A stretch of 64,000 nt of DNA from Thermanaeromonas toyohensis ToBE (GTDB taxonomy: Bacteria; Bacillota; DSM-521; Neomoorellales; Neomoorellaceae), in contig NZ_LT838272.1 in assembly GCF_900176005.1 (NCBI RefSeq), forward strand, positions 1,879,587 through 1,943,586. Direction: 5' to 3'. The position numbers and the translations under genes were made by a program. The first letter of the stretch is position 1. Each line of letters opens with the position of its first letter. The notes below the pieces were generated by a model. That model did no database searches and was not told where the DNA came from. It was given only the letters and a program-made list of their open reading frames with translations. This document shows, in pieces, positions 1 to 64,000 of the stretch.

Positions 1-281
1 AGAGGGCGGCCATCCTCAGCACAGAATACTAGGCCACTATCTTCGTAAGCCTGGCCTAGGAGTAGTTTTTCTTCATTCTGCCGAGCTTTATGGGCTTTTA
101 ACGCTGGTAGCAGGGCCTCAGGAATGGGAACGATTCGCCTACTTTGCTTGGACTTCGGCTCATGGTATCTCAAAGTTGTTTTACCAGAGCCACTGTCATT
201 TGTCACCCGCACCAGGGTCCGTCTCACATGGATCATGCCCTCTTTCAGGTCTACATCTTGCCAGCGCAGAGCTAGTCCCAT
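1..281 (-). pseudogene. Tyrosine recombinase (phage integrase) fragment
   Basis: The minus strand encodes part of a tyrosine-recombinase catalytic domain, beginning MGLALRWQDVDL and continuing through the strand-rich segment ending LVFCAEDGRP; it runs off the left edge. The first ATG is directly preceded by an in-frame TGA. The stretch that normally carries the catalytic Arg just before the LRW motif is missing, although another frame upstream reads FPTIYDGVLGILWGN, which resembles it. I therefore read this as a frameshifted or deleted integrase relic. The family assignment rests on recognised motifs; the C-terminal half cannot be seen. Confidence 0.6.
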
Positions 282-710
282 TCATTAGTTCCCCCATAAT
301 ATCCCTAACACACCATCATAGATAGTGGGAAACAATTTCTCGGGATTATAGTACCTCCTGCTTTTGTCTGAGCTATTTATTCGGATAAGCCCGGGGCTGA
401 CCCTATAAGTGCACTTATCAGCCGGTCTAATTCGAGCGGGTAGCCCTGGGTGTACACGGTAGTCTCTATAGCGGCCACATCCAGGCTTTGCTTGCCCTGG
501 CAGTGCACAACATTAGGCAACTGATCAAGGCGATGGAAAAGGAGAGGAAAGAAATTGTACAGGTTCATTGGTTTGGTATGGAAATCAAAGGTAGCGAGCC
601 CCTTTCTACTATGGTATAACATAAGGAGTGGATAAATCAAAAAGCTAGAGCAAAATGATTATGGTTTATATCATGGTTTACATCATTGAACCGTAAGAGG
701 TATTCCATCT
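282..710. other. 429-bp stretch without a supported gene
   Basis: An 87-codon minus-strand frame (377-640) is open here, but I recognise no family, and its start lacks a convincing ribosome site. It lies upstream of the integrase relic on the same strand and may be debris of the same element. The last 60 bp before 711 carry no clear Shine-Dalgarno sequence and may hold the promoter for the flippase gene. Confidence 0.4.
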
Positions 711-1742
711 ATGATGCAGGGTAAAGAGCCTATCTTTGTCATTTCTCGGTTTAGACTATTATACATAGTCATCCTCTTTCTTGCCGCTGTTCTTATAGCT
801 ATTCGCTTAGGCCAGGCGCAAGAGATCTGGCGGGTGTTCCAGCGCGCCAATTGGGCTTGGATTGCTGTTGCCGCTCTCTTGCAAATAGCACTATTAGTAA
901 ACCAAACCGATCTGTATAAAAGTGCTTATCGAATGGTTCAATTACCACTTAACTTTAAAGAACTTTTCCTTTTAGTGACATCCGCTGCCTTTGTTTCTGC
1001 GGTCGTTCCGGGAGGTACCATTTCCGGAGCAAGCCTGATGATTTACGACGGCCTACGTCAAGGCTGGGAGGTTTCCCGGATACTGATGGCCAATTTCATC
1101 TTCTACCTCTTTGACTATTCGGCCTTCCTGGCCCTGTTGGTGGCGGCTTTACTTTATCTTTTCTGGCGGGGCAGTTTACAACAATACGAAATCATGGCTA
1201 CTGCTTTCCTTTTAGCCCTAGTGGGCGGGTTATTTGCGGTACTCTTTTTTACTGGTGCCCGACCAGCAACTGTTTTAAACCTGATCCGACGGTTGAGTCG
1301 TCTGGTCAGCCGCCTCTTTCCCAAAGTTGACCAGCATCTCCCGCCTTGGGAAAGTAAGGCGGAGGAGTTCGTTGGGCAGTTATCCAAGGCCTTGAAAGCT
1401 GCCGGTTATAGCCGGCCGGCTCTATTTCAAGCGGTGTTTCATGCTCTCTTGATGGATGGTATCTCGCTATTACAGGTACAAGCCCTATTCCTTGCCTTTG
1501 GCCAGGCTCCGGGCCTGGGTCGTCTCATTGCCGGCTACGCCATCGGAGTCCTGTTCATGATCGTCTCCATCACCCCGCAGGGGGTGGGTGTTGTGGAGGG
1601 AGCCATGACCACGGTTTACATCTCGCTAGGGGTCCCGCCCGAGCAAGCCGTCCTGGTCACCTTTAGTTACCGGGCGCTTAGCTTTTGGCTACCCGTCCTT
1701 CTGGGCTTTATGTTCTTGAAAAAGGTGGTGGTAAGGGAATGA
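711..1742 (+). CDS. Lysylphosphatidylglycerol synthase TM region / flippase-like membrane protein (MprF N-half)
   Basis: A 343-residue integral membrane protein of the UPF0104/LPG synthase TM family, with about eight hydrophobic segments and the typical sequences VVPGGTISGASLM and ITPQGVGVVEGAM. In fused MprF this part moves aminoacylated phosphatidylglycerol to the outer leaflet. The start may be either of two adjacent ATGs (711 or 714). Its stop overlaps the start of the synthase gene (ATGA), so the two are translationally coupled and together replace a single MprF. The flippase role is inferred from the family and the neighbour. Confidence 0.85.
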   Translation: MMQGKEPIFVISRFRLLYIVILFLAAVLIAIRLGQAQEIWRVFQRANWAWIAVAALLQIALLVNQTDLYKSAYRMVQLPLNFKELFLLVTSAAFVSAVVPGGTISGASLMIYDGLRQGWEVSRILMANFIFYLFDYSAFLALLVAALLYLFWRGSLQQYEIMATAFLLALVGGLFAVLFFTGARPATVLNLIRRLSRLVSRLFPKVDQHLPPWESKAEEFVGQLSKALKAAGYSRPALFQAVFHALLMDGISLLQVQALFLAFGQAPGLGRLIAGYAIGVLFMIVSITPQGVGVVEGAMTTVYISLGVPPEQAVLVTFSYRALSFWLPVLLGFMFLKKVVVRE

Positions 1743-3424
1743 GCGACAGCTTTCCTAAGGTTTCCAGACCCCACCTGGCTGCTTTCCTGGTGGGCTTGTT
1801 AGGGCTGGGTAACATTCTTTCCGCCTGGCTTGTACATCACCCGGCTCGCCTTTTCTGGCTCAAGCAACACCTCCCCTGGACGGTCCTGCGGGTGAGCTGG
1901 CTAGGTAACGTTTTTGCGGGCAGTGCAGAGCTTTTCCTTTCCTGGAGCCTGGTACGCCGCAAGACCCAGGCCTGGCGCATTGCCGTGTTCATGCTCCTGA
2001 TATCCGCTATAACCAGTCTCCTGCGCGGGCTAAACTACGTCCAGGCAGGGGTTAACTCTGCTATCCTGGCGATCCTGCTTGCTCTCAAGTCCGAGTTTAC
2101 CGCGGCCAGTGACCCGCCTTCGGTGCGCTACGGCCTGGCCGTCCTGGCCGGCACCGTACTTTTCACTTACCTTTACGGGCTCTTCGGCTTTTACCTGCTG
2201 GATAGGCACTTTCATCAGCGCTTTGACCTTACCGAAGCCTCCCGCCAGACCGTGGCTTTTTTGACCTGGTCAAGCACACCGGCCCTGGAAAGGCCCAACC
2301 GGCTGGCCCGCTGGTTTCTGGATTCCCTGGCCGCCATTCAGGCACTGGGCATAATCTATGGATTGACCATGGTCCTGCGCCCGGTAATCTACCGCCATAC
2401 CGTGCTGCCGGCGGAAAGGGAAAGGGCGGCCGAGATTGTGCAAAAATACGGCCGCTCTTCCCTGGCTCACTTAACTCTATTACCTGATAAGGTATACTAC
2501 TTCAGCCGTTCCGGAAACAGCTTTGTAGCTTATGCCCTGGTGGGCAACGTGGCCCTGGTGCTGGGTGACCCCATCGGGCCGGAGGAAGAGATACCCCAGA
2601 TTATTGCTGAATTCACCGCTTACTGCGGCAGGAACGATTGGTACCCGGCCTTTTACCAGGTCCTTCCGGATTACCTACCTGCTTACGAAGCTTGTGGCTA
2701 TAAAGTCCTCAAAATTGGGGAAGAAGCAGTGGTAGACCTGCACCACTTTACTTTGAGCGGTAACAGGCAAAAAAGCCTTCGTCAGGCGGTGAACCGCATG
2801 GTGCGCAAGGGTTATACTACAGAACTTATTCTTCCTCCTTTGAGTGACGAGATTTTAAGGCAGCTAAAAGAGGTCTCCGACCAGTGGCTAAGGAGGCAAA
2901 AGGGTGGGGAAAAAAGGTTCTCTCTGGGTTGGTTTGACCCGTCTTACCTAAGGGGGTGCCAGGTCATGGTGGTTAGGGATGCCGAGGGTCACATTCTGGC
3001 TTTTGCCAACATCATCCCGGAGTATCAAAAAAGGGAGGGAACCATTGACCTCATGCGCCGCAAGGATGGAGAAAATGGCCTGATGGATTTGATGTTTGTG
3101 CGCTTAATCGAGCACTTTAAAAAACAGGGGTACGACACCTTCAACTTGGGTCTCTGTCCTTTGGCCGGCGTAGGCGAGGCCCCTGGGGCCAGCCTGCAGG
3201 AAAGAACCGCCCACTTTTTCTACCAGCACTTTAATAAACTTTACGCCTTCAAGGGACTACGCCGCTTTAAAGAGAAATTTGCTCCCCGCTGGGAGCCGCG
3301 CTACCTTGTATATCCCCACCACCTGCTGCTACCCAAAATCGCCCTGGCCGTGGTTACAGCTAACGCGGGAGGTAGTCTATTGAGCTACGCCAAAGCCTGG
3401 TGGGAAAAACGCAAGTCAACCTGA
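1739..3424 (+). CDS. Phosphatidylglycerol lysyltransferase domain protein (DUF2156, MprF C-half)
   Basis: A 561-residue protein with several N-terminal membrane helices (about residues 10-220) followed by the soluble DUF2156 aminoacyl-transferase domain. Landmarks are VLGDPIGPEEE, NRQKSLRQAVNRMVRKG and FNLGLCPLAGVGE, as in MprF. It would transfer lysine (or alanine) from aminoacyl-tRNA to phosphatidylglycerol, lowering envelope negative charge and giving resistance to cationic peptides. The ATG at 1739 overlaps the preceding stop. The amino acid used cannot be told from sequence. Confidence 0.85.
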   Translation: MSDSFPKVSRPHLAAFLVGLLGLGNILSAWLVHHPARLFWLKQHLPWTVLRVSWLGNVFAGSAELFLSWSLVRRKTQAWRIAVFMLLISAITSLLRGLNYVQAGVNSAILAILLALKSEFTAASDPPSVRYGLAVLAGTVLFTYLYGLFGFYLLDRHFHQRFDLTEASRQTVAFLTWSSTPALERPNRLARWFLDSLAAIQALGIIYGLTMVLRPVIYRHTVLPAERERAAEIVQKYGRSSLAHLTLLPDKVYYFSRSGNSFVAYALVGNVALVLGDPIGPEEEIPQIIAEFTAYCGRNDWYPAFYQVLPDYLPAYEACGYKVLKIGEEAVVDLHHFTLSGNRQKSLRQAVNRMVRKGYTTELILPPLSDEILRQLKEVSDQWLRRQKGGEKRFSLGWFDPSYLRGCQVMVVRDAEGHILAFANIIPEYQKREGTIDLMRRKDGENGLMDLMFVRLIEHFKKQGYDTFNLGLCPLAGVGEAPGASLQERTAHFFYQHFNKLYAFKGLRRFKEKFAPRWEPRYLVYPHHLLLPKIALAVVTANAGGSLLSYAKAWWEKRKST

Positions 3425-3466
3425 GACGAACCCCAACCTTTTGCCTTAAGGAGGCCATGGTGAAAA

Positions 3467-4573
3467 GTGTCAGGGCCATCAAATCATTATACTCGCCTCT
3501 TATACATGCTTTTAGTAATTTTAATAACAGCAGTAGTATTTATCTTAACCTTTTACTACCTTTTTCCTGCTGTAGCCACAATAGTAAAAAGCTTAGTTTC
3601 TGTCTTATTGCCTTTTGTTGGGGGTGCCTTGTTAGCAGCTATAATTGACCCTATAGTTAATTTTTTGCAGCTGCGCTTCCATTTTCCTCGCACCTTGGCT
3701 ACCCTAGCAACCCTTTTGCTCCTTCTTTTTTTGGTAACCTGGGGAATCTTTATTCTTATATCCAGTTTGGTTGCTGAAATCCAGTCGCTAGTATCGAACT
3801 TGCCCTTACAGGCACAAAACTTTGCCTTTATCTTTCAGGAGTTTTTAAATCGCTTGCAGCAGCTATACCCTTTTAAAGATAGCTCGCCCCCTGGCTTCTA
3901 TGAGACTTTCCAATCTGCTCTTAACAACACAGCATTAACTGCTAGGGAAGTTTTAGTAAGAGCTTTAAAGGCTCTTTCCGTTTTCTTAAGTTCCTTACCC
4001 GAAATGTTTATTATGCTGCTCATAACTTTAGTATCTGCCTTCTTTTTCAGCCGGGATAAAAATCTGGTATTGGAGAACTTCTATCTAATTATCCCACGCC
4101 GCTATCGGGAACGCGCACTAAAAATACTAGAGACCTTTAGCCGTGCTGTTATAGGATTTCTTAGGGCAGAAATATTTTTAATAAGCCTCCAGACAGCCCA
4201 ATGCATCATTGGGCTGTTGCTGCTTAGAGTTAACTATGCCCTTGTCTTTGCTTTCCTTATTGGCTTATCAGATTTCTTGCCTATAATAGGGCCCGGGGCC
4301 GTGTTTATACCTTGGATTGCTATAGAATTGATCACAGGACATTATAGTTTAGGAATAGCCCTGCTAGTGCTATATGGTTCTGTAATTACCCTGCGCCAGA
4401 TATTGCAGCCCAAGCTTGTAGCTGTTAACCTGGGCCTATACCCTCTTACTACTTTGATCGCCCTTTATACTGGATTAAAACTACTAGGAGTAGTGGGCCT
4501 AGCCCTGGGCCCCCTTACCGTGGTAATCTTCAAGACGATCTTAGCTTCCCAAAGTACCTCTAGAGATGATTAA
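3467..4573 (+). CDS. AI-2E family transporter, YtvI-like
   Basis: A 368-residue polytopic membrane protein of the AI-2E/PerM permease family. It has an N-terminal helix pair, a soluble central region (about 95-200) and a C-terminal block with FLIGLSDFLPIIGPGAVFIPW, the family signature. Similar spore-former proteins are called YtvI sporulation integral membrane protein. The chosen start is GTG 3467, 12 nt after AAGGAGG; an ATG at 3457 is out of frame. The gene ends convergently with the LCP gene, the stops overlapping by 4 bp. The substrate is unknown. Confidence 0.85.
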   Translation: MSGPSNHYTRLLYMLLVILITAVVFILTFYYLFPAVATIVKSLVSVLLPFVGGALLAAIIDPIVNFLQLRFHFPRTLATLATLLLLLFLVTWGIFILISSLVAEIQSLVSNLPLQAQNFAFIFQEFLNRLQQLYPFKDSSPPGFYETFQSALNNTALTAREVLVRALKALSVFLSSLPEMFIMLLITLVSAFFFSRDKNLVLENFYLIIPRRYRERALKILETFSRAVIGFLRAEIFLISLQTAQCIIGLLLLRVNYALVFAFLIGLSDFLPIIGPGAVFIPWIAIELITGHYSLGIALLVLYGSVITLRQILQPKLVAVNLGLYPLTTLIALYTGLKLLGVVGLALGPLTVVIFKTILASQSTSRDD

Positions 4574-5814
4574 TTATGTTTCTCTAAAATCGGGGTCGCC
4601 TTACCTTTATCTTCTTCAACCTGTTTCGGGCTATTGCCATTATTAGGTTTACTAGTTGTGCTACTACTGCTGTTTTGGGGAGGAGAAACTTGCGGCTTGG
4701 AAACTGCCTTTTTGTTAATAGGCGCTTCTAGCTGGGATAGATTTTCTTTAAGAGGTTTATTGGCTTCTCCGGTACTAACTGGAGTAACGGCAGGTGCTTT
4801 CTGGGCTACCTTGGTTTTTAAGGTACCTTTATAAGCTGGGGTTAGAGGCTGGTTAGCAGGTGCCGGAGCAGCCAGCACAATTTCCTTCGTTGTTTCCCCG
4901 TACTCGAATAAAGCGTGGGCTACTTGGCGGGCTAGTTCGGGCTTGACTCCCCAATAACTTATACCGTTTATAGTCAAAAAATAGCCCGGTAAGGTTTGGC
5001 TAACTACAGTTATGTTTTTAAGATCTATCATTGTCTTGGCTATAGCCAATAATTCCTGAAGGCTTATATTGGTCTCTACGTTTTTATAGATTTCAGGCAA
5101 GAGCCAGGGTAATTTAAGTAAAGTTGCCGGTTGCATGGCTTGCTGGACCAGCGCCTTAAGAAGTTCTTGCTGTTGCCTAGTACGGTCAATATCGCCCAGT
5201 GCTTCCTCCCGGAAGCGGACAAAGGCTAGGGCTTGGTGGCCATTTAGGTGGTGGACCCCTTTGGAAAGTCCAATTTTGTACTCCGGCCCATCGGTGGGGT
5301 CATAATAATACATATCGCGGGGTATGTTTATAGTTACTCCACCCAACAGGTCGATAATATTGATAAAGCCTGTCCACCGCACCAGTACATATTTAGATAC
5401 CGGCACGCCTATAAGCTCAGACACTATTCTAGCTGTTAATTCAGGGCCACCGAAGCTCAAAGCGGCGTTAATCTTGTCCTTTCCATGTCCAGGGATAGTA
5501 ACTAAAGTATCGCGCGGGATCGATAAGAGAGCTAATCTGTTCCCTTCCATATGAGCTACGATTATAGTATCCGTATTTCCCCCTGTTTCACCTGGGCGGG
5601 CATCACTTCCCAAAAGCAAGATATTAAAATAAAGAGACTTGTTCTCTCCTGAATTCCCCGCTTTAGCTCCTATTTCCTCATTGGGTGGATTGGGGGGCTG
5701 GAAGAAAGTTTTTGCGGCCAGGAAGAATCCCGCGCCTACACTTACGATACTAGCTGCTATAAGAGCAATTATTAGTTTTTTTAAACGCTCGATCCCCATT
5801 ATTAAATTTATCAT
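4570..5814 (-). CDS. LCP (LytR-CpsA-Psr) family cell-wall ligase
   Basis: A membrane-anchored protein of about 414 residues. One N-terminal helix is followed by an LCP domain (about 60-270) with the signature runs LLGSDARPGE, NTDTIIVAHM, SIPRDT, DLLGGV and ALAFVRFREE-DIDRTRQQQ, whose Asp and Arg residues bind the polyprenyl pyrophosphate head group. The last 130 residues are a low-complexity Ala/Pro/Lys/Ser tail. LCP enzymes attach teichoic acids or other glycopolymers to peptidoglycan. An upstream GTG (5841) is possible, but ATG 5814 has better spacing to an AGGG motif. Confidence 0.85.
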   Translation of the reverse strand: MINLIMGIERLKKLIIALIAASIVSVGAGFFLAAKTFFQPPNPPNEEIGAKAGNSGENKSLYFNILLLGSDARPGETGGNTDTIIVAHMEGNRLALLSIPRDTLVTIPGHGKDKINAALSFGGPELTARIVSELIGVPVSKYVLVRWTGFINIIDLLGGVTINIPRDMYYYDPTDGPEYKIGLSKGVHHLNGHQALAFVRFREEALGDIDRTRQQQELLKALVQQAMQPATLLKLPWLLPEIYKNVETNISLQELLAIAKTMIDLKNITVVSQTLPGYFLTINGISYWGVKPELARQVAHALFEYGETTKEIVLAAPAPANQPLTPAYKGTLKTKVAQKAPAVTPVSTGEANKPLKENLSQLEAPINKKAVSKPQVSPPQNSSSSTTSKPNNGNSPKQVEEDKGKATPILEKHN

Positions 5815-6015
5815 CCCTACCCTAATTTTTCCCTTTTCCACCTTTTAGTTAACACTTTAAATGGAGTATGGTCAACCTAATCTGATCCTGCTCTTTCCCT
5901 TAATTTCATCTTTTATGTTATGTTCCCTTTGCTTTTTGTAGGAGTTATACTTTTTAGGAGGGAAACTCAAGCTTTTTTTAAACTAAAACCCGAAAAGGAA
6001 AGGTGGGAGTTAAAA

Positions 6016-6237
6016 ATGTTTGATATAGGGTTTCCTGAATTGATGCTTATCCTCACTTTGGTTTTAATATTTTACGGTCCCGGTAAACTGCCAGAGATAG
6101 CGCGTTCTTTGGGTAGAGCCATCAGTGAATTTAAAAAGGCTGCCTCAAATCTTGCTAGTGAAATAGACACAGCTACAGATAAAGAAAGGGTGGCTAGCGC
6201 TGACGCACAAGGTAGTGATTCTGTCAAGGGCCGATAG
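6016..6237 (+). CDS. tatA: Sec-independent protein translocase TatA/E
   Basis: A 73-residue protein with one N-terminal membrane helix, FGP-type hinge ([14 protein letters not shown]) and an amphipathic helix with the EFKKA motif, exactly the TatA/E plan. It forms the pore component of the twin-arginine export system. ATG 6016 follows AGGTGGGAG; a longer upstream frame is not needed. No tatC is present in the window, so the partner must be elsewhere. Confidence 0.9.
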
Positions 6238-6261
6238 GAATAGCAGGAAATTGGAACGGTA

Positions 6262-6987
6262 CTAGAGGCGTTTTGCCTTTCTGGTGTCCGTCGCTACGGA
6301 GGTATGGGGTTGGGGCGATGTTGGCTGCTCCTTCAGGGAAGCGCTTGTCCCGGCTGCAGCTCGAATGAGGGCGTCTAACTCAGCTGGCGTAATTGCTGGG
6401 GAACCTGCGTTAACCCTGGGCAGGGCATGGGGGTTGCTCTTGCGGGTAACGACCCCATAATGGGTAGTAAAGATAAGTTTAAAACCAGCGTCGGCAGCAG
6501 CTTGGATGGCTGTCTGTCCGCCGGAACCAAAGGGAAGGGCCAGGGCATACACCGGCTGCTGTAAATGGTTTTCTATTTCTTCTCGGGAACGCTTCAGGTC
6601 TTGGTAGACCATATTTCTATAATTGGTTATACTTTGACCCTTCAGAGGGCTCTCGAGGAGGGGACCGTTTTTACCGTTGGCCAAGAGACCGAAGCTATGG
6701 AGATTGTAAGTGTGGGATTGGGTAGTAATGCCAGCGGAGGCCATCTCCTTAGCCCCGTCCCAGCTATAGTGCTGGAGGTTGCCCAATTTCTGGCCCACGT
6801 ATTTAACAATGGCGAAGGCTACGGCCGGCATATGTCTTTTGGCTAATTCCGGGAAGGCATACTGGTGGACACTCTCATACCCATCATCAAAGGTAATGAG
6901 TACGGCGTTGTCGGGTATGGGGCTTCCTTCCAGAAAATCGAGCAGCTGTTTCAGGGTGATAACATGGTAACCCCGAGAGGCAAGCAT
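6262..6987 (-). CDS. Polysaccharide deacetylase (NodB-type), N-terminally truncated
   Basis: The NodB domain is recognisable: LITFDDGYES carries the Asp-Asp pair, TTQSHTYNLHS gives the His ligands, and ALPFGSGG and the C-terminal LPRVNAG follow. Family members start with a signal peptide or membrane helix and a YH motif before HLDMLASRGY. Here the reading frame continues upstream only as far as a TGA near 7045, with no usable start codon before the ATG at 6987, so the secretion signal is missing. It is either a clipped, probably non-functional gene or a cytoplasmic remnant. The break coincides with the edge of the relic island. Confidence 0.7.
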   Translation of the reverse strand: MLASRGYHVITLKQLLDFLEGSPIPDNAVLITFDDGYESVHQYAFPELAKRHMPAVAFAIVKYVGQKLGNLQHYSWDGAKEMASAGITTQSHTYNLHSFGLLANGKNGPLLESPLKGQSITNYRNMVYQDLKRSREEIENHLQQPVYALALPFGSGGQTAIQAAADAGFKLIFTTHYGVVTRKSNPHALPRVNAGSPAITPAELDALIRAAAGTSASLKEQPTSPQPHTSVATDTRKAKRL

Positions 6988-7033
6988 ATCCAGGTGGTGT
7001 GAGGCACTCTTCTGGCCGGGTGAGAAGCAGGAG

Positions 7034-7284
7034 AGGATTTGCCCTCAATGCCGACAGAAAAGTAAGGAGCGGAGGCGGGAGAAGGAACGGCAGCGCAAAA
7101 GGTATATCACCCCCAAGGTCGCTTTTTCAACACGGTGAATCAGGCCAAAAAACGAGGCAACATAGGCCCGGAGAAGGCAGAGAGGCTGAAACAAATATGC
7201 CGGGAAAAGGGAGTGGAGGTCGCTCGGCAGGAATATGACCGCCTGAAGAGGATTAAAGACAATCTTCGTAGAATAATACTATAA
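7034..7284 (+). pseudogene. Frameshifted basic/coiled-coil protein remnant
   Basis: Two frames carry protein-like sequence: a Cys-containing Lys/Arg-rich part (ICPQCRQKSKERRR) closes at a TGA near 7130, and another frame continues with IGPEKAERLKQICREKG and LKRIKDNLRR to a stop at 7284. Together they look like one gene with a frameshift. I do not recognise the family; the composition suggests a nucleic-acid-binding protein of a mobile element. It lies directly upstream of the toxin-antitoxin pair on the same strand. Confidence 0.4.
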
Positions 7285-7327
7285 GCATACGGCAGGGTTG
7301 CCGATAACCAGAAGGAGGTACTTAACC

Positions 7328-7570
7328 TTGAGCGTACCCAAAGATGAGCTACACCGCTTAGTAGAGGCCCTGCCCGAACAGGAAACCCGTGTCGTAAAGA
7401 GATTCCTGGAGTTTATACTGAGCAGAGCCCAGGCCGAAGATAGGGCCTGGCTGGAGGCCGATCTAGGGGAACTGCCTCCGTATGATTGGGGACCAGAGGG
7501 GCCGCCCAAAGGAAAACCCGTGCAGTATAAGCCAGGGGTTGGCTTGATAGTTGAGGGGGGCAAGCAGTGA
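7328..7570 (+). CDS. Antitoxin of a MazEF-like pair
   Basis: An 80-residue acidic, helical protein (VPKDELHRLVEALPEQE, then VKRFLEFILSRA) of the kind found beside PemK/MazF toxins. The start is TTG 7328, 9 nt after GAAGGAGG. Its TGA overlaps the toxin's GTG, the usual coupled arrangement. The antitoxin role comes from size, charge and position; no DNA-binding fold is obvious, so it may use a ribbon-helix-helix-like dimer or none. Confidence 0.7.
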   Translation: MSVPKDELHRLVEALPEQETRVVKRFLEFILSRAQAEDRAWLEADLGELPPYDWGPEGPPKGKPVQYKPGVGLIVEGGKQ

Positions 7571-7944
7571 CGGGCGAGGCGGTAGTACCAGGGGATGTGT
7601 TATTAGTTGCCCTTCCCTCCCATGAACCGAGAGGACATGAGCAAGAAGGGCTCAGACCTGCTATTGTGGTAGGTATTCCCTGGGGGCCTGTCCGCTACCC
7701 CGTGGTTATTGTGGTACCTCTCACAACGCAGAGCGGTATTTGGGCCAGGGAAAACCCAACCCTGTATTTCCCCTTGCCCGCTGGTGTTGGGGGGATCCCC
7801 AAGGCTTCCATAGTCTTAATTGACCAGGTGCGGGCAGTCGATGTCCGGCGGGTACGGGCTTACCTTGGTACTCTGGAAGAAGCAGTATTCGAACCCATTC
7901 TTAACGCCCTGCTCAGGCTCTTCCGCAAGGAAGGTTCGCCATAG
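7567..7944 (+). CDS. PemK/MazF-family toxin (endoribonuclease)
   Basis: A 125-residue protein with the PemK/MazF layout: PGDVLLVAL at the N-terminus, RPAIVVGIP, VIVVPLTTQ and a C-terminal ASIVLIDQVRAVDVRRV strand-helix. MazF enzymes cut mRNA at short motifs, and the cognate antitoxin blocks them. Start GTG 7567 overlaps the antitoxin stop. Such pairs are common on islands, in agreement with the pseudogene and broken tRNA around it. Confidence 0.85.
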   Translation: MTGEAVVPGDVLLVALPSHEPRGHEQEGLRPAIVVGIPWGPVRYPVVIVVPLTTQSGIWARENPTLYFPLPAGVGGIPKASIVLIDQVRAVDVRRVRAYLGTLEEAVFEPILNALLRLFRKEGSP

Positions 7945-8098
7945 GGTATATTTGAGACTGTCCAGCCCGAGGGATAGGGGGTTAAAAGAGGCTGCTGCAA
8001 CCGTGCTGCAACCCGGCTGGAAAAACCCGAAATTAACGGGTACTAATTGGAAAGTCGAAAGGCCGGAAACCTAATAAAATGAACCGTTCCGGGAGGTA

Positions 8099-8172
8099 GT
8101 GAGACGTGGTGGAAAGGCTAGCTTACAACTCTGGATCATGTTGTCCTGGTTCGAATCCAGGTCCCGCAGCCA
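8099..8172 (+). tRNA. Degenerate tRNA-Gln(CUG)-like sequence
   Basis: The 3' half is tRNA-like: anticodon loop CTCTGGA with CTG at 8131-8133, a perfect T arm (CCTGG-TTCGAAT-CCAGG), then TCCCGCA, a G discriminator and CCA, as in bacterial tRNA-Gln. The 5' half fails: no TGCGGGA acceptor strand precedes it, the D arm is poor and the anticodon stem is mispaired. I read it as a pseudo-tRNA, perhaps an old attachment-site remnant. The 154 bp before it (7945-8098) hold nothing I can name. Confidence 0.4.
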
Positions 8173-8191
8173 ATCTTAGAATCAAAGCTTC

Positions 8192-8255
8192 TAGCCTCCG
8201 AAGGGTGCCCAAGAATTCAGGGGGCACTGGAGTAAGGGAGGCTAATTTTATTATA
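8192..8255 (+). terminator. Two-tiered hairpin, probable terminator
   Basis: TAGCCTCC (8192-8199) pairs with GGAGGCTA (8237-8244), and inside it GTGCCC (8205-8210) pairs with GGGCAC (8222-8227). The stem is followed by a T-rich run. It sits 20 bp after the pseudo-tRNA and 90 bp before the SPL-like gene. It may terminate transcription from the island or be another structured relic. Confidence 0.5.
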
Positions 8256-8344
8256 TACTGAGCCCTTAAATTTTGGACTTGGTATAACAATAAGAATGGC
8301 AAGTAAAATCACTTAAAGAGACAAAGGATCGGGGTAACTGAAAG

Positions 8345-9175
8345 ATGTCCAAGGTGGCACTACGCACAACTTATTGTCGAACGGCCCTAAACAGGACCGG
8401 TATCCCAGGTTACTGTTATTGCCTTAACCCCTATTTTGGTTGTTCCCATAGTTGCCGTTATTGCTATGCGGACACGGTGCTTCATTTCTCTGCTCATGCG
8501 GAGAAATGGGGTGAATTTGTAGCCGCTAAAGTGAACTTCCCGGAAGTCCTGAGGAGCGAGCTACGGCGGAGGCGGAGGCCCCTGGGTAAGATTATCTTAG
8601 GTACCGTTACCGATGCCTACCAGCCTGCGGAAGCGGAGTTCGGCCTTACCAGGGCCTCCTTGGAAGTTTTTGCGGAGAGACAACCGGATATAGAAATTGA
8701 CCTCCTCACTAAGTCCGACCTTGTGGTACGGGACGTGGATTTGCTTAGGAAGCTAAAAAATTGTTCTGTCGGCTTTACGGTAACCACTTCTGACGATACC
8801 GCTGCGTGTGTGCTGGAGCCTGGCGCCGCTCTACCATCGGCGCGCCTTAGGGCCGCGGGACGCCTTGTTGCTCAAGGTATAAACGTATGGGCTTTTATAG
8901 CACCCATACTTCCCGGGGTGAGCGATGCCCCAGGGGCTCTGGAAGATCTTATAGCTACGCTTAAAGATACTGGAATTAAGGAGGTTTTTCTAGATCCTTT
9001 GAACCCGTACCCGGTATCGATAGAACGTCTCAGAGCCGCCTATCAAAAAAGGCTCCCCTGGGCGTTAAAATATTTGGAACAGTATCTTTCTGACCCCCAC
9101 AGGTACTTGCAAATACTGAGAGAAAGGCTAAGGTCTCTTTCGCGAAAGTACAGCTATGACTTAAAGCTTGGGTAA
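8345..9175 (+). CDS. Radical SAM protein, spore-photoproduct-lyase-related (SplB-like) family
   Basis: A 276-residue protein with the radical SAM cluster motif C-x3-C-x2-C in CSHSCRYCYAD (about residues 35-45), preceded by LNPYFGC. The core has LGTVTDAYQPAE, LLTKSD and VGFTVTTSDD and a late AFIAPILPG strand. This matches the SPL/Rv2578c-like group, whose members often have no assigned substrate. It is shorter than true spore photoproduct lyase (about 340 residues), so DNA-repair activity should not be assumed. It is followed by a terminator shared with gltX. Confidence 0.8.
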   Translation: MSKVALRTTYCRTALNRTGIPGYCYCLNPYFGCSHSCRYCYADTVLHFSAHAEKWGEFVAAKVNFPEVLRSELRRRRRPLGKIILGTVTDAYQPAEAEFGLTRASLEVFAERQPDIEIDLLTKSDLVVRDVDLLRKLKNCSVGFTVTTSDDTAACVLEPGAALPSARLRAAGRLVAQGINVWAFIAPILPGVSDAPGALEDLIATLKDTGIKEVFLDPLNPYPVSIERLRAAYQKRLPWALKYLEQYLSDPHRYLQILRERLRSLSRKYSYDLKLG

Positions 9176-9185
9176 CCAGGGACGA

Positions 9186-9222
9186 CCAGCCCGTAGCAGA
9201 AGACTACTACGGGCTGGGTTGT
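9186..9222. terminator. Bidirectional intrinsic terminator
   Basis: CCAGCCCGTAG (9186-9196) pairs with CTACGGGCTGG (9207-9217), followed by TTGTT. It lies between the convergent SPL-like gene and gltX. Confidence 0.75.
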
Positions 9223-9263
9223 TGGTCAGGTTAATGAATATACCCGGATAATCGGTGGGGTTG

Positions 9264-10715
9264 TTAAGCTGATTGTAAATTATATCTTATCCAGGCGATG
9301 GCCTGTTCAAGGCGAGCGATCACCTTATCTTTCCCCAGAAGCTCTAGAATATCGAAGAGCCCTGGTCCCATGGTACGGCCCGATACAGCCAGACGAGTAG
9401 GATGGATAAGTTGGCCCGCGGGGATGCCTAATTCCTCTGCTAGATCGCGGTACGCCTTTTCTGTGGTTTCCTTGGTAAAGGGCTCAAGAGCCTTAAGCCG
9501 TTCCTTGGCCCGTTCCAGAAGATCTGCCGTACCAGGAGCAGCGAAGAACTTACGCACCCCTTTTTCTTCGTACTCCGTAATGTTGGCAAAGAAGTAAGAG
9601 GCCGCATCAGCTACTTCGGCTAAAGTTTTCACCCGGTCGCGGACGGCAGCTACCACCGCGCGAACATAAGGATAGTTGCCCTCGGGTAAAGGATCGGGTA
9701 TAAACCCTTTAGCTTGCAAGAAAGGAATGGCCAAACGGGTTATTTTATCTAGGTCTAGGGTACGTAAGTAATGACCGTTTATCCAGGTGAGTTTTTTTGT
9801 ATCATAAATGGCAGCGTTTTTAGACACCTTCTCTAATGAGAACTGCCGTATAATCTCTTCTAAGGGGAGGATTTCCTGGTCCCCTTCCGGTGACCATCCT
9901 AAAAGAGAGAGATAGTTAATTAGGGCTTCCGGGAGGTATCCAGCTGTTCGGTATTCTTCTACGGAAGTAGCACCATGTCGTTTACTAAGCTTTGTACGGT
10001 CGGGAGCTAAAATCATAGGCACATGGGCGTATACCGGCAAATCGTATCCCAAGGCCTGGGCCACCAGGATCTGCTTAGGAGTATTGGAAAGGTGTTCTTC
10101 GGCTCTAATAACATGGGTAATACTCAGGTCGTGATCATCTACCACCGTAGCGAAATTATAGGTGGGTATACCGTTAGATTTAATAATGATAAAATCATCC
10201 AGAGTCGAATTATCAAATACTACCTCTCCCCTGACCACATCTCGTACTACCGTGGTCCCTACGGTAGGTACCTTAAGCCGTATAGCGGGTCGTCTACCCT
10301 CATCTTCTAAACGACAACGTTCCTCAGGGGTAAGGTCACGGCAACGACCATCATATGCTGGTGCCCGACCTTCTGCTTGGGCTTGTTGACGGCGGGCGGC
10401 TAGCTCTTCTGGGGTACAATAGCACAAGTAGGCCTTACCTTCTGCTAGCAAGGTTTCCGCTGCCTCGCGGTATAGCTCTAGACGTTCTGATTGGAGGTAG
10501 GGCCCTTCATCCCATTCCAATCCCAGCCACTGTAATGAGCTTAAGATTTCCCGGTAGGATTCTTCTGACGACCGTTCCAGGTCGGTATCATCAATGCGCA
10601 GGATGAAACTTCCGCCATGTTTGCGGGCAAAGAGCCAGTTAAAGAGGGCTGTACGGGCACCCCCAATATGGAGGCTCCCGGTAGGGCTGGGAGCAAACCG
10701 TACACGTACGCTCAA
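9264..10715 (-). CDS. gltX: Glutamyl-tRNA synthetase
   Basis: A 483-residue class I synthetase of full length. The HIGH motif is in [16 protein letters not shown] near the N-terminus and the KMSKS loop is TKLSKRHG at about residue 240. The anticodon-binding helical domain follows, ending in [20 protein letters not shown]. It charges tRNA-Glu and, if the organism lacks GlnRS, also tRNA-Gln for GatCAB. The catalytic domain gives no clear sign of which. It is downstream of the glycosyltransferase in a leftward series. Confidence 0.95.
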
Positions 10716-10765
10716 TCTACATTCACTCCTCTCGAAGTGCGCTCAAGGTGACGAAAACCTCATAC

Positions 10766-11914
10766 TTAGTCAGTTTTACTTCTGCTTATTAACTCTTTAT
10801 AAAAGCCCAACAATCGTTGGGCCATCACTGCAGAAGAAAACTGGCAGACATTTTCCCGGGCTCGGACGCCCATGCTTTGGCGCAAGGGCTCATTACAGAT
10901 TATATCCTTAACGGCCTTAGCAAAGACTTCTTCCCTTGGGGGAACTAAGAACCCATCTACGCCGTCCTGTACCATATCTTTTACACCATAGGCGGATATA
11001 GCAACTACGGGCAGCCCGGCCGCTTTGGCTTCTGCGATTGCTAAGCCTTGGGTTTCGGTCATAGAAGAAAATACAAAAAGATCGGCGCCCCGGTAGATAT
11101 TGGGCATTTCTTCAAAGGGAAAAGCTCCTAGAAAATGAACTGCTTTTTCTATACCAAGTCTCGCCACTTCCAAACGTAATACCTTTTCCCAAGGCCCGCT
11201 TCCTACTAAGACCAAATGGGCCTGGGGAATGGATTGCCATACGAGGGCGAAACTTCGCAAAAGGAATTCCAAGTTTTTTTCCTTACCCAAACGTCCTACA
11301 TGAAGAAGGATTATAGCTTCTTCCCCCAGCCTCGTATATCTACGTAACCACGTAGGGTCTGCCTTCTCAAAAGCAGATAAATCAACGCCTGTGGGAAGGA
11401 CCTCTACCCGGGTACGGACGCCGGAACTCTGCAAAAAAGAGGCGATCTCCCTGGAGGGAGCAATAACTAGATGGCAGCGATTACAAAACCATATGGTGTA
11501 GCGGCGTACTAAAGAGCGCGCAGAGGCCGGGGCTAAAGGAAAGTAATGGATATATTGGTCATAAAGGGTGTGATAAGTACATACTAGTGGTAATCCTAAT
11601 CTTAAAGCGGCCCGCGCCCCTAGCTGGCCCAGAAGAAAAGGAGAATGAACGTGCACTAGTTCCACTCCTAGACGCCTTAGAGTATTTTTTAACCCAGGTG
11701 CCCAGGGAAGGGCTATAGCGAATTCCTTAAAATTGGGAGCCCGGAAGGAGGGAAAACGAAAGATATATTCCTCCGTCTCTTTTTCCCCGTAACTTGGGGC
11801 AAAAATATAGATCTTATGGCCAGCTTCTCTAAGTTCTTGGGCGAAAGTATCGATGGAACGGACAACCCCGCTACGATAGGGCCGATAACTATCGGAGAAA
11901 ATAGCTATATGCAA
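10766..11914 (-). CDS. Group-4 type glycosyltransferase
   Basis: A GT-B glycosyltransferase of about 382 residues. The N-terminal Rossmann part starts HIAIFSDSYRPYRSGVVRSI, with VHVHSPFLLG further on. The C-terminal donor domain has HVGRLGKEKN, FLGAFPFEEMPNIYRGADLFVFSS and the E-x7-E motif ETQGLAIAEAKAAGLP. Such enzymes use nucleotide sugars to modify lipids, for example diacylglycerol or phosphatidylinositol. The start is TTG 11914, 9 nt after GGAGG and 16 bp after nrdJ; an ATG further upstream lies inside nrdJ. Confidence 0.85.
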   Translation of the reverse strand: MHIAIFSDSYRPYRSGVVRSIDTFAQELREAGHKIYIFAPSYGEKETEEYIFRFPSFRAPNFKEFAIALPWAPGLKNTLRRLGVELVHVHSPFLLGQLGARAALRLGLPLVCTYHTLYDQYIHYFPLAPASARSLVRRYTIWFCNRCHLVIAPSREIASFLQSSGVRTRVEVLPTGVDLSAFEKADPTWLRRYTRLGEEAIILLHVGRLGKEKNLEFLLRSFALVWQSIPQAHLVLVGSGPWEKVLRLEVARLGIEKAVHFLGAFPFEEMPNIYRGADLFVFSSMTETQGLAIAEAKAAGLPVVAISAYGVKDMVQDGVDGFLVPPREEVFAKAVKDIICNEPLRQSMGVRARENVCQFSSAVMAQRLLGFYKELISRSKTD

Positions 11915-11930
11915 ATTTACAGAGCCTCCA

Positions 11931-14210
11931 CTATCCACACTTACTAAAACCGCAGGTACAGGTAACGCACCCCTCTTGGTACCGTAGGGGCGAGCCACAT
12001 TCCGGACAAATACCCTTCTTAATTAGTTCTTCTTCCCTATTTTGTCCCCTATTCTCCTTATCACAATTCTCTTTAGTAGCGCTAACCTCTTCTAGAGCTG
12101 CTGCGATACTGCTTGCGAGATGGGGTCCATATTCTTGCCAATTTTTAAGTTCTTGGGCCAGGACCCGGCCGATGATGTCAGGGCAGGATTTGCCAATTAT
12201 GTCTTTATCAGTAGCCCGTCGGCGCATGTAATTGGGACAGCTTACAGAAGTAAGCTGGTCGATAATAGCCTCGGGAGCTATGTTAGCCCGGAGGGCTAAG
12301 GAGATGAGCCGGCTTACTCCCTCGGTAAAGCCGCTACACCCGCCCGAAGAACCGGTAGTGATAAAGGTTTCGATGAGCCCCTCCTGGTCGTAGTTTACAG
12401 TAATATACATCTTACCGCAGCCGGTTTTAACCTGTTCCGTCACCCCTATAGTACGCTTGGGACGGGGTCGTGGATAAGTTTTAGAAGGCTGCTTCGGGTG
12501 GTTTTCCTGGGATTGGGTACCCGTGACATATACCTGGCTTTCCCGGCTACCCGAACGGTATACTGTAACCCCTTTGCATCCCAGCTCATAAGCTAGTTCA
12601 AAAACTCGACGCACGTCTTCTTTAGTAGCAGTAGGCGGGAAATTGACGGTTTTAGATACGGCGTTATCTGTGGCCCGCTGGAAAGCTGCTTGCATTCGGA
12701 TATGCCATTCCGGTGCAATCTCCAGGGCGGTTACGAAAACCCGCTTTACTTCCGGAGGGATTTCGGCTATATCCCGAACATTACCTGTGATAGCCACCCG
12801 GGCGATGATTTGCTCCGCCTCTTTAGGGGAGAAATTTGAGCGGACATATTCTTCAAAGACCGGGTTCACCTCGGTTAAGCTTGTACCATCTAGTACGTTC
12901 TTAGTGTAGGCTAAAGCGAACACAGGTTCAATGCCCGAAGTGGTTCCGGCAATCATACTTATAGTACCTGTAGGGGCTATAGTTGTACAGGTGGCATTTC
13001 GCCGTTTTTTGCCCCGGTAGATACTTTTTTCAATGTTAGGGAAGCTCCCTCGCTCTTCAGCTAAGCTTTCCGAAGCCTTGACCGCTTCCTTTTGAATGAA
13101 AGACATCAATTTATACCCTAGATCCACCGCTTCTTCGGAGTCGTAGGGGACCTTAAGTTTAAAGAGCATGTCCGCCCAACCCATGACTCCTAAGCCTATC
13201 TTGCGGTTGCCCCGCACCATCTCGGTGATTTTTTCGATGGGGAACTGGTTCACCTCGATTACGTTGTCTAAAAAGCGGACCGACCAGTAAACGGTATCGG
13301 CCAGCTTGTCCCATAAAATTCTCCCATCCTCCACCATGTGGGAGAGGTTAATGGAGCCTAAGTTACAGGCTTCGTAAGGTAGGAGAGGTTGCTCACCGCA
13401 AGGGTTAGTGGCTTCGATCTCTCCAAGCTCAGGGGTAGGATTGCCTTCATTTAAACGGTCCAGGAAAATTATACCCGGCTCACCGTTGGCCCAGGCATGG
13501 CTTACAATTTCATCGAAAACTTCCCGGGCCTTAAGTTTCTGATATACTTTACCCCCAAACTTGAGTTCGTAGTAATCATCCCGAGCCAAAGCTTCCATAA
13601 ATTCCTTGGTCAAGGCTACTGAAATGTTAAAGTTGGTGAGCTCGTTGTTGTCCTCCTTGCAACGTATAAATTCCAATATATCAGGATGATCTACCCTCAA
13701 GATCCCCATATTGGCGCCTCGACGGGTACCACCCTGTTTTATGGCTTCGGTGGCGGCGTTAAATACCTTCATAAAGGAAACAGGACCTGAGGCTATACCG
13801 CCGGTAGAACGTACAGGGCTATTTTTGGGGCGCAAGCGAGAAAAAGAAAAACCGGTGCCACCGCCGCTCTTGTGGATAAGGGCAGCATCTTTGAGAGCAG
13901 TAAAGATAGCTTCCATACTGTCTTCTACAGGTAGAACAAAACAGGCCGAAAGTTGCCCCAACTCGCGGCCCGCATTCATTAAAGTAGGGCTGTTAGGTAA
14001 GAAATCTAGACTGGTCATGAGGGTATAGAAACGCTCTATATATTCTTCTAGCTTGTCCTCTGATAGATTAGGATTAAGCTTTTTTTCTGCAAAAGCTACT
14101 GCCCTAGCTACCCTCATGAACATTTCTTCCGGCGTTTCTACAGGGACGCCGTTTTCTTTCCGGAGGTATCTTTTTTCTAAAATTAACCTCGCGTTTCGAG
14201 TTAGCTTCAT
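11931..14210 (-). CDS. nrdJ: Vitamin B12-dependent (class II) ribonucleoside-diphosphate reductase
   Basis: A 759-residue NrdJ protein. The N-terminal region has VETPEEMFMRVA, then SACFVLPVEDSM, KSGGGTGFSFSRLRP, the active-site loop ATNPCGEQPLLPYEACNLGS, CTTIAPTGTISMIAGTTSG and a C-terminal zinc ribbon with CPECGSPLRYQEGC. It reduces ribonucleotides with adenosylcobalamin, independent of oxygen, fitting an anaerobe. No intein or intron interrupts it. ATG 14210 follows GGAGGGAGACC. It is the first of a leftward series with the glycosyltransferase and gltX. Confidence 0.95.
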   Translation of the reverse strand: MKLTRNARLILEKRYLRKENGVPVETPEEMFMRVARAVAFAEKKLNPNLSEDKLEEYIERFYTLMTSLDFLPNSPTLMNAGRELGQLSACFVLPVEDSMEAIFTALKDAALIHKSGGGTGFSFSRLRPKNSPVRSTGGIASGPVSFMKVFNAATEAIKQGGTRRGANMGILRVDHPDILEFIRCKEDNNELTNFNISVALTKEFMEALARDDYYELKFGGKVYQKLKAREVFDEIVSHAWANGEPGIIFLDRLNEGNPTPELGEIEATNPCGEQPLLPYEACNLGSINLSHMVEDGRILWDKLADTVYWSVRFLDNVIEVNQFPIEKITEMVRGNRKIGLGVMGWADMLFKLKVPYDSEEAVDLGYKLMSFIQKEAVKASESLAEERGSFPNIEKSIYRGKKRRNATCTTIAPTGTISMIAGTTSGIEPVFALAYTKNVLDGTSLTEVNPVFEEYVRSNFSPKEAEQIIARVAITGNVRDIAEIPPEVKRVFVTALEIAPEWHIRMQAAFQRATDNAVSKTVNFPPTATKEDVRRVFELAYELGCKGVTVYRSGSRESQVYVTGTQSQENHPKQPSKTYPRPRPKRTIGVTEQVKTGCGKMYITVNYDQEGLIETFITTGSSGGCSGFTEGVSRLISLALRANIAPEAIIDQLTSVSCPNYMRRRATDKDIIGKSCPDIIGRVLAQELKNWQEYGPHLASSIAAALEEVSATKENCDKENRGQNREEELIKKGICPECGSPLRYQEGCVTCTCGFSKCG

Positions 14211-14259
14211 GGTCTCCCTCCGAGTTATCTACAAATTTATCCACATTATCCACTAACTG

Positions 14260-14964
14260 TCAGGGCAATGGTAAATAAATACCGAAGCAACTTCCTTCTC
14301 CTACTCGGCTCGAAACCTTGATCTTCCCTCCATGTCCTTCTATTATGCGTTGGCTCAAAGTAAGGCCCAGACCGGTACCATGTTCCTTTGTGGTATAAAA
14401 GGGATCAAAAATTTTAGGTAACTGCTCTGGTGGGATACCAGGGCCATTATCCTTGATGCTCACTACTAACATCCTTTCCTCTGGATCTACATGACTTATC
14501 ACTTGGACTCGGCCACCTGGGCCGGTTGCTTGAATAGCGTTGGATATTATGTTAAGGATCACCTGCTTGATCTGAGCTGGATCTAGGAAAACGAGGGGCA
14601 AATTCTCTCCTTTAATAAATTCTAACATAACTTCGTTCATTAAAGCTTCTTGTTCGGCTAAAAGAAGAGCTTCACATATCAACTCATTTATATCGGTTAT
14701 CTTAAGCTGCGGTTGAGATGGTTTAGCTAAAGATAAAAACTCTTTGATTATATTGTTGATCCGGTCAAGCTCTTCTAGCATTATCTGGAAGTATTCCCGC
14801 TCCGGACCTTCTGGATTGTACCTATGTTGAAGAAGCTGGAGAAATCCTCGGATAGAAGTTAAGGGATTCCGGATCTCATGGGCCATCCCCGCAGCTAGTT
14901 CACCTACTATAGCCAGTTTTTCCCTTAAATAAAGTTTTTCATCTAGTTCAAAGGTCTCGGCCAT
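14260..14964 (-). CDS. Sensor histidine kinase (cytoplasmic, HisKA-HATPase)
   Basis: A 234-residue kinase core without any sensor or membrane segment. The H-box is AAGMAHEIRNPLTSIRG (about residues 25-41), the N-box ILNIISNAIQATGPGG, and the G-boxes are DNGPGIP and GTGLGLTLSQRIIEGHGG. It resembles the NtrB/KinB-type cores, some of which feed the sporulation relay. ATG 14964 follows AGAGGTGATCGCC. No response regulator is adjacent, so it is an orphan; the signal is unknown. Confidence 0.85.
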   Translation of the reverse strand: MAETFELDEKLYLREKLAIVGELAAGMAHEIRNPLTSIRGFLQLLQHRYNPEGPEREYFQIMLEELDRINNIIKEFLSLAKPSQPQLKITDINELICEALLLAEQEALMNEVMLEFIKGENLPLVFLDPAQIKQVILNIISNAIQATGPGGRVQVISHVDPEERMLVVSIKDNGPGIPPEQLPKIFDPFYTTKEHGTGLGLTLSQRIIEGHGGKIKVSSRVGEGSCFGIYLPLP

Positions 14965-15025
14965 GGCGATCACCTCTTTTTAATATCTTCCACGGCCAAC
15001 AAGATTTTCCTTCAAAAAACTTGAA

Positions 15026-16744
15026 TTATCTCTGAACCACTTTAAGAGTTCGCAATCGGTTGATGGCAGCGGCTATCTCCTGGGGTCGGGGTAGGGCATA
15101 ATCCCCAGGATGCTGGCCATAGAAGGGGGAGATTATATCTAGGCCTTTTTGGTTGATATCTTCTAGCACAAGTTGTATGAGCTCCCGCAAGGTCCGACGG
15201 TTATCGCAGTAGCGCTCCGCTAAGTAGCGGATGATATCGCCAATGGCCCTGGTCTGGGAAGGATCAACCAATTGCTCGACATAGGAGAGGTCGATGTCCT
15301 CATAGCCGAAAGTAATCTCCTCCACCCCATGAGCTCGGATTTTAGTTTTTCCTCGCCGCCTGGGGTCGAAGCTTTCTTTTAGAGGAATGCGGGGTCGTAA
15401 GCGTCCAAAGGGGCCACCCTCTTGCTGTCGGTGGGTTACAAATTTAACTGCAATCTCTTTGGCCTGGGCTGTCACATCTCGTGGGACATAAGCATCCATC
15501 ATTATAACAGTATCGGCTACATCGAAGTAGTCCCCGGAACCACCTACTACCATAATAGTAGAAATACCCAGTTCTTTCAACTGTTTAACCCGATCGATGA
15601 AAGGGGTTATGGGCTCCTTTTCCTTAGCTACCAGCTGCTGCATTCTATGGTCTCGGATCATGAAATTAGTGGCACTGGTATCTTCATCCAGAAGAAGGAG
15701 ACTGGTACCTATCTCTAAAGCCTCCATGATATTGGCTGCCTGCGAGGTGCTCCCACTGGCTTCTTCAGTGGAAAAGGCTTCTGTGTTTTGCCCATAGGGT
15801 AGATTGTTAATAAAAGGGCTAATATCTACTTTTTCCACTCGGCGACCGTCTTCGGCTCGGATTTTCACCGCATCGGGCACCGTTACCACTAATTCGCGGC
15901 CATCTCCAGGGATATGATTGTAGACTCCTCGCTCCAGAGCCCTGAGCAAGGTAGATTTACCGTGAAACCCCCCACCCACGATGAGGGTGATGCCCTGAGG
16001 AATCCCCATTCCCCTGACACGTCCGGCATTAGGCGCTTGAAGTTCCACTTCCAGGGTGGGTGGAGAAACAAAAGGGATAGCTTTGTCCGCTGGAAGCGGT
16101 AGTTGGCTGATGCCACTTCTACGAGGTAAAATAGAACCATTGCCCACAAAGGCCACCAGGCCTGCTGGTCTTAGCTGCTCCCGCAGGGCTTCCTGGTCTT
16201 CAGCTACAGCCACATGGTGCCGCGCTTCCTCTAGATCTCGAGCATGGCGGCAGAGGAGGCCTTCCTCTATAATCCGGGGAACATCACTGAGGAACATCTC
16301 AGCTGCTTCGCGGCCTAGGATAGTCCGTCCCCTAGCGGGTAACCCTAGAGACAAGCGAATCTCAATATATTCAGGGGAGATAACCATAGCCGTACGCGGG
16401 AGTATCTCCTGACCACCGCTATCGATGTAGAGCAAACCGCTTTTTCCGGTACCCCGGTGTCGGGGACCCAAAGCACGTATAGCCCTAGCTACCCGACGAG
16501 CAAGGAAATCTTCTAGGGCTATCCGGCGTACCTTTACAGACCAAAGTTCAGCGGGCCAAGCAGCTTTCTTGTGTTCTACCCGTATCCTCACCCGAGAAGG
16601 GCTGGCAAAAGGATCCCCCTGAATATAATCGCAATACAGGGTAAAATAGTCTAGCCGGTAAGCACCGTAGAGCTCTTTATATGCTTTATAACCCTTACCG
16701 TCTATAGAATTAAGTACCCGTAGAAGTTGCTCTTTGCTCTTCAT
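15026..16744 (-). CDS. Predicted ATPase of the ABC class (COG3044)
   Basis: A 572-residue P-loop protein with Walker A IVGGGFHGKSTLL (about residue 255), SEASGSTSQAANIMEALE-like signature region and Walker B SLLLLDEDTSATN. This is the COG3044 ATPase family, widespread but of undefined role. There is an N-terminal domain of about 240 residues specific to the family and no membrane segment, so it is not a transporter. It is monocistronic or in a leftward series with its small downstream neighbours. Confidence 0.8.
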   Translation of the reverse strand: MKSKEQLLRVLNSIDGKGYKAYKELYGAYRLDYFTLYCDYIQGDPFASPSRVRIRVEHKKAAWPAELWSVKVRRIALEDFLARRVARAIRALGPRHRGTGKSGLLYIDSGGQEILPRTAMVISPEYIEIRLSLGLPARGRTILGREAAEMFLSDVPRIIEEGLLCRHARDLEEARHHVAVAEDQEALREQLRPAGLVAFVGNGSILPRRSGISQLPLPADKAIPFVSPPTLEVELQAPNAGRVRGMGIPQGITLIVGGGFHGKSTLLRALERGVYNHIPGDGRELVVTVPDAVKIRAEDGRRVEKVDISPFINNLPYGQNTEAFSTEEASGSTSQAANIMEALEIGTSLLLLDEDTSATNFMIRDHRMQQLVAKEKEPITPFIDRVKQLKELGISTIMVVGGSGDYFDVADTVIMMDAYVPRDVTAQAKEIAVKFVTHRQQEGGPFGRLRPRIPLKESFDPRRRGKTKIRAHGVEEITFGYEDIDLSYVEQLVDPSQTRAIGDIIRYLAERYCDNRRTLRELIQLVLEDINQKGLDIISPFYGQHPGDYALPRPQEIAAAINRLRTLKVVQR

Positions 16745-16781
16745 TTACCCATCCCTCAAAGCAAAATTAAAGCCAGGCTCT

Positions 16782-16973
16782 CTAACCTGGTAGCTCTATC
16801 CGGGCAGCCGGGGGAGTTATTTCGGCTGGATCCGGTGTTAATTTATATTCTATACTGATCAGCCCCTTGGTGTGAATATGGATATAACGCTTGCAATGCC
16901 GACATTTTATTATGATAGTATTCCCTTCTATCTGGCATACTATTTTTTTACACTGGCAGCGGAAATCTTCCAC
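16782..16973 (-). CDS. Small zinc-ribbon (Com-like) protein
   Basis: A 63-residue protein with a four-Cys ribbon, RCQCKKIVCQ...IIIKCRHCKRYIHI, then a Pro-rich tail. The layout resembles the Mu Com zinc finger and other Com-like ribbons that bind nucleic acid. GTG 16973 lies 15 nt after AGGGGGCGGG. It sits between ddl and the COG3044 ATPase on the same strand. The function is not predictable beyond probable zinc and nucleic-acid binding. Confidence 0.7.
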   Translation of the reverse strand: MEDFRCQCKKIVCQIEGNTIIIKCRHCKRYIHIHTKGLISIEYKLTPDPAEITPPAARIELPG

Positions 16974-17066
16974 CTGGCCCGCCCCCTAGTTTGGTTTTAT
17001 GCTCCAACCTTCACAAACTGGTTCATATTTCATTTTATATTTTCGGTACAAGTACTTGCATTCCTT

Positions 17067-17999
17067 CTATGTTTCCAGGGCCAGGTCTACTATTTTTTGA
17101 ACCAAGTCGGGGAAACTATAGCCGGCCGCTTGGGCCGCATCAGGCAAGAGACTAGTGGAGGTTAGGCCCGGTATGCTGTTTATTTCCAGAACATAAGGTT
17201 CGCAACCACCAGCTACTATAAAATCTACCCGTCCAAAACCTCGGCAGCCTATAAAAGTGTAAGCTTCCTTAGCTATGCGCCGGACTTCGTCCTGGACATC
17301 CTGGGGCAATCGGGGCGGAATGAGGTGTTCGCTTAATCCTGGTGTATATTTAGCTTTATAATCGTAGAAACCAGTATGAGAGACGATTTCAATAAGTGGC
17401 AGTACTTCGGGTTCCCCGTTACCTAAGATGGCCGCAGTGATTTCTGGACCCTCCAGAAATTTTTCCACCAGGACTCGGTTGTCGTATTGTAAGGCCTTGA
17501 AAAGGGCTGGGGCAATTTCTTCCGGTGAGCGGACGACGTAAGTACCTATGGTAGAGCCCTGGGTTGGTGCCTTGACTATAACGGGTAATCCCAATTTTTG
17601 CTGGATTTCTTCTAAGGTTTGGGGAAGTTTCTCTCCCTGACACTGGTGGCGAGGAAACATTAAAAAAGGTGCTGTCGGCAGCCCGGCTTGTTGTAATAAC
17701 TGTTTAGTAACTATTTTATCTATAGTAATGGCGCTGGCCAAGACACCGCTACCAGTGTACGGGATACCTAGAAGTTCTAACATACCCTGTACAGAACCAT
17801 CCTCTCCAGGCTTACCATGAAGGGCGATAAACACCAAGTCCGGCCGAGAACTTAAAAGATCCAGAGGGGTGCTAGGAGAAAGATCAAGTTTATATACCTC
17901 ATGCCCTTTACTTAGCAGAGCTTGATAAACCGCTTCACCGCTTTTTAAGGAGACCTCCCTTTCGCTGGATGGACCGCCCATGAGGACTGCTATTTTCAT
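17067..17999 (-). CDS. ddl: D-alanine--D-alanine ligase
   Basis: A 310-residue ATP-grasp ligase. Landmarks are VLMGGPSSEREVSLKSG at the start, ALHGKPGEDGSVQGMLE, the KAPTQGSTIGTYVV ATP loop, GFGRVDFIV and VLEINSIPGLTSTSLLP with the metal-binding Glu/Asn. It makes the D-Ala-D-Ala dipeptide for peptidoglycan. The length and all motifs are normal. It is the last host gene before the tRNA-Trp integration site and is read away from it. Confidence 0.93.
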   Translation of the reverse strand: MKIAVLMGGPSSEREVSLKSGEAVYQALLSKGHEVYKLDLSPSTPLDLLSSRPDLVFIALHGKPGEDGSVQGMLELLGIPYTGSGVLASAITIDKIVTKQLLQQAGLPTAPFLMFPRHQCQGEKLPQTLEEIQQKLGLPVIVKAPTQGSTIGTYVVRSPEEIAPALFKALQYDNRVLVEKFLEGPEITAAILGNGEPEVLPLIEIVSHTGFYDYKAKYTPGLSEHLIPPRLPQDVQDEVRRIAKEAYTFIGCRGFGRVDFIVAGGCEPYVLEINSIPGLTSTSLLPDAAQAAGYSFPDLVQKIVDLALET

Positions 18000-18153
18000 A
18001 ACCGGGTTTAAGTCCTCCTTCGTTCTATGGTACTAAAATGGATTTATAATACCTATAATACTTAAAGAGGATTTTTACTACAATCTATATTCCATTTTCC
18101 CTCGAAGGAAACCTGCTTAGAGCTATAAAATTTCAATGGTTTAGAGCGGAGCC

Positions 18154-18183
18154 TTGACTATAATAACGAGTAAGGTTTATAAT
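18154..18183 (+). promoter_or_regulatory. Sigma-A-type promoter of tRNA-Trp
   Basis: TTGACT (18154-18159), an 18-bp spacer and TATAAT (18178-18183) lie 12 bp upstream of the tRNA. The attR copy of the tRNA has no comparable promoter, so this left copy keeps the native expression signals. Confidence 0.7.
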
Positions 18184-18192
18184 AAACCTAGC

Positions 18193-18271
18193 GCAGGGGC
18201 GTAGCTCAATTTGGCAGAGTAGCGGACTCCAAATCCGTTGGTTGCAGGTTCGAGTCCTGTCGCCCCTGCCA
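18193..18271 (+). repeat. attL (79-bp direct repeat, copy 1)
   Basis: The sequence from GCAGGGGCG to CTGCCA is identical to 54489-54567; flanks differ on both sides. The crossover can lie anywhere within it. Unusually, the repeat spans the complete tRNA rather than only its 3' part. Confidence 0.9.
18195..18271 (+). tRNA. tRNA-Trp (CCA), left copy
   Basis: A 77-nt tRNA with acceptor AGGGGCG/CGCCCCT, anticodon stem CGGACT...AATCCG with anticodon CCA at 18229-18231, T arm GCAGG-TTCGAGT-CCTGT, G discriminator and encoded CCA. It is identical to the copy at 54491-54567. It is the attachment target of the prophage; the integrase gene begins 74 bp downstream. Confidence 0.97.
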
Positions 18272-18317
18272 AGCCAAGAGAATCAATGCATTGCAGTTTA
18301 GGAAGGCCTCCCCAGAG

Positions 18318-18333
18318 TCCGTTGGCTCTGAGG
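18318..18333 (+). repeat. Candidate integrase arm-type site, left
   Basis: TCCGTTGGCTCTGAGG is 46 bp inside attL and is repeated exactly, in the same orientation, 48 bp inside attR (54427-54442). After circularisation the two copies would flank the core almost symmetrically, as arm-type integrase sites do. TCCGTTGG also occurs in the tRNA itself (18234-18241). Confidence 0.5.
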
Positions 18334-18344
18334 AGGTTAATTTT

Positions 18345-19292
18345 ATGCCTAGAAAATGCCACTCCAACACTCGTTCATCCACCCAAAATATTTCCTGGGA
18401 AAGCCTTCTTCAAGAATTTTTGCTGTGGAAAAGTGCCCAAGGCGCGTCCCCCAGAACGTTACATGATTACTCTGCCCACATAAATCTTTTCTTTTCTCGC
18501 TTTCCCGAAGCCCAGAACGATTACTCTTCTTTGCGCCGGTGTCTACTATCTTACCTTGGAGAACCCATCGCTCCTGCCACTAAAAATCTGCGAATAACCT
18601 ACTTGAAAGCTTTTTTCGCTTGGTGTGTAAAGGAAGGCTACTTGCCCGAGAACCCTGCTACAGGAATAAAGAAAATCAGGGATGACGGTAGGATTAGGCA
18701 TATATCGCTAGAAGACGTAGAAAGACTGTTAAAACAACCTAATAGGAAAACTTATACCGGAATGCGGGATTACTGCATGATGCTACTTCAGCTGGACACC
18801 GGCATCCGCCCAAGCGAAATGGTGGAGTTGCTGCCCGGCGATGTAAATCTAGAAGCTAGGGAAATTTACATCCGGCCTGAGACAGCTAAGGCAAGAATAG
18901 CTAGAACCCTGCCTATTTCTCCTTTTACTGCTCAGGTCATAGCCCAGTTTCTAAAGCTTAGGCCTTCATGGTGGAGTAAAGAAGTGCCGTTGTTTGCCAG
19001 CGAAAATGGCCGCAAGCTAAGCTCGTGGTGGTGGTGCAAGCGGTTCCAAAAATACAGGGATATGGCAGGTATTGACGCTACTCCTTATTCCCTGCGCCAT
19101 ACCGCTGCCATAGAGCTTTTGCGGAACGGTGCTGATGCATTTGCGGTGCAGCGCATTCTGGGGCATTCTACCCTGGATATGACCCGCCGGTATATAAAGT
19201 TATCCCAGGAGGATATTAAGGAAGCTCACGAAAAGGCTTCTCCCGTCTACAAGCTTTCTATGCCCCGGCGAGCTAGGAGGAAGCTGGAATAA
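18345..19292 (+). CDS. int: Phage integrase, tyrosine recombinase
   Basis: A 315-residue recombinase. The N-terminal SAM-like core-binding domain (about 20-105) includes FLLWKSAQGASPRTLHDY. The catalytic domain has Arg in DTGIRPSEMVEL, the H-x-x-R box YSLRHTAAIELLR, HSTLDMTRR and the nucleophile Tyr in RRYIKLSQED. ATG 18345 follows GAGGAGG. It catalyses integration at tRNA-Trp. It is next to attL, as expected for attP-int organisation, and ends in a terminator shared with the convergent zinc-ribbon gene. Confidence 0.95.
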   Translation: MPRKCHSNTRSSTQNISWESLLQEFLLWKSAQGASPRTLHDYSAHINLFFSRFPEAQNDYSSLRRCLLSYLGEPIAPATKNLRITYLKAFFAWCVKEGYLPENPATGIKKIRDDGRIRHISLEDVERLLKQPNRKTYTGMRDYCMMLLQLDTGIRPSEMVELLPGDVNLEAREIYIRPETAKARIARTLPISPFTAQVIAQFLKLRPSWWSKEVPLFASENGRKLSSWWWCKRFQKYRDMAGIDATPYSLRHTAAIELLRNGADAFAVQRILGHSTLDMTRRYIKLSQEDIKEAHEKASPVYKLSMPRRARRKLE

Positions 19293-19318
19293 CTGTTTGG
19301 TGAATAAAAATAAAAAAT

Positions 19319-19350
19319 AGCCCTTGGCCTTTTCTCCTCGGCCAAGGGCT
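19319..19350. terminator. Bidirectional terminator between int and the lysis end
   Basis: AGCCCTTGGCC (19319-19329) pairs with GGCCAAGGGCT (19340-19350), with A-rich sequence on one side and TTTATT on the other, so it can act on both strands. Confidence 0.85.
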
Positions 19351-19635
19351 TTATTCTTTCCAATACCTTGTTCCGCAATCTCGGCAGTGGAAAGCGCAAC
19401 ACGTTTCCCGGAGCTCTTTTCCGCAATCAGGACAGGTTACTGGCTCGGCAATGCTTTCTTTTATAAGCATCCTAGCGCTTTCTTCATCCAGTTCTCCCAC
19501 TTCTCCCGCATAGTATAGGTCTTTCCCCTTCTCATCCGCACAAACATCGGCAGCCACCTCTGCAAGGGCTATGTCTAGCAGGCAGTCCAGGCAGGGCCCT
19601 TCCCCTTCCCATTCCGAGAAGCATACCGGGCACAC
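19351..19635 (-). CDS. Zinc-ribbon protein, function unknown
   Basis: A 94-residue acidic protein with two Cys clusters: CPVCFSEWEGEGPCLDC at the N-terminus and CPDCGKELRETCCAFHCRDCG at the C-terminus, both plausible zinc sites. It follows the amidase gene by 10 bp and ends in the int terminator, so it is probably the last gene of the late transcript. I do not recognise a family. Confidence 0.65.
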   Translation of the reverse strand: MCPVCFSEWEGEGPCLDCLLDIALAEVAADVCADEKGKDLYYAGEVGELDEESARMLIKESIAEPVTCPDCGKELRETCCAFHCRDCGTRYWKE

Positions 19636-19645
19636 CCCATTTAGG

Positions 19646-20347
19646 TCATCCTTTCAGCTTTTGGTATAGATTGAGCAAGGCCGCCGCCAACTCTGCCCTG
19701 GTAGCGGGCTGGTCGGGGCGAAAACTTCCATCCGGATAGCCGTGCATGAAGCCTAAGTCTAGTATCTCTTTTATGGCCTCCTCGGCCCAGTGGCCCGTTA
19801 TATCGTTCTTTGCGAAGTATCGCTTGAGGCCAATCAACAGGGCCAGCGATATACTCTTCCGTGTTTGCTCTTGCGCTAACGCATCCGCCTGGGCAGGGTT
19901 AGAGATGAAACCTATTTCTGCAAGCACCGCTGGAGCGATAGTCTCACGAAGGATATAGAAATTGGCCTTCCTTATTCCTCCATCAGGCCAACCCAAGGTG
20001 TTTACTAAAGCCTGCTGAATATATTGTGCTGCCACCTCTGCCCTGCCGCCTCGTTTCCATATCCAGGTACTGACGTAGTTAGCGGAAGGGCTACTAGCAG
20101 AGTTAATATGGAGGCTTAGCACTAAATCCGCCTGGGCTTTATTTAGCCTAGCGGCTCGTTCCTCTAGCTCCACGTCTGTATCAGCATCCCTGGTCATGAC
20201 CACCTCGAAACCGCTATTTTGGAGCCGATATGCCAAGTCTCGTGCTATGGCTAGCACTACATCTTTTTCCCTCAAACCGTTTGGCCCGATAGCCCCAGGG
20301 TCAGAGCCACCATGGCCCGCATCAAGCCCTATCCTCGGCATTTTCAC
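19646..20347 (-). CDS. Endolysin: N-acetylmuramoyl-L-alanine amidase with SLH domain
   Basis: The N-terminal amidase_3 domain (about 1-170) has GLDAGHGGSDPGA (zinc His), the acidic loop REKDVVL, SLHINSA (zinc His) and LAEIGFISN with the catalytic Glu. One S-layer-homology domain follows (about 180-230): GHWAEEAIKEI, GFMHGYPDGSFRP, TRAELAAAL. It would cut the cell wall at lysis and bind secondary wall polymer. GTG 20347 is spaced best from GGGAG; ATG 20341 is also possible. It overlaps the HNH gene by 26 bp. Confidence 0.9.
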   Translation of the reverse strand: MKMPRIGLDAGHGGSDPGAIGPNGLREKDVVLAIARDLAYRLQNSGFEVVMTRDADTDVELEERAARLNKAQADLVLSLHINSASSPSANYVSTWIWKRGGRAEVAAQYIQQALVNTLGWPDGGIRKANFYILRETIAPAVLAEIGFISNPAQADALAQEQTRKSISLALLIGLKRYFAKNDITGHWAEEAIKEILDLGFMHGYPDGSFRPDQPATRAELAAALLNLYQKLKG

Positions 20348-21005
20348 CACCTTCTCCCTTTTGTTTTAGCTGCTCTAGGGCTGCCTTAAGGGGTGCAGGA
20401 ACGGGTACTCCAGCCCGGGAGAGGTTTTCTAATTCTTTTATTGCATTAATAAATGAACCAAAACGTCTATAGTAAGTAACTAGTGATGGTAATTCACCTT
20501 TGTGAGCTCTTATGTCATATGTCCTAGGCAATCTACCTAACTTAACTGCTAGCTGTGCTAAAAGAATAAGCAAGTCTGCTTTACTGTATTTGGTCTGGTG
20601 GAGCCGCATATGATCTGCTCTTTTAATGACAACCAGATTTTCTAGCCGATTATCATCACGCCTTTCGTTCACGTGGTGGACAATTTCATCAGATTGCAAT
20701 TTACGTCCAAGATGTTGTTCAATTATAATCCGGTGCTCTGGCAGATAGCGTTTAGAATTTGGCACGTTAACTACTATATAACCATCTTTTCTGGATCTGC
20801 CGCCCTTCCACTGAGGATTTCTTTCTCTAGCCATTACGCCAGGGCGAGCATGGTTAGGCCGTCTTTTAATACCGTATTTAACCAACCACCGATAGACAGT
20901 AATCCGATCAATACCCAAAGCATCCCCGACTTCGGTTAGTGTATAACCATTTTGGTACAAAGAAATAGCCATGTCCCTAATCTCCTTCGGAAGCGGCACT
21001 GGCAT
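20322..21005 (-). CDS. HNH endonuclease carrying a holin-like C-terminal tail
   Basis: A protein of about 227 residues. An N-terminal helix-turn-helix (YTLTEVGDALGIDRITVYRWL) is followed by an HNH nuclease core (EHRIIIEQHLGRKL, DEIVHHVNERRDDNRLENLVV, HMRLH), typical of free-standing homing endonucleases. The last 40 residues (ENLSRAGVPVPAPLKAALEQLK) are clearly homologous to the end of the adjacent holin. The gene overlaps the holin by 29 bp and the amidase by 26 bp, so it has been wedged into the lysis cassette. ATG 21005 is chosen; GTG 21014 is possible. Confidence 0.85.
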   Translation of the reverse strand: MPVPLPKEIRDMAISLYQNGYTLTEVGDALGIDRITVYRWLVKYGIKRRPNHARPGVMARERNPQWKGGRSRKDGYIVVNVPNSKRYLPEHRIIIEQHLGRKLQSDEIVHHVNERRDDNRLENLVVIKRADHMRLHQTKYSKADLLILLAQLAVKLGRLPRTYDIRAHKGELPSLVTYYRRFGSFINAIKELENLSRAGVPVPAPLKAALEQLKQKGEGGENAEDRA

Positions 21006-21411
21006 CTCCACCACCCTTTTCTACCTTATCCTTCAATTGTTCCAGTGCGTCTTTAAGGGGTTTAGGTATGGGCACTCCTGCTCGACTTACATTTTCCAAG
21101 CATGACAAAGCTTCATTGCTAATGTAGAAGAATATCGCTAAACTTCGGAGCACTTCGGTTCCCAGGGCTATATCCAGCCAGTAGCCCACAGCCACCGGCA
21201 CAAAAAGAAGTATCTTTTTCGCAATCCCTTTTAACCCTACGTCCGAGTTCAACTTCTTCTCCACCCAGGCTGCCGTGAGGCCGGTAATGTAGTCCAGCAC
21301 AACAAATAGCACTAGCACCTTCAATGCCACGTCCCAGCCCCCCAGCAGACCCGTGAGCAGGCCGCCTATTGTTGCAATAGTCCATTTAACGTAACTCCCT
21401 ATGTTCTCCAT
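20977..21411 (-). CDS. Phage holin (phi-LC3/toxin secretion holin family)
   Basis: A 144-residue membrane protein. Helices are at about 10-30 (WTIATIGGLLTGLLGGW), 32-50 (ALKVLVLFVVLDYITGL) and 70-110 (ILLFVPVAVGYWLDIAL, SLAIFFYISNEALS), as in the phage holin/lysis family, with the DYITGL motif. The charged tail ENVSRAGVPIPKPLKDALEQLK is shared with the HNH protein next door. ATG 21411 follows AAGGAGG. It would permeabilise the membrane so the amidase can reach the wall. Confidence 0.9.
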   Translation of the reverse strand: MENIGSYVKWTIATIGGLLTGLLGGWDVALKVLVLFVVLDYITGLTAAWVEKKLNSDVGLKGIAKKILLFVPVAVGYWLDIALGTEVLRSLAIFFYISNEALSCLENVSRAGVPIPKPLKDALEQLKDKVEKGGGDASAASEGD

Positions 21412-21427
21412 TTCTGCTACCTCCTTC

Positions 21428-22153
21428 TCATCGAATTTTATCTGATACACGTGCCAAGAAATCTTTTACGACCTGCAGTTTGATGGCATAACCCAGCCCC
21501 TCAAAAGCTTCTCCTACGATTTTAGCTACTGCAATGCCGACTATTTCTCCACGCTCGTTTATCACCGGGCCTCCACTGTTGCCGGGGTTTATGGGGGCAT
21601 CTAATTGCAGCCACTTTCCTCCCTGGCGACTTAGGTTGCTTATTATCCCTACGGTTACGCTCTCTATCAGGCCAGCAGGGGCACCGATAACAGCTACAGG
21701 CTCACCCAAGGCCGGGTCTTGTTCTGCCAGCTTCAGCGGAGGCAAGGTTTTGGCAGTTTTGATGAGGGCTAAATCATTATGCTGGTCAGCGACGACTATC
21801 TCCCCAGGAAAGTTCTCGCTATTTTCTTTCATAAGGGTAAACGTGGTATTCAGTCCTACTACATGGTTATTGGTGATGATATAGCTTCCCTCTTGGTCAT
21901 TAGCGATACAGGCCCCACTGCCTAAGTTGGTTCCGGTGTGCACCATTACTATGGAAGGCATTACGGCAGGAAGAATATCATCAAAAAGGCCATTGCGAAA
22001 CATCCAGCGATGAAGAATGGAAGCCATTTCCTCACGGGTGAGGGGCTTCTCTGGTTGAAAAGTGCCGTCAGGGTAGCCGGACATTAAGCCCGCCTTGCTC
22101 ACGGCTTCGATGCTCACTCGACTCCAGCGGTCGGGGGTTACGTCTTTATACAT
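21428..22153 (-). CDS. Trypsin-like serine protease with N-terminal SLH domain
   Basis: A 241-residue protein. The N-terminal SLH domain (about 1-50) contains KAGLMSGYPDGTFQPEKP. The S1/HtrA-type protease fold follows with all three catalytic residues: His in ITNNHVVG, Asp in HNDLALIKT and Ser in PINPGNSGGPV. No signal peptide is seen, so release would need lysis. ATG 22153 follows AAGGAGG. It heads the lysis cassette after a terminator. Serine proteases are uncommon in this phage position; it may cut S-layer or surface proteins at lysis. Confidence 0.88.
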   Translation of the reverse strand: MYKDVTPDRWSRVSIEAVSKAGLMSGYPDGTFQPEKPLTREEMASILHRWMFRNGLFDDILPAVMPSIVMVHTGTNLGSGACIANDQEGSYIITNNHVVGLNTTFTLMKENSENFPGEIVVADQHNDLALIKTAKTLPPLKLAEQDPALGEPVAVIGAPAGLIESVTVGIISNLSRQGGKWLQLDAPINPGNSGGPVINERGEIVGIAVAKIVGEAFEGLGYAIKLQVVKDFLARVSDKIR

Positions 22154-22167
22154 GTAGCATTCCTCCT

Positions 22168-22197
22168 TCAAAAATAATAAAGCCGCTCACCGGCGGC
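22168..22197 (-). terminator. Intrinsic terminator before the lysis cassette
   Basis: On the minus strand GCCGC and GCGGC (22193-22197 and 22182-22186) form a hairpin followed by TTTATTATTTTT. It separates the tail-fibre genes from the protease-holin-amidase group, implying a separate promoter or read-through for lysis. Confidence 0.7.
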
Positions 22198-22268
22198 AAA
22201 TGAAGCCCGTTAGTTATTCTGCAATATAAACAATTTAGTAGAGTGGCCTTGCTGCGCTTTAAGTCTAC

Positions 22269-22811
22269 CTATACAAGAGTTACTACTTCCCACGCAAAAT
22301 CGTAAGCATTAGTTGAGTCGCTTCTAGAAATGAGGAGGTTTGTGCTACTAGTAAGGTAAGCGTAACCCATATATTGTGAACCATAATAAGAACTGCCAGC
22401 ATAAACTAGTTTACCTGATAGTGTCACGAAGGATTTAGTAGGATCTACAGCTGCTATCGCAATGTTTGCAGACGTAGCACCGGCCGGAATCTGTCCAGTA
22501 CCCCTTTGGACACTGATACCGCTAGCGAACTCTAGAATATATACATAAGCTGATTGATAAGAGAAACCTTCATATACTAAAGTAGTTGAATTGCTTAAAT
22601 ATACTCTTATGCCATAGTATCCTTCCGAAGCCACCTTAAGGTATGGATGAATAACTAAAAATGTTTTTCCTAAATCGACGGCAGTAATGGATGCAGTATA
22701 ACTTCCCGACGACGTAATTTGAACGTTTACTCGTTGTATAGATTTAATCTGTGCCCCGCCTAAAAGGTCAAACCCAGCCACTCCCTGTGTATCCTTTAAA
22801 CTTACCCTCAC
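22269..22811 (-). CDS. Phage tail fibre/tip-associated protein, unknown fold
   Basis: A 180-residue beta-rich protein full of Ser, Thr, Tyr and Val. Two internal segments are alike (TASITAVDLGKTFLVIHPYLK and ANIAIAAVDPTKSFVTLSGKL), each followed by a GYYG or SYYG turn and a strand, so it looks like a duplicated receptor-binding or fibre module. It starts at GTG 22811 inside the 3' end of the preceding gene and has no strong ribosome site. Position and composition suggest adsorption. Confidence 0.65.
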   Translation of the reverse strand: MRVSLKDTQGVAGFDLLGGAQIKSIQRVNVQITSSGSYTASITAVDLGKTFLVIHPYLKVASEGYYGIRVYLSNSTTLVYEGFSYQSAYVYILEFASGISVQRGTGQIPAGATSANIAIAAVDPTKSFVTLSGKLVYAGSSYYGSQYMGYAYLTSSTNLLISRSDSTNAYDFAWEVVTLV

Positions 22812-23415
22812 CAGTATGGAAGATTATTCTCCCTTGGTAACCAGTCGGGTAAGCCGATACTACCTCCACCCTTAGCTCCTTGGTAGTATCAGTACGTATA
22901 GCAGTTGCGCTCATATTATCAACTTGATCCAGCCCAACATCGGCTTTGGTAAGGACTACGTTACCCGTCTTACCGGCTACGCTAAGAACATTCGCACTCA
23001 ACACACCATTGGAATCTATATTTACTCCATCACCCTGCTTCACGTGCCCAAGTACCGTAGATGACGCTTTTTCGGCCAAATGCGCATCTAATGCGCTCTG
23101 GCTAGCTGCTCCTATATCGGCAGGGGTCAGGGCATCTGCGCCGCCGATGGCATGGCGGCTTTTATGTTGGGCCAGGCTTGCAAGGGTTATATCCGGCGCA
23201 TCATACCAGTTGGTCTTGCCCGTTATAGCTTTTAAAAGGGCCGCAAAAAAGTTCAAAATGGCTTGTAGCGGCCCCGAAGCTGCTGGCGTGGCCGTCTGGT
23301 CAGGGGTACGGCTTTCCTGCTCAATGTAATTTATGTTTCCTTCTATCCGGTTGAAGTCAGCTGCCGTGGGCACATTTCCGGCGGCCCAGTTAGTCTTCGG
23401 TGTCTGCCAAGGCAA
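22768..23415 (-). CDS. Phage tail fibre protein
   Basis: A 215-residue protein. The N-terminus (WQTPKTNWAAGNVPTAADFNRIEGNINY) is the usual start of Firmicutes phage fibre or appendage proteins that dock on the baseplate. The middle carries HKSRHAIGGADALTPADIGAA, another common fibre motif, and the end is beta-rich. It sits between the tail-tip protein and the 180-residue partner and overlaps the latter by 44 bp. Confidence 0.8.
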   Translation of the reverse strand: MPWQTPKTNWAAGNVPTAADFNRIEGNINYIEQESRTPDQTATPAASGPLQAILNFFAALLKAITGKTNWYDAPDITLASLAQHKSRHAIGGADALTPADIGAASQSALDAHLAEKASSTVLGHVKQGDGVNIDSNGVLSANVLSVAGKTGNVVLTKADVGLDQVDNMSATAIRTDTTKELRVEVVSAYPTGYQGRIIFHTGEGKFKGYTGSGWV

Positions 23416-25290
23416 TTAGCTCGCCCTCCTTCCCGAAAGTTTAGCCCGGAGTGCGCCAGCATACTCCAATTCCTGCCTGACTACGTAATAGTCGTTTCGC
23501 TCAAGCTGGTCGACAACCGTGATTCTGTCAGCCAAAAGCAGGGCCGGATTGCCCCGCCACTCTACTTCCACGTCCCGGCGAGGGTTCTTGAAGCTCGCCA
23601 GCAACTTATCCGCTATGGTCTGGGCCATGCTCAAAGTCTGCACTAGCGGGTTGGTGGGGAAAGTATAGCGGATAAGTCCGTTGTCGGTGATGCTAGCGTC
23701 GTCTTTGGCGATGGCTCTCTCCTTGTTCTGCACCTTCAGTGGCTTGGCGTTTATGACCACCGTCACACTTTCATCGGAGGTGCCGCTGTTTGAAAGGGTA
23801 AGATCGGCTCCCCAGGCGTAGTATGATACACTGCTTATTGTTGCGTTGGTTGCACCTTCCAAGTAGGCCGAAGCCTCTATACAGGGCACCTCGTTGTAGT
23901 AAACGGTTAACGACTTCTGCCCGCCAGCCGGGACGGTAACTGGCTCATTGCTCCGATAAACTTCCTGAGCTGTAGCAACTGGCCGTAGCGGCTGCGTCTC
24001 GACTTCGATGTAATTGGCAATCTCGTTCCACTTCACTGGATTATCCTTCTGAAAGTAATCATCTGCAGTCAAGGTAAGCACGCTCTGCGTCTGGCTGGCA
24101 AGGAAGCTTGGGCCTTCTACCCTAATTATGCCGTTTCTATCAACGTAGACCTGTCCCAAACAAGCCTCAGCGATAAGGCGTAGAGCCTCCTGGTGGCTCA
24201 TTGGTTCAAAGTAGGCATAAGGCACAGTATACTGCTGAAGTTCTGTATCGACCCAGTATTCTTCGGGTTTTAGCCCGGCATCCTGGAGTATGGCTATAGC
24301 CAGGTCATAGAGGGTCTTATTCTGCTGGACGGTGCTAATAGCATAATTGCTTTTTCGCAAATGCTCCAGTATATCCCGCCCAGTTGTTTCGGCGTAGACC
24401 CTTGTCTCTGGTATATTCCAATCACCACTCCAAAAAACACCAAGCGGTACCCATTCTCGCCCCACTGCCGTATCCACGCCAAGCCAGGCCCTAATAAGCC
24501 GATTAGGCTTAAGTAACCCGTACAGCGGGCTAGAAGTATTCCCAGGATCAAACTTGCGGCTGGAATTGTTCAGCCGCACCGTTATTTCATTAGCCGAGAT
24601 GTTTCCTATTGGTAAGCTACCTTGGCTAACTTCTCGCTCTTCGAGTAGGTGGATAAGGATTACATCGTCACCTTCATAAGTTTCCTGGATAGAAGTAAAG
24701 AATTCTAGTATCTTTACCTGCCGCCCAGGGTGGCTCCACTTTCGCACCTCTAGGACAGCTTTAGTGACCTGAGTAACAGGAACTATATCTTTCGCCCAGC
24801 TAATTAGGGTATTCCCTGCCACGCTTTCGGTATAAAGTAGTGTGTTGTTAGCATCATACAGTCTGATTTCAAAGTCCACAGGGTACTCTCCCCGCCTGGC
24901 ATCCCCGACTACTTTTAAACTGTGTACAGGTCTCTCAAAAAATGTAACTGTTAGAGTGGGGTATGGGATAGCAAAGTTCCCATTTACATCGGCCAATTGG
25001 CTACCCCACCACCCCATTTGGTACTGAAAATCACCCGGCCCCGGTGCGAGCGCATAGTTTTCTCCCAGCACCCAACTGCCATCGAGAGCAGCATATTTGA
25101 AAGCGGCTTCGGCAATCCCGTCAGCTACTTGCTCAGGGTAACTCACGTTAGCTTGTTCGTTAGCGGACACTTGTATGGATTTATCCAAGAAGAACTCCGC
25201 ATAGGTTATCGTTACCCTGCCGTAAACACGCCGCTCGTCGGCACGGATTTTATCGAGGAAGTCCTGCGTAACGGGGTACACTAGCACCAC
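23416..25290 (-). CDS. Phage tail tip / minor tail structural protein
   Basis: A 624-residue protein following the tape measure and distal tail genes, the position of the tail-associated hub. The N-terminal part is beta-rich; the centre has ETTGRDILEHLRKSNYAIST and YFEPMSHQEALRLIAEACLGQVYVDRNG, a hub-like arrangement seen in Dit/Tal-type proteins of Gram-positive phages. The C-terminus ends in ADRITVVDQLERNDYYVVRQELEY-like strands. GTG 25290 follows AAGGAG. The exact role (distal tail or hub) is inferred from order. Confidence 0.7.
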   Translation of the reverse strand: MVLVYPVTQDFLDKIRADERRVYGRVTITYAEFFLDKSIQVSANEQANVSYPEQVADGIAEAAFKYAALDGSWVLGENYALAPGPGDFQYQMGWWGSQLADVNGNFAIPYPTLTVTFFERPVHSLKVVGDARRGEYPVDFEIRLYDANNTLLYTESVAGNTLISWAKDIVPVTQVTKAVLEVRKWSHPGRQVKILEFFTSIQETYEGDDVILIHLLEEREVSQGSLPIGNISANEITVRLNNSSRKFDPGNTSSPLYGLLKPNRLIRAWLGVDTAVGREWVPLGVFWSGDWNIPETRVYAETTGRDILEHLRKSNYAISTVQQNKTLYDLAIAILQDAGLKPEEYWVDTELQQYTVPYAYFEPMSHQEALRLIAEACLGQVYVDRNGIIRVEGPSFLASQTQSVLTLTADDYFQKDNPVKWNEIANYIEVETQPLRPVATAQEVYRSNEPVTVPAGGQKSLTVYYNEVPCIEASAYLEGATNATISSVSYYAWGADLTLSNSGTSDESVTVVINAKPLKVQNKERAIAKDDASITDNGLIRYTFPTNPLVQTLSMAQTIADKLLASFKNPRRDVEVEWRGNPALLLADRITVVDQLERNDYYVVRQELEYAGALRAKLSGRRAS

Positions 25291-25297
25291 CCACTCC

Positions 25298-25325
25298 TTG
25301 CAGGTAAAACATCCCTTCTTATAGA
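25298..25325 (+). promoter_or_regulatory. Possible promoter for the 94-residue cargo gene
   Basis: TTGCAG (25298-25303), a 16-bp spacer and TATAGA (25320-25325) point rightward, 50 bp upstream of the gene at 25377, which lies against the late operon and needs its own promoter. Confidence 0.35.
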
Positions 25326-25376
25326 AGTTTGGAGTCGCTCACTCCACTAAATTCGTACAGAAGGGAGGGTAGGTTA

Positions 25377-25661
25377 ATGAAGATGACCGAAAAACAGCTT
25401 ATGAAGTTTTTTGAGATGCTAGATAAAGAGGCTTTACTATTACACCTGCAAGATACCCGTGAAAAAGCCAAAGACTACTATACTCACCTTTTAAGCCAGG
25501 GAATGTCGAGCGAAGCTGCCATGCTTGAAACGATCTCGATGGCATGTTACCAGACCCTTAAAATTGCTACTTTCTTGGCATTGGCTTTCACTTCATACGA
25601 AGCTTACGACCCCGAAACCATCGGCAAAGAAATTGAGACTTTGCTTAAGTCTCTGCATTGA
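25377..25661 (+). CDS. Helical protein, probable prophage cargo (moron)
   Basis: A 94-residue mostly helical protein (KQLMKFFEMLDKEALLLHL, then KIATFLALAFTSYEAYD) with no family I recognise. It is on the opposite strand to all surrounding tail genes, has its own ribosome site (AGGGAGGGTAGGTTA then ATG 25377) and a possible promoter, so it is likely expressed from the lysogen. Its 3' end overlaps the convergent 57-residue gene by 17 bp. Confidence 0.6.
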   Translation: MKMTEKQLMKFFEMLDKEALLLHLQDTREKAKDYYTHLLSQGMSSEAAMLETISMACYQTLKIATFLALAFTSYEAYDPETIGKEIETLLKSLH

Positions 25662-25818
25662 GCCATGCTTTATTTGTTATTTGTGCTATGCCCTGCTTAA
25701 GAAACTCGATAAACTCTTCTGCCTTTACCTTTTTTGCCCTTGCTGGCTGGACTACTTTCTTAAGTTCAGCCACTTCTTTTTCTAAGGCAACAATCCTTTG
25801 CTCTAACAACTTGCTCAT
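25645..25818 (-). CDS. Small coiled-coil protein in the tail operon
   Basis: A 57-residue protein beginning MSKLLEQRIVALEKEV, with heptad-like Leu/Val spacing to about residue 22 (AELKKVVQPA) and then a helical tail (AEEFIEFLKQGI). ATG 25818 follows AGAGGTGAG. It is in line with the tail genes but unrecognised; it might be a small tail or superinfection-related protein. Confidence 0.6.
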   Translation of the reverse strand: MSKLLEQRIVALEKEVAELKKVVQPARAKKVKAEEFIEFLKQGIAQITNKAWLNAET

Positions 25819-25858
25819 CTTCTCACCTCTTTCATATCACAAGTGCACCAGCACCACC

Positions 25859-26209
25859 TCATTGCTCAATTAGCGCCAGCGATACATCTTTCCAGTAGCG
25901 AGTTCCAGCTATCTTCTGCCAGGCCGCTTGATTTATATCCCCTACGTATGCGGTAATGGTAGCTGTCTCACCATTCTGTGGGTCGGGGTACTGTACGGTG
26001 TGGAAAACCCTGCTCTCCAGGATGTCCAGGATAGTACGCAGGTCGCTATCGGCAATAATCTCCCAGCGCATGTCCAGCCTCCGCTTGATAGCTATAATCT
26101 CCATAGCCATCTTGCCAGAGGCGAGGCGTTCGGCCTTGCTTAAACGAAAGACCCCAACCTTCAACTCGGTTGGGGTCTTAATTTGGGTTCCGTTGATCAG
26201 TACCGCCAT
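25859..26209 (-). CDS. Phage distal tail / DUF6711-like protein
   Basis: A 116-residue protein starting MAVLINGTQIKTPTELKVG, with RRLDMRWEIIADSDLRTILDIL and YPDPQNGETATITAYVGDIN. This is the compact beta-rich protein commonly encoded right after the tape measure in Firmicutes siphophages. ATG 26209 lies 8 nt after GGAG and follows directly on the tape-measure stop; a GTG at 26218 is too close to the ribosome site. Confidence 0.7.
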   Translation of the reverse strand: MAVLINGTQIKTPTELKVGVFRLSKAERLASGKMAMEIIAIKRRLDMRWEIIADSDLRTILDILESRVFHTVQYPDPQNGETATITAYVGDINQAAWQKIAGTRYWKDVSLALIEQ

Positions 26210-26210
26210 A

Positions 26211-29200
26211 CTAGACACTCCTCAGTACCACAGGAATGCCAGTACGCTGAGCTTCGGCAATAATGCCGGGCAGTATGGCTCTGCCCAAACGTTTGCCGTC
26301 TATCTCAAGAATTATTTCTCGCTGCGTGGCTCCTTCGGCCTGGACAACCCGCATAGCATCTCTTATCGCTGAATACGCCGCTTGATATATCGCACTCGCC
26401 AGATCATCCGCAAATCCGCTGCGGCTAAGAGGGATTACCGCCTCTGGGCCACGTTCACCTAACATAGTCAGCGTAGGAGCGGTCACGAGGCCGCCTTCGG
26501 CCAAATATGGTATTTCCGGTATCTGTGGCATTCGGATAGACCAACCGCCTACAGTACCTATAAAAGGTATTTCTATCCTAGGTATACGGATTTCGATGCG
26601 GTTAAAGGCCCGAATGAACTTGTTAATAATCGCAATTATCCCATTGATAGCCCCCTTGATAACGTCCTTTACGCCTTCCCACTTCTCCCATGCCGCAGTT
26701 CTAATCGTTCCCCATACGCCTACCAGCTTATCTCGTATCCAAGCCCATGCCGCATCTAAAGCACCTTTGAGGTAGTTAATTGGGGTCAATATAGCTGCCT
26801 TAATGGCCTCCCAAGTCGCAACAGCCGAGGCTTTTAAGATATCCCACACCATAAGGATATTGGCTTTGATTAGTTCCCATGCTTGCGCTGTAGCCTCTCG
26901 GATAGTAGCCCATGTTTCCGCCAAAAATGTTGTTATCGCCGTCCATATAGTAGTAGTTAGTTGGCTTATAAGGGCCCATTGTGTAGTGATAAACTGCGCT
27001 ATTGCCGTCCAAATAGTGGTAGCAAGCGTCTTAAGAGCACTCCAATTGCCCGCCAAGAAGCCCTGAATAGCCACCCATATTGTGCTTACCGCCGTCCGCA
27101 GGTCTATTTTGCCAAGAATTAAATCCCTTATGGCTTGCCAGATGATAGAAGCTAGCATTAGGGTGTTATTCCATATTGTGTTCAAGAATGTTCCTATTGC
27201 ATTCCAAATGGTAATAGCTGTTAGCTGGATGTTATTCCAGGTGCTAATGATGTAGTTTTTTACAGCCTCCCATATTGTTTGCGCCGTAATTTGGATAGCG
27301 TTCCATATCTGGCCCAAAGCTCCGCTGAATATTTGCCATAGCCCAATACCAATATTTGCAATAGCTTGCCACGTGGTACTTAATACATTACCTAAACTAT
27401 TCCACGTTACAATGGCAGCATTCTTTATAGCCTGCCAGATATCAGAAAGTGCGCTGCTGAGCCCCTCCCAAGCTAGAATAGCTACCGCTTTAATGCCATC
27501 CCATAGCCCTTTGAAAAAGTTCGACACTGGTTCCCATATGGGCCTTGTTTTGTTGACAATCCACTGCCAAGCTCCAACTACAGCATTTTTGATGCTTTCC
27601 CAAGCATTATAAAAGCCTTGCTTAATCCACTCCCAGAACCCTGCTAGCGTAGGTTTTACCTGTTCTAAAGCACTGGTGTCTATCCCCGGCAAGGCCATAG
27701 CTCCAGGGGTCTCCAAAGTGGGCATGGTCATCTCGCCAAGTCCAGCAGCTACATCCTTTGCCGCATCTGCGGTATCTTCGATAATCTGGTGAACTTCATC
27801 AAAGGATTGGATGTTTTTCCCCGCTTCTTTACCAGCCTTTTTTGTGGCATCTGCCTGGTCTTTCAACGCATCAGCAGCTTCCCCGCTACTCTGAGCAACC
27901 TGCTGTCCGGTATCGGCTAGTTCATTTTGCTGCCCTTGTACCGCCGCTAAAATACGCTGCAGATTGGCCCTTTCTACACTTGCAGCATATTTCCCCCACA
28001 AGATTATCCCGGCGGTTACGACAGCGGATATACCTAAAATTGCCCATCCAAGAGGCCCTAAAGCCGACCAGACGGAATACAACGCAATCCGTAGGGCCTG
28101 AAGTATCCCTATATGCTGCACTCCAGCCATAGATGCTAAGTGTAGTTGTAGACGGTATATCTGTACTGCTCTGGCAAGAAAGTTTAAGATGCCGGAAGTC
28201 GCTACGGCTTCCCCACGCATGACGGCGGTAATAAAGGTAAACTGTGCCACTGCTTTAGCTGCTAATCCGAACACCCAATTGACTAGGCGGAAGGAGAGGA
28301 AAGCTGCTAAAGCACCAAGGACAATTGGTTTAATTACTGCCCAATATCTTGCAATTGTGCCCAAGACAGCTTTAGCCGTATTCCAAAATCCTTGCAAGGC
28401 AGCTACGGCCATGTTCACGGTTGCCGTAAACTCCGGGCCGAATGACTTTGCTAAGGCCGCCTGAAGGCCGAACTGCCGGAAGGTATTGTAGAACTCGGTG
28501 GCGAAGTCTCGCACTTTCTGGAGCCAGGAGACTATCCCTTTAAATAAATTGCTGGTCAAGGCCCCAATAGTCATGCGCCAAACGTCTTTGATGGTGGAAG
28601 TAACGCCTTCCCAAGTATCCTGCATATTCTCCATCATCTTGGGAAAGCGTTTCTCCATGCCCTCAATGAGTATCTGGATAGCCTGGCTTGCCGGGATAAA
28701 GCCTTTCTCGGAGAGCTTCATCACTTCGGCGGTGGATTTGCCCATAGCTTCAGCTAAAATTTCCCATGCAGGAATCCCCGCCTCAGTCAGTTGCATCATT
28801 TCTTCTGCGCTTACCTTGGCCTTGGCCCGCATCTGGCCCAGGGCAATAGTAATCCTGTTAATGCCTTCTTTGCCTAGGCCAAGACCGGCAGCAGCATCAC
28901 CAACAGCCTGCAAAGTTGGCAGCACTTCATGAGCGGCAAACCCCATAGCCATCATGCGTTTGGCCGCTTCAAGCAAATCGGGGTACTCAAACGGCGTCTT
29001 GGCGGCAAAATCGGCCATTTCCTGTAGAAATGCCTGGGCCTTCTCGGCACTTCCAAGCATGGTAGTGAAGCCAATCTGGGCTTGCTCCATCATGGCGTTG
29101 AAGTTTACCGCTTCGCCTACTATGGATTGAAAGCCTCGGCGTATGGCTTCAAATAAGCCTATGCCTAGGGTGAAGGAAAGTGCATTCCTGAATATATCGC

Positions 29201-29306
29201 CAATCCTTAGCCCAGCAGCCTTGGCCTGCTTTTCGGCTTGAGCCAAGTCTTTATTGTACTGGGAGAAGTCAGCCCCAAGCTTGACTAAAAGTTCGCCTAC
29301 AGTCAT
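26211..29306 (-). CDS. Tail tape measure protein
   Basis: About 1031 residues. The N-terminal tape-measure domain (about 1-260) includes FNAMMEQAQIGFTTMLGSAEKA, FAAKTPFEYPDLLEAAKRMMAMG and GKEGINRITIALGQMRAKAKVS. Membrane-like helices lie at about 320-440, and a long region (about 560-880) is built of Trp-rich 11- to 20-residue repeats (AIWQAIKNA, TIWEAVKNY, TIWNAIGTFL). The end has LVTAPTLTMLGERGPEAVIPLS. Length sets the tail length; by the usual 0.15 nm per residue it would be about 150 nm. ATG 29306 follows GAGGG. Confidence 0.93.
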   Translation of the reverse strand: MTVGELLVKLGADFSQYNKDLAQAEKQAKAAGLRIGDIFRNALSFTLGIGLFEAIRRGFQSIVGEAVNFNAMMEQAQIGFTTMLGSAEKAQAFLQEMADFAAKTPFEYPDLLEAAKRMMAMGFAAHEVLPTLQAVGDAAAGLGLGKEGINRITIALGQMRAKAKVSAEEMMQLTEAGIPAWEILAEAMGKSTAEVMKLSEKGFIPASQAIQILIEGMEKRFPKMMENMQDTWEGVTSTIKDVWRMTIGALTSNLFKGIVSWLQKVRDFATEFYNTFRQFGLQAALAKSFGPEFTATVNMAVAALQGFWNTAKAVLGTIARYWAVIKPIVLGALAAFLSFRLVNWVFGLAAKAVAQFTFITAVMRGEAVATSGILNFLARAVQIYRLQLHLASMAGVQHIGILQALRIALYSVWSALGPLGWAILGISAVVTAGIILWGKYAASVERANLQRILAAVQGQQNELADTGQQVAQSSGEAADALKDQADATKKAGKEAGKNIQSFDEVHQIIEDTADAAKDVAAGLGEMTMPTLETPGAMALPGIDTSALEQVKPTLAGFWEWIKQGFYNAWESIKNAVVGAWQWIVNKTRPIWEPVSNFFKGLWDGIKAVAILAWEGLSSALSDIWQAIKNAAIVTWNSLGNVLSTTWQAIANIGIGLWQIFSGALGQIWNAIQITAQTIWEAVKNYIISTWNNIQLTAITIWNAIGTFLNTIWNNTLMLASIIWQAIRDLILGKIDLRTAVSTIWVAIQGFLAGNWSALKTLATTIWTAIAQFITTQWALISQLTTTIWTAITTFLAETWATIREATAQAWELIKANILMVWDILKASAVATWEAIKAAILTPINYLKGALDAAWAWIRDKLVGVWGTIRTAAWEKWEGVKDVIKGAINGIIAIINKFIRAFNRIEIRIPRIEIPFIGTVGGWSIRMPQIPEIPYLAEGGLVTAPTLTMLGERGPEAVIPLSRSGFADDLASAIYQAAYSAIRDAMRVVQAEGATQREIILEIDGKRLGRAILPGIIAEAQRTGIPVVLRSV

Positions 29307-29388
29307 TTTCATCCCTCTGTTAGCAGGATTTTACTACCGCATGACGAATAATTTTCCAAAAACTACTTCCGTTAGGAGGTATTGGCTT

Positions 29389-30072
29389 ATGCGGAAACCT
29401 CTCTTGGTAAGCGTTGCTGTTTTTCTCTTGCTCGGGCTATTAGCTGGTACGGTCTGGGCTTCCATGTGGGGCACCTACATGGGTTACCCAGTGGCCCGAA
29501 TACAGGTAAACGGCCAAATCGTAACACCCTCTAGCCCGGCAATAATCATTGAGGGCCGTACCTACGTCCCGTTAAGATTTGTCAGCGAAGCATTAGGTGC
29601 CCAGGTTGGTTGGGATGAGAAAACTTATACCGTTATGATAAAAACAAACACAGTTCCACCTTCTTCACAAAGCCCTGCTACTAGCAACAACGAATATGTT
29701 GTCAGGGATGCTAATGGCAAAGCTCTTTACAGCTTTAGGATAAACAAGGTTACCAGCATGAGCGAGCGCAATCCATATTCGGATAAAAACCCAGCTCAGG
29801 TCATCATGATTGATTACACGTATACCAATATAGCGAGCGAAGAGGACGTTTTTCTGAGTGATATTCATTTTAAGGTTGTCGATTCGGCCGGGAAGGTAGG
29901 ATATACTTATCCCAATGCGCCCAAGAACTACCCCCAAAGAATTCCTGTAGGTGTTACGTGTAATGCTCAAATGATATTTGGCCTCGATAACAAGAGCGAT
30001 GTTGTAAAGATTTATTTCTACAAAGACCTATTTGGCCCAGTAACCGCCACCTTCGAGATGCCTGTTGAGTAA
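29389..30072 (+). CDS. Secreted stalk-domain (copper amine oxidase N-like) protein, prophage cargo
   Basis: A 227-residue protein with a signal peptide (MRKPLLVSVAVFLLLGLLAG to about residue 25), a stalk domain (VNGQIVTPSSPAIIIEGRTYVPLRFVSEALGAQVGWD, about 42-85) and a DUF4352-like beta-sandwich (about 105-225). It is read against the tail operon between the tape measure and the chaperones, with its own AGGAGG at ATG 29389. Such isolated, opposite-strand secreted genes are typical lysogenic-conversion cargo. It may alter the host surface. Confidence 0.8.
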   Translation: MRKPLLVSVAVFLLLGLLAGTVWASMWGTYMGYPVARIQVNGQIVTPSSPAIIIEGRTYVPLRFVSEALGAQVGWDEKTYTVMIKTNTVPPSSQSPATSNNEYVVRDANGKALYSFRINKVTSMSERNPYSDKNPAQVIMIDYTYTNIASEEDVFLSDIHFKVVDSAGKVGYTYPNAPKNYPQRIPVGVTCNAQMIFGLDNKSDVVKIYFYKDLFGPVTATFEMPVE

Positions 30073-30076
30073 CTTA

Positions 30077-30424
30077 CTACCACGGCCCTTTTAATCCCTT
30101 CGCCTTCGCCTCCTGGATAAGAGCGGCCCAGCGGTCTTCTTCCTGCTGGGCCTTTCCCGTCAGTCTCTCCACCGCCTTCTTTATTTCCTTGCTGATAAAC
30201 GCATCAGGCTCCACCTGCTTCGGCTTTTTCTTGCCGAACATGCCAGCCAGGGCGCTTATCCCGTTGGTAAACACAGCGGCCAGGAAGGCCCATTTGTTCC
30301 GCATCTCGTGGTATTCCTGAATAGTTTTTTGCCGTTGCAATTCCTGTAGGATTGCCACCAGCTCGCTGGGCTTGAGCTGCCGCATCTCGTCCAGCGTCCA
30401 GCCGAACTCCCGAGCTAGCAGCAC
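30077..30424 (-). CDS. Tail assembly chaperone, downstream frame (gpT-like)
   Basis: A 115-codon frame (AREFGWTLDEMRQLKPSELVAILQELQR, then a Lys-rich linker and KEIKKAVERLTGK). Its frame is open well upstream of the GTG at 30424 (WLTAEVVVLLAREFGW) and is the -1 frame of the preceding gene, so it is probably made mainly as a fusion by ribosomal frameshifting at 30493-30499. The fusion and the short form together would coat the tape measure during tail assembly. Confidence 0.8.
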   Translation of the reverse strand: MLLAREFGWTLDEMRQLKPSELVAILQELQRQKTIQEYHEMRNKWAFLAAVFTNGISALAGMFGKKKPKQVEPDAFISKEIKKAVERLTGKAQQEEDRWAALIQEAKAKGLKGPW

Positions 30425-30426
30425 TA

Positions 30427-30765
30427 CTACCTCTGCGGTAAGCCACTCTGAGCCAAGGTCAGCATCGGCTTGAACAGCTTCTTCAGCCCGAGAAAATTTA
30501 CGTCAACGAAAGCCTCGATTAACGCTTCTATTTCGCTCATGTAGGCATTCTTTATGTCGTCTTTAGTAAGTTCCGGAAAGATGACAGGAAGCTTCTTGTA
30601 GAGAATATCGAAGTCCAGAGCCCCCAGCTCTTTCGCCAGGTCTATGTTGGCTATCTTCCCCTTGCTGGTCGGGAAAAGCTCGATTATCAGCTTCTCAAGG
30701 TCGCCAATCCGCTTTTCTTCTACCCGGATTTCTTTCCCGCCAAACGATACAACCTTATTCCGCAT
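30427..30765 (-). CDS. Tail assembly chaperone, upstream frame (gpG-like)
   Basis: A 112-residue protein: EKRIGDLEKLIIELFPTSKGK, then a helical part ending VDVNFLGLKKLFKPML. Size and position (between tail tube and tape measure) are those of gpG-type chaperones such as phi-HK97 gp14. The frameshift heptamer falls at codons 90-91 of this gene. Confidence 0.8.
   Translation of the reverse strand: MRNKVVSFGGKEIRVEEKRIGDLEKLIIELFPTSKGKIANIDLAKELGALDFDILYKKLPVIFPELTKDDIKNAYMSEIEALIEAFVDVNFLGLKKLFKPMLTLAQSGLPQR
30493..30499 (-). promoter_or_regulatory. Probable -1 ribosomal frameshift site
   Basis: The minus strand reads A-AAT-TTT in the frame of the upstream chaperone gene, a canonical X-XXY-YYZ slippery heptamer. 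Slipping back one base enters a frame that is open through to the stop at 30077. I did not find an obvious stimulatory stem by eye. Confidence 0.6.
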
Positions 30766-30775
30766 CTAATCACCT

Positions 30776-31390
30776 CTATAGCCTGAAGTAGAGCGGGCCT
30801 ACGCCCTCAAAGTCAATGCTTTCCTTCACCAGCTCATCAACGGCGGCCTCTATGCCTTCACCATTTATGATGGCAAAGCCCTCAAGACACTTCTGGGAGG
30901 CCCCGCTGTCAACGAAAAGTTTCACCACGATAATCTCGCCCAGGCTCTTGAAAAATCTATCGTCGCCCCAGTAAGCTTCGGCACTACCGCTCCAGCCTTT
31001 AACCGTTCGTACAAACTCCTTCCAACCTCCGCTGGCGAATGTGGTGGCTTCCACGTCCTCAGCATCGGTTTCCACACTCCAATTGAAGAAGCCGCCGCAC
31101 TGCACCAGAGTTAAGGCCTGGCCGGAGACGGTTACCGTGTCGGTATCCAACAGGGGGGTATCAAATACCACAAAACCGCCAGCCCTCTCAAGCGTAAAGC
31201 CGCTAGTAATAACGCTGCCGTTCTTTTTAACCGTGATGGCAGCATCCAGCGGCCAGTAGCGGTAGGCCGAGTCGGTTACCTGGTAGCGTGTTCTGGTAGC
31301 ATCAGGCGTAGTGGCCTGGTCTGTAAAAGAAACAGGGGCGGTATTTATATCGCTAACATAAACCGCCCCTACCTTGCCAGCTATTGCCAT
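30776..31390 (-). CDS. Phage tail tube protein (paralogue 1)
   Basis: A 204-residue protein starting MAIAGKVGAVYVSDI. The conserved core VETDAEDVEATTFASGGWKEFVRTVKGWSGSAE is shared with the next gene upstream and with TP901-1-type tail tube proteins. About 70 residues of extra beta-rich sequence are inserted after the N-terminus (residues 15-90). Two homologous tube genes in a row suggest one is the main tube and the other a decorated or minor variant. Confidence 0.8.
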   Translation of the reverse strand: MAIAGKVGAVYVSDINTAPVSFTDQATTPDATRTRYQVTDSAYRYWPLDAAITVKKNGSVITSGFTLERAGGFVVFDTPLLDTDTVTVSGQALTLVQCGGFFNWSVETDAEDVEATTFASGGWKEFVRTVKGWSGSAEAYWGDDRFFKSLGEIIVVKLFVDSGASQKCLEGFAIINGEGIEAAVDELVKESIDFEGVGPLYFRL

Positions 31391-31404
31391 ATTAAATCAC
31401 CCCA

Positions 31405-31791
31405 TTAAGTGAGGGTAACGGTGAGCTGCCCAGTGCCCTGGAAGTCGAAACTTATGCTACCCTTATCATCCACAGGCATCTCAATACTAGGCTTCACAAG
31501 AGCACTACCAGATAGCTTTTTGGTGGCATCAATACGCAGTTCTAAATTAACAGTGGTACCATTTAGCCAAGCATTGATTAGCGCTACTTGGCCGTTTGTA
31601 TCATTGGGGTTGAGGTTTCCTTCAAAACTGCCGCTCCACTCCTTCAAACCTGCGATAAACTCTTTCCAGCCGTTAGAATCAAAGCTGGTAACATCGATGT
31701 CGTCGGCTTCGCAGTCGATGCTCCATTGGGAAATTTCGGCTACCTTGTTGGCCCCAATATAGACACTTCCGCCCTTACCTGCAATTGCCAT
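31405..31791 (-). CDS. Phage tail tube protein (paralogue 2)
   Basis: A 128-residue protein starting MAIAGKGGSVYIGANKVAEI, with DCEADDIDVTSFDSNGWKEF and LKEWSGSFEG, the compact tail tube fold. It lacks the insertion of paralogue 1, which it precedes by 14 bp. It is probably the major tube subunit, on grounds of size and simplicity. Confidence 0.8.
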   Translation of the reverse strand: MAIAGKGGSVYIGANKVAEISQWSIDCEADDIDVTSFDSNGWKEFIAGLKEWSGSFEGNLNPNDTNGQVALINAWLNGTTVNLELRIDATKKLSGSALVKPSIEMPVDDKGSISFDFQGTGQLTVTLT

Positions 31792-31792
31792 G

Positions 31793-32170
31793 TTAATCGA
31801 CCTCCTTAATCACTCTAAAGTTGCACACAAAAATAGCCCTGCCGTTTTCATCTCTTGGCAAGGCTTCTGGGCTTTGTCTAGCCCGAATAAGTAAATACCT
31901 TCTTCCGTTGACTATCGTTTCGGTTAGCCCGTGCAACACATTTCGGATTTGCTCTATTTTCTGCCTTCCAGCAGCATAATTTTTGTTTCGCACCAGGACT
32001 TGCAACCCCGGATACTCGACATTACTGTGCAAATCCGGGGGCTCCCCAGCATACTCAAATAGGGCAGCGACATTATCGGGGGTTGCAGGTAACTGCCCTA
32101 AAAAAATATCGGTGCCAACCGTGCCGACACCGTTTGCCTGGAGATAGGCTGCTATATCGTTTAGCAGCAT
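31793..32170 (-). CDS. Tail terminator / minor capsid-type protein
   Basis: A 125-residue protein: LLNDIAAYLQANGVG at the start, DIFLGQLPATPDNVAALFEYAG and EYPGLQVLVRNKNYAAG, then RRYLLIRARQSPEALPRDENGR. This matches the phage minor capsid / tail-terminator family that caps the tube. Its stop is 1 bp from the start of the tube gene. Confidence 0.78.
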   Translation of the reverse strand: MLLNDIAAYLQANGVGTVGTDIFLGQLPATPDNVAALFEYAGEPPDLHSNVEYPGLQVLVRNKNYAAGRQKIEQIRNVLHGLTETIVNGRRYLLIRARQSPEALPRDENGRAIFVCNFRVIKEVD

Positions 32171-32174
32171 CTAT

Positions 32175-32531
32175 CTACCCCCTTTCGAGGGCCTTGCCTA
32201 CCTCGTTAGCGATGTACCGCTCGTACTTGCGAGCATTGTCGTTGAAAGGGTCTTCGAGATATTTGGCTTTCCCACCTTTGGGATGATTGAAATCCAGCCG
32301 CTCATGCTGGACTATTGAGTAGGGCAGGTCGTAGCCCACCTTCACCCATACCTGATTACCTTCCCGCTGGAGTGGGCTTACCGAACAATTAGCCCGCAGG
32401 TCGCCGGTATCAATCGGGGCCTGCATGGCCGATTTCCCCTGTAGGTCGGCGGCGCAGGTCTGGATGGCCTGGATAGCAGCCTGCATCGCCCTTGATACTG
32501 CTTTATTGCCGTACCACCTTAGCTCCGCCAT
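32175..32531 (-). CDS. HK97 gp10-like neck/minor head protein
   Basis: A 118-residue protein (KAVSRAMQAAIQAIQTCAADLQGKS, APIDTGDLRANCSV, YSIVQHERLDFNHPKGGKAKYLE). The APIDTGDLR and VQHE motifs mark the HK97 gp10 family, part of the head-tail joint. It overlaps the previous gene by one base. Confidence 0.8.
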   Translation of the reverse strand: MAELRWYGNKAVSRAMQAAIQAIQTCAADLQGKSAMQAPIDTGDLRANCSVSPLQREGNQVWVKVGYDLPYSIVQHERLDFNHPKGGKAKYLEDPFNDNARKYERYIANEVGKALERG

Positions 32532-32824
32532 CAGCAGGCCACCTCACGGTAGATTATATTGCCGTCCAAGTCGGGAATTTCAGTTACAGCGATAATGGGC
32601 CACTCCCTGCCGCCATACTCCACTATATCTCCTGGTTGCACTTCCTCTAGGCAAAAGAAACGGGCCTCGGAGACTACCTCCTGGCCCTGTCTATCCCTCA
32701 CCAGCCTCCGCTTGCCTTCCCAGCGCACTTTGATGGTCTGGCTGGTGGTGATTGGCTCCCCGTATTCATTGAGGCCTACCGTTCGCTTCCAGGTAGCAGT
32801 TTGATTGAGGTAATCAGCAATCAT
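32531..32824 (-). CDS. Head-tail closure / adaptor protein
   Basis: A 97-residue beta-rich protein (ATWKRTVGLNEYGEPITTSQTIKVRW, PGDIVEYGGREWPIIAVTEI), typical of small head-closure proteins beside gp10-like genes. It overlaps the connector upstream by 4 bp. The assignment rests on size, motif and order. Confidence 0.7.
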   Translation of the reverse strand: MIADYLNQTATWKRTVGLNEYGEPITTSQTIKVRWEGKRRLVRDRQGQEVVSEARFFCLEEVQPGDIVEYGGREWPIIAVTEIPDLDGNIIYREVAC

Positions 32825-33291
32825 TTAATGCTCACCACACCCGCTAGATAGGGCTTAAGCAACTCCAAGGCCTCCTTAGAAAGCAGTTTCAAGCTGGCCC
32901 GGTACTCCTCGCTCACCTCACCAAAGTTAACCCGGACAACATTTTGCTCCTGGGCCTTGGTGCGGGCCGAATTGCCATACTTGAGCAAAGCCAGAGCTTC
33001 TTCACATTGCGCATCTTTTACCTCCTGCGGTACCATAGCCCCCTCGGTAAAGCCAATCACACCGACACGATTAAACACAGGCATAATGCGGGGGAAAGCA
33101 AGAAGCTGTGCTTCATCTGCTTTAACTCCTTTAAATGCCAGACGGTTTATCCGTTTGCACGCCTGAATGAGGGCCTTTTCCTTAGTTGGCGTATTTGCGG
33201 CCTGCCATTCATCCGCATAAATCCTCTCCGTAAAGTACGCATCAGCCTCGGAAACCGTAACGTAACTATTAACTCCCACCTGGAGGGCCAT
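32821..33291 (-). CDS. Head-tail connector (DnaT-like family)
   Basis: A 156-residue helical protein: VGVNSYVTVSEADAYFTERIYADEW, ALIQACKRINRLAFKG, FPRIMPVF, VPQEVKDAQCEEALALL. The family is named putative DnaT-like in databases but in phages it is the first head-tail connector after the capsid. The name should not be read as a replication role. Confidence 0.78.
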   Translation of the reverse strand: MALQVGVNSYVTVSEADAYFTERIYADEWQAANTPTKEKALIQACKRINRLAFKGVKADEAQLLAFPRIMPVFNRVGVIGFTEGAMVPQEVKDAQCEEALALLKYGNSARTKAQEQNVVRVNFGEVSEEYRASLKLLSKEALELLKPYLAGVVSIK

Positions 33292-33302
33292 ATCTATGCC
33301 CC

Positions 33303-33470
33303 CTATTTCTTGGTTTTACTAGACTCTTCTACCTTTACTTCCGGAATCCTCTTGAGTATCTCAATTACGCCCCCATCTTCCGTTTCAAAAATGCCCTCTT
33401 TAAACTCGGCTACAATTTTCGTACCATCCCATACCTTTAGAAATGGGTAGCGCTCACAAAGAAATTTCAA
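33303..33470 (-). CDS. Small phage head-region protein
   Basis: A 55-residue protein, MKFLCERYPFLKVWDG followed by acidic strands and a Lys-rich tail. TTG 33470 has GGAGGTGA at a good distance. It sits between connector and decoration-like genes; such small proteins with a KF...W-x-G start occur at this place in related phages. No function assigned. Confidence 0.6.
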   Translation of the reverse strand: MKFLCERYPFLKVWDGTKIVAEFKEGIFETEDGGVIEILKRIPEVKVEESSKTKK

Positions 33471-33524
33471 TCTACATCACCTCCGCATTAGGGTTAAGAG
33501 GAGCGAGAGAAAGTCTCGCCCCTC

Positions 33525-33803
33525 TTAAATCGTCACGTCAGATATGGTGCATTGTGCAGCATCCGCTGAGGTAGTAGTATTAACCGTATCCGTAGTGGAA
33601 GCCGTACCCGTATAATGCATATTCGCCGCTGCTAAATGGGCATTGTGGTCGGCTTTTAATTCGTTGAGGAGTGTTACAGCAGCGTTGTATTTCGCTTTGA
33701 GGTCATTAGCCAGGGCAGCTAAAGCTGCCACTTTATCTTGCAGTTCCTTTAATATCTCCCGTTCTTTCGGGGACAGCCCGATACCTACCTCTTTAAGCGC
33801 CAT
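33525..33803 (-). CDS. Helical head-region protein, possible decoration
   Basis: A 92-residue protein: a coiled coil (KEREILKELQDKVAALAALAND, about 12-50) and a Ser/Thr-rich C-terminus ending CTISDVTI. It lies directly after the major capsid gene, where decoration or fibre-like head proteins are found. Family unknown. Confidence 0.6.
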   Translation of the reverse strand: MALKEVGIGLSPKEREILKELQDKVAALAALANDLKAKYNAAVTLLNELKADHNAHLAAANMHYTGTASTTDTVNTTTSADAAQCTISDVTI

Positions 33804-33817
33804 CAGCTACCGCCCCC

Positions 33818-34747
33818 TTAAGCCGCCAGGCCGATAATCTTGCCGTGGTAAATCTCCGGGCCGTGCTGCAAGCCAATCTCGCCGTAAATCTGGTACTTGG
33901 TGCTGGCCCCGGTCTTGGCAAGCTCTTCACGGAAGAGGAAGCCCTTGCCAGGAATCTCCAGAATCACGGGAGCGCAAACCTTCAAATCCACTATAGCAAT
34001 GACATCGGTGGGCATGTAACGATTGAGCATAATCGGAAAGGCCCCGAAGTTAGTGAAAATCTGCTTTAACTGCAGGCCTCCAACGTTGCGGTCAGCAGGA
34101 GCATAGCCATAAATCTCAGCCAGCTTATTGAGCTGATTACCGTTGAGAAGGATAACACATTTATCGCTGAAAGGTGCCCCGTTCTGGTACATCGTCCAGA
34201 GCAGTTGCTCAAACAGAGCCTTGGAGATGGCTGCACCCGCTGCGTTGACCACGTTAGTAGTAATAGCAGTCAAAATGCCCCTTGTCTTGCGAGCCGTGGT
34301 GTTATCGGTTGGGTCATTGAATACCCCCTGGAGGAAAGTATACTCCACATCCCGCGCAATTTTCTCTAGTGCCCGCTCCGTCTGCCATGTAAGCTCGTCT
34401 TTCACGGGCTGGTTACCCAGGATAGAAACGCCAGATATGTTGCCAATAGCAGCCTGCTTGGTGTAGCTCACTTCGATGGTCTCATGGAAGATCTGCACTA
34501 CGTTGTAGACCTGGCTGCGCACTCTGGCAGATGCAGTAGGTGCCGTCTGGCCTTCCAGGTGTGCGGGCTGGCTGGGGGCCGGCAAGTCATATGTCTCGAT
34601 AGCAAATTTGGTCGCGTTAGTCTTTACCCCGCCGGTTAGACCACCAATTGCACTCAAGAAAGGGGTTTCAGTTGGAGTAATAGAGAAAAGCTCGCCTACG
34701 AAGTTAGGTAGGTTATAAGTAGTGCCCTGTCCGGTAATGCCTGCCAT
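33818..34747 (-). CDS. Major capsid protein (DUF5309 / SU10-like HK97 fold)
   Basis: A 309-residue protein. The N-terminus GITGQGTTYNLPNFVGELFSITPTETPFLS, then YNVVQIFHETIEVSYTKQAAIG and GGLQLKQIFTNFGAFPIMLNRYMP are marks of the DUF5309 capsid family with the HK97 fold. It follows the scaffold gene by 15 bp, with GGAGGGTGATTTCAC before ATG 34747. Confidence 0.9.
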   Translation of the reverse strand: MAGITGQGTTYNLPNFVGELFSITPTETPFLSAIGGLTGGVKTNATKFAIETYDLPAPSQPAHLEGQTAPTASARVRSQVYNVVQIFHETIEVSYTKQAAIGNISGVSILGNQPVKDELTWQTERALEKIARDVEYTFLQGVFNDPTDNTTARKTRGILTAITTNVVNAAGAAISKALFEQLLWTMYQNGAPFSDKCVILLNGNQLNKLAEIYGYAPADRNVGGLQLKQIFTNFGAFPIMLNRYMPTDVIAIVDLKVCAPVILEIPGKGFLFREELAKTGASTKYQIYGEIGLQHGPEIYHGKIIGLAA

Positions 34748-34762
34748 GTGAAATCACCCTCC

Positions 34763-35356
34763 TTAAATCGTCTGTCCAAACTTCTTGCCTTTAAGATAGA
34801 TTGCAGTTGCCCAATCGCCTTTAGCTTCGGCTTCAGCAATTTGAGTATCAATGTCTTTGGGCACGTTTCCGCCGCCCGGTGGGTTAGTCCCGCTCCCCAC
34901 CGTCTTACCGGCAGCACCAAGCATCTTTTTTAGCTCCTCGGCGTCCTGCCGTATCTCCTCTTCCGTTGTACCGAAGATGCGGCTGGCCCATGCCTTGGGA
35001 AGACCCATCTCGTCCAGCACCTTCAGCTTCAGGCTTTCCAGCCGGGCCTCCTGGAGCTGGAGTTCCAGCTCTAGACGTTCCCGCTCTAGTTCGGCCAGCT
35101 TAGCCTGGAGCTTTTCTGTTTCACTCATCTGGGCCTCCTTCAGCTTTTTGAGCTCCTCCGCTGCCTTCTTCAAGTCTTCGTAGTCCTTGTACTTCTCCCG
35201 TTCACGCTTCAGGCGCTCGGCTAAGATGCGCTCTAGCTCCTCCTGCGTGAACGTTTTTGCCGGCGGATTGCCTTGGTCATTGCCCTGGCCGCCGTCGCCA
35301 GGGTTCGGTTCAGGATTAGGGTTGGTCGGGTTCAGGTTTTTGTTATCGTCTGCCAT
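34763..35356 (-). CDS. Phage scaffold protein (DUF4355-like)
   Basis: A 197-residue protein with a Asn/Pro/Gly-rich start, a charged coiled coil (about 45-125, beginning FTQEELERILAERLKREREK) and a C-terminal domain with LPKAWASRIFGTTEEE. This is the common scaffold plan of Gram-positive siphophages. ATG 35356 follows GGAGGAGGAG; the longer upstream frame lies in the 45-residue gene. Confidence 0.85.
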   Translation of the reverse strand: MADDNKNLNPTNPNPEPNPGDGGQGNDQGNPPAKTFTQEELERILAERLKREREKYKDYEDLKKAAEELKKLKEAQMSETEKLQAKLAELERERLELELQLQEARLESLKLKVLDEMGLPKAWASRIFGTTEEEIRQDAEELKKMLGAAGKTVGSGTNPPGGGNVPKDIDTQIAEAEAKGDWATAIYLKGKKFGQTI

Positions 35357-35379
35357 AAGCGGTTCTCCTCCTCCCGTGC

Positions 35380-35517
35380 TTAACCGACGCACGTTACCGT
35401 AGTTTTGCGACGTTTTATTCTTACAAAGGGTGTCCAACGCCACCCATTGATGTAAATGCGCTCGTAGATAAACCTACCTGCTGCACTTGACCAGCGTCCA
35501 AAATTTAGCCATATCAT
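35380..35517 (-). CDS. Small basic protein, unknown
   Basis: A 45-residue Trp- and Arg-rich protein (MIWLNFGRWSSAAGRFIY, then INGWRWTPFVRIKRRK). GGAGGATAACTC precedes ATG 35517. It is probably real because of the ribosome site and its fit between genes; no family recognised. Confidence 0.5.
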   Translation of the reverse strand: MIWLNFGRWSSAAGRFIYERIYINGWRWTPFVRIKRRKTTVTCVG

Positions 35518-35561
35518 GAGTTATCCTCCTTCCGGGTTTTTGCCGGATTCCCGTGCCCGTT

Positions 35562-35786
35562 TTATTGGCAAAAGGCACACATAGCTTTATAGTGGCAGTC
35601 AGCCTTTGCAGCTTCTAATAGACCAAGTCTCTCAATGTAGCTAAGTGTTTCAGTCCAGGCTACCTCAAAAGTTTTATCATGATTTTTTACGCATATAAGA
35701 ATGCCTTCTATCTCGCCAGCATCAAATTTTTGGGCCAAGTAATCAATCATTTCGCCAATATCGCCAAACCTCACTACTTTTGCCAT
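35562..35786 (-). CDS. Hypothetical phage protein
   Basis: A 74-residue protein (VVRFGDIGEMIDYLAQKFDAG, GILICVKNHDKTFEVAWTETLSYIERLGLLEAAK). The pattern of a short sheet with ICVKNHD...W resembles small host-interaction proteins seen in phages, with no known role. Its ATG overlaps the stop of the upstream gene. Confidence 0.6.
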   Translation of the reverse strand: MAKVVRFGDIGEMIDYLAQKFDAGEIEGILICVKNHDKTFEVAWTETLSYIERLGLLEAAKADCHYKAMCAFCQ

Positions 35787-36121
35787 TACTTTTCGCCTGC
35801 CAGTTGTTTTAGGCTCTCAGGAGGCTCCATTTTAGCCATTCGGTAGAGACGGACTAGCTTGCGGGCGGCCCTACGCTTCTCTTCTGCTGGTGCATCTACT
35901 CCGCCTCTTGCCCCTGCTAAAGCTGCCGCTGCTGCCGGCAGAGCGTTCTTGTTATACTTACCGTTCGGTTCTTTCACCGGCAGCTTGCACTTAGAAGCCA
36001 CTTTTTCCTCTCCTGGCGGGTTCAAGTCGATAAGGCAGGCAGCGCAAAATTTCTCCACGCTCCCGTAAGCCTCAACGGTTTTATCAATGTCGCTCCAGGG
36101 CCGGTCGCTGAATTCGGCCAT
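35786..36121 (-). CDS. DUF6582-like phage protein
   Basis: A 111-residue protein with a Cys pair (FCAACLID), the strongly conserved CKLPVKEPNGKYNKNAL and AAAAALAGARGGVDAPAEEKRRAARKLVRLYR. That motif block is frequent in phage head proteases and stand-alone proteins next to capsid genes. Ordered before the scaffold, it may be a cofactor of head assembly; its activity is not known. Confidence 0.75.
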   Translation of the reverse strand: MAEFSDRPWSDIDKTVEAYGSVEKFCAACLIDLNPPGEEKVASKCKLPVKEPNGKYNKNALPAAAAALAGARGGVDAPAEEKRRAARKLVRLYRMAKMEPPESLKQLAGEK

Positions 36122-36132
36122 GCGGTTTCACC

Positions 36133-36264
36133 TCACTTCCTCTTGGATTTTTGCTTTCTCGTGGGCAGTAACCGATAGGGCATACTCTCATGGGCACACT
36201 TTCTTGCCCAGGGCATCTTGTTGGCAAACGCCCAGCGCCACTGCTTCTTACTCTTGAAGCCCAT
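36133..36264 (-). CDS. Small basic phage protein
   Basis: A 43-residue protein beginning MGFKSKKQWRWAFANKMPWARK. This Lys/Trp/Arg pattern is recurrent in tiny phage proteins near terminase and head genes. ATG 36264 follows GGTGGGAGC. Function unknown. Confidence 0.6.
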   Translation of the reverse strand: MGFKSKKQWRWAFANKMPWARKCAHESMPYRLLPTRKQKSKRK

Positions 36265-36282
36265 GCTCCCACCACCAGGGCA

Positions 36283-36318
36283 TAAGAAAACCGCCCTTGC
36301 CATTCGGCTCAGGCGGTT
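36283..36318 (-). terminator. Probable terminator after the 58-residue gene
   Basis: On the minus strand AACCGCC and GGCGGTT close a hairpin, then TTTTCTTAT follows. It ends the head genes upstream of the 43-residue gene and may reflect the edge of a recombination module. Confidence 0.55.
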
Positions 36319-36494
36319 TACGCATTCATTTCCTGCTTAGCTTCTTCGTAAGTTGGCAGCCATATTCCGTACACTTCATAATAACGCTTACGGTACTCTT
36401 CCCAGTTCTCTTCTGGCGTTTTTTTGTAGTCCGGCATACCATCTACCAAATCTACGCCAAGCACTCTTACCTTTCTATTCTCCTCAGATTTCAT
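36318..36494 (-). CDS. Small acidic phage protein
   Basis: A 58-residue protein, MKSEENRKVRVLGVDLVDGM, then ENWEEYRKRYYEVYGIWLPTYEEAK. ATG 36494 follows GGAGAGTG and overlaps the stop of the JAB-domain part by 11 bp, a coupled arrangement. No family recognised. Confidence 0.6.
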   Translation of the reverse strand: MKSEENRKVRVLGVDLVDGMPDYKKTPEENWEEYRKRYYEVYGIWLPTYEEAKQEMNA

Positions 36495-37206
36495 TAGGCA
36501 TCACTCTCCTGTATTCCCACCCATACATTTCCGCCAGGTCTTGCATTATCAGGTGGCTATGCTCCTTCCATGCTTGCTCTTCTGTCATCCGGCCTGCTAT
36601 AACTTCTTGGGCAAACTGGTTGTAGTATTTATCCCTTAGCTTCAGCCACTGCAACGAAATTTCCCTTTGGTCAGGCTTCTGCCCATTTCCACGGCTAAAA
36701 ATATACCTCGTGCCGTCATGCCCGATTACTACAATGTGGCTAATAGATTCGTGGGCCATAGTAACTATAATGTCTGCATCCGAAAAGCTCGAACTCCGGG
36801 GATGGTTATGCACTTGTATTATGCTTCTTTCCTCAGCACGGCTCAAAAAATCTCTAAGGGTCGACGATATAATTACCTGGTCTTTCTCGCCCTCTATTGT
36901 AGCATAAACTTTTTCCCCGGTTCTAGCGTCTATGTGTATCAAACATTCTCTTCCGGTATTCCTGCCAAATTCTACTGCTTCTTTCAGGGCATGAGCTAAC
37001 CCCTCTTTAGCTTTATCAGGCAACCCTGCTACTTCAACGTAATGCTCCGGAGGCGGCTTCTTCCCTGGCTCAATCCATTCTTCGTACTCTTTTATCAAGT
37101 TGGCATCAACGCCCTTAGGTTTTTGCCCAGTTAGCTCATACGACCTCTTTAGCCTTTTTGCCGCTTCCACCTTCTTATCTAGCGGCACTACTGGGCTTAG
37201 CAGTTC
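36484..37206 (-). pseudogene. C-terminal half of a split MuF-JAB phage head protein
   Basis: About 240 codons encode RRELLSPVVPLDKKVEAAK-like linker sequence and a JAB/MPN-type domain with VHNHPRSSSFSDADIIV (metal site H-x-H...D). A free-standing start at 37188 exists, but the frame continues upstream to the insertion element at 37212. Removing the element and one 5-bp repeat joins this half in frame to the MuF half at 38709-39630, giving 549 codons. JAB domains in phage head proteins are thought to cleave ubiquitin-like or tail proteins. Confidence 0.8.
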
Positions 37207-37322
37207 CCTTCTGTATTTGATACTCTAAAAGTTGACCAGTTGATCAGCGAAAAATTGACCACCCGGATCAAATTCCCTGTTATGCTGAAGGGGACAAACC
37301 TTCGGCAACAGGGGGAAAGAGG

Positions 37323-37720
37323 ATGATCGACGTGGTCGACAAGGAGATGATCCGCAGGCTCCATTACGTAGTAGGGCTTTAGAGGATGCTAAGCCCTTTC
37401 ATCGTGCAGACCTTCCGCCAGTATATCACCGGTACTTGGCGGCCTTAAAAGAATATCATGCCCAACCAGAAAAGGAATTTGTCCAGATCCTTATGTACCA
37501 CCGGGAAGTGGGATGGGACGCTCTAACCTCGGCCTTAAATAAAGCTTTAGACGAAAGAGTTTACCATGCCCCTGGAGTTAAAAGTATCCTTGAGCAGTTA
37601 ACCGGTAAATGCCTCATTTCCCAAGGAACCCAAGACCTATCAGCTTACCGGGTATCTAGGCCGAACCTAAAACAGTTCGACCTCCTGGGAAGCTGTAATA
37701 ACGGGAGGATAGTCCATTGA
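37323..37720 (+). pseudogene. istA transposase remnant
   Basis: The N-terminus MIDVVDKEMIRRLHYVVGL is followed by a stop at 37380; another frame resumes AKPFHRADLPPVYHRYL and runs to 37720 with LTSALNKALDERVYHAPGVKSIL, the end of IstA. The helix-turn-helix and the whole DDE catalytic core are missing, so this is an internal deletion with a frame change. The stop overlaps the istB start, as in intact IS21. Confidence 0.8.
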
Positions 37721-38493
37721 GCACAGAACTTCTTCTTAAAGAGTATTTACACAAACTAAAACTTCCAGCGGTGGCCCGGCACTACAAAAGTCTTGCCCGC
37801 ACAGCCGCAGAAAACAACCGCACTTATGAAGAATACCTATGTGCTCTTTTGGAACAAGAGGTATTGAGCAGGGAAGAAAGCGCCCTTAAGAACCGGATCC
37901 GCCGGGCCAACTTCCCCTACTTCAAAACCCTAGAAGAATTCGACTTTACTGCCTTACCAAGCTTGAGCAAACCTAAGGTGTTAACTTTAAGCCGGGGAGA
38001 ATACATCAAAGCCAAGGAAAATGTCATCTTCCTTGGTAACAGTGGAACCGGTAAAACCCATTTGGCCATTGCCCTGGCTTTATGTGCCTGCCGGCAGGGT
38101 TACCGTGTACGCTTTTATACTGCCCCTGGCCTGGTTACAGAACTCTTAGCAGCTGCCCGGGAACATAAATTACTTTCCTTGGAAAAGCAGTGGCTAAAGC
38201 AAGACCTGGTAGTGGTAGACGAGCTGGGCTATGTACCCTACACCACTGAAGGAGCCCAGCTTCTCTTCCGCTTCTTGGCTGGCCGGTATGAAAGGGGGAG
38301 TGTGCTCATTACTTCCAATCTCGAATTTAGCGAATGGGTACAAGTATTTGGAGATGAAAGGATGACTGCTGCCCTCCTGGACAGGCTCACCCATCATGCC
38401 CATATCCTGGTCATGAACGGGGAAAGCTATCGCTTCCGCCAGAGTTTAAGGCGACGCCAAGAGGAAGGATTGGTTAGTTCTGCCTCTGCATAG
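37717..38493 (+). CDS. istB: IS21 transposition helper ATPase IstB
   Basis: A 258-residue AAA+ protein. Landmarks: N-terminal helical part RHYKSLARTAAENNRTYEEYL, Walker A FLGNSGTGKTHLAIAL (about 105-120), Walker B DLVVVDELGYVP, VLITSNLEFSEW and DRLTHHAHILVM. It is full length. TTG 37717 overlaps the istA stop. IstB assists target choice by the transposase and has no partner here. Confidence 0.93.
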   Translation: MSTELLLKEYLHKLKLPAVARHYKSLARTAAENNRTYEEYLCALLEQEVLSREESALKNRIRRANFPYFKTLEEFDFTALPSLSKPKVLTLSRGEYIKAKENVIFLGNSGTGKTHLAIALALCACRQGYRVRFYTAPGLVTELLAAAREHKLLSLEKQWLKQDLVVVDELGYVPYTTEGAQLLFRFLAGRYERGSVLITSNLEFSEWVQVFGDERMTAALLDRLTHHAHILVMNGESYRFRQSLRRRQEEGLVSSASA

Positions 38494-38708
38494 TAGCTAA
38501 AAGTATTTCACGTAAGCTAGACGGCCTCCCGAGCCAGTCCGGCCAACCTTGATTAACATTATGCGAGTAACAAATATTAATTAAGCAAAACCAGGAGGTG
38601 GTTGCTATTCTAAAATAAGTAAACATAGTCCTAGCGAAACTAAACTATACAGGTGGTCAACTTTCAAGAGATCAAGTGGTCAATTTTTCGATTGACAAAT
38701 ACACCTTC

Positions 38709-39630
38709 TAGCTCGCTGCCTTGTGGTGGCTATGGTAACTTTATCCCGCATTTCCGCATAAGTCTGCTTCTCGGCTTCGCTGCGGGGGTCTACGTCCAAC
38801 GGCTGATTGCTGAACCGCTCGGTCTCCTCGGCGTTGTCATCAAGCTCTCGAACATAAGGCACTAAAACATGCCTGCAATTAGGGTGCCGGGGAATTCGTG
38901 CCCCGTTTTCTCCGTATTTTGGGTACCGCTTATCTTTCCCGCTAAGGCTAAACACCTTCCCTTGGAGCGGAGCGCATAAATGGCAGGTAGGGTAATGCGT
39001 AGTCACCCGCACCAAATCCAGCCCAAATTCCCGGCAAGTGTTTATCGTTGCCACTGTAGCAGCTTCCCTGGTAGTGGTGCGGGCCACCATCTCTGCATAG
39101 GTGTCCAGCCTCCACTTGCGGCCCAGCCTATCCACAAAAGCCGTCTGGCCCTTATCAAGGAGCTGCTGCACTACCTTTTGCTTCATGTCGTACCAGGTCT
39201 GCCCGGCTGCCAGCTTCCTCCCCGTCTGCTCTAGCCCCACCCTACGGAAAACGTCGTTTATCCTCCGCCCGATGAACTGCGTAGCGTCACGTAGGTTATC
39301 TGCCATATTCTGGGCTACCACATCTATCGCCCTTTGGTGCACCTGGGCAAACTCTGGCCGGGTCTGCTTCTCTATGCCCAACTGCGAAAGAAAAACCGCC
39401 GTCTGCGCGGCGGCCTGGGAGTAAACCTGACCTATCGTCTGCTCTATCCACTGGTCGGCGTACCGGTCAAGCTGCTGGAGTATCGCTCTAACCTCCAGCA
39501 GCAAATCCCGCCAGTATTGCGTCCACTGGCCCTTGGCTTCTTTCTCAACGATGATGCGAAGTATTTCCTCAAATCCCCGGCGGTACATCTCAATGAGCTG
39601 CTGGATGTGTTTTTCCTCGTCGAAGGGCAT
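38709..39630 (-). pseudogene. N-terminal half of a split MuF-JAB phage head protein (MuF domain)
   Basis: About 307 residues with the phage head morphogenesis (MuF) domain: AARTTTREAATVATINTCREFGLDLVRVTTHYPTC-like core around residues 195-235 (read from VARTTTREA), CHLCAPLQGKVFSLSG and NGARIPRHPNCRHVLVPYV. It starts at ATG 39630 in the portal stop. Its reading frame now ends 8 codons into the insertion element (38680). MuF proteins are carried in the head and may be injected. See the C-terminal half at 36484. Confidence 0.85.
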
Positions 39631-41054
39631 CAGCTACCACCGCCGCCCTGGGCCTCACCGCCCTGCTGCTGGAGGTTAGGCCGGAAGATTAGTGGTATCT
39701 CGGTATTGGCCTCGGCGGTAATCCGCATCAACTCTTCCCGCAAAGTGTCGGCTTCAAACTGGAACAGGTGTTTGAGTGCCGTTTCCCGGCTCACCAGGCC
39801 GTTCTGCACCAGCAAGCTATAGATTTCGGCCTGCTCCTTATCGTCCTGCGGCAGACCGTCATTCCAGGTGATCTCGATATTCTCCAGCTTCACCGCTCCC
39901 GGCATTCCCTGGGCTACCTCAAGGGCAGAAGCAAGCCGGATGGCTTTTTTCAGGGCCGGGTCGAACCTCATCCTGATGCGGTTTACCTTCGCCAAAGGTG
40001 TCATCATAAGCCGCCGCAGAGCCGTGCCGCTTTCGGCAAGGCCGCTCTTAAGCTGCCCGAAAGCCGCTGCCGAAGTTTCGCTAAGCACATAAAGTTGCTC
40101 CATCAGTAGTTCAATCTGCTTAAAAGCCGCCTCAAGCTGGCCGTCCCACGTCACATACCCGGGGGGCTTATCGTCCGGGCCCACCGGGAAGTACTTGCCC
40201 CCACCCCGGAATGTCCACTCGCCAGTTTTGGGGTCTTGTTCCAATGCGCTATCCGGCCCGTACATATTCGGGTCGGCGTGCTTGTCCAGGATACGGCTTA
40301 TCTGTGCTATGCGAATTTCTAGCTCCTGGATGATGCTATCAAGGTCGGAGTAGTCGTCAAGGCCGATAATACGGTCAGAAGTCAGGATGTTATTTACCGG
40401 GATTATCAGGAAGTCATCAACGCCAGTAACCTGCTCCTCCCGCTTCTGTTCGGTGGCTATAAGCCCATCCCGGAGTAGGTAGGTGACGATGGTTATCCTG
40501 CCCGGCTCGTGGATTTCGGCCTTCAGATAGCGGTTTTCCCTAGTGCCAAAAAGCCCCTTCTCTTCCACTTCGTAGTCATAAGCCAACACATGGGCCACAA
40601 TCTCTTTCACGTTATCCGGCTTCACCACTGGAAACCACACCGCCGGCTGCTGGGCCTCGATGATGCCCCGCCTGTCATAGCGCACCTTGAAAAGCCCGGT
40701 GCCATACCTGCTCACGTCCAGTGCCACCTCATAGGCCACATTGATGAGGTTATTGTCCCGGATAATCCGTTCTAAAGCCTGCTGCTCCGGGCTATTCCTG
40801 TTGCCCGCCGATATGCGTGGCGGCTCGCCCAGGAGCAAATCAGCCCACAAAGTGCTAAGCCGCTTGTGCCAGTTCAGGATTATCTCTAGTGTGGCCTTCT
40901 GGTCGTCCCGAAGGAGCTTTATCCACTGGTCGAATACCAGCTCGTGCTTGCCCTCGAAGAGCAATCGGTTCTGATTGTATCTTGTAAGCCGTTCCACCTC
41001 GGAGGGTGGCGGCCAGGCTTTGCCTATGCTGAGAAAATCAAGCGAAGTGAGCAA
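39630..41054 (-). CDS. Phage portal protein (SPP1-type)
   Basis: A 474-residue protein: LTRYNQNRLLFEGKHELVF, LWADLLLGEPPRIS, RDNNLINVAYEVALDVSRYGTGLFKVRYD, a central DDYSDLDSIIQELEIRIAQISRILDKHADPNMYGP and LSETSAAAFGQLKSGLAESGTALR. These are marks of the SPP1-type portal. It forms the dodecameric DNA gate. TTG 41054 overlaps nothing; a MuF gene starts in its TGATG stop. Confidence 0.92.
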   Translation of the reverse strand: MLTSLDFLSIGKAWPPPSEVERLTRYNQNRLLFEGKHELVFDQWIKLLRDDQKATLEIILNWHKRLSTLWADLLLGEPPRISAGNRNSPEQQALERIIRDNNLINVAYEVALDVSRYGTGLFKVRYDRRGIIEAQQPAVWFPVVKPDNVKEIVAHVLAYDYEVEEKGLFGTRENRYLKAEIHEPGRITIVTYLLRDGLIATEQKREEQVTGVDDFLIIPVNNILTSDRIIGLDDYSDLDSIIQELEIRIAQISRILDKHADPNMYGPDSALEQDPKTGEWTFRGGGKYFPVGPDDKPPGYVTWDGQLEAAFKQIELLMEQLYVLSETSAAAFGQLKSGLAESGTALRRLMMTPLAKVNRIRMRFDPALKKAIRLASALEVAQGMPGAVKLENIEITWNDGLPQDDKEQAEIYSLLVQNGLVSRETALKHLFQFEADTLREELMRITAEANTEIPLIFRPNLQQQGGEAQGGGGS

Positions 41055-41060
41055 CCGTAA

Positions 41061-42287
41061 TCACCAGCCTTTGGGTTTGGGGAGCACTCCAGGTGCTAAT
41101 CTGCCAAATATTGTATGTAGCACATAGCGCAAACTGTCGAGCGCATGGTCGTTCTGCTTCAGGGGCCTATCCTCGCCACGCTTCTGCGCCTGGGTATCCC
41201 AAACGTAGGTGGTAAACTCACGCAATAAATTCGGGCACTTCTTCCGGTAAACGAAAAGCCGCTTCTGCGATAAGAAAGCGGCTACCGTCCTGATACCGTC
41301 CACCACCGCATTATCGGCCTGCCTTATCAGCCTCACCCCGTCCCGCCGGAGCTGGGTAATGAAGCTCGTGGCGGACGGATCTATGACTATCGCTTGCGGG
41401 TAGCGGCCTTTGATGAACTCCTGCAGGTCACGGCTGTACTCCGCATCCGTCTTCTGCCGCCCCCGCTCGGAGCTATCCCAGTAATACTCGTCAATAACGT
41501 AGAGCTTGTCTTCGTGCTGGCCTATCAGCAAGAATACCGTCGGGTTGTTGGTGCCGTAGTCCACGCCTACGTAATAGCGGATAAATTGCTGCGGTATTTC
41601 ATCCACCGCATGCACCGTGTCGTCAAACATATCGTAAACGGCTCCCTCGGCCTGCACCCATTCACCGAGGATGTAGCGCCGATACCATAAGCCGGTGTAC
41701 TCCTTCTTCAGCGCCTCCACGTAAGCTGGGTCAAGGTTCAGGTTATCATCAAGCTGAAACTGCCAGCGTTTCAGGTTTAACTCCCCGGCCCGCTTCAGGT
41801 AGTTTTTCATCAGCCAGTGGTAAGGGCTATCCGGGTTCGTTGTGCCGATAAACTTTGCTCCTGACACCGACAGCCGGGAGAGCAGCATTGTGAAAAAGCT
41901 TTCGGGCCAGAGCGTGATTTCATCGCCGTAGGCCCCGACCAGCGTCATGCCCCGGATTTTGCCCTCGGCCCGTTCGTCATTCGCTCCCGCTAGGTAAATC
42001 CGGCGGCCAAACAGCGTCGCTTCGCCAGCACCCCGGTTGAGCTTGAAATACTTGCTCCCCACCATCTGCTCCAGCGGGTCAAGCACGTTCCGCTTCAGGG
42101 TGCGCTCCGTCTTACCCACCATGAGCAGTTCGCCCGGCGGGGCCTCCGCAACGAACATTATCCACGCCACCAAGCTAGCGATTGTTTTGCCGGAGCGAAC
42201 CGAGCCATCGAGAATGTTCAAGCGGGCCGTGGTGTTGGCAATAACGTCAAGCTGCTTCCGGCTGAATTTGCCCCAGGCAAAGCTCAT
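41061..42287 (-). CDS. Terminase large subunit
   Basis: A 408-residue packaging motor. The ATPase part has the Walker-A-like LDGSVRSGKTIASLVAWI, the Walker B and catalytic carboxylate in TLVGAYGDEITLWPESF and the coupling motif FIGTTNPDSPYHWL. The nuclease part has YYVGVDYGTNNPTVFLLIG, VIDPSA and QNDHALDSLRYV, providing the metal-binding Asp residues. The start ATG overlaps the small-subunit stop. Confidence 0.95.
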   Translation of the reverse strand: MSFAWGKFSRKQLDVIANTTARLNILDGSVRSGKTIASLVAWIMFVAEAPPGELLMVGKTERTLKRNVLDPLEQMVGSKYFKLNRGAGEATLFGRRIYLAGANDERAEGKIRGMTLVGAYGDEITLWPESFFTMLLSRLSVSGAKFIGTTNPDSPYHWLMKNYLKRAGELNLKRWQFQLDDNLNLDPAYVEALKKEYTGLWYRRYILGEWVQAEGAVYDMFDDTVHAVDEIPQQFIRYYVGVDYGTNNPTVFLLIGQHEDKLYVIDEYYWDSSERGRQKTDAEYSRDLQEFIKGRYPQAIVIDPSATSFITQLRRDGVRLIRQADNAVVDGIRTVAAFLSQKRLFVYRKKCPNLLREFTTYVWDTQAQKRGEDRPLKQNDHALDSLRYVLHTIFGRLAPGVLPKPKGW

Positions 42288-42766
42288 TCGCCATCACCCA
42301 GGGCCTTGAGGCTTCCCCTGATCGCCTCGGCCAGTTCCTTCAAGCTGCCGTCGTCTTTCTCGGTTTTTTCGTCCAGCCCCAATGCTTTCCGCTGGCCTTC
42401 CTGGGCCATTTTCAACACATTGGCCGCTTTCTCCAGGGCATAAGGGTTAAGGCGTCCGGTTTTCTCGCTAACAAAATGCTTCCGGAACTCCTTCAATGCC
42501 CAGCGAACTATATTTAAAAACTCACCCCATGCTTCGAGGTGAGCTAGGTTCCAGTCAATTTCCTGCTTGATTTGCTTTTCGAGCAGACCCTCCGCAATTT
42601 TGCGCTCCTTTTGCGCCCGCAGTTGGCTCTTTTCTTCAAGCCAACCCTTAGCTTTTCTACGTAAGTGTGCATACCCCAATCCTTTTACTTTCGCAAACTG
42701 GCGGAGGGATTCGTAGTTCCCTAGTAAAAACTCCCGTTTCAATGCCTCCCAATCGTACCGGGCCAT
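42284..42766 (-). CDS. Terminase small subunit
   Basis: A 160-residue protein with an N-terminal DNA-binding part (YDWEALKREFLLGNYESLRQFAK), a charged coiled coil (about 45-75) and a C-terminal helical part ending SLKELAEAIRGSL. Order and size are those of small terminase subunits, which recognise the packaging site. ATG 42766 has GGGAGGTG just upstream; an upstream ATG (42784) would add six residues. Confidence 0.82.
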   Translation of the reverse strand: MARYDWEALKREFLLGNYESLRQFAKVKGLGYAHLRRKAKGWLEEKSQLRAQKERKIAEGLLEKQIKQEIDWNLAHLEAWGEFLNIVRWALKEFRKHFVSEKTGRLNPYALEKAANVLKMAQEGQRKALGLDEKTEKDDGSLKELAEAIRGSLKALGDGE

Positions 42767-42897
42767 CACCTCCCACCTCGCCATAACCAAACACGAAAGC
42801 CGCCCCTCATTGGGACGGCTCCTTACTAGCATTATATATCAGCTATCTCCTCATGTTGTCGCAAAAAAGTCGCAGTTTCTTTGTTATACGCAATTAC

Positions 42898-43098
42898 CTA
42901 ACTTCGTGGGCTTATTTCCCAATATGCGTCATAGTCTTCGCATCCGATTATTGTTTTCCAGGCTGTACGAAGGCGATCATCGTGAGGTAACTTAAACGGA
43001 TAATAACCTCCCCAAGAGTTATTAAGGAACTCCACATAGTTGCCTTCATACTCCGCTAAAACCTTACCTGTCCTTCTATCTACCAATCTAAAAGCCAT
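42898..43098 (-). CDS. Hypothetical phage protein
   Basis: A 66-residue protein: AFRLVDRRTGKVLAEYEGNYVEFLNN and LRTAWKTIIGCEDYDAYWEI. The beta-hairpin with DRRTGKVLAEY is common in small phage proteins. ATG 43098 follows AGAGGGTGATA. It lies between the late regulator and the terminase; the 130 bp to the terminase may hold the late promoter or cos/pac site, but I see no clear signal. Confidence 0.55.
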   Translation of the reverse strand: MAFRLVDRRTGKVLAEYEGNYVEFLNNSWGGYYPFKLPHDDRLRTAWKTIIGCEDYDAYWEISPRS

Positions 43099-43137
43099 TA
43101 GTATCACCCTCTTTTCATCACACTTTAAACATACTGT

Positions 43138-43602
43138 TCAATACCACCCCAGCCGCTCCGCTATACCGTAGACAAACCCGCTCCGGTAGCGGTGAAAAGT
43201 CGCCCTGTCCATTGAGGCTATATCCGCCATCTGGTCTGCAGTAAGGTCAAAGCGGTTTCGGCCCTCCATCTGCGCCTTTATTTCCGGTGGTGGCTCCCAA
43301 TCTATTGCAAGACCGTACTTTATCCAAATTACTTTACGGCCTTCCTCTCTGGCCCTAGCGTAGGTATCGGCAATGGCTTTAGTAATCCGCTCCATTTCCC
43401 TCAAGAGAATACTATCCGCCAGCCGTGTTCCCCGCCTTTCTACCCTACTTTCGGCATAACCTTCCTGCCCTGCAGCCACCGCTACTGGTGATTCGCCAGA
43501 CAGAATAATCTCCCGCCGCAGCTCCTCTATCCGCTTCAAGGTGTCCCAATAAGCATATATCTCCGCCTCAATATGCCTAAACGTTGCCCGCTTGAGCCTC
43601 AA
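43138..43602 (-). CDS. RinA/ArpU-like phage late transcription regulator
   Basis: A 154-residue protein. The N-terminal helix pair (FRHIEAEIYAYWDTLKRIEELRR) is followed by ERRGTRLADSILLREMERITKAI and a C-terminal sigma-4-like helix-turn-helix (DLTADQMADIASMDRATFHRYRSGFVYGIAERLGW). This is the plan of RinA/ArpU regulators, which switch on late genes and lie just upstream of terminase. It overlaps the next gene by 26 bp. Confidence 0.78.
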   Translation of the reverse strand: MRLKRATFRHIEAEIYAYWDTLKRIEELRREIILSGESPVAVAAGQEGYAESRVERRGTRLADSILLREMERITKAIADTYARAREEGRKVIWIKYGLAIDWEPPPEIKAQMEGRNRFDLTADQMADIASMDRATFHRYRSGFVYGIAERLGWY

Positions 43603-43777
43603 TCCTTTCCACCTCCCACAGCAACAGCCCGGCTCGTCCGGGACGGGGTGGCTCCTCCATAATCTTCTTCCAATACCAGAATGGTAGCGTGAGCACCTTC
43701 ATTCTTTCAACCCACCGCCACAATAATTGCGCTACCTCTGGCTGTTTCCAGCTTACATATTCGCCTATCGTTATCAC
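43577..43777 (-). CDS. Hypothetical early phage protein
   Basis: A 66-residue Trp-rich protein (IGEYVSWKQPEVAQLLWRWVERMKVLTLPFWYWKKIM). It starts at GTG 43777 after AGAAGGTGAAGG and overlaps the late regulator. No family recognised. Confidence 0.55.
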   Translation of the reverse strand: MITIGEYVSWKQPEVAQLLWRWVERMKVLTLPFWYWKKIMEEPPRPGRAGLLLWEVERIEAQAGNV

Positions 43778-43826
43778 GCCTTCACCTTCTCTCTAGGCAC
43801 ATCATCCCGTGCTTTATGCCATATCC

Positions 43827-44060
43827 CTAGCGTTTCCCCACTTCTTTCCGCCTCCCGAGGTCGTACTCCTCCCACCTCTTCCGGGCTTCCGCACGGGCCC
43901 GCTCGCACTTCCGAATTGTCCACTCCGTATCAGTCACGCCTGGGCAAAATCTCTCGAAGAATGGATGATTGGCCTTGCAACCCCAGCAGAACTCATGAAC
44001 GCCGGGGTACGTCTTTGCCAGCGCCTCCCGCAAGTTCTCCCTCAGCATCGTCAGCGCCAT
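43827..44060 (-). CDS. Cys-containing early phage protein
   Basis: A 77-residue protein: MLRENLREALAKTYPGVHEFCWGCKANHPFFERFCPG, then a charged helix. Three Cys and a His could bind zinc. It starts at ATG 44060 inside the 3' end of the preceding gene (68-bp overlap in another frame). Function unknown. Confidence 0.55.
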   Translation of the reverse strand: MALTMLRENLREALAKTYPGVHEFCWGCKANHPFFERFCPGVTDTEWTIRKCERARAEARKRWEEYDLGRRKEVGKR

Positions 44061-44178
44061 TATTCCTTGCCCCCTCCTGCACGGGAATTTTCGCTCCGCA
44101 GCGAGGGCAAGTCCATACTTGCCCCACTGCGGCTGAATACCACGGCAGGCCGTATACTACGCATACCCGTTTCTGCAT
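43993..44178 (-). CDS. Zinc-ribbon early phage protein
   Basis: A 61-residue protein with one CPRCGAK knuckle after a strand pair (VCVVYGLPWYSAAVGQVWTCPRCG). The Ala/Gly/Asp-rich second half lies over the next gene and may be poorly constrained. ATG 44178 follows GGAGGGC. Function unknown. Confidence 0.5.
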   Translation of the reverse strand: MQKRVCVVYGLPWYSAAVGQVWTCPRCGAKIPVQEGARNNGADDAEGELAGGAGKDVPRRS

Positions 44179-44190
44179 TTCTATGCCCTC

Positions 44191-44928
44191 CTAAGGCTCA
44201 TGGTCTGGGTGCCAAGACTGCTCGCCTTCAGCCATATCGATGAAATACCATACGCCGTCCTGGCCTTTTGCAAAGTCCACGCTCCAATAACCTTCTCCTA
44301 TTGCCCGTCCAATCTCCTCGGCATAAGCAGTCAAAAGCTCAACCTCTTCCGGTGTCTCTCTGTTCAACTCAGCCAGAATACTAGGCCAATTCTCCGGCAA
44401 TAGGCCTATCTTGTCTGGATACTTCACGGCCAGATCGTTAACTCTATACCACCATTCGCCTATCGCCTCCGCCACCCAATACGGGTGATGACATTCAACC
44501 TTACCATCCCGGACGAAATACCTTCTTTCTTTAGCCACAGGCATTCTACCGTAGAAGGCTTTAAAGGCCGCTTCAAGAGGAATATATTTGCGAAACACTA
44601 GAGCTTCCGGCTGAAGGCCTAGTATATCCGCAATCTCATTGAACTCCACCACCCGGTAAATATTACTCCAAAGCTTGGCTGACGAGGCCACGTAGCAGGA
44701 GTTCTGCCAGTCATGCTTACCCGAGGCCATATCAGTACGGACAAATAGGGGATAACCAAGCTGTTCGGTTGCGTCTATGATTCTTGCCTTTATATCTTCC
44801 GGTAAGGGTTCTCCGTCTAGCATTTTCAGTAGCGGTCTATAGCCGGTCTCGACGATAATTGTTTCAGGTTTGGGCACCCGTGTATCCTTCACCCTCGGCC
44901 ACCAGTAGAGCATACTGTTCTTGTCCAT
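44191..44928 (-). CDS. Phage-encoded ATP-grasp-fold protein
   Basis: A 245-residue protein. The ATP-grasp layout is visible: LGYPLFVRTDMASGKHDWQ (ATP-binding Lys region), EALVFRKYIPLE, KERRYFVRDGKVECHHPYW, and YWSVDFAKGQDGVWYFIDMAEGEQSW with the metal-binding Asp/Glu set. ATP-grasp enzymes of the R2K type occur in phages and may modify proteins by ligation; the substrate here is unknown. It starts 4 bp after RusA. Confidence 0.7.
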   Translation of the reverse strand: MDKNSMLYWWPRVKDTRVPKPETIIVETGYRPLLKMLDGEPLPEDIKARIIDATEQLGYPLFVRTDMASGKHDWQNSCYVASSAKLWSNIYRVVEFNEIADILGLQPEALVFRKYIPLEAAFKAFYGRMPVAKERRYFVRDGKVECHHPYWVAEAIGEWWYRVNDLAVKYPDKIGLLPENWPSILAELNRETPEEVELLTAYAEEIGRAIGEGYWSVDFAKGQDGVWYFIDMAEGEQSWHPDHEP

Positions 44929-44932
44929 GTTT

Positions 44933-45370
44933 TCACCCCGCTTTAGCTAAGCCTAATAATATGTCGACCAACTCCTCCATGCGCCTTATTGTTACCTCTG
45001 TCCTCTCCTCCCCCTTTTTGCACTCCAACTTTATACCCACCACGGCTTTAACCTGCCTATCGTCCTCCCAAGCTACCCCATTGAGGCCATCGAGCAAACT
45101 CTTAAGCAAGTTGTCCACATCCCCAGGGCCGTTGGTGTAGAAAGTAACGATTACTGCCAATTCGCCGTCCTGCTTTTTTATCCGATGCTTGAGCGCATAT
45201 ACCCTTACGGCCTTCTCAAACTCCCTCGTTTTAGCAGGCGTATACGTTATCACCCCGCCCCGGTAAAGCCTAACCTGGTGCCGGGCCTTGGGTACGGGCT
45301 TGCCAGGGATTACTAAGCATTGTGCCTCTCTCTCCACTTGCGAGCGTAGTAGCGCATCCTTTCTAGACAT
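44933..45370 (-). CDS. RusA-type Holliday junction resolvase
   Basis: A 145-residue protein with IPGKPVPKARHQVR, the strand VIVTFYTNGPGDVDNLLKSLLDGLNGVAWEDDRQVKAVVGIK containing the catalytic Asp residues, and a C-terminal helix. It is full length for RusA and would resolve recombination intermediates before packaging. ATG 45370 is preceded by GAGGTG; a longer frame upstream lies in the next gene. Confidence 0.9.
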   Translation of the reverse strand: MSRKDALLRSQVEREAQCLVIPGKPVPKARHQVRLYRGGVITYTPAKTREFEKAVRVYALKHRIKKQDGELAVIVTFYTNGPGDVDNLLKSLLDGLNGVAWEDDRQVKAVVGIKLECKKGEERTEVTIRRMEELVDILLGLAKAG

Positions 45371-45621
45371 GCTTCGCACCTCGCTCTTCCAAAGGGTGCC
45401 GGTTTGCCACAGTCCACGCATAAGCCTTTGCCCCGTCTAGCGCTGTAGTATACCCTGTCATATTTATCAAGTTCTATGATGCAGCCATACCGCTGGCATT
45501 TATTGGCCCATGCCAATACCACCGTAAATGCTTCGTCCCAAGGAATTCCATATTTCTGCGCTCTATCTGCAAGCTTTAGTACCAGCCTCAAAACCTCCTC
45601 CGGCCTGCCCAATGGCTTCAT
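45313..45621 (-). CDS. Small zinc-binding early phage protein
   Basis: A 102-residue protein: helical N-terminal half (EEVLRLVLKLADRAQKYGIPW) and C-terminal CVDCGKPAPFGRARCEACLERM, a four-Cys site. It overlaps RusA by 58 bp and the next gene by 4 bp. Function unknown; nucleic-acid binding is plausible. Confidence 0.6.
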   Translation of the reverse strand: MKPLGRPEEVLRLVLKLADRAQKYGIPWDEAFTVVLAWANKCQRYGCIIELDKYDRVYYSARRGKGLCVDCGKPAPFGRARCEACLERMRYYARKWRERHNA

Positions 45622-45842
45622 AGCCGCTTCACCACCGCCGCCCCGCTCCACCATGCTCCCTTTAGCACCGTTACCCGGTATTTTCCGGTGTCCACTACCA
45701 GCATGGCGGGGGTTATTGCCGTAATCTTTCCCTTGTACCGCTGAATTTTGCTATCCCGGCCCACCCTCTCAGCCACTTCTATCCGGTCTCCTACTTGGAA
45801 GGGCCACTCCGGCATTGGTGCGGGAGCATATTTCTTAGCCAT
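45618..45842 (-). CDS. Hypothetical small beta-barrel phage protein
   Basis: A 74-residue protein: FQVGDRIEVAERVGRDSKIQRYKGKITAI and a GKYRVTVLKGAW strand pair, suggestive of an SH3-like barrel. It is in line with the early operon. No family recognised. Confidence 0.55.
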   Translation of the reverse strand: MAKKYAPAPMPEWPFQVGDRIEVAERVGRDSKIQRYKGKITAITPAMLVVDTGKYRVTVLKGAWWSGAAVVKRL

Positions 45843-45854
45843 GCGCTTTCCCCC

Positions 45855-46247
45855 TTACAGCCATTCTTCTGGAATGTCCTCCGGCGATACTTCTGTACCT
45901 AAATCGGACAACCGCACCTTTTTCTGGGCTGTGCCTGCCTTCTGTTTCTTTCCCTGGATTTCTTCCCACTCCCTCCGGTAGCAGCACATCCGCCACCGGA
46001 AGTACGGCCAGCCGTATATCCGTGAGGCCTCCGGGTCGTAAACTGGTACCCACCCCCTAGACCACAGGCCACAGTCTTCAAATCGCTGGCACTTCTGGCA
46101 GGCCTCGAAGCTCCGGTGCAGTATGATAATTGGCACTGCATTTTGGCGGAGCACCTCCGGAGGAAACCCCCGCAGGTCTATGCCCCTAGTGGCTAAAAAG
46201 AGGACTATTCCTTCTACCTCCTCCAGCTTCTCAGCCGCCGCCTGCAT
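45855..46247 (-). CDS. Cys-rich early phage protein
   Basis: A 130-residue protein with CQKCQRFEDCGLWSRGW and FRWRMCCYRREWEEIQ; the Cys set could bind zinc or iron-sulphur. The C-terminal third is charged. ATG 46247 touches the stop of the helicase-loader-like gene. Role unknown. Confidence 0.55.
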   Translation of the reverse strand: MQAAAEKLEEVEGIVLFLATRGIDLRGFPPEVLRQNAVPIIILHRSFEACQKCQRFEDCGLWSRGWVPVYDPEASRIYGWPYFRWRMCCYRREWEEIQGKKQKAGTAQKKVRLSDLGTEVSPEDIPEEWL

Positions 46248-46795
46248 CACTTCTCACCCGCCTTTGGTAGGGCCACCACTTTCCCGCCGCCCAGGGCCTT
46301 TTGTTGGGCTATCTTGGCCGTGAGTTCTCTTACCTCACGGGGCGTAACTACACTCTCACGCTGGCGGCCTATCACCTGCTCGTACACTTTCATGAACTGC
46401 GCTCGGACTACCTCAGGTTGCTCGGAAAGGCATATTTCTCTCCAGCCCAAATACCTGACTGCCCTGGCTACGTCTTCCGGCAATGCTGCAAGGGCCTCCG
46501 CCTCCCTGTAGGAGCCGTACCGCTTCACAGCTTGCAACACCAGTGCCCAAGCTTCCCCAGGCGATAAGGTCTCTGGCTGCATTATCTCAGCGGCTGCCTG
46601 GCGAATCTCGGCTACAGTTGGGAAATACCGAACCTCCGAAAGTACCTTCAGAAGGGCTTTCTCCACCACCTGGTACGGCAGGTCTTGGAGCAACCTGTAC
46701 CACAGCTCTACGGTCGGCCCTAAATCCTTCTCCTGTAGCGCAGGAAAATTAGCCGCAGCAAGGGCTACCAGGTAAGCAGCTTCTTGTTCTGTCAT
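46247..46795 (-). CDS. Replicative helicase loader/inhibitor-like protein
   Basis: A 182-residue protein. The N-terminal half (EAAYLVALAAANFPALQEKDLGPTVELWYRLLQDLPYQVVEKALLKVLS, FPTVAEIRQAA) matches the G39P-type helicase loader/inhibitor domain. The C-terminal half is helical and charged. It directly follows the replication initiator with a 4-bp overlap, which supports recruitment of the host DnaB-type helicase. Confidence 0.75.
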   Translation of the reverse strand: MTEQEAAYLVALAAANFPALQEKDLGPTVELWYRLLQDLPYQVVEKALLKVLSEVRYFPTVAEIRQAAAEIMQPETLSPGEAWALVLQAVKRYGSYREAEALAALPEDVARAVRYLGWREICLSEQPEVVRAQFMKVYEQVIGRQRESVVTPREVRELTAKIAQQKALGGGKVVALPKAGEK

Positions 46796-47715
46796 CCGGG
46801 GCTAGCCTCCTTTCGAGTTCTCCGTTCTACCCATTCCTGTAGGCTGGCAAAAGCACGGGGTATATTCTTTTGCGGCGGGGAGTTACCGTTATAGTGCGGC
46901 TGTTTCTTCGGCTTTAAGAGCAACGAGCGAAGGTAGATTAGGGGTTTTTCGGGGTTGAAACCGCTTTCTATGGCGTATCCCAGGTCGTTTATGGCGGTCA
47001 GCACAGCATCATAGCCGTGTTCGTTGTATAAACGGCCAATGAAGGGATAATCGCCCTTTTGGTGCTTGTCTTGGGGTATTACTTCCCTGTAAGCTCTGAC
47101 CAGTTCAGCAATTAGGGCAGCATTGGTAATTTTCTCCTGCCCCTCTTGGCCGTTAGGCGTCTCTTCTACGTAAGTAGAAGAGACTATATTATTTTCATCT
47201 TTTTTTGTTTTAGTTTTAGTTTCTGTTTTAGTTTTAGGGGGTGCTGGAGCCGTTGCGCCGCAACGGTTTGCCGACTTTTCGGTATCAGTTTCGGTATCAG
47301 ATTGGGTATCAGGTTGGGTATCAACTTGGGTATCAAATTTTGATACCAATTCTGTTTTGGTATCAACTTCGGTATCAATTTTTGATACCGAAAATTGTTT
47401 GGTATCAGATTGGGTATCAAATTTTGATACCTTATCGAAGGGTATAATCCTGTAAGCAGTCCTCTCGTTGCGCTTAAACGACGGCTTAAATTCGATTAGC
47501 CCCTTCTGCTTTAGCTCGTTTCTGGCCCGTTTCAACGTATTCTCAGACACGTCCATGAGGCCGCATAAGGCCTGATTGGTTATCTGGAACCACTCAGTCC
47601 ATCCGGCCCTGTTGTTTACCATTAGCAAGGTGTGGTAAAGCAACTGCGCGGATGAAGACAAGCGGTTGCACTGTAACCAATCGTAGAACGTGTTGAGCTG
47701 GTGGATATAATTCAT
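46792..47715 (-). CDS. Phage replication initiator (DnaD/O-like, N-terminal winged helix)
   Basis: A 307-residue protein. The N-terminal winged helix (NTFYDWLQCNRLSSSAQLLYH, ITNQALCGLMDVSENTLKRARNELKQKGLIEF) should bind the origin. Residues about 100-185 form a low-complexity Asp-Thr-rich linker encoded by the iteron array at 47281-47431. The C-terminal part (about 195-300) includes AYREVIPQDKHQKGDYPFIGRLYNEHGYDAVLTAI, as in DnaD-like proteins. The plan is that of lambda O: initiator with the origin in its own gene. ATG 47715 follows AGGTGGT. Confidence 0.82.
   Translation of the reverse strand: MNYIHQLNTFYDWLQCNRLSSSAQLLYHTLLMVNNRAGWTEWFQITNQALCGLMDVSENTLKRARNELKQKGLIEFKPSFKRNERTAYRIIPFDKVSKFDTQSDTKQFSVSKIDTEVDTKTELVSKFDTQVDTQPDTQSDTETDTEKSANRCGATAPAPPKTKTETKTKTKKDENNIVSSTYVEETPNGQEGQEKITNAALIAELVRAYREVIPQDKHQKGDYPFIGRLYNEHGYDAVLTAINDLGYAIESGFNPEKPLIYLRSLLLKPKKQPHYNGNSPPQKNIPRAFASLQEWVERRTRKEASPG
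47281..47431. repeat. Iteron array, probable phage replication origin
   Basis: GGTATCA occurs nine times directly and three times inverted in 151 bp. Five copies start exactly 12 bp apart (47281, 47293, 47305, 47317, 47329); others are at 47359, 47371, 47401 and 47413, with inverted copies at 47341, 47383 and 47425. Direct and inverted copies meet in three near-palindromes with A/T centres. The array lies inside the initiator gene. Confidence 0.8.
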
Positions 47716-47746
47716 GCTTATTACCACCTATTTCGGCTGGATATAA

Positions 47747-47821
47747 CCCGCAGCAGCCGGGGAGTTGAACCCCGGACGCCCGGCCTGTGCCCGGCCTGCT
47801 GCTTCCTGAGCCTGCTGCGGG
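47747..47821 (-). tRNA. Aberrant tRNA-like structure 1
   Basis: A 75-nt block on the minus strand closes with a perfect 10-bp stem (CCCGCAGCAG / CTGCTGCGGG). Inside are a D-arm-like GCTCAGGAAGC, a hairpin GGCC-GGGCACA-GGCC with GCA at anticodon position, and a T arm CGGGG-TTCAACT-CCCCG. It lacks U33, and the acceptor is too long. It lies between two early genes, so it may be transcribed. It could be a degenerate phage tRNA (Cys-like) or a tRNA mimic. Confidence 0.4.
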
Positions 47822-47830
47822 GAAGCCCTC

Positions 47831-48208
47831 TTAGGCTACTAGCTCTACGCTGTTAATCCACTTTGTTATCCGTTCCATCCCGGGCACTGGCTCAAAGTAT
47901 TTCGCACTAACGTAGTATTGCTCGCCCTCTCCGAAGTTCCGTAGCACCGCCTTTTTCTTAAACTCCTCCAGCTTTATCCGGTACATCTGCCCTGCCTGTT
48001 TATCGTATTGGTAAATCCATTTCACCCCGTCCGCTTCTAACACTGGTAAGAGGCTAGCCTGGATTGACCAAGCGTCGAAGGTCTTAAAGGCGTGACGGCT
48101 CTTGCTTACCTCACGGTAGAAGCACCATTCGCCGTTGATGGTGAGAAGCTTTCCGGCAATTTTTTCGCCGCTGGGCGTTTTTATCATAAGGGCTCGCTCC
48201 CGGGGCAT
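47831..48208 (-). CDS. Hypothetical early phage protein
   Basis: A 125-residue beta-rich protein (IKTPSGEKIAGKLLTINGEWCFYREV, FKTFDAWSIQASLLPVLEADGVKWIYQYD, YYVSAKYFEP). ATG 48208 follows GGAGGTTTAGCC. The DUF is not recognised; it resembles other single-domain phage early proteins. It lies between the two tRNA-like blocks. Confidence 0.6.
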   Translation of the reverse strand: MPRERALMIKTPSGEKIAGKLLTINGEWCFYREVSKSRHAFKTFDAWSIQASLLPVLEADGVKWIYQYDKQAGQMYRIKLEEFKKKAVLRNFGEGEQYYVSAKYFEPVPGMERITKWINSVELVA

Positions 48209-48220
48209 GGCTAAACCTCC

Positions 48221-48421
48221 CTATGTGTTTTCCGTTCCACGGTTCACAATGGCAAAAAGCAAGTCATAAAGTCTCCTGAGAATGTCTACAAGTTCATCAA
48301 CATCTTTTTCCGTAAAACCTAGTCGTTCAAAGTCAGCATTGATGTATACACTGTTCAATATGCTTAAAGCTGTTTTCAGTTGCTCTAAACCATTTGGGAA
48401 TGGCAGTTTACATTTGGCCAT
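48221..48421 (-). CDS. Hypothetical helical early protein
   Basis: A 66-residue protein: LPFPNGLEQLKTALSILNSVYINADFERLGFTEKDVDELVDILRR. ATG 48421 follows AAGGAGG at 8 nt. The frame is open further upstream to 48565, but that part is the tRNA-like block and reads as a typical tRNA translation artefact. Confidence 0.6.
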   Translation of the reverse strand: MAKCKLPFPNGLEQLKTALSILNSVYINADFERLGFTEKDVDELVDILRRLYDLLFAIVNRGTENT

Positions 48422-48444
48422 TTCAGGTACCTCCTTTAACATAT

Positions 48445-48526
48445 TGGAAGCGGCCCGGAATCGAACCGGGGTCTCTGACAGCGAGCAGCGGCCAACTGCT
48501 CCGATGTCAGCGCATGTCACCGCTAT
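48445..48526 (-). tRNA. Aberrant tRNA-like structure 2
   Basis: The minus strand ends in a textbook T arm (CCCGG-TTCGATT-CCGGG) followed by CCGCTTCCA. An anticodon-like hairpin AGCAG-TTGGCCG-CTGCT has U33 and GGC (Ala). The acceptor shows only five pairs (AGCGG/CCGCT), and the variable region is long, so it is not a standard tRNA. It occupies an intergenic gap in the early operon. Possible readings are a diverged phage tRNA-Ala or a tRNA-like RNA. Confidence 0.4.
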
Positions 48527-48586
48527 GGTCGGTATTCTTCTAGGCGCCCCGCCATAGTCTCCCATGCTGCCGCCTCCATAATGGAG

Positions 48587-48748
48587 TTAGCGATAAGAAA
48601 CAATCGCAAATGCTAAAAACCATAAACCCAAAAGGAACATTGCGGTAAATATCTCCACTCGGTTTAATTGATACCATCCTGCCAAATACCCGAATGCCTT
48701 ATAGAGGTAAAAGCACCCTAGAAAACCATTAGCAATTCTTATTAACAC
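48587..48748 (-). CDS. Small membrane protein
   Basis: A 53-residue protein with two hydrophobic segments (VLIRIANGFLGCFYLYKAFG and FTAMFLLGLWFLAFAIVSY). GTG 48748 is spaced from GGAGGGG in the 3' end of the upstream gene. It could be a superinfection-exclusion or similar membrane protein; no family recognised. Confidence 0.5.
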   Translation of the reverse strand: MLIRIANGFLGCFYLYKAFGYLAGWYQLNRVEIFTAMFLLGLWFLAFAIVSYR

Positions 48749-48754
48749 TACTAC

Positions 48755-49081
48755 CTACTCCCCTCCAGCTTTACGGAGGATCTTTCTGATAGGTATAACA
48801 GCCGGATCAGGATCATATACTTCTAATACTTTTTTTAGTGCCTCATACATTTCAGGTGCTGCAGAAATTAGCTTTTGGTTTGCCCTTACCTCATCATCGC
48901 TTCGCTCTATATAAGCCCTGTTTGGCGCTTCAGCCCAATGAGTTATACCTAATTGTTGCCAACCACTTTTGATACAAATTGAGTGAACGCTTGCTATCGG
49001 AAAACCATGAGCATCGATAATTTCAAAGTCATTCGAGCATTCCCATGGCCCTGGAGTAAATTTGCCCTTAAATTTGCCCAT
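48755..49081 (-). CDS. Phage protein of the FTPGPWE / APEMYEAL family
   Basis: A 108-residue protein. The start KFKGKFTPGPWECSNDFEI and the late ANQKLISAAPEMYEALKKVL are the two conserved blocks of a very common but uncharacterised phage early protein. ATG 49081 follows AAGGAGG; an upstream extension of the frame enters GC-rich, non-coding-looking sequence. Confidence 0.75.
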   Translation of the reverse strand: MGKFKGKFTPGPWECSNDFEIIDAHGFPIASVHSICIKSGWQQLGITHWAEAPNRAYIERSDDEVRANQKLISAAPEMYEALKKVLEVYDPDPAVIPIRKILRKAGGE

Positions 49082-49327
49082 ACATCTTTCCTCCTTCTTA
49101 TCCCCGCCGTCTCCGGCTGCCCCCTCGCGCCTGTTCATCACGGCCGCCGGCGCAAGGCCGTTCCCCGACGCATCCGACCTGCACACGGGTAGGTGGGCAA
49201 CGGCAAGGCACCTATTCCGTGGCCCGGAGCCAGCGGGGTTAGGTTAGAAGGACACGGAGGTGTGGATAATGTGGACGCCAGCCCACGTAGATAACCCGGA
49301 GGATTACACCTCCTTGCCTTGGATTTT
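49082..49327. other. GC-rich intergenic stretch with hairpins
   Basis: These 246 bp are clearly richer in G+C than the neighbouring genes and hold several potential stems, for example ACGGCC (49140-49145) with GGCCGT (49156-49161). No convincing gene is present on either strand. It may encode a structured leader RNA or be recently acquired sequence. Confidence 0.35.
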
Positions 49328-50185
49328 TTATTGTGGCTGGCTGGCTAGGCTCATTTGTTCCGCTTCTGTTTCACTAGACTGTTCCATATCAAGAACGCTT
49401 TTTGCACCCTTCAAGAACTCGAATAGTTGGTTTAGTTCCTGTTGCGTCCTAATACGTGTTGATAGCTTAGCCACCTTAACTTCTGTCCCAAAGTATTGGC
49501 TTGCTAACTCCTCCACATCTTTTTCTTTCAGCTTTAGCTCACCCTTAACGGCTTTCCAGAAAGCCGTCCAGTCTGGCCTACCACCCTGACCGTTCGACTT
49601 TTCTCTGTTTCTTGGTGCCGCCATAGATGGTTGTGACTGCGTTTGCACATACCCCGTGGCTTCTAGTTCCTCTAGCTCGTCTTCTAGATCTTGCGTGAAT
49701 ATTTCGCTCAGGCTGGCTACGGTGAGAACGGCATCTACTTGTGCCCTCTTTTTGGCCATTTTGAGAACAGTGTTGGCCAGAGTGTAGGGGTCTTGTTGTT
49801 TGCCGCTGGTGTAACGCTTTTCTCTAGTATTGGCGTGGCCCATGCCCTCCGTTATTTTCTGGCCGTTGCGGTAAATCACGCACTTAACGGTGAAGGCAAA
49901 GAAGCCTTTTTCGTAGTCGGTTATCTTCTCAATCAGTTCATATTCACTCGTTAGCCCAAGGAGCATTAGTATCTTTTCCGCTCCGGGTTTAAGGAGCGTC
50001 GGCTTTGAGCCTGTTCCGGGGATAACCCCGTAGTCATGTCCTTCCCGGAGCGTGCTTTTAACTACGGCTTGGAATGAAGCGATTTTCTGCATCGTCTGTT
50101 GCACTAACTGGACGTTTATGTTATCTATAATGCTGAGGCTGGTATTTACGCTGCTCGGAAGGGCAGCGTTTTTCTTTTCTTCCAT
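49328..50185 (-). CDS. Phage early protein, possible recombination/annealing function
   Basis: A 285-residue protein with the conserved block FQAVVKSTLREGHDYGVIPGTGSKPTLLKPGAEKILMLLGL and GMGHANTREKRYTSGKQQDPYTLANTVLKMAKKRAQVDAVL, common in Firmicutes phages next to nucleases. A helical C-terminal part (about 205-260) is separated by a Gln/Asn-rich linker. Its role is not established; pairing with the Cas4-like nuclease suggests a single-strand annealing or DNA-processing function. ATG 50185 follows AAGGAGGTG. Confidence 0.6.
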   Translation of the reverse strand: MEEKKNAALPSSVNTSLSIIDNINVQLVQQTMQKIASFQAVVKSTLREGHDYGVIPGTGSKPTLLKPGAEKILMLLGLTSEYELIEKITDYEKGFFAFTVKCVIYRNGQKITEGMGHANTREKRYTSGKQQDPYTLANTVLKMAKKRAQVDAVLTVASLSEIFTQDLEDELEELEATGYVQTQSQPSMAAPRNREKSNGQGGRPDWTAFWKAVKGELKLKEKDVEELASQYFGTEVKVAKLSTRIRTQQELNQLFEFLKGAKSVLDMEQSSETEAEQMSLASQPQ

Positions 50186-50197
50186 GCTAGCACCTCC

Positions 50198-51136
50198 TTA
50201 AACAGCTTCTTTAATCTCTAGTACCTTGTAAGTACTAACTTTTAATAGCTTAGCTAGCACCTCCGCAGGTAGTTCCTTCCTAGCTAATTTGGTGTCAAAT
50301 CTTTCCTGGCGTCTTTCAATCCACTGAACTAGCCACCTGCCAGCTTGGATTGGCGTTTCTCCCGCTTCTTCCTGGAGTTTGGCCTTTAGCTCTTCTTTGA
50401 GTTCTTCTAATGCCTTGATTTCCTCGCAGACTTCCTGGTACATTTCCACCACTGTAGCCAAGTCGCTTCTATCCTGTACTTCATAAGATTGCTTTTTCCA
50501 ACCCGGCCAACAATGCTGAGTATATACGCACCAAGGATACCGACATTGCCAGTCCCGGTCTGGATGGTACGGCGGCGGAACTTCTTTTTTCTGCTCTATT
50601 GCCTCGGCAAGCTTTTCTAGCTCTTGTATCTTGGAGCAAACAAATTCTGGATTATAAGGGATGTACTCATAGTGGTGTTCCCACCACTGCGTAGGTGGAG
50701 TCTCTTTGTTGCGTGCTACTAAGTAGGCCCGTCCAATATCCCATCCTGCCCGCTTGAGACCATGGAGATACAATTGGACTTGGGTGTAGTATTGGGGGTG
50801 GGATTCCTTTACGCCGTTTTGGCGAAACTCTTGGAAGGCCCTTCTCTTCAAGCACTTGGCCTCAAGTAGCACGGGCTTATTGCCCATGCTGCTCAGCCCA
50901 ATTGCGTCAACGTGGCCTACGAGGAAATCTGTTGCTTTGACTTCTAGTTGCTGGTTGCTCAGGGTATAAGGGGCATTAGGTAAGTTATTGGCAGCCCAGG
51001 CTAGGATAGATGGTTCATGTAGGTGTCCCTCTTCAAAGGCCCGCAGGGTAGATTCGGCCTGCGGTAACCCTTCTATCCCCTGGGCCTCAAGCCATATCCT
51101 TCTCGGACATGCCCCAGCTTGGCTTATACGTATCAT
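50198..51136 (-). CDS. Cas4-like PD-(D/E)XK nuclease
   Basis: A 312-residue protein. The N-terminal SQAGACPRRIWLEAQG has one Cys; the nuclease core has LVGHVDAIG, PVLLEAKCLKRRAFQEF (the E-x-K motif) and YYTQVQLYLHG (motif QxxxY). The later WQCRYPWCVYTQHCWPGW adds three Cys, together forming a likely 4Fe-4S site as in Cas4/AddB. A C-terminal coiled coil (about 225-265) follows. It is probably the phage recombination exonuclease. Confidence 0.82.
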   Translation of the reverse strand: MIRISQAGACPRRIWLEAQGIEGLPQAESTLRAFEEGHLHEPSILAWAANNLPNAPYTLSNQQLEVKATDFLVGHVDAIGLSSMGNKPVLLEAKCLKRRAFQEFRQNGVKESHPQYYTQVQLYLHGLKRAGWDIGRAYLVARNKETPPTQWWEHHYEYIPYNPEFVCSKIQELEKLAEAIEQKKEVPPPYHPDRDWQCRYPWCVYTQHCWPGWKKQSYEVQDRSDLATVVEMYQEVCEEIKALEELKEELKAKLQEEAGETPIQAGRWLVQWIERRQERFDTKLARKELPAEVLAKLLKVSTYKVLEIKEAV

Positions 51137-51137
51137 G

Positions 51138-51200
51138 CTACTCCCCTACCTTTACCTTCCATTTGCGCCCGCACTTGGGGCGGATGCTTTCTTTTCTCAT
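51138..51200 (-). CDS. Very small ORF with strong ribosome site
   Basis: MRKESIRPKCGRKWKVKVGE (20 residues) follows AGGAGGAAAAGC and ends 2 bp before the nuclease start. It may be a real micropeptide or a leader for coupled translation of the nuclease. Confidence 0.3.
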   Translation of the reverse strand: MRKESIRPKCGRKWKVKVGE

Positions 51201-51346
51201 GCTTTTCCTCCTGTCCATATCAGCGCTAACCCTATTAACGTCCCTACCACCGCCACCCATCCGGCCCAGCCCTGACTGTCCAGGGCCGAGCCGAAGAGGG
51301 CAAAGAGGAATAAACCTGGAAAAAACAATTTGACGTTCTCGCTCAT
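51197..51346 (-). CDS. Small two-helix membrane protein
   Basis: A 49-residue protein: VKLFFPGLFLFALFGSAL and WAGWVAVVGTLIGLALIW form two membrane helices. ATG 51346 follows AAGGAGAG. Upstream frame extension is not supported. Function unknown. Confidence 0.5.
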   Translation of the reverse strand: MSENVKLFFPGLFLFALFGSALDSQGWAGWVAVVGTLIGLALIWTGGKA

Positions 51347-51402
51347 TTGATGTACACTCTCCTTAGACCACTTTCTAATCGGCTGCTTCTTTGCAGCTCT
51401 TT

Positions 51403-51567
51403 TTATTTGCCCGCTTCTTTCCGGCACACATCCACGTATGCCAGACGGGCTAAACAAAGGATGGCGCATTCTTCCGCCATTTTGAGATACCAGGCGCAGT
51501 TTTCCTCCAGGCAATCACACACATCGACAAAACCATGATCGCTATCAAAGCTCAATGGGCACTTCAC
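51403..51567 (-). CDS. Small Cys-rich protein
   Basis: A 54-residue protein with seven Cys (CPLSFDSDHGFVDVCDCLEENC, then AEECAILCLARLAYVDVC). GTG 51567 follows AGGAGGTGAAATAA and is adjacent to the stop of the next zinc-ribbon gene. A metal-binding role is likely, but no family is known to me. Confidence 0.55.
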   Translation of the reverse strand: MKCPLSFDSDHGFVDVCDCLEENCAWYLKMAEECAILCLARLAYVDVCRKEAGK

Positions 51568-51693
51568 TTATTTCACCTCCTCCACCGGCTCCCACCCCGG
51601 CCTATCCGGGTGCACCCAGCACCAAAAACATCTGGGAGCAGCCTCGTGGTCGTCGGCGTACCTCCATTTACAGTTAAAGCAGGTCTTTATCAC
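51568..51693 (-). CDS. Small zinc-ribbon protein
   Basis: A 41-residue protein with two CxxC knuckles (TCFNCKW and RCFWCWVHPD). GTG 51693 follows GGGGGAGCG and overlaps the upstream stop by 4 bp. Probably zinc binding; role unknown. Confidence 0.55.
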   Translation of the reverse strand: MIKTCFNCKWRYADDHEAAPRCFWCWVHPDRPGWEPVEEVK

Positions 51694-51998
51694 TGCTTCG
51701 CTCCCCCTTTGAACACCTTAAATGTTTGCCGTTTTGCCTCCCGTTCGGCTTTCCGGTGTACATTAGCCACCAGGATTCCGATAGCATCTAAGCACCCGAA
51801 TATGCTTGCCACTACGCTGTAGCCGTCTAGTGCATCCAGTATCGTCTCACATGCTTCGGAGGCTTCTTCTGCTAGGGAAGGGTCTTTTAGTGCAGCTTCA
51901 GCGGCTAGTATCATGACCGGGTGGTGGAATAGGTGCTCCAGTTCCTCTGGGGTCAGGCTTATGCGGGTGTCCACATCGAATTGCTGACTAGGCTTCAT
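51690..51998 (-). CDS. Hypothetical early phage protein
   Basis: A 102-residue mostly helical protein: ISLTPEELEHLFHHPVMILAAEAALKD, then a hydrophobic segment (GYSVVASIFGCLDAIGILVANVHRKAE). ATG 51998 follows CAGGAGG. It overlaps the Cys-rich gene upstream by 11 bp. Confidence 0.6.
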   Translation of the reverse strand: MKPSQQFDVDTRISLTPEELEHLFHHPVMILAAEAALKDPSLAEEASEACETILDALDGYSVVASIFGCLDAIGILVANVHRKAEREAKRQTFKVFKGGAKQ

Positions 51999-52140
51999 TT
52001 TGGCTTTCCTCCTGCTTATTAAGCCTTTCATGGTAGCACCGACATTTTCCGCTAGGGCTCAAGCTGATTGTTACTCTCTGGCACTCGCCGTAGTAGTTGT
52101 ACATGCAGTTTTGGCACTCACAGTAAATTGTCACGTCCAC
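51988..52140 (-). CDS. Small Cys-rich protein
   Basis: A 50-residue protein with CECQNCMYNYYGECQ and KCRCYHERL, six Cys and a His, plausible for zinc. GTG 52140 follows GGAGGTGAAGC. It is the first gene after the Cro-like regulator. Confidence 0.55.
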   Translation of the reverse strand: MDVTIYCECQNCMYNYYGECQRVTISLSPSGKCRCYHERLNKQEESQNEA

Positions 52141-52155
52141 CGCTTCACCTCCTTC

Positions 52156-52395
52156 CTACCCCGCCCGCTCGTCGGGGGTGGGGTCTGTTGTCATTTCGCA
52201 ACCTTCACGGCCAAAAATAATATTGTCTACACGGGTGCCTAAGACCTTGGCTATTTTTTGGGCTATATGAAGGCGGGGGATCCGCCTTCCCATCTCATAG
52301 TTGGCAATTGTACTTTGCGCCAGACCAACCGCCCGAGCAAGCTCTGCTTGGGTTAACTTCTTCCTTATCCGGACTTCTTTTAGCGGCTTAGGCAT
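52156..52395 (-). CDS. Cro-like XRE-family regulator
   Basis: A 79-residue helix-turn-helix protein: EVRIRKKLTQAELARAVGLAQSTIANYEMGRRIPRL, then KIAKVLGTRVDNIIF. It heads the leftward lytic transcript from the TTGACA/TATAAT promoter and is divergent from the CI-like gene, the classic switch arrangement. ATG 52395 follows AGGAGGTAAACAG. Confidence 0.88.
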   Translation of the reverse strand: MPKPLKEVRIRKKLTQAELARAVGLAQSTIANYEMGRRIPRLHIAQKIAKVLGTRVDNIIFGREGCEMTTDPTPDERAG

Positions 52396-52441
52396 ATCTG
52401 TTTACCTCCTGTTCGGTTGCGGTATGGCCTTTCTGTCTCTT

Positions 52442-52470
52442 ATTATAGATTGCACTTCGCAACCTGTCAA
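52442..52470 (-). promoter_or_regulatory. Leftward early promoter
   Basis: On the minus strand TTGACA (52465-52470), a 17-bp spacer and TATAAT (52442-52447) form a consensus promoter driving cro and the early genes. Confidence 0.85.
52450..52462. promoter_or_regulatory. Operator-like inverted repeat
   Basis: TTGCACTTCGCAA is a TTGC/GCAA dyad inside the spacer of the leftward promoter. A related half-conserved copy (TTTCGCTCTGCAA, 52500-52512) overlaps the -35 region of a TATAAT at 52522-52527 facing the repressor gene. Both are likely repressor/Cro sites. Confidence 0.5.
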
Positions 52471-52563
52471 GCAAAAAATTTCATTTTGACGCCAAAAGTT
52501 TTCGCTCTGCAATTCTACGGCTATAATAGAAGCTAGAAACTACCAGGAAGGGAGGGATATGCA

Positions 52564-53013
52564 ATGGAGGATATGCAATATATCGCCACTAAGCTTAGAA
52601 AGTTGAGGGAAGAAAAAGGTCTAACCCAGGAAGAAGTTGCAAAGGCACTAAACATCGCTAAAAGCACTTTGGGAAACTACGAAATAGGCCGCAGGACGCC
52701 AGATTTGCCTATGCTAACCAAGCTAGCAGAATTCTATGGTGTCTCTTTGGACTACTTTAGGCCAAACGGCCATTCCCCCACTCCCTGGTGGGAGAGGGAT
52801 GAGCCACCGAGCGACATAGAATTGTGGGAGTTCGTGCAGAAACATTCAAACTTGAAGCTCATGGGCGACCCGCTCGATGAGGATGCGAAACACGATATTC
52901 TCCTCTTCCTTCGAGCAGCACACGAACACATAAAGCAAGAGAGAAAGAAAAAGGCCGCCGAAGCGGCCAAGAGAGAGGGGATATCACAAGACCACAGCGA
53001 AGGGAGTGAGTAA
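52564..53013 (+). CDS. CI/ImmR-like repressor
   Basis: A 149-residue protein. The N-terminal helix-turn-helix (LRKLREEKGLTQEEVAKALNIAKSTLGNYEIGRRTP, about 12-47) and FYGVSLDYF give the XRE fold; the C-terminal half is acidic then Lys-rich with no protease domain. It is thus closer to ICEBs1/phage-105 type ImmR than to LexA-like CI. Removal would depend on the ImmA-type protease encoded 1 kb downstream. Confidence 0.88.
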   Translation: MEDMQYIATKLRKLREEKGLTQEEVAKALNIAKSTLGNYEIGRRTPDLPMLTKLAEFYGVSLDYFRPNGHSPTPWWERDEPPSDIELWEFVQKHSNLKLMGDPLDEDAKHDILLFLRAAHEHIKQERKKKAAEAAKREGISQDHSEGSE

Positions 53014-53043
53014 GGGGAACATCCCCGCCGTGGCCTATGACCG

Positions 53044-53235
53044 TTAGGAGTTGGGAGCAATTTGGAGTATAGTAGCAATTGCATTCGAAATATGAGCTAT
53101 CTTTTCTGCATTATCTAGTGGGAACCGAGCTAGCTCTTTATTAACATCGGTGAGTACCTTGAGCGTTTCAAGAGCATACAGTTTTCTAGTGAAATCGTAA
53201 CACTCGATTAAGTCCTCGTCTTTGTACTGGAGCAT
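53044..53235 (-). CDS. Hypothetical small protein
   Basis: A 63-residue helical protein (DLIECYDFTRKLYALETLKVLTDV, HISNAIATILQIA). ATG 53235 follows GGGAGGTG. It is divergent from the next small gene. No family recognised. Confidence 0.55.
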   Translation of the reverse strand: MLQYKDEDLIECYDFTRKLYALETLKVLTDVNKELARFPLDNAEKIAHISNAIATILQIAPNS

Positions 53236-53269
53236 GTGCTTTTCACCTCCCATAGAAAGGAGCTTAAGT

Positions 53270-53482
53270 ATGGCTGATAAGTTTGAGGTTGCCAGGGATT
53301 TAGTGATTGCGCTAATTCAAAATAATGCTTTACGGCCAACTAATACGGCAACCAGTGAAGCTTTAAATGCTAGCTTGGTAGCTGAAGTGGCTAAGGCTTA
53401 CACGACAATCTTCCAAGCCCTAAGCGAATTAGAAGAAGCAGAAAAAGCTAGAAAGCCGCAAAAGCCCGTTAAACTCACATAG
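53270..53482 (+). CDS. Hypothetical small helical protein
   Basis: A 70-residue protein (FEVARDLVIALIQNNALRP, VAEVAKAYTTIFQALSELEEAEKARK). ATG 53270 follows AAAGGAGC. Similar small helical proteins occur beside phage repressors. Function unknown. Confidence 0.6.
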   Translation: MADKFEVARDLVIALIQNNALRPTNTATSEALNASLVAEVAKAYTTIFQALSELEEAEKARKPQKPVKLT

Positions 53483-53764
53483 TTAAAACACCAGCTTATT
53501 ATCCCTTAACACCTGGTGCAGGATGAACCCTAGCACCTGGATTTGCTGGTGTTCCAGTCCAAGCTGGCAGTGATTATTGATAGCTTCAATGATTTCATGC
53601 AAGAGGCTTTCCCCGGCCTGTTCCGGGGGCTGTCCTTCGGCCAGAACTATCTCCTGGGTAAAGGGGTGATGCTCGGCAAAGCTACGGCGCTGCGTGCCTA
53701 ATAAGGGGTCAAACCTTACTGTATAAGTGATGCCTCCAATTTTTACGGTTTGCGGTATTTCCAT
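53483..53764 (-). CDS. Phage protein with HEXXE-type motif
   Basis: A 93-residue protein: KIGGITYTVRFDPLLG, EIVLAEGQPPEQAGESLLHEIIEAINNHC, HQQIQVLGFILHQVLRD. The family is frequent in phages and looks like a small zincin, but the motif reads HEIIE, with Glu where the second metal His would stand, so catalytic activity is uncertain. Confidence 0.65.
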   Translation of the reverse strand: MEIPQTVKIGGITYTVRFDPLLGTQRRSFAEHHPFTQEIVLAEGQPPEQAGESLLHEIIEAINNHCQLGLEHQQIQVLGFILHQVLRDNKLVF

Positions 53765-53793
53765 AACATTATCCTCCTGAGGGAGTGATAGAC

Positions 53794-53988
53794 GTGAGCA
53801 AGAAGCAAAACCTGTTTAAACCTGGCGAAAAAGCTCCAGAGTCCGGCCAGTATGAAATTGTTGGGCCACGGGGCGGCAAAACACCTTATGGTGAAAGAAC
53901 CGTAGTAGAGGGTGAGCCTTTCCCACCAACCCCGGAGCCGGGCCTGAAATATAAGGAGGTAGACCCCACCAAGCACGGGAAGAAGTAA
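53794..53988 (+). CDS. YjzC-like protein
   Basis: A 64-residue protein with the YjzC block NLFKPGEKAPESGQYEIVGPRGGKT and a Pro-rich end. YjzC-type proteins of Bacillus and Clostridia are small, sometimes stress-linked, of unknown activity. GTG 53794 follows GAGGGAG. It is 5 bp before the ImmA gene. Confidence 0.75.
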   Translation: MSKKQNLFKPGEKAPESGQYEIVGPRGGKTPYGERTVVEGEPFPPTPEPGLKYKEVDPTKHGKK

Positions 53989-53993
53989 CCGTT

Positions 53994-54425
53994 ATGGAAG
54001 TACCCTATTACGTCCGTGCCGCCTGGGAACTGGCCCGGGAATATGCCACTAGGAACCCTGCTCGTATCGCCCAGGAGAGGGGAATTAAGCTCTTGTATCT
54101 CCCCTTCCGAAGCATATACGGTGTTGGTGCTTACTTGGCTGATTGCAAGCTCATAGCGGTCAATAGCAACCTCGAAGAAGAGGAGCAAAATCTAGTCATC
54201 GCTCATGAGCTTGCTCATTTTGAACTGCACCCAGAATTTAGCGTTTACTTTGTACTCTCTCATTCCCTATTTTACACCCGGTGGGAATACGAAGCAAATA
54301 TGTTTGCTGCGGCATTAAGAATAGGCGAAGACCTGGCCCGGTATGAGCCAGCCATTAGAGAGCTGGCTGCCGGGAGGGTGGACAAGTTTATAAAAGCATT
54401 GGGAGCGAGAATAGAGGATAACTGA
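53994..54425 (+). CDS. ImmA/IrrE family metallopeptidase
   Basis: A 143-residue protein with the zincin motif HELAHFELHP (about residues 67-76) and the third ligand in EYEANMFAAALR. ImmA-type proteases cleave the cognate ImmR repressor, giving induction. The pairing with the XRE repressor 1 kb upstream supports that. It is shorter than many ImmA proteins and has no extra domains. It lies just inside attR. Confidence 0.88.
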   Translation: MEVPYYVRAAWELAREYATRNPARIAQERGIKLLYLPFRSIYGVGAYLADCKLIAVNSNLEEEEQNLVIAHELAHFELHPEFSVYFVLSHSLFYTRWEYEANMFAAALRIGEDLARYEPAIRELAAGRVDKFIKALGARIEDN

Positions 54426-54426
54426 A

Positions 54427-54442
54427 TCCGTTGGCTCTGAGG
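54427..54442 (+). repeat. Candidate integrase arm-type site, right
   Basis: Identical to 18318-18333 (TCCGTTGGCTCTGAGG). It lies 48 bp inside attR and directly after the ImmA stop. Confidence 0.5.
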
Positions 54443-54488
54443 GAGGTCGCCTAAACCGGTCTCGGGAAAGCTTGATTTTTCAAGGGCT

Positions 54489-54567
54489 GCAGGGGCGTAG
54501 CTCAATTTGGCAGAGTAGCGGACTCCAAATCCGTTGGTTGCAGGTTCGAGTCCTGTCGCCCCTGCCA
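54489..54567 (+). repeat. attR (79-bp direct repeat, copy 2)
   Basis: Perfect copy of 18193-18271. Upstream sequence belongs to the prophage and downstream sequence to the host. Confidence 0.9.
54491..54567 (+). tRNA. tRNA-Trp (CCA), right copy
   Basis: Identical in all 77 nt to the left copy, with intact fold and CCA end. No good promoter is visible upstream, so it depends on prophage transcription, perhaps read-through from the ImmA genes, or is silent. Confidence 0.93.
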
Positions 54568-54670
54568 TTCTTGTGAATCAAAGGCTTTACGGATTTACCC
54601 CGTTTAAAAAAACGTGGTGTGGACGCTGATTTAACTAATATTTAACATGAGGATTAAACTCATCTCCATA

Positions 54671-54814
54671 TTATCTCCACTTTTGCTCCACTTTTTGGAC
54701 AAATATCCCATGAAAGTAGTTTTCAGGTTCCCACTTTAATCTCTCTAGTACTTGGGAAGGCAACAGAATAGTCCCATCATCCTCTAGACGACTTATATAT
54801 CTTATTTCGGCCAT
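54671..54814 (-). CDS. AbrB/MazE-like small protein
   Basis: A 47-residue protein: MAEIRYISRLEDDGTILLPSQVLERLKW. The D-G-T-I-L-L-P pattern resembles the swapped-hairpin AbrB DNA-binding domain. ATG 54814 follows TAAGGAGGG and is 13 bp after the HPt gene, so it is the last gene of the chemotaxis operon. It is short for AbrB (about 50 for the domain alone), so it might bind DNA or act as an antitoxin-like protein without a partner. Confidence 0.6.
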   Translation of the reverse strand: MAEIRYISRLEDDGTILLPSQVLERLKWEPENYFHGIFVQKVEQKWR

Positions 54815-54827
54815 AGCGAAACCCTCC

Positions 54828-55721
54828 TTAGAGTAGCTTCTTTAAGGTTATACGGCTCAAAACTTTGTAGGTTAGGTCGTCGACAGAATACAGGATCCAT
54901 CCTTGCCTCATAGCATCGCCCAAGAGTCTTAAACTGCCATTGTCAAGCTTCAGTACTCCGGGTGCAAAGTCAAGGACAACGCGCTTCCCTTGGGCTTGTA
55001 AGGTATATCCATATTCTCGATACTTTGACCAATTATCCTCCCTAACCTCTACTATATATCCCACGTCCACACCCTTTACGTCAGGATAACCTTCTATACA
55101 CTCATAAAGATGGGGCTCATCAATGTTACCTTCCATAACTGCCGTTATAACAGTAGGAAGTACTCGACCAGAGAGCAGTTCGTTTTCTGTGGGCTTTGAA
55201 AACTTTAGCTCACCTATCTCCTCCAAACGTTTTAGTATCACGAAAGCCCGGGCGCCACGCATATCTGAAGCTTCGTCGAGGGTAACCCGTATTAATACTT
55301 TTTTACTTTCACTGTTTTTTTCACCCTTTTGTGGAGCTATAAGATTCCCTAGAGAAGCGCTCTCAAGCTCTTTAGCGATACTGCTAAACACAGAAGGGAT
55401 ACAGCTACCCACTCCTTCCTCAACTCCACGTACCAGCGATCTCAATACATCACCAGCTTGAAGTAAAAGGTTACATACGCTTTCACTTATTACTACTTCT
55501 CCCTTCCGGATACTGTCCAATAATGTTTCCATCTTATGGGCGAATTCTGCTATATCCTTAAGCCCCACACAAGCGGCTGAGCCTTTTAGGGTATGGGCAA
55601 CCCTAAAGATGGCATCAATGGTCCTACTATCTTTCTTTTCTAGTTCCAAAAAAAGGTGCTCCAGGATATCTAGTTGTTCGTAAGCCTCATTTAAGAATTC
55701 ACGCATAAGGTCAAGAGCCAT
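54828..55721 (-). CDS. Stand-alone HPt protein (CheA P1-like)
   Basis: A 297-residue protein. The HPt domain (about 1-105) has the phosphorylated His in FRVAHTLKGSAACVGL and KMETLLDSIRKGE, as CheA P1. A region at about 140-225 (VLIRVTLDEASDMRGARAFVILKRLEEIGEL, GYPDVKGVDVGYI) resembles the CheA P2/regulator-binding domain, and the end is a beta-rich tail. It supplies the phospho-acceptor that the adjacent CheA lacks, as in split CheA3/CheA4 systems. Confidence 0.88.
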   Translation of the reverse strand: MALDLMREFLNEAYEQLDILEHLFLELEKKDSRTIDAIFRVAHTLKGSAACVGLKDIAEFAHKMETLLDSIRKGEVVISESVCNLLLQAGDVLRSLVRGVEEGVGSCIPSVFSSIAKELESASLGNLIAPQKGEKNSESKKVLIRVTLDEASDMRGARAFVILKRLEEIGELKFSKPTENELLSGRVLPTVITAVMEGNIDEPHLYECIEGYPDVKGVDVGYIVEVREDNWSKYREYGYTLQAQGKRVVLDFAPGVLKLDNGSLRLLGDAMRQGWILYSVDDLTYKVLSRITLKKLL

Positions 55722-55846
55722 AAGATATCACACCATCCTCCCTCAACTATCTATCATTCATTATCACTACCTACCTGTTTTGGGCCATATCCGTTTCATT
55801 TGGAACTCATCCCTATATTTGCTTGTTCGGGTTTTTCATTACTGTT

Positions 55847-57280
55847 CTATGCCATCCTTCCTATCACCTCAGCATCCAAAATTAAGGCGATATCACCGTT
55901 CCCTAGGATCGCTACTCCGGCAAACATTCTCAAATGAGAGAACTGGGAAGGGAGATTTTTAAGCACGACATCCTGTTCTCCTAGTATCTTTGGTACAGCT
56001 ATGGCGGTTCCAGACAAGAGCACTATAAGGGTTAACTCTTCACCTTCCCATGCTTCCATCTCGGTTTTAAGTGTGCGAGAAAGTCGTACAACAGGGTATA
56101 TGGTATCACGTAAGGTTACTACTTCTCTATCCTTAACAGAGTGTATCCTATGGGCTTCTATTCTTACGATTTCCTTGACTTGACCCACCGGTATACCGAA
56201 GAGACCACCACACCTTACCAGTACTACTTTGGTTATACTCATAGATACGGGCAGTTCTAACGATACCTCTGTTCCTTGGCCATATTCGCTATATACTAAT
56301 ACTCTGCCCCCCAGCCGCTCTACCGTTTCCCGTACTACATCCATGCCTACACCTCGACCGGACACTGAAGTTGCCTCATCCTTTGTGCTGAAGCCAGGTA
56401 AAAAGATTAACTCTATAGCCTCCTCAAGACTCAGCTCCTTCGCTTGTTGTTCTGTTATTAAGCCTCGGCTGACGGCCTTACTCTTTACCGCCTCGGCATC
56501 TATACCTGCTCCGTCGTCCTTTACTACAATAACCACGCGCTCTCCTTTACGCTCTGCTCGCAATATGAGTTCCCCTTCTTCCGGCTTTCCTGCTCTAATT
56601 CTTTCTTCGGGTGCTTCTAGACCATGATCTATAGCATTACGGATGAGATGAAGGAGAGGTTCATATATGGAGGCTGCTATGTTACGGTCTATGGTAACCT
56701 CTTCGCCAAACATCCTAAACTGTACCTTTTTTCCCAGCTCTTGCCCAAGATCGCGAACCACTCGGCGAAACCGTTCAAATACAAAACCTACAGGCATAAG
56801 ACGCATTTCCATGACTATGTCCTGGATCCCCCAGCTCGTCCGGCTAAGTAATGCTTGGTATTCCTTAAATTCCCTTATTACTTCTATCGGTAATCCAAGC
56901 TCTTCTAAACGTTTTATTAAATGAGTAAGCCCGTTTGTGCTCACTATAAGCTCGCCCGCTAAGGCTAGAAGTCTGTCTATCTTGCTCTGATCTACTTTGA
57001 TTGTCTGCGTGTCACTGATTTCTCGTCCCACTTCCCGCACTATCCGGGAGTCTTCAGCTAATGCCACCTTACCTTCCAGATAATCTCTAGCCAACCGTTC
57101 ACATGCCTCTATATAATCTTCTGCCCCTACTTCGATTTCGAGGCCGTACTCCCCTCCATAATCCAGGAGATTTACCTGGCCGAGCCATCCCCTTTCCTCC
57201 ATCTCTTTAAGTAGAGGCCACACGTCGTATCTAGCCAGTTCCTGGGCAGCGATCCTTAAAGTCTTACCTTCCCTTTGCAT
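55847..57280 (-). CDS. cheA: CheA kinase core lacking HPt
   Basis: A 477-residue protein. A small N-terminal domain (about 1-80) replaces P1-P2. Then come dimerisation P3 (about 90-150, KIDRLLALAGELIVSTNGL), ATPase P4 (N-box HLIRNAIDHGLEAPEER, G-boxes DDGAGID and GRGVGMDVV) and CheW-like P5 (about 345-475). There is no H-box. It must phosphorylate a separate HPt protein, presumably the product of the next gene. Confidence 0.9.
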   Translation of the reverse strand: MQREGKTLRIAAQELARYDVWPLLKEMEERGWLGQVNLLDYGGEYGLEIEVGAEDYIEACERLARDYLEGKVALAEDSRIVREVGREISDTQTIKVDQSKIDRLLALAGELIVSTNGLTHLIKRLEELGLPIEVIREFKEYQALLSRTSWGIQDIVMEMRLMPVGFVFERFRRVVRDLGQELGKKVQFRMFGEEVTIDRNIAASIYEPLLHLIRNAIDHGLEAPEERIRAGKPEEGELILRAERKGERVVIVVKDDGAGIDAEAVKSKAVSRGLITEQQAKELSLEEAIELIFLPGFSTKDEATSVSGRGVGMDVVRETVERLGGRVLVYSEYGQGTEVSLELPVSMSITKVVLVRCGGLFGIPVGQVKEIVRIEAHRIHSVKDREVVTLRDTIYPVVRLSRTLKTEMEAWEGEELTLIVLLSGTAIAVPKILGEQDVVLKNLPSQFSHLRMFAGVAILGNGDIALILDAEVIGRMA

Positions 57281-57303
57281 GCGATGCTCCCCCGTTGTTA
57301 CCT

Positions 57304-57678
57304 TTATCTAGCTCCGTGGCCACCGAACATTGTACATACTCGCTCTAAGTCTTCAGGTTTCACGGGTTTAACTAAGTAAAGGTCGGCACCAGCTTTATAT
57401 GCTTCGACCATATCATTTTGCCCTGCCTCGGTTGAAATAACAACCACGGCTACATTTTTGCCCTGCTCAGCCTTGCGAATTTCACGTATCAAGTCGTATC
57501 CATGCATCTTAGGCATATTTATATCTACGAGCACCACATCATACTCAGCCATAAAGAATTTTTCCAAGCCCTCATATCCGTTATCTGCAAAGTCGACTTG
57601 ATGCCCAGCTTTTAGGAGAATATTGGCATGGTATGCTCGCACGGCGCTCGAATCATCGACAATTAGTACTCGGGCCAT
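57304..57678 (-). CDS. cheY: CheY-like response regulator
   Basis: A 124-residue single receiver domain: ILIVDDSSAVRAYHANILLKAG with the acidic pair, VVLVDINMPKMHG with the phosphoryl Asp, VVVISTEAG with Thr, and YLVKPVKPEDL with the Lys. No output domain. It may act on the motor or as a phosphate sink. Confidence 0.9.
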   Translation of the reverse strand: MARVLIVDDSSAVRAYHANILLKAGHQVDFADNGYEGLEKFFMAEYDVVLVDINMPKMHGYDLIREIRKAEQGKNVAVVVISTEAGQNDMVEAYKAGADLYLVKPVKPEDLERVCTMFGGHGAR

Positions 57679-57714
57679 AGGGGTCCCCTTTCGCTGGAAG
57701 TATGTTATTTTATG

Positions 57715-58518
57715 TTACTTTTGATATATAATGGCGTTCTTGAACTTTACGGGTTTGAATAACGTAGTTATTCGGCTCATGGATTCCGAGTGTCCTAAAA
57801 ATACATATCCTCCAGGTTCCAGGGCCTGGTAAAAGTGGAGAGCTACGCGACGCCGCGATAGATCGTCAAAATATATTAAGACGTTACGGCAGAATATGGC
57901 ATGGAAGTTACGCATGGTGCGCATGGCACCATCATCTACCAGGTTTAACGGATAAAAACGTATCCTCCTTTTTAATATGGAAGAGATAGCATAATTTTCA
58001 CCTACAGGGGTGAAATAACGCTTGAGGTAGGCTTCCGGAACATAACGGATGGCATAATAACTGTAGATTCCTCTCTGGGCCTTTTCCAGAACCTCCGTGT
58101 TTATATCCGTGGCGTGTATCTGCCAGGGTATGTCACCGGCCATCTCTTGCATTATGATGGCTAGGGTATAGGCTTCTTCGCCAGATGAACATCCAGCACA
58201 CCATATGTTAATCCCTGTACGTCTATTACCATTCTTATACCAGAGAGGAACAACCTCCTCAGCCAAACATTTCAATTGGTCGTACTCACGGAAGAAATAT
58301 GTTTCGTTGACAGTTAAACTGTTCAGCAATTCTTGGCGCATTTGACCATTCCTATCAAACCTCAGCGCCCCTAGGTAGGCAGTGAAATCTTTAAAGCCGT
58401 ACTTATACATTTGCTCTTCGACGCGCTTTTGTACATAGTAGACTTTGGTGTCCTCAAAATAGATACCCGCCTCACGATAAACATATTCTCGAAGGCGTTC
58501 AAATTCTGCTTTAGTCAT
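57715..58518 (-). CDS. cheR: Chemoreceptor glutamate methyltransferase CheR
   Basis: A 267-residue methyltransferase: N-terminal helical domain (FERLREYVYREAGIYFEDTK), then ELLNSLTVNETYFFREYDQL, INIWCAGCSSGEEAYTLAI (SAM-binding), HATDINTEVLEKAQRGIYS and FHAIFCRNVLIYFD. No pentapeptide-binding or TPR extension. It would methylate the double receptor encoded upstream. Confidence 0.94.
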   Translation of the reverse strand: MTKAEFERLREYVYREAGIYFEDTKVYYVQKRVEEQMYKYGFKDFTAYLGALRFDRNGQMRQELLNSLTVNETYFFREYDQLKCLAEEVVPLWYKNGNRRTGINIWCAGCSSGEEAYTLAIIMQEMAGDIPWQIHATDINTEVLEKAQRGIYSYYAIRYVPEAYLKRYFTPVGENYAISSILKRRIRFYPLNLVDDGAMRTMRNFHAIFCRNVLIYFDDLSRRRVALHFYQALEPGGYVFLGHSESMSRITTLFKPVKFKNAIIYQK

Positions 58519-58536
58519 TTACTCTTTCTGGCCTCC

Positions 58537-59130
58537 TTAACTTGCGGCTTCGGTGGGTTCTCCACATAGCCGAGTTGTAGCCCTCTGTACTATAAAGTGG
58601 ATATAGGGATGGGTAAATCTTCTTGCGCATCCCTCAATCAACTGGACATCCTCAGTACTTCCCATTTCACCTATATATTCCATGGCAGCTCCAACTACAT
58701 TTATGTCCTCGTCTTCGGCTATCACCTTCCGCAAAAGGCTTAAACTTTCAGGACACCTGCTCCGGCCCAAGATGTGAACTGTCATCACCCTTACATCGCG
58801 GTCAGGGTCTTTAAGAAGGACCTCGATAACATTCGAAACCTTGTCGTCCAATTTCTGGGTGAGGACTTCTACAGCTAAGCTCCGTTCATCTGCCTGCTGG
58901 CTCTTTAGAAGACAGGCCATCTCTCTTACCACTTCCTGGGAGTCACCTATAAGTAGCGAACATATGATTGCTTCCCGCACCATGGGATCCTTTTCTTTGG
59001 TATATGCCTGGACTAGCACCTTGGCCGCACCCGGGATTCCTGATGTTCCGATTCTACACACAACATCAAGCCTTGAGGCTGGGTCCTTAGCTTCTTTGAG
59101 CTCCTGCACAATGGCCTCAAGTTGATTCAT
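58537..59130 (-). CDS. HEAT-repeat protein in the chemotaxis operon
   Basis: A 197-residue protein made of about five HEAT-like helical repeats (MVREAIICSLLIGDSQEVVREMACLL, RSLAVEVLTQKL, RDVRVMTVHILGRSRCPESLSLL, VVGAAMEYIGEMGSTEDVQLIEG). HEAT-repeat proteins act as protein scaffolds and appear in some alternative chemosensory operons. Being between cheB and cheR with 3- and 18-bp gaps, it is probably a true member of the pathway. Confidence 0.82.
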   Translation of the reverse strand: MNQLEAIVQELKEAKDPASRLDVVCRIGTSGIPGAAKVLVQAYTKEKDPMVREAIICSLLIGDSQEVVREMACLLKSQQADERSLAVEVLTQKLDDKVSNVIEVLLKDPDRDVRVMTVHILGRSRCPESLSLLRKVIAEDEDINVVGAAMEYIGEMGSTEDVQLIEGCARRFTHPYIHFIVQRATTRLCGEPTEAAS

Positions 59131-59133
59131 CCT

Positions 59134-60183
59134 TTACCTTCCTCCTACCTTCTGGCATATAATGTTTGGTATTCTATAGCTTGGGGCTACTACATCGGCA
59201 CCTCCGCGTTCTATGGCGGCCCGGGGCATGCCCCAGACTACTGCTGTTTCCTCGCTTTCGGCTATAGTCCATCCCCCACGCTTTCTTAATTCTACCATCG
59301 CATCTGCTCCATCATCCCCCATTCCGGTAAGGAGGATACCGATGGTACGCCGCGGGTCAAAAATGTCTATCAATGAGCGCAGGGTTATATCTACTGAGGG
59401 TCGGAAGTCGGTGTCTTCCGGTTTTAAAGAAAGATGGCAGACCAAAGCGCCTCCATGACGTCTGAAAAGCAGATGGTAACCACCAGGGGCGATTACGGCT
59501 AGGCCATTGCTCAATCTCATTCCTTCTTGAGCCTCACAAACGTGTAACCTGCTATACTGATTGAGGCGTTGGGCGAGGCTCGATGTGAAGCGTGGGGGCA
59601 TATGCTGTACTATTACCAGTCCAGCCGGCAGTTCCCCAGGCAGATGGGGCAGTATATCTTCCAGGGTCCTCGGTCCCCCTGTGGATACGCCTATCATTAC
59701 CACCCAATCTAAGCCTTGAGCCGATGCTGGAGCCAGTTTTTCTCTCTGGAGATTCCTTCTTACAGGGGACCTTTTCCGTACCCTGGCTCTGGCTGCTGCC
59801 CTCACTTTACGGACGATCTCCTCTGCTAGCTTACTTATGCCTAAGGAGATAGTGCCATCTGGCTTAGCTACAAAATCGACTGCACCCAGCTCCAGGGCCT
59901 CAAAGGTTATCAGAGCATCCTCCTGGGTAAGGGATGAGATCATCACTACTTTAGCGCGTGTTTTCGAGGTTATATAGTGAAGAGCGGTAAGGCCGTCCAT
60001 GCGAGGCATATTGATATCCAAAGTTACTACGTCAGGTTGGAGAACTACCGCCTTCTCTACGCCCTCCAATCCATCACGTGCTACATCCACTACCTCGATA
60101 TCAGGCGCTTCCGCCAGTATCTGTTTCAGAGCCCTCCTCATGAACGCAGAATCGTCTACTATCAGCACCCGTATATTGCCCAT
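59134..60183 (-). CDS. cheB: Chemotaxis methylesterase CheB
   Basis: A 349-residue protein. The receiver domain (1-120) has VLIVDDSAFMRRAL, VVTLDINMPRMDGL and FVAKPDG. The methylesterase domain (about 155-345) has Ser in IGVSTGGPRTL, His in VIVQHMPPRFTSSLAQRL and Asp in ILLTGMGDDGADAM. The start codon lies 83 bp inside the CheW gene. It removes methyl or amide groups from receptor Glu sites. Confidence 0.94.
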   Translation of the reverse strand: MGNIRVLIVDDSAFMRRALKQILAEAPDIEVVDVARDGLEGVEKAVVLQPDVVTLDINMPRMDGLTALHYITSKTRAKVVMISSLTQEDALITFEALELGAVDFVAKPDGTISLGISKLAEEIVRKVRAAARARVRKRSPVRRNLQREKLAPASAQGLDWVVMIGVSTGGPRTLEDILPHLPGELPAGLVIVQHMPPRFTSSLAQRLNQYSRLHVCEAQEGMRLSNGLAVIAPGGYHLLFRRHGGALVCHLSLKPEDTDFRPSVDITLRSLIDIFDPRRTIGILLTGMGDDGADAMVELRKRGGWTIAESEETAVVWGMPRAAIERGGADVVAPSYRIPNIICQKVGGR

Positions 60184-61687
60184 CTTCTAGCCTCTGCCCC
60201 TCCATAGGTTCTTCTAAAGAATAGCCTTCTTCCCATGATAGTACCCGTACAGGGTCTAACAGTAATACATTTCGCTTGTCGCTGAACTTAGCTATTCCGG
60301 CTACGAATGAACGGATACTGTCTTTAGTCAAAACTTGAGGGGTAGCTTCAATATTATTTGCGCTTATCTTAGCCACTTCTTTTACCCCATCGACCATTAG
60401 ACCTACTAGAGAGGCATCCCCTTCGCAGATGAGAATCCGAACTTGTTCATCTATTTCCCTTTCAGCATAGTCAAACTTACGCCTAAGGTCGATAATGGGG
60501 ATTATGCTTCCCCGGAGGTTTAATATTCCCTTTACGAAATCTGGTGTCCTGGGGACTGCAGTTATATATCCCGCGCGGATTATCTCGCGCACACTCTCTA
60601 TAGGTAGAGCGAACTCCTCCTCTCCCAATACAAAGGTAACAAGCTGTCTCTCCTCTTCCAGTAGTTTCCGGTTAACTGCCCGGATATCTTCTTTCTTCCC
60701 TTCTTCCCATCTCCTTAAGAAATACGCATCCTGAAGCAATTTAGAGGCATCAAGCACAAACAGCATTCGGTCGTCGGATAGGCGACATATAGCAGTAAAC
60801 TCGTCTCCAGCATGGCGTACTATATCAGGAACAGGCTCCAATAGCTCTTCGGTTACCCTCAAGACTTCAGCCACACTATCTACTACTAGTCCAACCGCCA
60901 CACTTTTTCCCTTACCTACATATACAACTACAATTCTCCCGCCTGTAGCCTCACCGTTCTTAAGACCAAAGAGCTGCCTCATACTGATGAGGGGCAAGAC
61001 CCGGTCCCGGAGGGATACTAGTCCAAGTACATAAGGAGGGGCATCAGGGATTACGTTCCAGGTTTCTGATAGGTGTACTATCTCTTGAACATCAGCGATA
61101 TCTAAGGCGTATTCTTCTTTCCCTACCCGGAAGGTCAGAAACTGTTGCTCCTTTTCTTGGCTTTTACTTCCTTCTTCCTTCGAGCTTTGGTTCCTATGTC
61201 CTTTAGCTTCGTTAAGGAGCGCTACTCCTTCTTCATCAAGGCCTATATCTTTTAGCATTTGGTCCATCTCTAAGAGGAGGACGAGTTTACCCTCGCCCAT
61301 ACGTGCTGCTCTGGTAACATATCCTGCAGTATCTCCTTTTTCTCGAAATTCCTCTATAGCTTCCCTCGGTATATCTACTACCCCGTCTACTCGATCAACG
61401 ATGTACCCTGCTTGCTTTCCACCTATATTAACCACTATAACACGGTTGGTTTCCATATCATCTCTTCCGCTTATGCCTAAACGCAAGCGGGTGTCATAAA
61501 TTGGAAGAATATTGCCCCTTAGGTTAGCGAGCCCCCGCATATACGGGGGCGTCAGAGGTACCTTTACTACTTGGGGAACGCGGATGATCTCTTGAAGGTA
61601 CTCTATACCTATCCCGAAGCTTTCCTCGCCTAAACGAAATATTACATATTGGTCAAGGCTTGTGGCTGACCCCCTGATCGCTGCCAT
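60101..61687 (-). CDS. Triple-domain CheW scaffold protein
   Basis: A 528-residue protein made of three tandem CheW domains at about 12-150, 181-322 and 347-487, each with the VPxxPxxxxGLxxLRGxxLPxxDLR-type core (VPLTPPYMRGLANLRGN, IPDAPPYVLGLVSLRDR, VPRTPDFVKGILNLRGS). Single CheW proteins are about 150 residues. A 40-residue tail after the third domain is encoded within cheB. It would couple three receptor or kinase contacts in one chain. Confidence 0.92.
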   Translation of the reverse strand: MAAIRGSATSLDQYVIFRLGEESFGIGIEYLQEIIRVPQVVKVPLTPPYMRGLANLRGNILPIYDTRLRLGISGRDDMETNRVIVVNIGGKQAGYIVDRVDGVVDIPREAIEEFREKGDTAGYVTRAARMGEGKLVLLLEMDQMLKDIGLDEEGVALLNEAKGHRNQSSKEEGSKSQEKEQQFLTFRVGKEEYALDIADVQEIVHLSETWNVIPDAPPYVLGLVSLRDRVLPLISMRQLFGLKNGEATGGRIVVVYVGKGKSVAVGLVVDSVAEVLRVTEELLEPVPDIVRHAGDEFTAICRLSDDRMLFVLDASKLLQDAYFLRRWEEGKKEDIRAVNRKLLEEERQLVTFVLGEEEFALPIESVREIIRAGYITAVPRTPDFVKGILNLRGSIIPIIDLRRKFDYAEREIDEQVRILICEGDASLVGLMVDGVKEVAKISANNIEATPQVLTKDSIRSFVAGIAKFSDKRNVLLLDPVRVLSWEEGYSLEEPMEGQRLEDGQYTGADSRRFCVHEEGSETDTGGSA

Positions 61688-61717
61688 ATACCTTCCTCCT
61701 CGCTCGCCTATCCTTCG

Positions 61718-63661
61718 TTAACCTTGCTGGAGCTCATCCGCCAAAGCCGCAATCTCTTCTATGGCCTGGGCGAGTTCCTTCATACCTTCCGCCTGCTGCC
61801 GGCTAGCTGTGGCTGCTTCTTGGGCAGCTTTACTGGCCTCTTGAGCAGACGTGGCTATCTGCTCTACCCCTTTGGCTGTTTCTTCCACCCTTAACAGGCT
61901 TTCGTCGGCCTGCTTCTTGACTATCTGTACTCCTTCAAGCACTACTCGCATGTCAGCTTCAATGGCATCGAGGTCAGCGACTGTTTTCTGGGCTTTTTCA
62001 GCTTCTTTCTGAACAACTTCTCCGATGGTAGTAATGTCCCGGAGGACATTCATTATCTGCTCCTGGATACCTTTTACCATTTCTTTAATCTGTTCAGCGT
62101 TACGGGCACTCTCTTGGGCAAGGTTGCGGATATCTGAGGCCACCACGGCAAACCCTTTACCGTACTCTCCTGCCCTCGCCGCTTCTATAGCTCCGCTTAC
62201 AGCCAGCATGTTGGTCTGGATACTTACGCTGGCAATTGTATCCACTATTTTATCTATCATCCGGGCGTTTCGCTCAAGTTGGTTGACCTTCTGTACGTTC
62301 TCAAGGTTAGTCGATGCCGCCCGTCTTATGCCTTCAATAAGCTCATTCACCCTTACTTTATTAGCAGCCAGCAGGTCATTAAGCTCCTGTGTTGCTACTT
62401 TAGACTCTTCTGCTTCCTTGGCAATTACCCCCATGGATCTTTCTATTTGTTTGATAGCACTAGAGGCTTCTTCGGAAGCCGAAGCCTGTTGCTCTGCCGA
62501 CTTCGCTATTTGATTTAGAGCTGCGTTGATCTCTTCTGCTGAACGGCTGGCCTCTTCAATTGCTGAGGATAATTCTTCCGCTGCTGCTGCAAGAGACTCG
62601 GCTGATTTAACGATATCAGTTGAATGCTTAAGCGTATCAGCTAGATCTGCTAAATTATTGGTACTAGCACTTATCTCGGCCAGCGCATGGGCCTGCTGCT
62701 CAACCCCTTGTAAAGCTTGCTCAGTTGCGCTGGCTTGCTCTTCAGCAGTAGCTGCTATTTGCTCGCTTCCCTTTTGGAATTCAGCCACTGCCTTTTCTAC
62801 TTCAGTAATTAGCTGTTCGATCCTAGTTGCACTCTCTACTACGTTGACTACGGAGCTAGCTATCTTCTTAAGCTCATCAGTTATAACTTTGCCCTTTTCT
62901 GTTTCACCTCTAGCTACCTCGGCTGCTTTATTAATAGCTTCCGCCACTATCCGTACATCTTCTTGCACGCTATCCACTATCTTCCGTATATCACTGGCTG
63001 CTTTCTCGGAAGTTTCTGCCAGGGTCCTTACTTCGTCGGCTACTACGGCAAAACCACGGCCGTGTTCCCCAGCCCGTGCGGCCTCAATCGCAGCATTTAG
63101 AGCCAAAAGGTTAGTTTGGTCAGCGATCCTTACGACAGTCCTAACAATCTCACCAATCTTGGCCGCTTCTTCTTCCAGCCTTGCCACCAGTCTGGCCGAT
63201 TCTTCGCTTCTAGCAGCGCTATCGTCTACACCTTGGATCAGTTCTTCGATGTCTTGAGATGTGCGGTTTACTAAATCCCTTATGGCTTCACAACGGGACA
63301 GCGACTCCCGTGCCTGCTTTACAGAGATTTTCGCCGCCTCGCCAATAACCTGTATGGCAGCCAAAGACTGCTCGGTAGCACTGCTAGCCTCCTGAGCTCC
63401 GCTGGCTATTTGTTCCATAGCGCTGCGCAATTCTTCTACAGCACTTGAAGCCTGTTCAACTCCAGAAGAAAGTTGTTCTGTTGCACTAGCTATCCGCTCA
63501 GCTATCTGTTGCTGCTTGGCAAAGGTTCGAGCCTGCCTCCTGCGCGCTTCTATCTCTTTCTTATCTCCCTCCTTTACTAGTTCAGTCTTAGAAGTATCCC
63601 TATATACCCCTCGGCTGCCCGTAGGTAAAGGTTCTAATGTTTTGGTAGAGGTAATAGCCAT
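61718..63661 (-). CDS. Soluble chemoreceptor with two signalling domains
   Basis: A 647-residue, almost wholly helical protein with no membrane segment or ligand domain. Two complete MCP hairpin tips are present: [20 protein letters not shown] (residues 182-201) and [20 protein letters not shown] (482-501), 300 residues apart, joined by long Ala/Glu/Ser-rich coiled coil. The first 50 residues are variable. The plan resembles DosM-type receptors that bridge two CheA-CheW layers. It is the first gene after the riboswitch. Confidence 0.92.
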
Positions 63662-63752
63662 AGGTGTTGCCTCCTTCTTAATTTTTGGTAGTTATGACTT
63701 ATCTTGCTTTAAGTTAAATAAACTTAAATCTAAAATTAGGCTTAAAATAAGC

Positions 63753-63785
63753 TTAAAATAAAAGGGAGCACGTTTCTGCTCCCTC
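63753..63785 (-). terminator. Riboswitch expression-platform terminator
   Basis: GGGAGCA and TGCTCCC (63777-63783 and 63764-63770) form a 7-bp stem followed on the minus strand by TTTTATTTT. It lies between the c-di-GMP aptamer and the receptor gene, 90 bp before its start codon. Confidence 0.88.
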
Positions 63786-63795
63786 CTACCTCGAT

Positions 63796-63886
63796 GCACC
63801 GGCAGCCTGGCAGCCTTAGCTTAGATCCCGCCTTAGGCCCATGACTTTGCGCCCCGCCCTTTCGAACGGTTTGCCCTTCTCGGTGC
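63796..63886 (-). promoter_or_regulatory. Cyclic di-GMP-I riboswitch (GEMM-I)
   Basis: The minus strand carries the class I aptamer landmarks in order: GGGCAAACC, the GAAA-containing P2 loop (TTCGAAAGG), CGGGGCGCAAAG, GGGCCTAAGGC and the closing TGCCAGGCTGCCG, within an outer stem GCACCG/CGGTGC. The G in the first GGG that reads the ligand is kept, so c-di-GMP rather than cGAMP is expected. The terminator follows by 10 bp, so control is transcriptional over the whole chemotaxis operon. On or off cannot be settled by eye. Confidence 0.9.
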
Positions 63887-64000
63887 AGATAACGTACCTT
63901 TCCTGTAGCCTTCTAACTTACTCAGCCCTTATCTCTTATTTTATTTTGCTGTTATTTTATTCGACATTATGTCTAAAAATCCTCTTTTTAAGTTAAAATT

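Follow-up and report, generated by a model that had tools for sequence, protein, structure and literature searches.

Genes and features of the locus

The window (i.e., the whole stretch of 64,000 nucleotides of Thermanaeromonas toyohensis ToBE analysed here) contains a prophage of approximately 36 kb, flanked by two identical tRNA-Trp (cca) genes (18193–18271 and 54489–54567; 79 identical bases). An integrase gene begins 20 bp from the left tRNA-Trp copy; tRNA-Trp is thus the probable integration site of the phage, which would restore the gene upon insertion. In the structural region of the prophage, a solitary gene for an IstB-type ATPase of the IS21 family runs in the opposite direction (37717–38493); an ATP-grasp gene of the R2K clade (44191–44928) adjoins a RusA resolvase gene in the early region. 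The initiator gene, its neighbour, and the features inside it are as follows:

46247–46795, minus strand: gene for a G39P-like helicase loader, which overlaps the end of the initiator gene
46792–47727, minus strand: initiator gene (PF13730 and PHROG matches)
46915–47124, minus strand: C-terminal helical domain, aa 198–267 (predicted helices, pLDDT about 48–78)
47159–47184: perfect 11-bp inverted repeat, GTCTCTTCTAC-TTAC-GTAGAAGAGAC, adjoining the AT-rich element
47185–47234: AT-rich element (coding strand AAAACTAAAACAGAAACTAAAACTAAAAC), 84% AT, putative DNA-unwinding element
47281–47431: iteron array inside the initiator gene, 12 perfect copies of GGTATCA/TGATACC
47329–47347: inverted pair 3, GGTATCA-5 A/T-TGATACC, 19 bp with an A/T centre
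47371–47389: inverted pair 2, same layout, 19 bp with an A/T centre
47413–47431: inverted pair 1, same layout, 19 bp with an A/T centre
47437–47715, minus strand: winged helix-turn-helix (wHTH) domain, aa 1–93 (predicted structure, pLDDT 92–98)
47506–47544, minus strand: recognition helix, aa 58–70 (predicted structure; covarying columns)

The initiator matched PF13730 (HTH_36) with 30.1 bits (curated cut-off 25), as well as phrog_19658 (replication initiation, E 2.6e-26) and phrog_186 (DnaD-like helicase loader, E 1.9e-16); the PF06970 (RepA_N) model was not among its matches at E up to 1, an NCBIfam search gave nothing useful, and Rfam showed no structured RNA family in the region. Because the listed GTG start (47727) falls inside an AGGTGG ribosome-binding site, the ATG at 47715 is the probable true start, giving a protein of 307 aa (MNYI...). 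In the predicted structure, the linker around aa 100–195 is disordered, and the array lies in the DNA that encodes it, between the DNA-binding domain, whose recognition helix is presumed to contact the iterons, and the C-terminal domain, which is conserved in some relatives and may serve as a helicase-loader or primase contact. The best matches of the wHTH among solved structures (VIA-align) were RepA_N initiators (Z 8.7–10.2, about 2.9–5.5 Å), with 4pql_B on top (Z 10.2, rmsd 2.9, 91 aligned); other wHTH proteins scored close to these (Z 9.0–9.3), and the RepA_N-like fold is therefore not exclusive. A wHTH profile searched against the sequences of solved structures yielded weak wHTH regulators at most.

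The adjacent loader gene matched PF11417 (26.5 bits, cut-off 22) and phrog_2289 (helicase loader, E 4.5e-9), and its match to the SPP1 G39P structure (1no1) was weak (E 0.07). A search for a DnaB-type helicase in the prophage was negative, the helicase matches in the genome all lying outside it; the host genome encodes one DnaB-type helicase plus a DnaD-type protein.

Layout of the iteron array

GGTATCA occurs 19 times in the window, as compared to 5.1 expected, and 12 of these 19 copies lie within 47281–47431; an earlier sequence-only reading, which had counted twelve copies inside the initiator gene, proved exact on recount. The first five copies (47281, 47293, 47305, 47317, and 47329) follow one another in strict 12-bp steps, as had also been claimed, and the others begin at 47341 (inverted), 47359, 47371, 47383 (inverted), 47401, 47413, and 47425 (inverted), with a start-to-start spacing of 12 or 18 bp. 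The three near-palindromes with A/T centres of that reading were recovered as the 19-bp pairs at 47329, 47371, and 47413, inside each of which the heptamers start 12 bp apart; modules of one inverted and two direct copies recur with a 42-bp period. Read along the coding strand of the gene, nine heptamers are TGATACC and the other three are inverted, and all 12 share the same codon phase on the minus strand. Direct copies encode (Q/E)xDT, which bears out the repeating Asp-Thr linker of the sequence-only reading, and use the codons GAT and ACC in 9/9 DT dipeptides; inverted copies encode VS. The GGTATCA count gave no further origin cluster elsewhere in the window, and a second array was absent from the 3.33-Mb genome, where the other match was the array against its own reverse complement. 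A GC-rich palindrome, CCGTTGC-GCC-GCAACGG (47250–47266), sits between the array and the AT-rich element.

Arrays in relatives of the initiator

Relatives were gathered with the whole protein, a wHTH-only alignment, a consensus-like wHTH probe, and the focal wHTH, most being retrieved by the wHTH alone; removal of near-duplicates left 67 divergent domains, for which a leave-one-out 12-bp array score was computed (threshold 25 bits). Comparison of linkers in relatives, which had been proposed as a check, showed that 58/67 relatives have, at the same place behind the wHTH, an array scoring 25 bits or more; the same score was reached by 0/67 codon-shuffled linkers, 0/67 wHTH-coding stretches, and 1/50 C-terminal stretches. 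Each of these 58 has its own array, with words that are unrelated between relatives (TGATACC, CCTCCAG, CCGACA, TTGACCAA, TAGGCAC, TGTCNCACAA, CACAAA, and others), and the linker peptides differ as well (e.g., DTQS, PVKP, VGTE, EQQP, and TQTG). It thus appears that initiator and start site are passed on together and evolve as a single unit.

One clade of 26 sequences (L052–L099 in part, and L112), recognizable by the linker ETPVTEQEP... and referred to here as the ETPV clade, retains the wHTH and has no AAAC ladder (see below) and, where scored, no array; in the array-less clade, a search extending over ~1.5 kb gave no array at another position. The layout is therefore not obligatory, and the origin of the ETPV clade must lie elsewhere. 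L131, in addition to these 26 sequences, likewise has the same wHTH and lacks the ladder and, where scored, the array.

The repeating unit is DNA rather than peptide

If the repeat were selected as protein, namely as a flexible linker of four-residue repeats, the repetition of the DNA would be a by-product. While the predicted disorder of the linker and the preservation of frame by most arrays are in keeping with such selection, the complete difference between same-place peptides of relatives is not, nor is the encoding of VS, rather than DT, by the inverted copies. With the peptide held fixed, synonymous permutation (n = 2000) yielded a mean of 1.25 heptamers and a maximum of 6, as compared to the 12 observed, and across 1000 codon shuffles no 7-mer occurred more than 7 times. 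When array units were compared in pairs, their identity was 0.79 at the first codon position and 0.755 at both the second and the third, third positions being as conserved as second ones, and 12-bp identity exceeded that of same-peptide synonymous permutations (p ≤ 0.05) in 28/46 cases. In several groups, inverted copies of the word immediately precede the direct copies.

Four relatives carry, within the initiator gene, arrays that rotate the reading frame, with periods of 13 bp (L012 and L114) or 11 bp (L110 and L130), and their peptides show no short-period repeat; the repeating unit is thus DNA and not peptide. Frame-rotating arrays, inverted copies, and synonymous nulls led us to reject a protein-level repeat as the cause, an explanation that we consider highly improbable. 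The same arrays show that 12 bp, which preserves the frame, is strongly preferred but not indispensable. The earlier emphasis on 12 being divisible by 3 therefore accounts for the preference, possibly because 12-bp units may come and go without shifting the frame, but divisibility is not required, as the 11- and 13-bp arrays and the 23-bp period of pSK41 illustrate.

AT-rich element, AAAC ladder, and hairpin

Among 50-bp stretches of the prophage, the AT-rich element ranks in the top 0.01% for AT content. Across the family, AT content is about 0.52 in the arrays and increases to 0.70 immediately beyond them, and a perfect stem of at least 8 bp follows the array in 15/57 cases, the focal gene included, as compared to 1.3 expected (the focal stem is 11 bp). 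The word AAAC is enriched after the arrays (161 occurrences, as compared to 94 ± 6 under synonymous permutation), in particular at 5-bp spacing (74 compared to 16 ± 4; 30 compared to 8.3 ± 2.6 in a new set), a period that differs from any codon period; on the template strand, this ladder reads TnGT every 5 nt (232 compared to 169 ± 7). The layout, including an AAAC-type ladder, is shared by phages of Riemerella (Bacteroidota; L129). In the focal gene itself, 46 bp separate array and AT-rich element, which exceeds the family median of 13.5 bp, and the ladder has a 6-bp step, which is divisible by 3; both points weigh against the origin reading favoured below.

In Bacillus subtilis, DnaD binds pairs of 5′-TnnT-3′ on one strand of the melted region of oriC (PMC10201434), and the ladder described here is similar in presenting TnGT every 5–6 nt on one strand; this is a resemblance only, as T-rich strands easily contain TnnT. 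By this analogy, the ladder may plausibly represent a DnaD-type single-stranded DNA signal.

A ladder was found in 43/58 relatives with an array, 2/9 without an array, and 0/26 members of the ETPV clade. This co-occurrence, together with the lack of a second array in the prophage, does not favour the possibility that the array binds the initiator mainly for control (i.e., titration, handcuffing, or autoregulation) and that the active start lies elsewhere. Plasmid iterons can have control roles, and the distance of the focal AT-rich element from the array would suit such a function; overall, we judge it unlikely.

Covariation of array word and recognition helix

Similarity of array words correlated with similarity of recognition helices when the rest of the domain was accounted for (partial Mantel r = 0.25, p = 0.0005); the rest of the domain shows a correlation with word similarity as well (r = 0.37), and correlations across relatives partly reflect shared ancestry. 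In an unselected scan of columns, R63, E58, and K62, all located in the helix, ranked first for covariation with the word. For 19 new arrays (an independent set), the nearest training helix predicted the word with a mean similarity of 0.589, as compared to 0.411 (p = 1e-4), shared ancestry being left partly in by the covariation and prediction tests alike. A Riemerella phage initiator with 37% domain identity combines the helix SVNTVRDA with the word TGATAC, similar to the focal initiator, in which SENTLKRA goes with TGATACC. Judged from these sequence comparisons, the initiator's own DNA-binding domain probably recognizes the array word.

Such covariation would be unexpected if the array were a neutral minisatellite that arose by slippage in a tolerant linker, as would the inverted copies; unchanging words beside freely varying spacers and same-place recurrence in 58/67 relatives also speak against slippage. 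Some arrays (e.g., L093, L097, and L051) have hardly any imperfections and look newly expanded, which is what slippage would produce, but as an account of the family we give it very little credence.

A putative replication origin inside the initiator gene

Anatomy, constraint at the DNA level, a family-wide layout with changing words, and word-helix covariation are established here. The explanation that we favour, with a probability of roughly 0.87, is that the array and the adjacent AT-rich element are the replication origin of the ~36-kb prophage, written in the part of the initiator gene that encodes the disordered linker. An origin inside the initiator gene had been proposed by the sequence-only reading, and the comparative evidence (i.e., the arrays and AT-rich elements of relatives and the word-helix covariation) supports this proposal. 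Under the favoured explanation, the N-terminal winged helix would bind the TGATACC words, which are spaced about one helical turn apart, as well as the three palindromic pairs; the bound initiators may build a nucleoprotein spiral that strains and melts the adjacent AT-rich element. The melted AAAC ladder would then expose a T-rich strand bearing TnGT every 5–6 nt, and the initiator, together with the adjacent G39P-like loader, may recruit the host replicative helicase. Since array and binding domain are located in one gene, they would be inherited together and could change specificity together.

A broader generalization, which we put forward tentatively and on balance regard as doubtful, is that a large class of phage initiators from Firmicutes (and some Bacteroidota) shares a three-part origin in the linker: a 12-bp array with a helix-readable word, an AAAC ladder serving as a strand-specific single-stranded DNA signal (tandem TnGT, DnaD-type) that the initiator or the DnaD of the host would read, and, in some cases, a hairpin. 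If this were true, origins, compatibility groups, and domain-origin swaps could be predicted from protein sequence. To our knowledge, most phages have no mapped origin; should the rule hold, the sequence of the initiator gene would suffice to locate the origin in any phage that encodes this type of initiator, and exchanges of recognition helices and arrays could put the specificity code to the test. The AAAC ladder provides a connection, open to experiment, with the strand-specific loading of helicases by DnaD-type proteins. The locus may also represent a clean case of one DNA stretch selected as both coding sequence and protein-binding site, in which the linker peptide would be shaped by the DNA.

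Comparison with known in-gene origins

Origins inside initiator genes are already established for lambda, SPP1, and pSK41 (PMC7466680, PMC6316719, PMC5703833). Full-text searches of the open-licence literature gave no description of the 12-bp rule or the AAAC ladder, which is weak evidence, as subscription papers fall outside it. In phage lambda, iterons are located in the middle of the initiator gene O with an AT-rich region alongside (PMC7466680), and the sequence-only reading had named lambda O as the known parallel, from which the focal array would differ by being larger and by including inverted pairs. The difference in size stands (12 copies compared to 4), but the inverted pairs do not distinguish the two, as the lambda iterons are individually imperfect inverted repeats of ~19 bp with A-rich centres (PMC7466680), similar to the three 19-bp pairs found here. 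According to its annotation, lambda has four iterons of 18 bp at 20–24-bp steps, whereas the focal array consists of 12 copies of a 7-bp word at 12-bp steps, mostly as single half-sites; lambda O and the focal initiator are only distantly related (phrog_345, E 2.5e-9).

SPP1 carries the oriL repeats and an AT-rich element inside the initiator gene, gp38 (PMC6316719), and a G39P-family helicase-loader gene adjoins its initiator gene, as it does here; however, SPP1 encodes its own helicase, gp40, and has a second origin, oriR, while the focal prophage has no DnaB-type helicase and one array. The N-domain of pSK41 RepA (RepA_N) is a wHTH of matching fold (4pql, 4pt7, and 5kbj), and the iterons in the pSK41 rep gene encode a dispensable linker and are followed by an AT-rich stretch, as in the focal layout; the 23-bp period of that array, however, rotates the frame, and the AAAC ladder is absent. 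The hybrid initiator of pPR9 owes its N-domain, a member of PF13730, to a phage replication protein; this domain was swapped together with the origin in a single block of ~500 bp, and the mini-replicon replicates (PMC5703833). The N-domain family PF13730 is thus common to pPR9 and the focal initiator, although pPR9 is a plasmid with a RepA-type C-domain. pUSA03 was considered as a stand-in for pPR9 and rejected, as its rep has the same protein accession as that of pSK41 in the record. SPP1 gp38 with G39P and the RepA_N plasmid initiators are closer parallels than lambda in gene order and fold, and, since lambda steps by 20–24 bp and pSK41 by 23 bp without a ladder, the focal case is a 12-bp, one-turn variant of in-gene origins.
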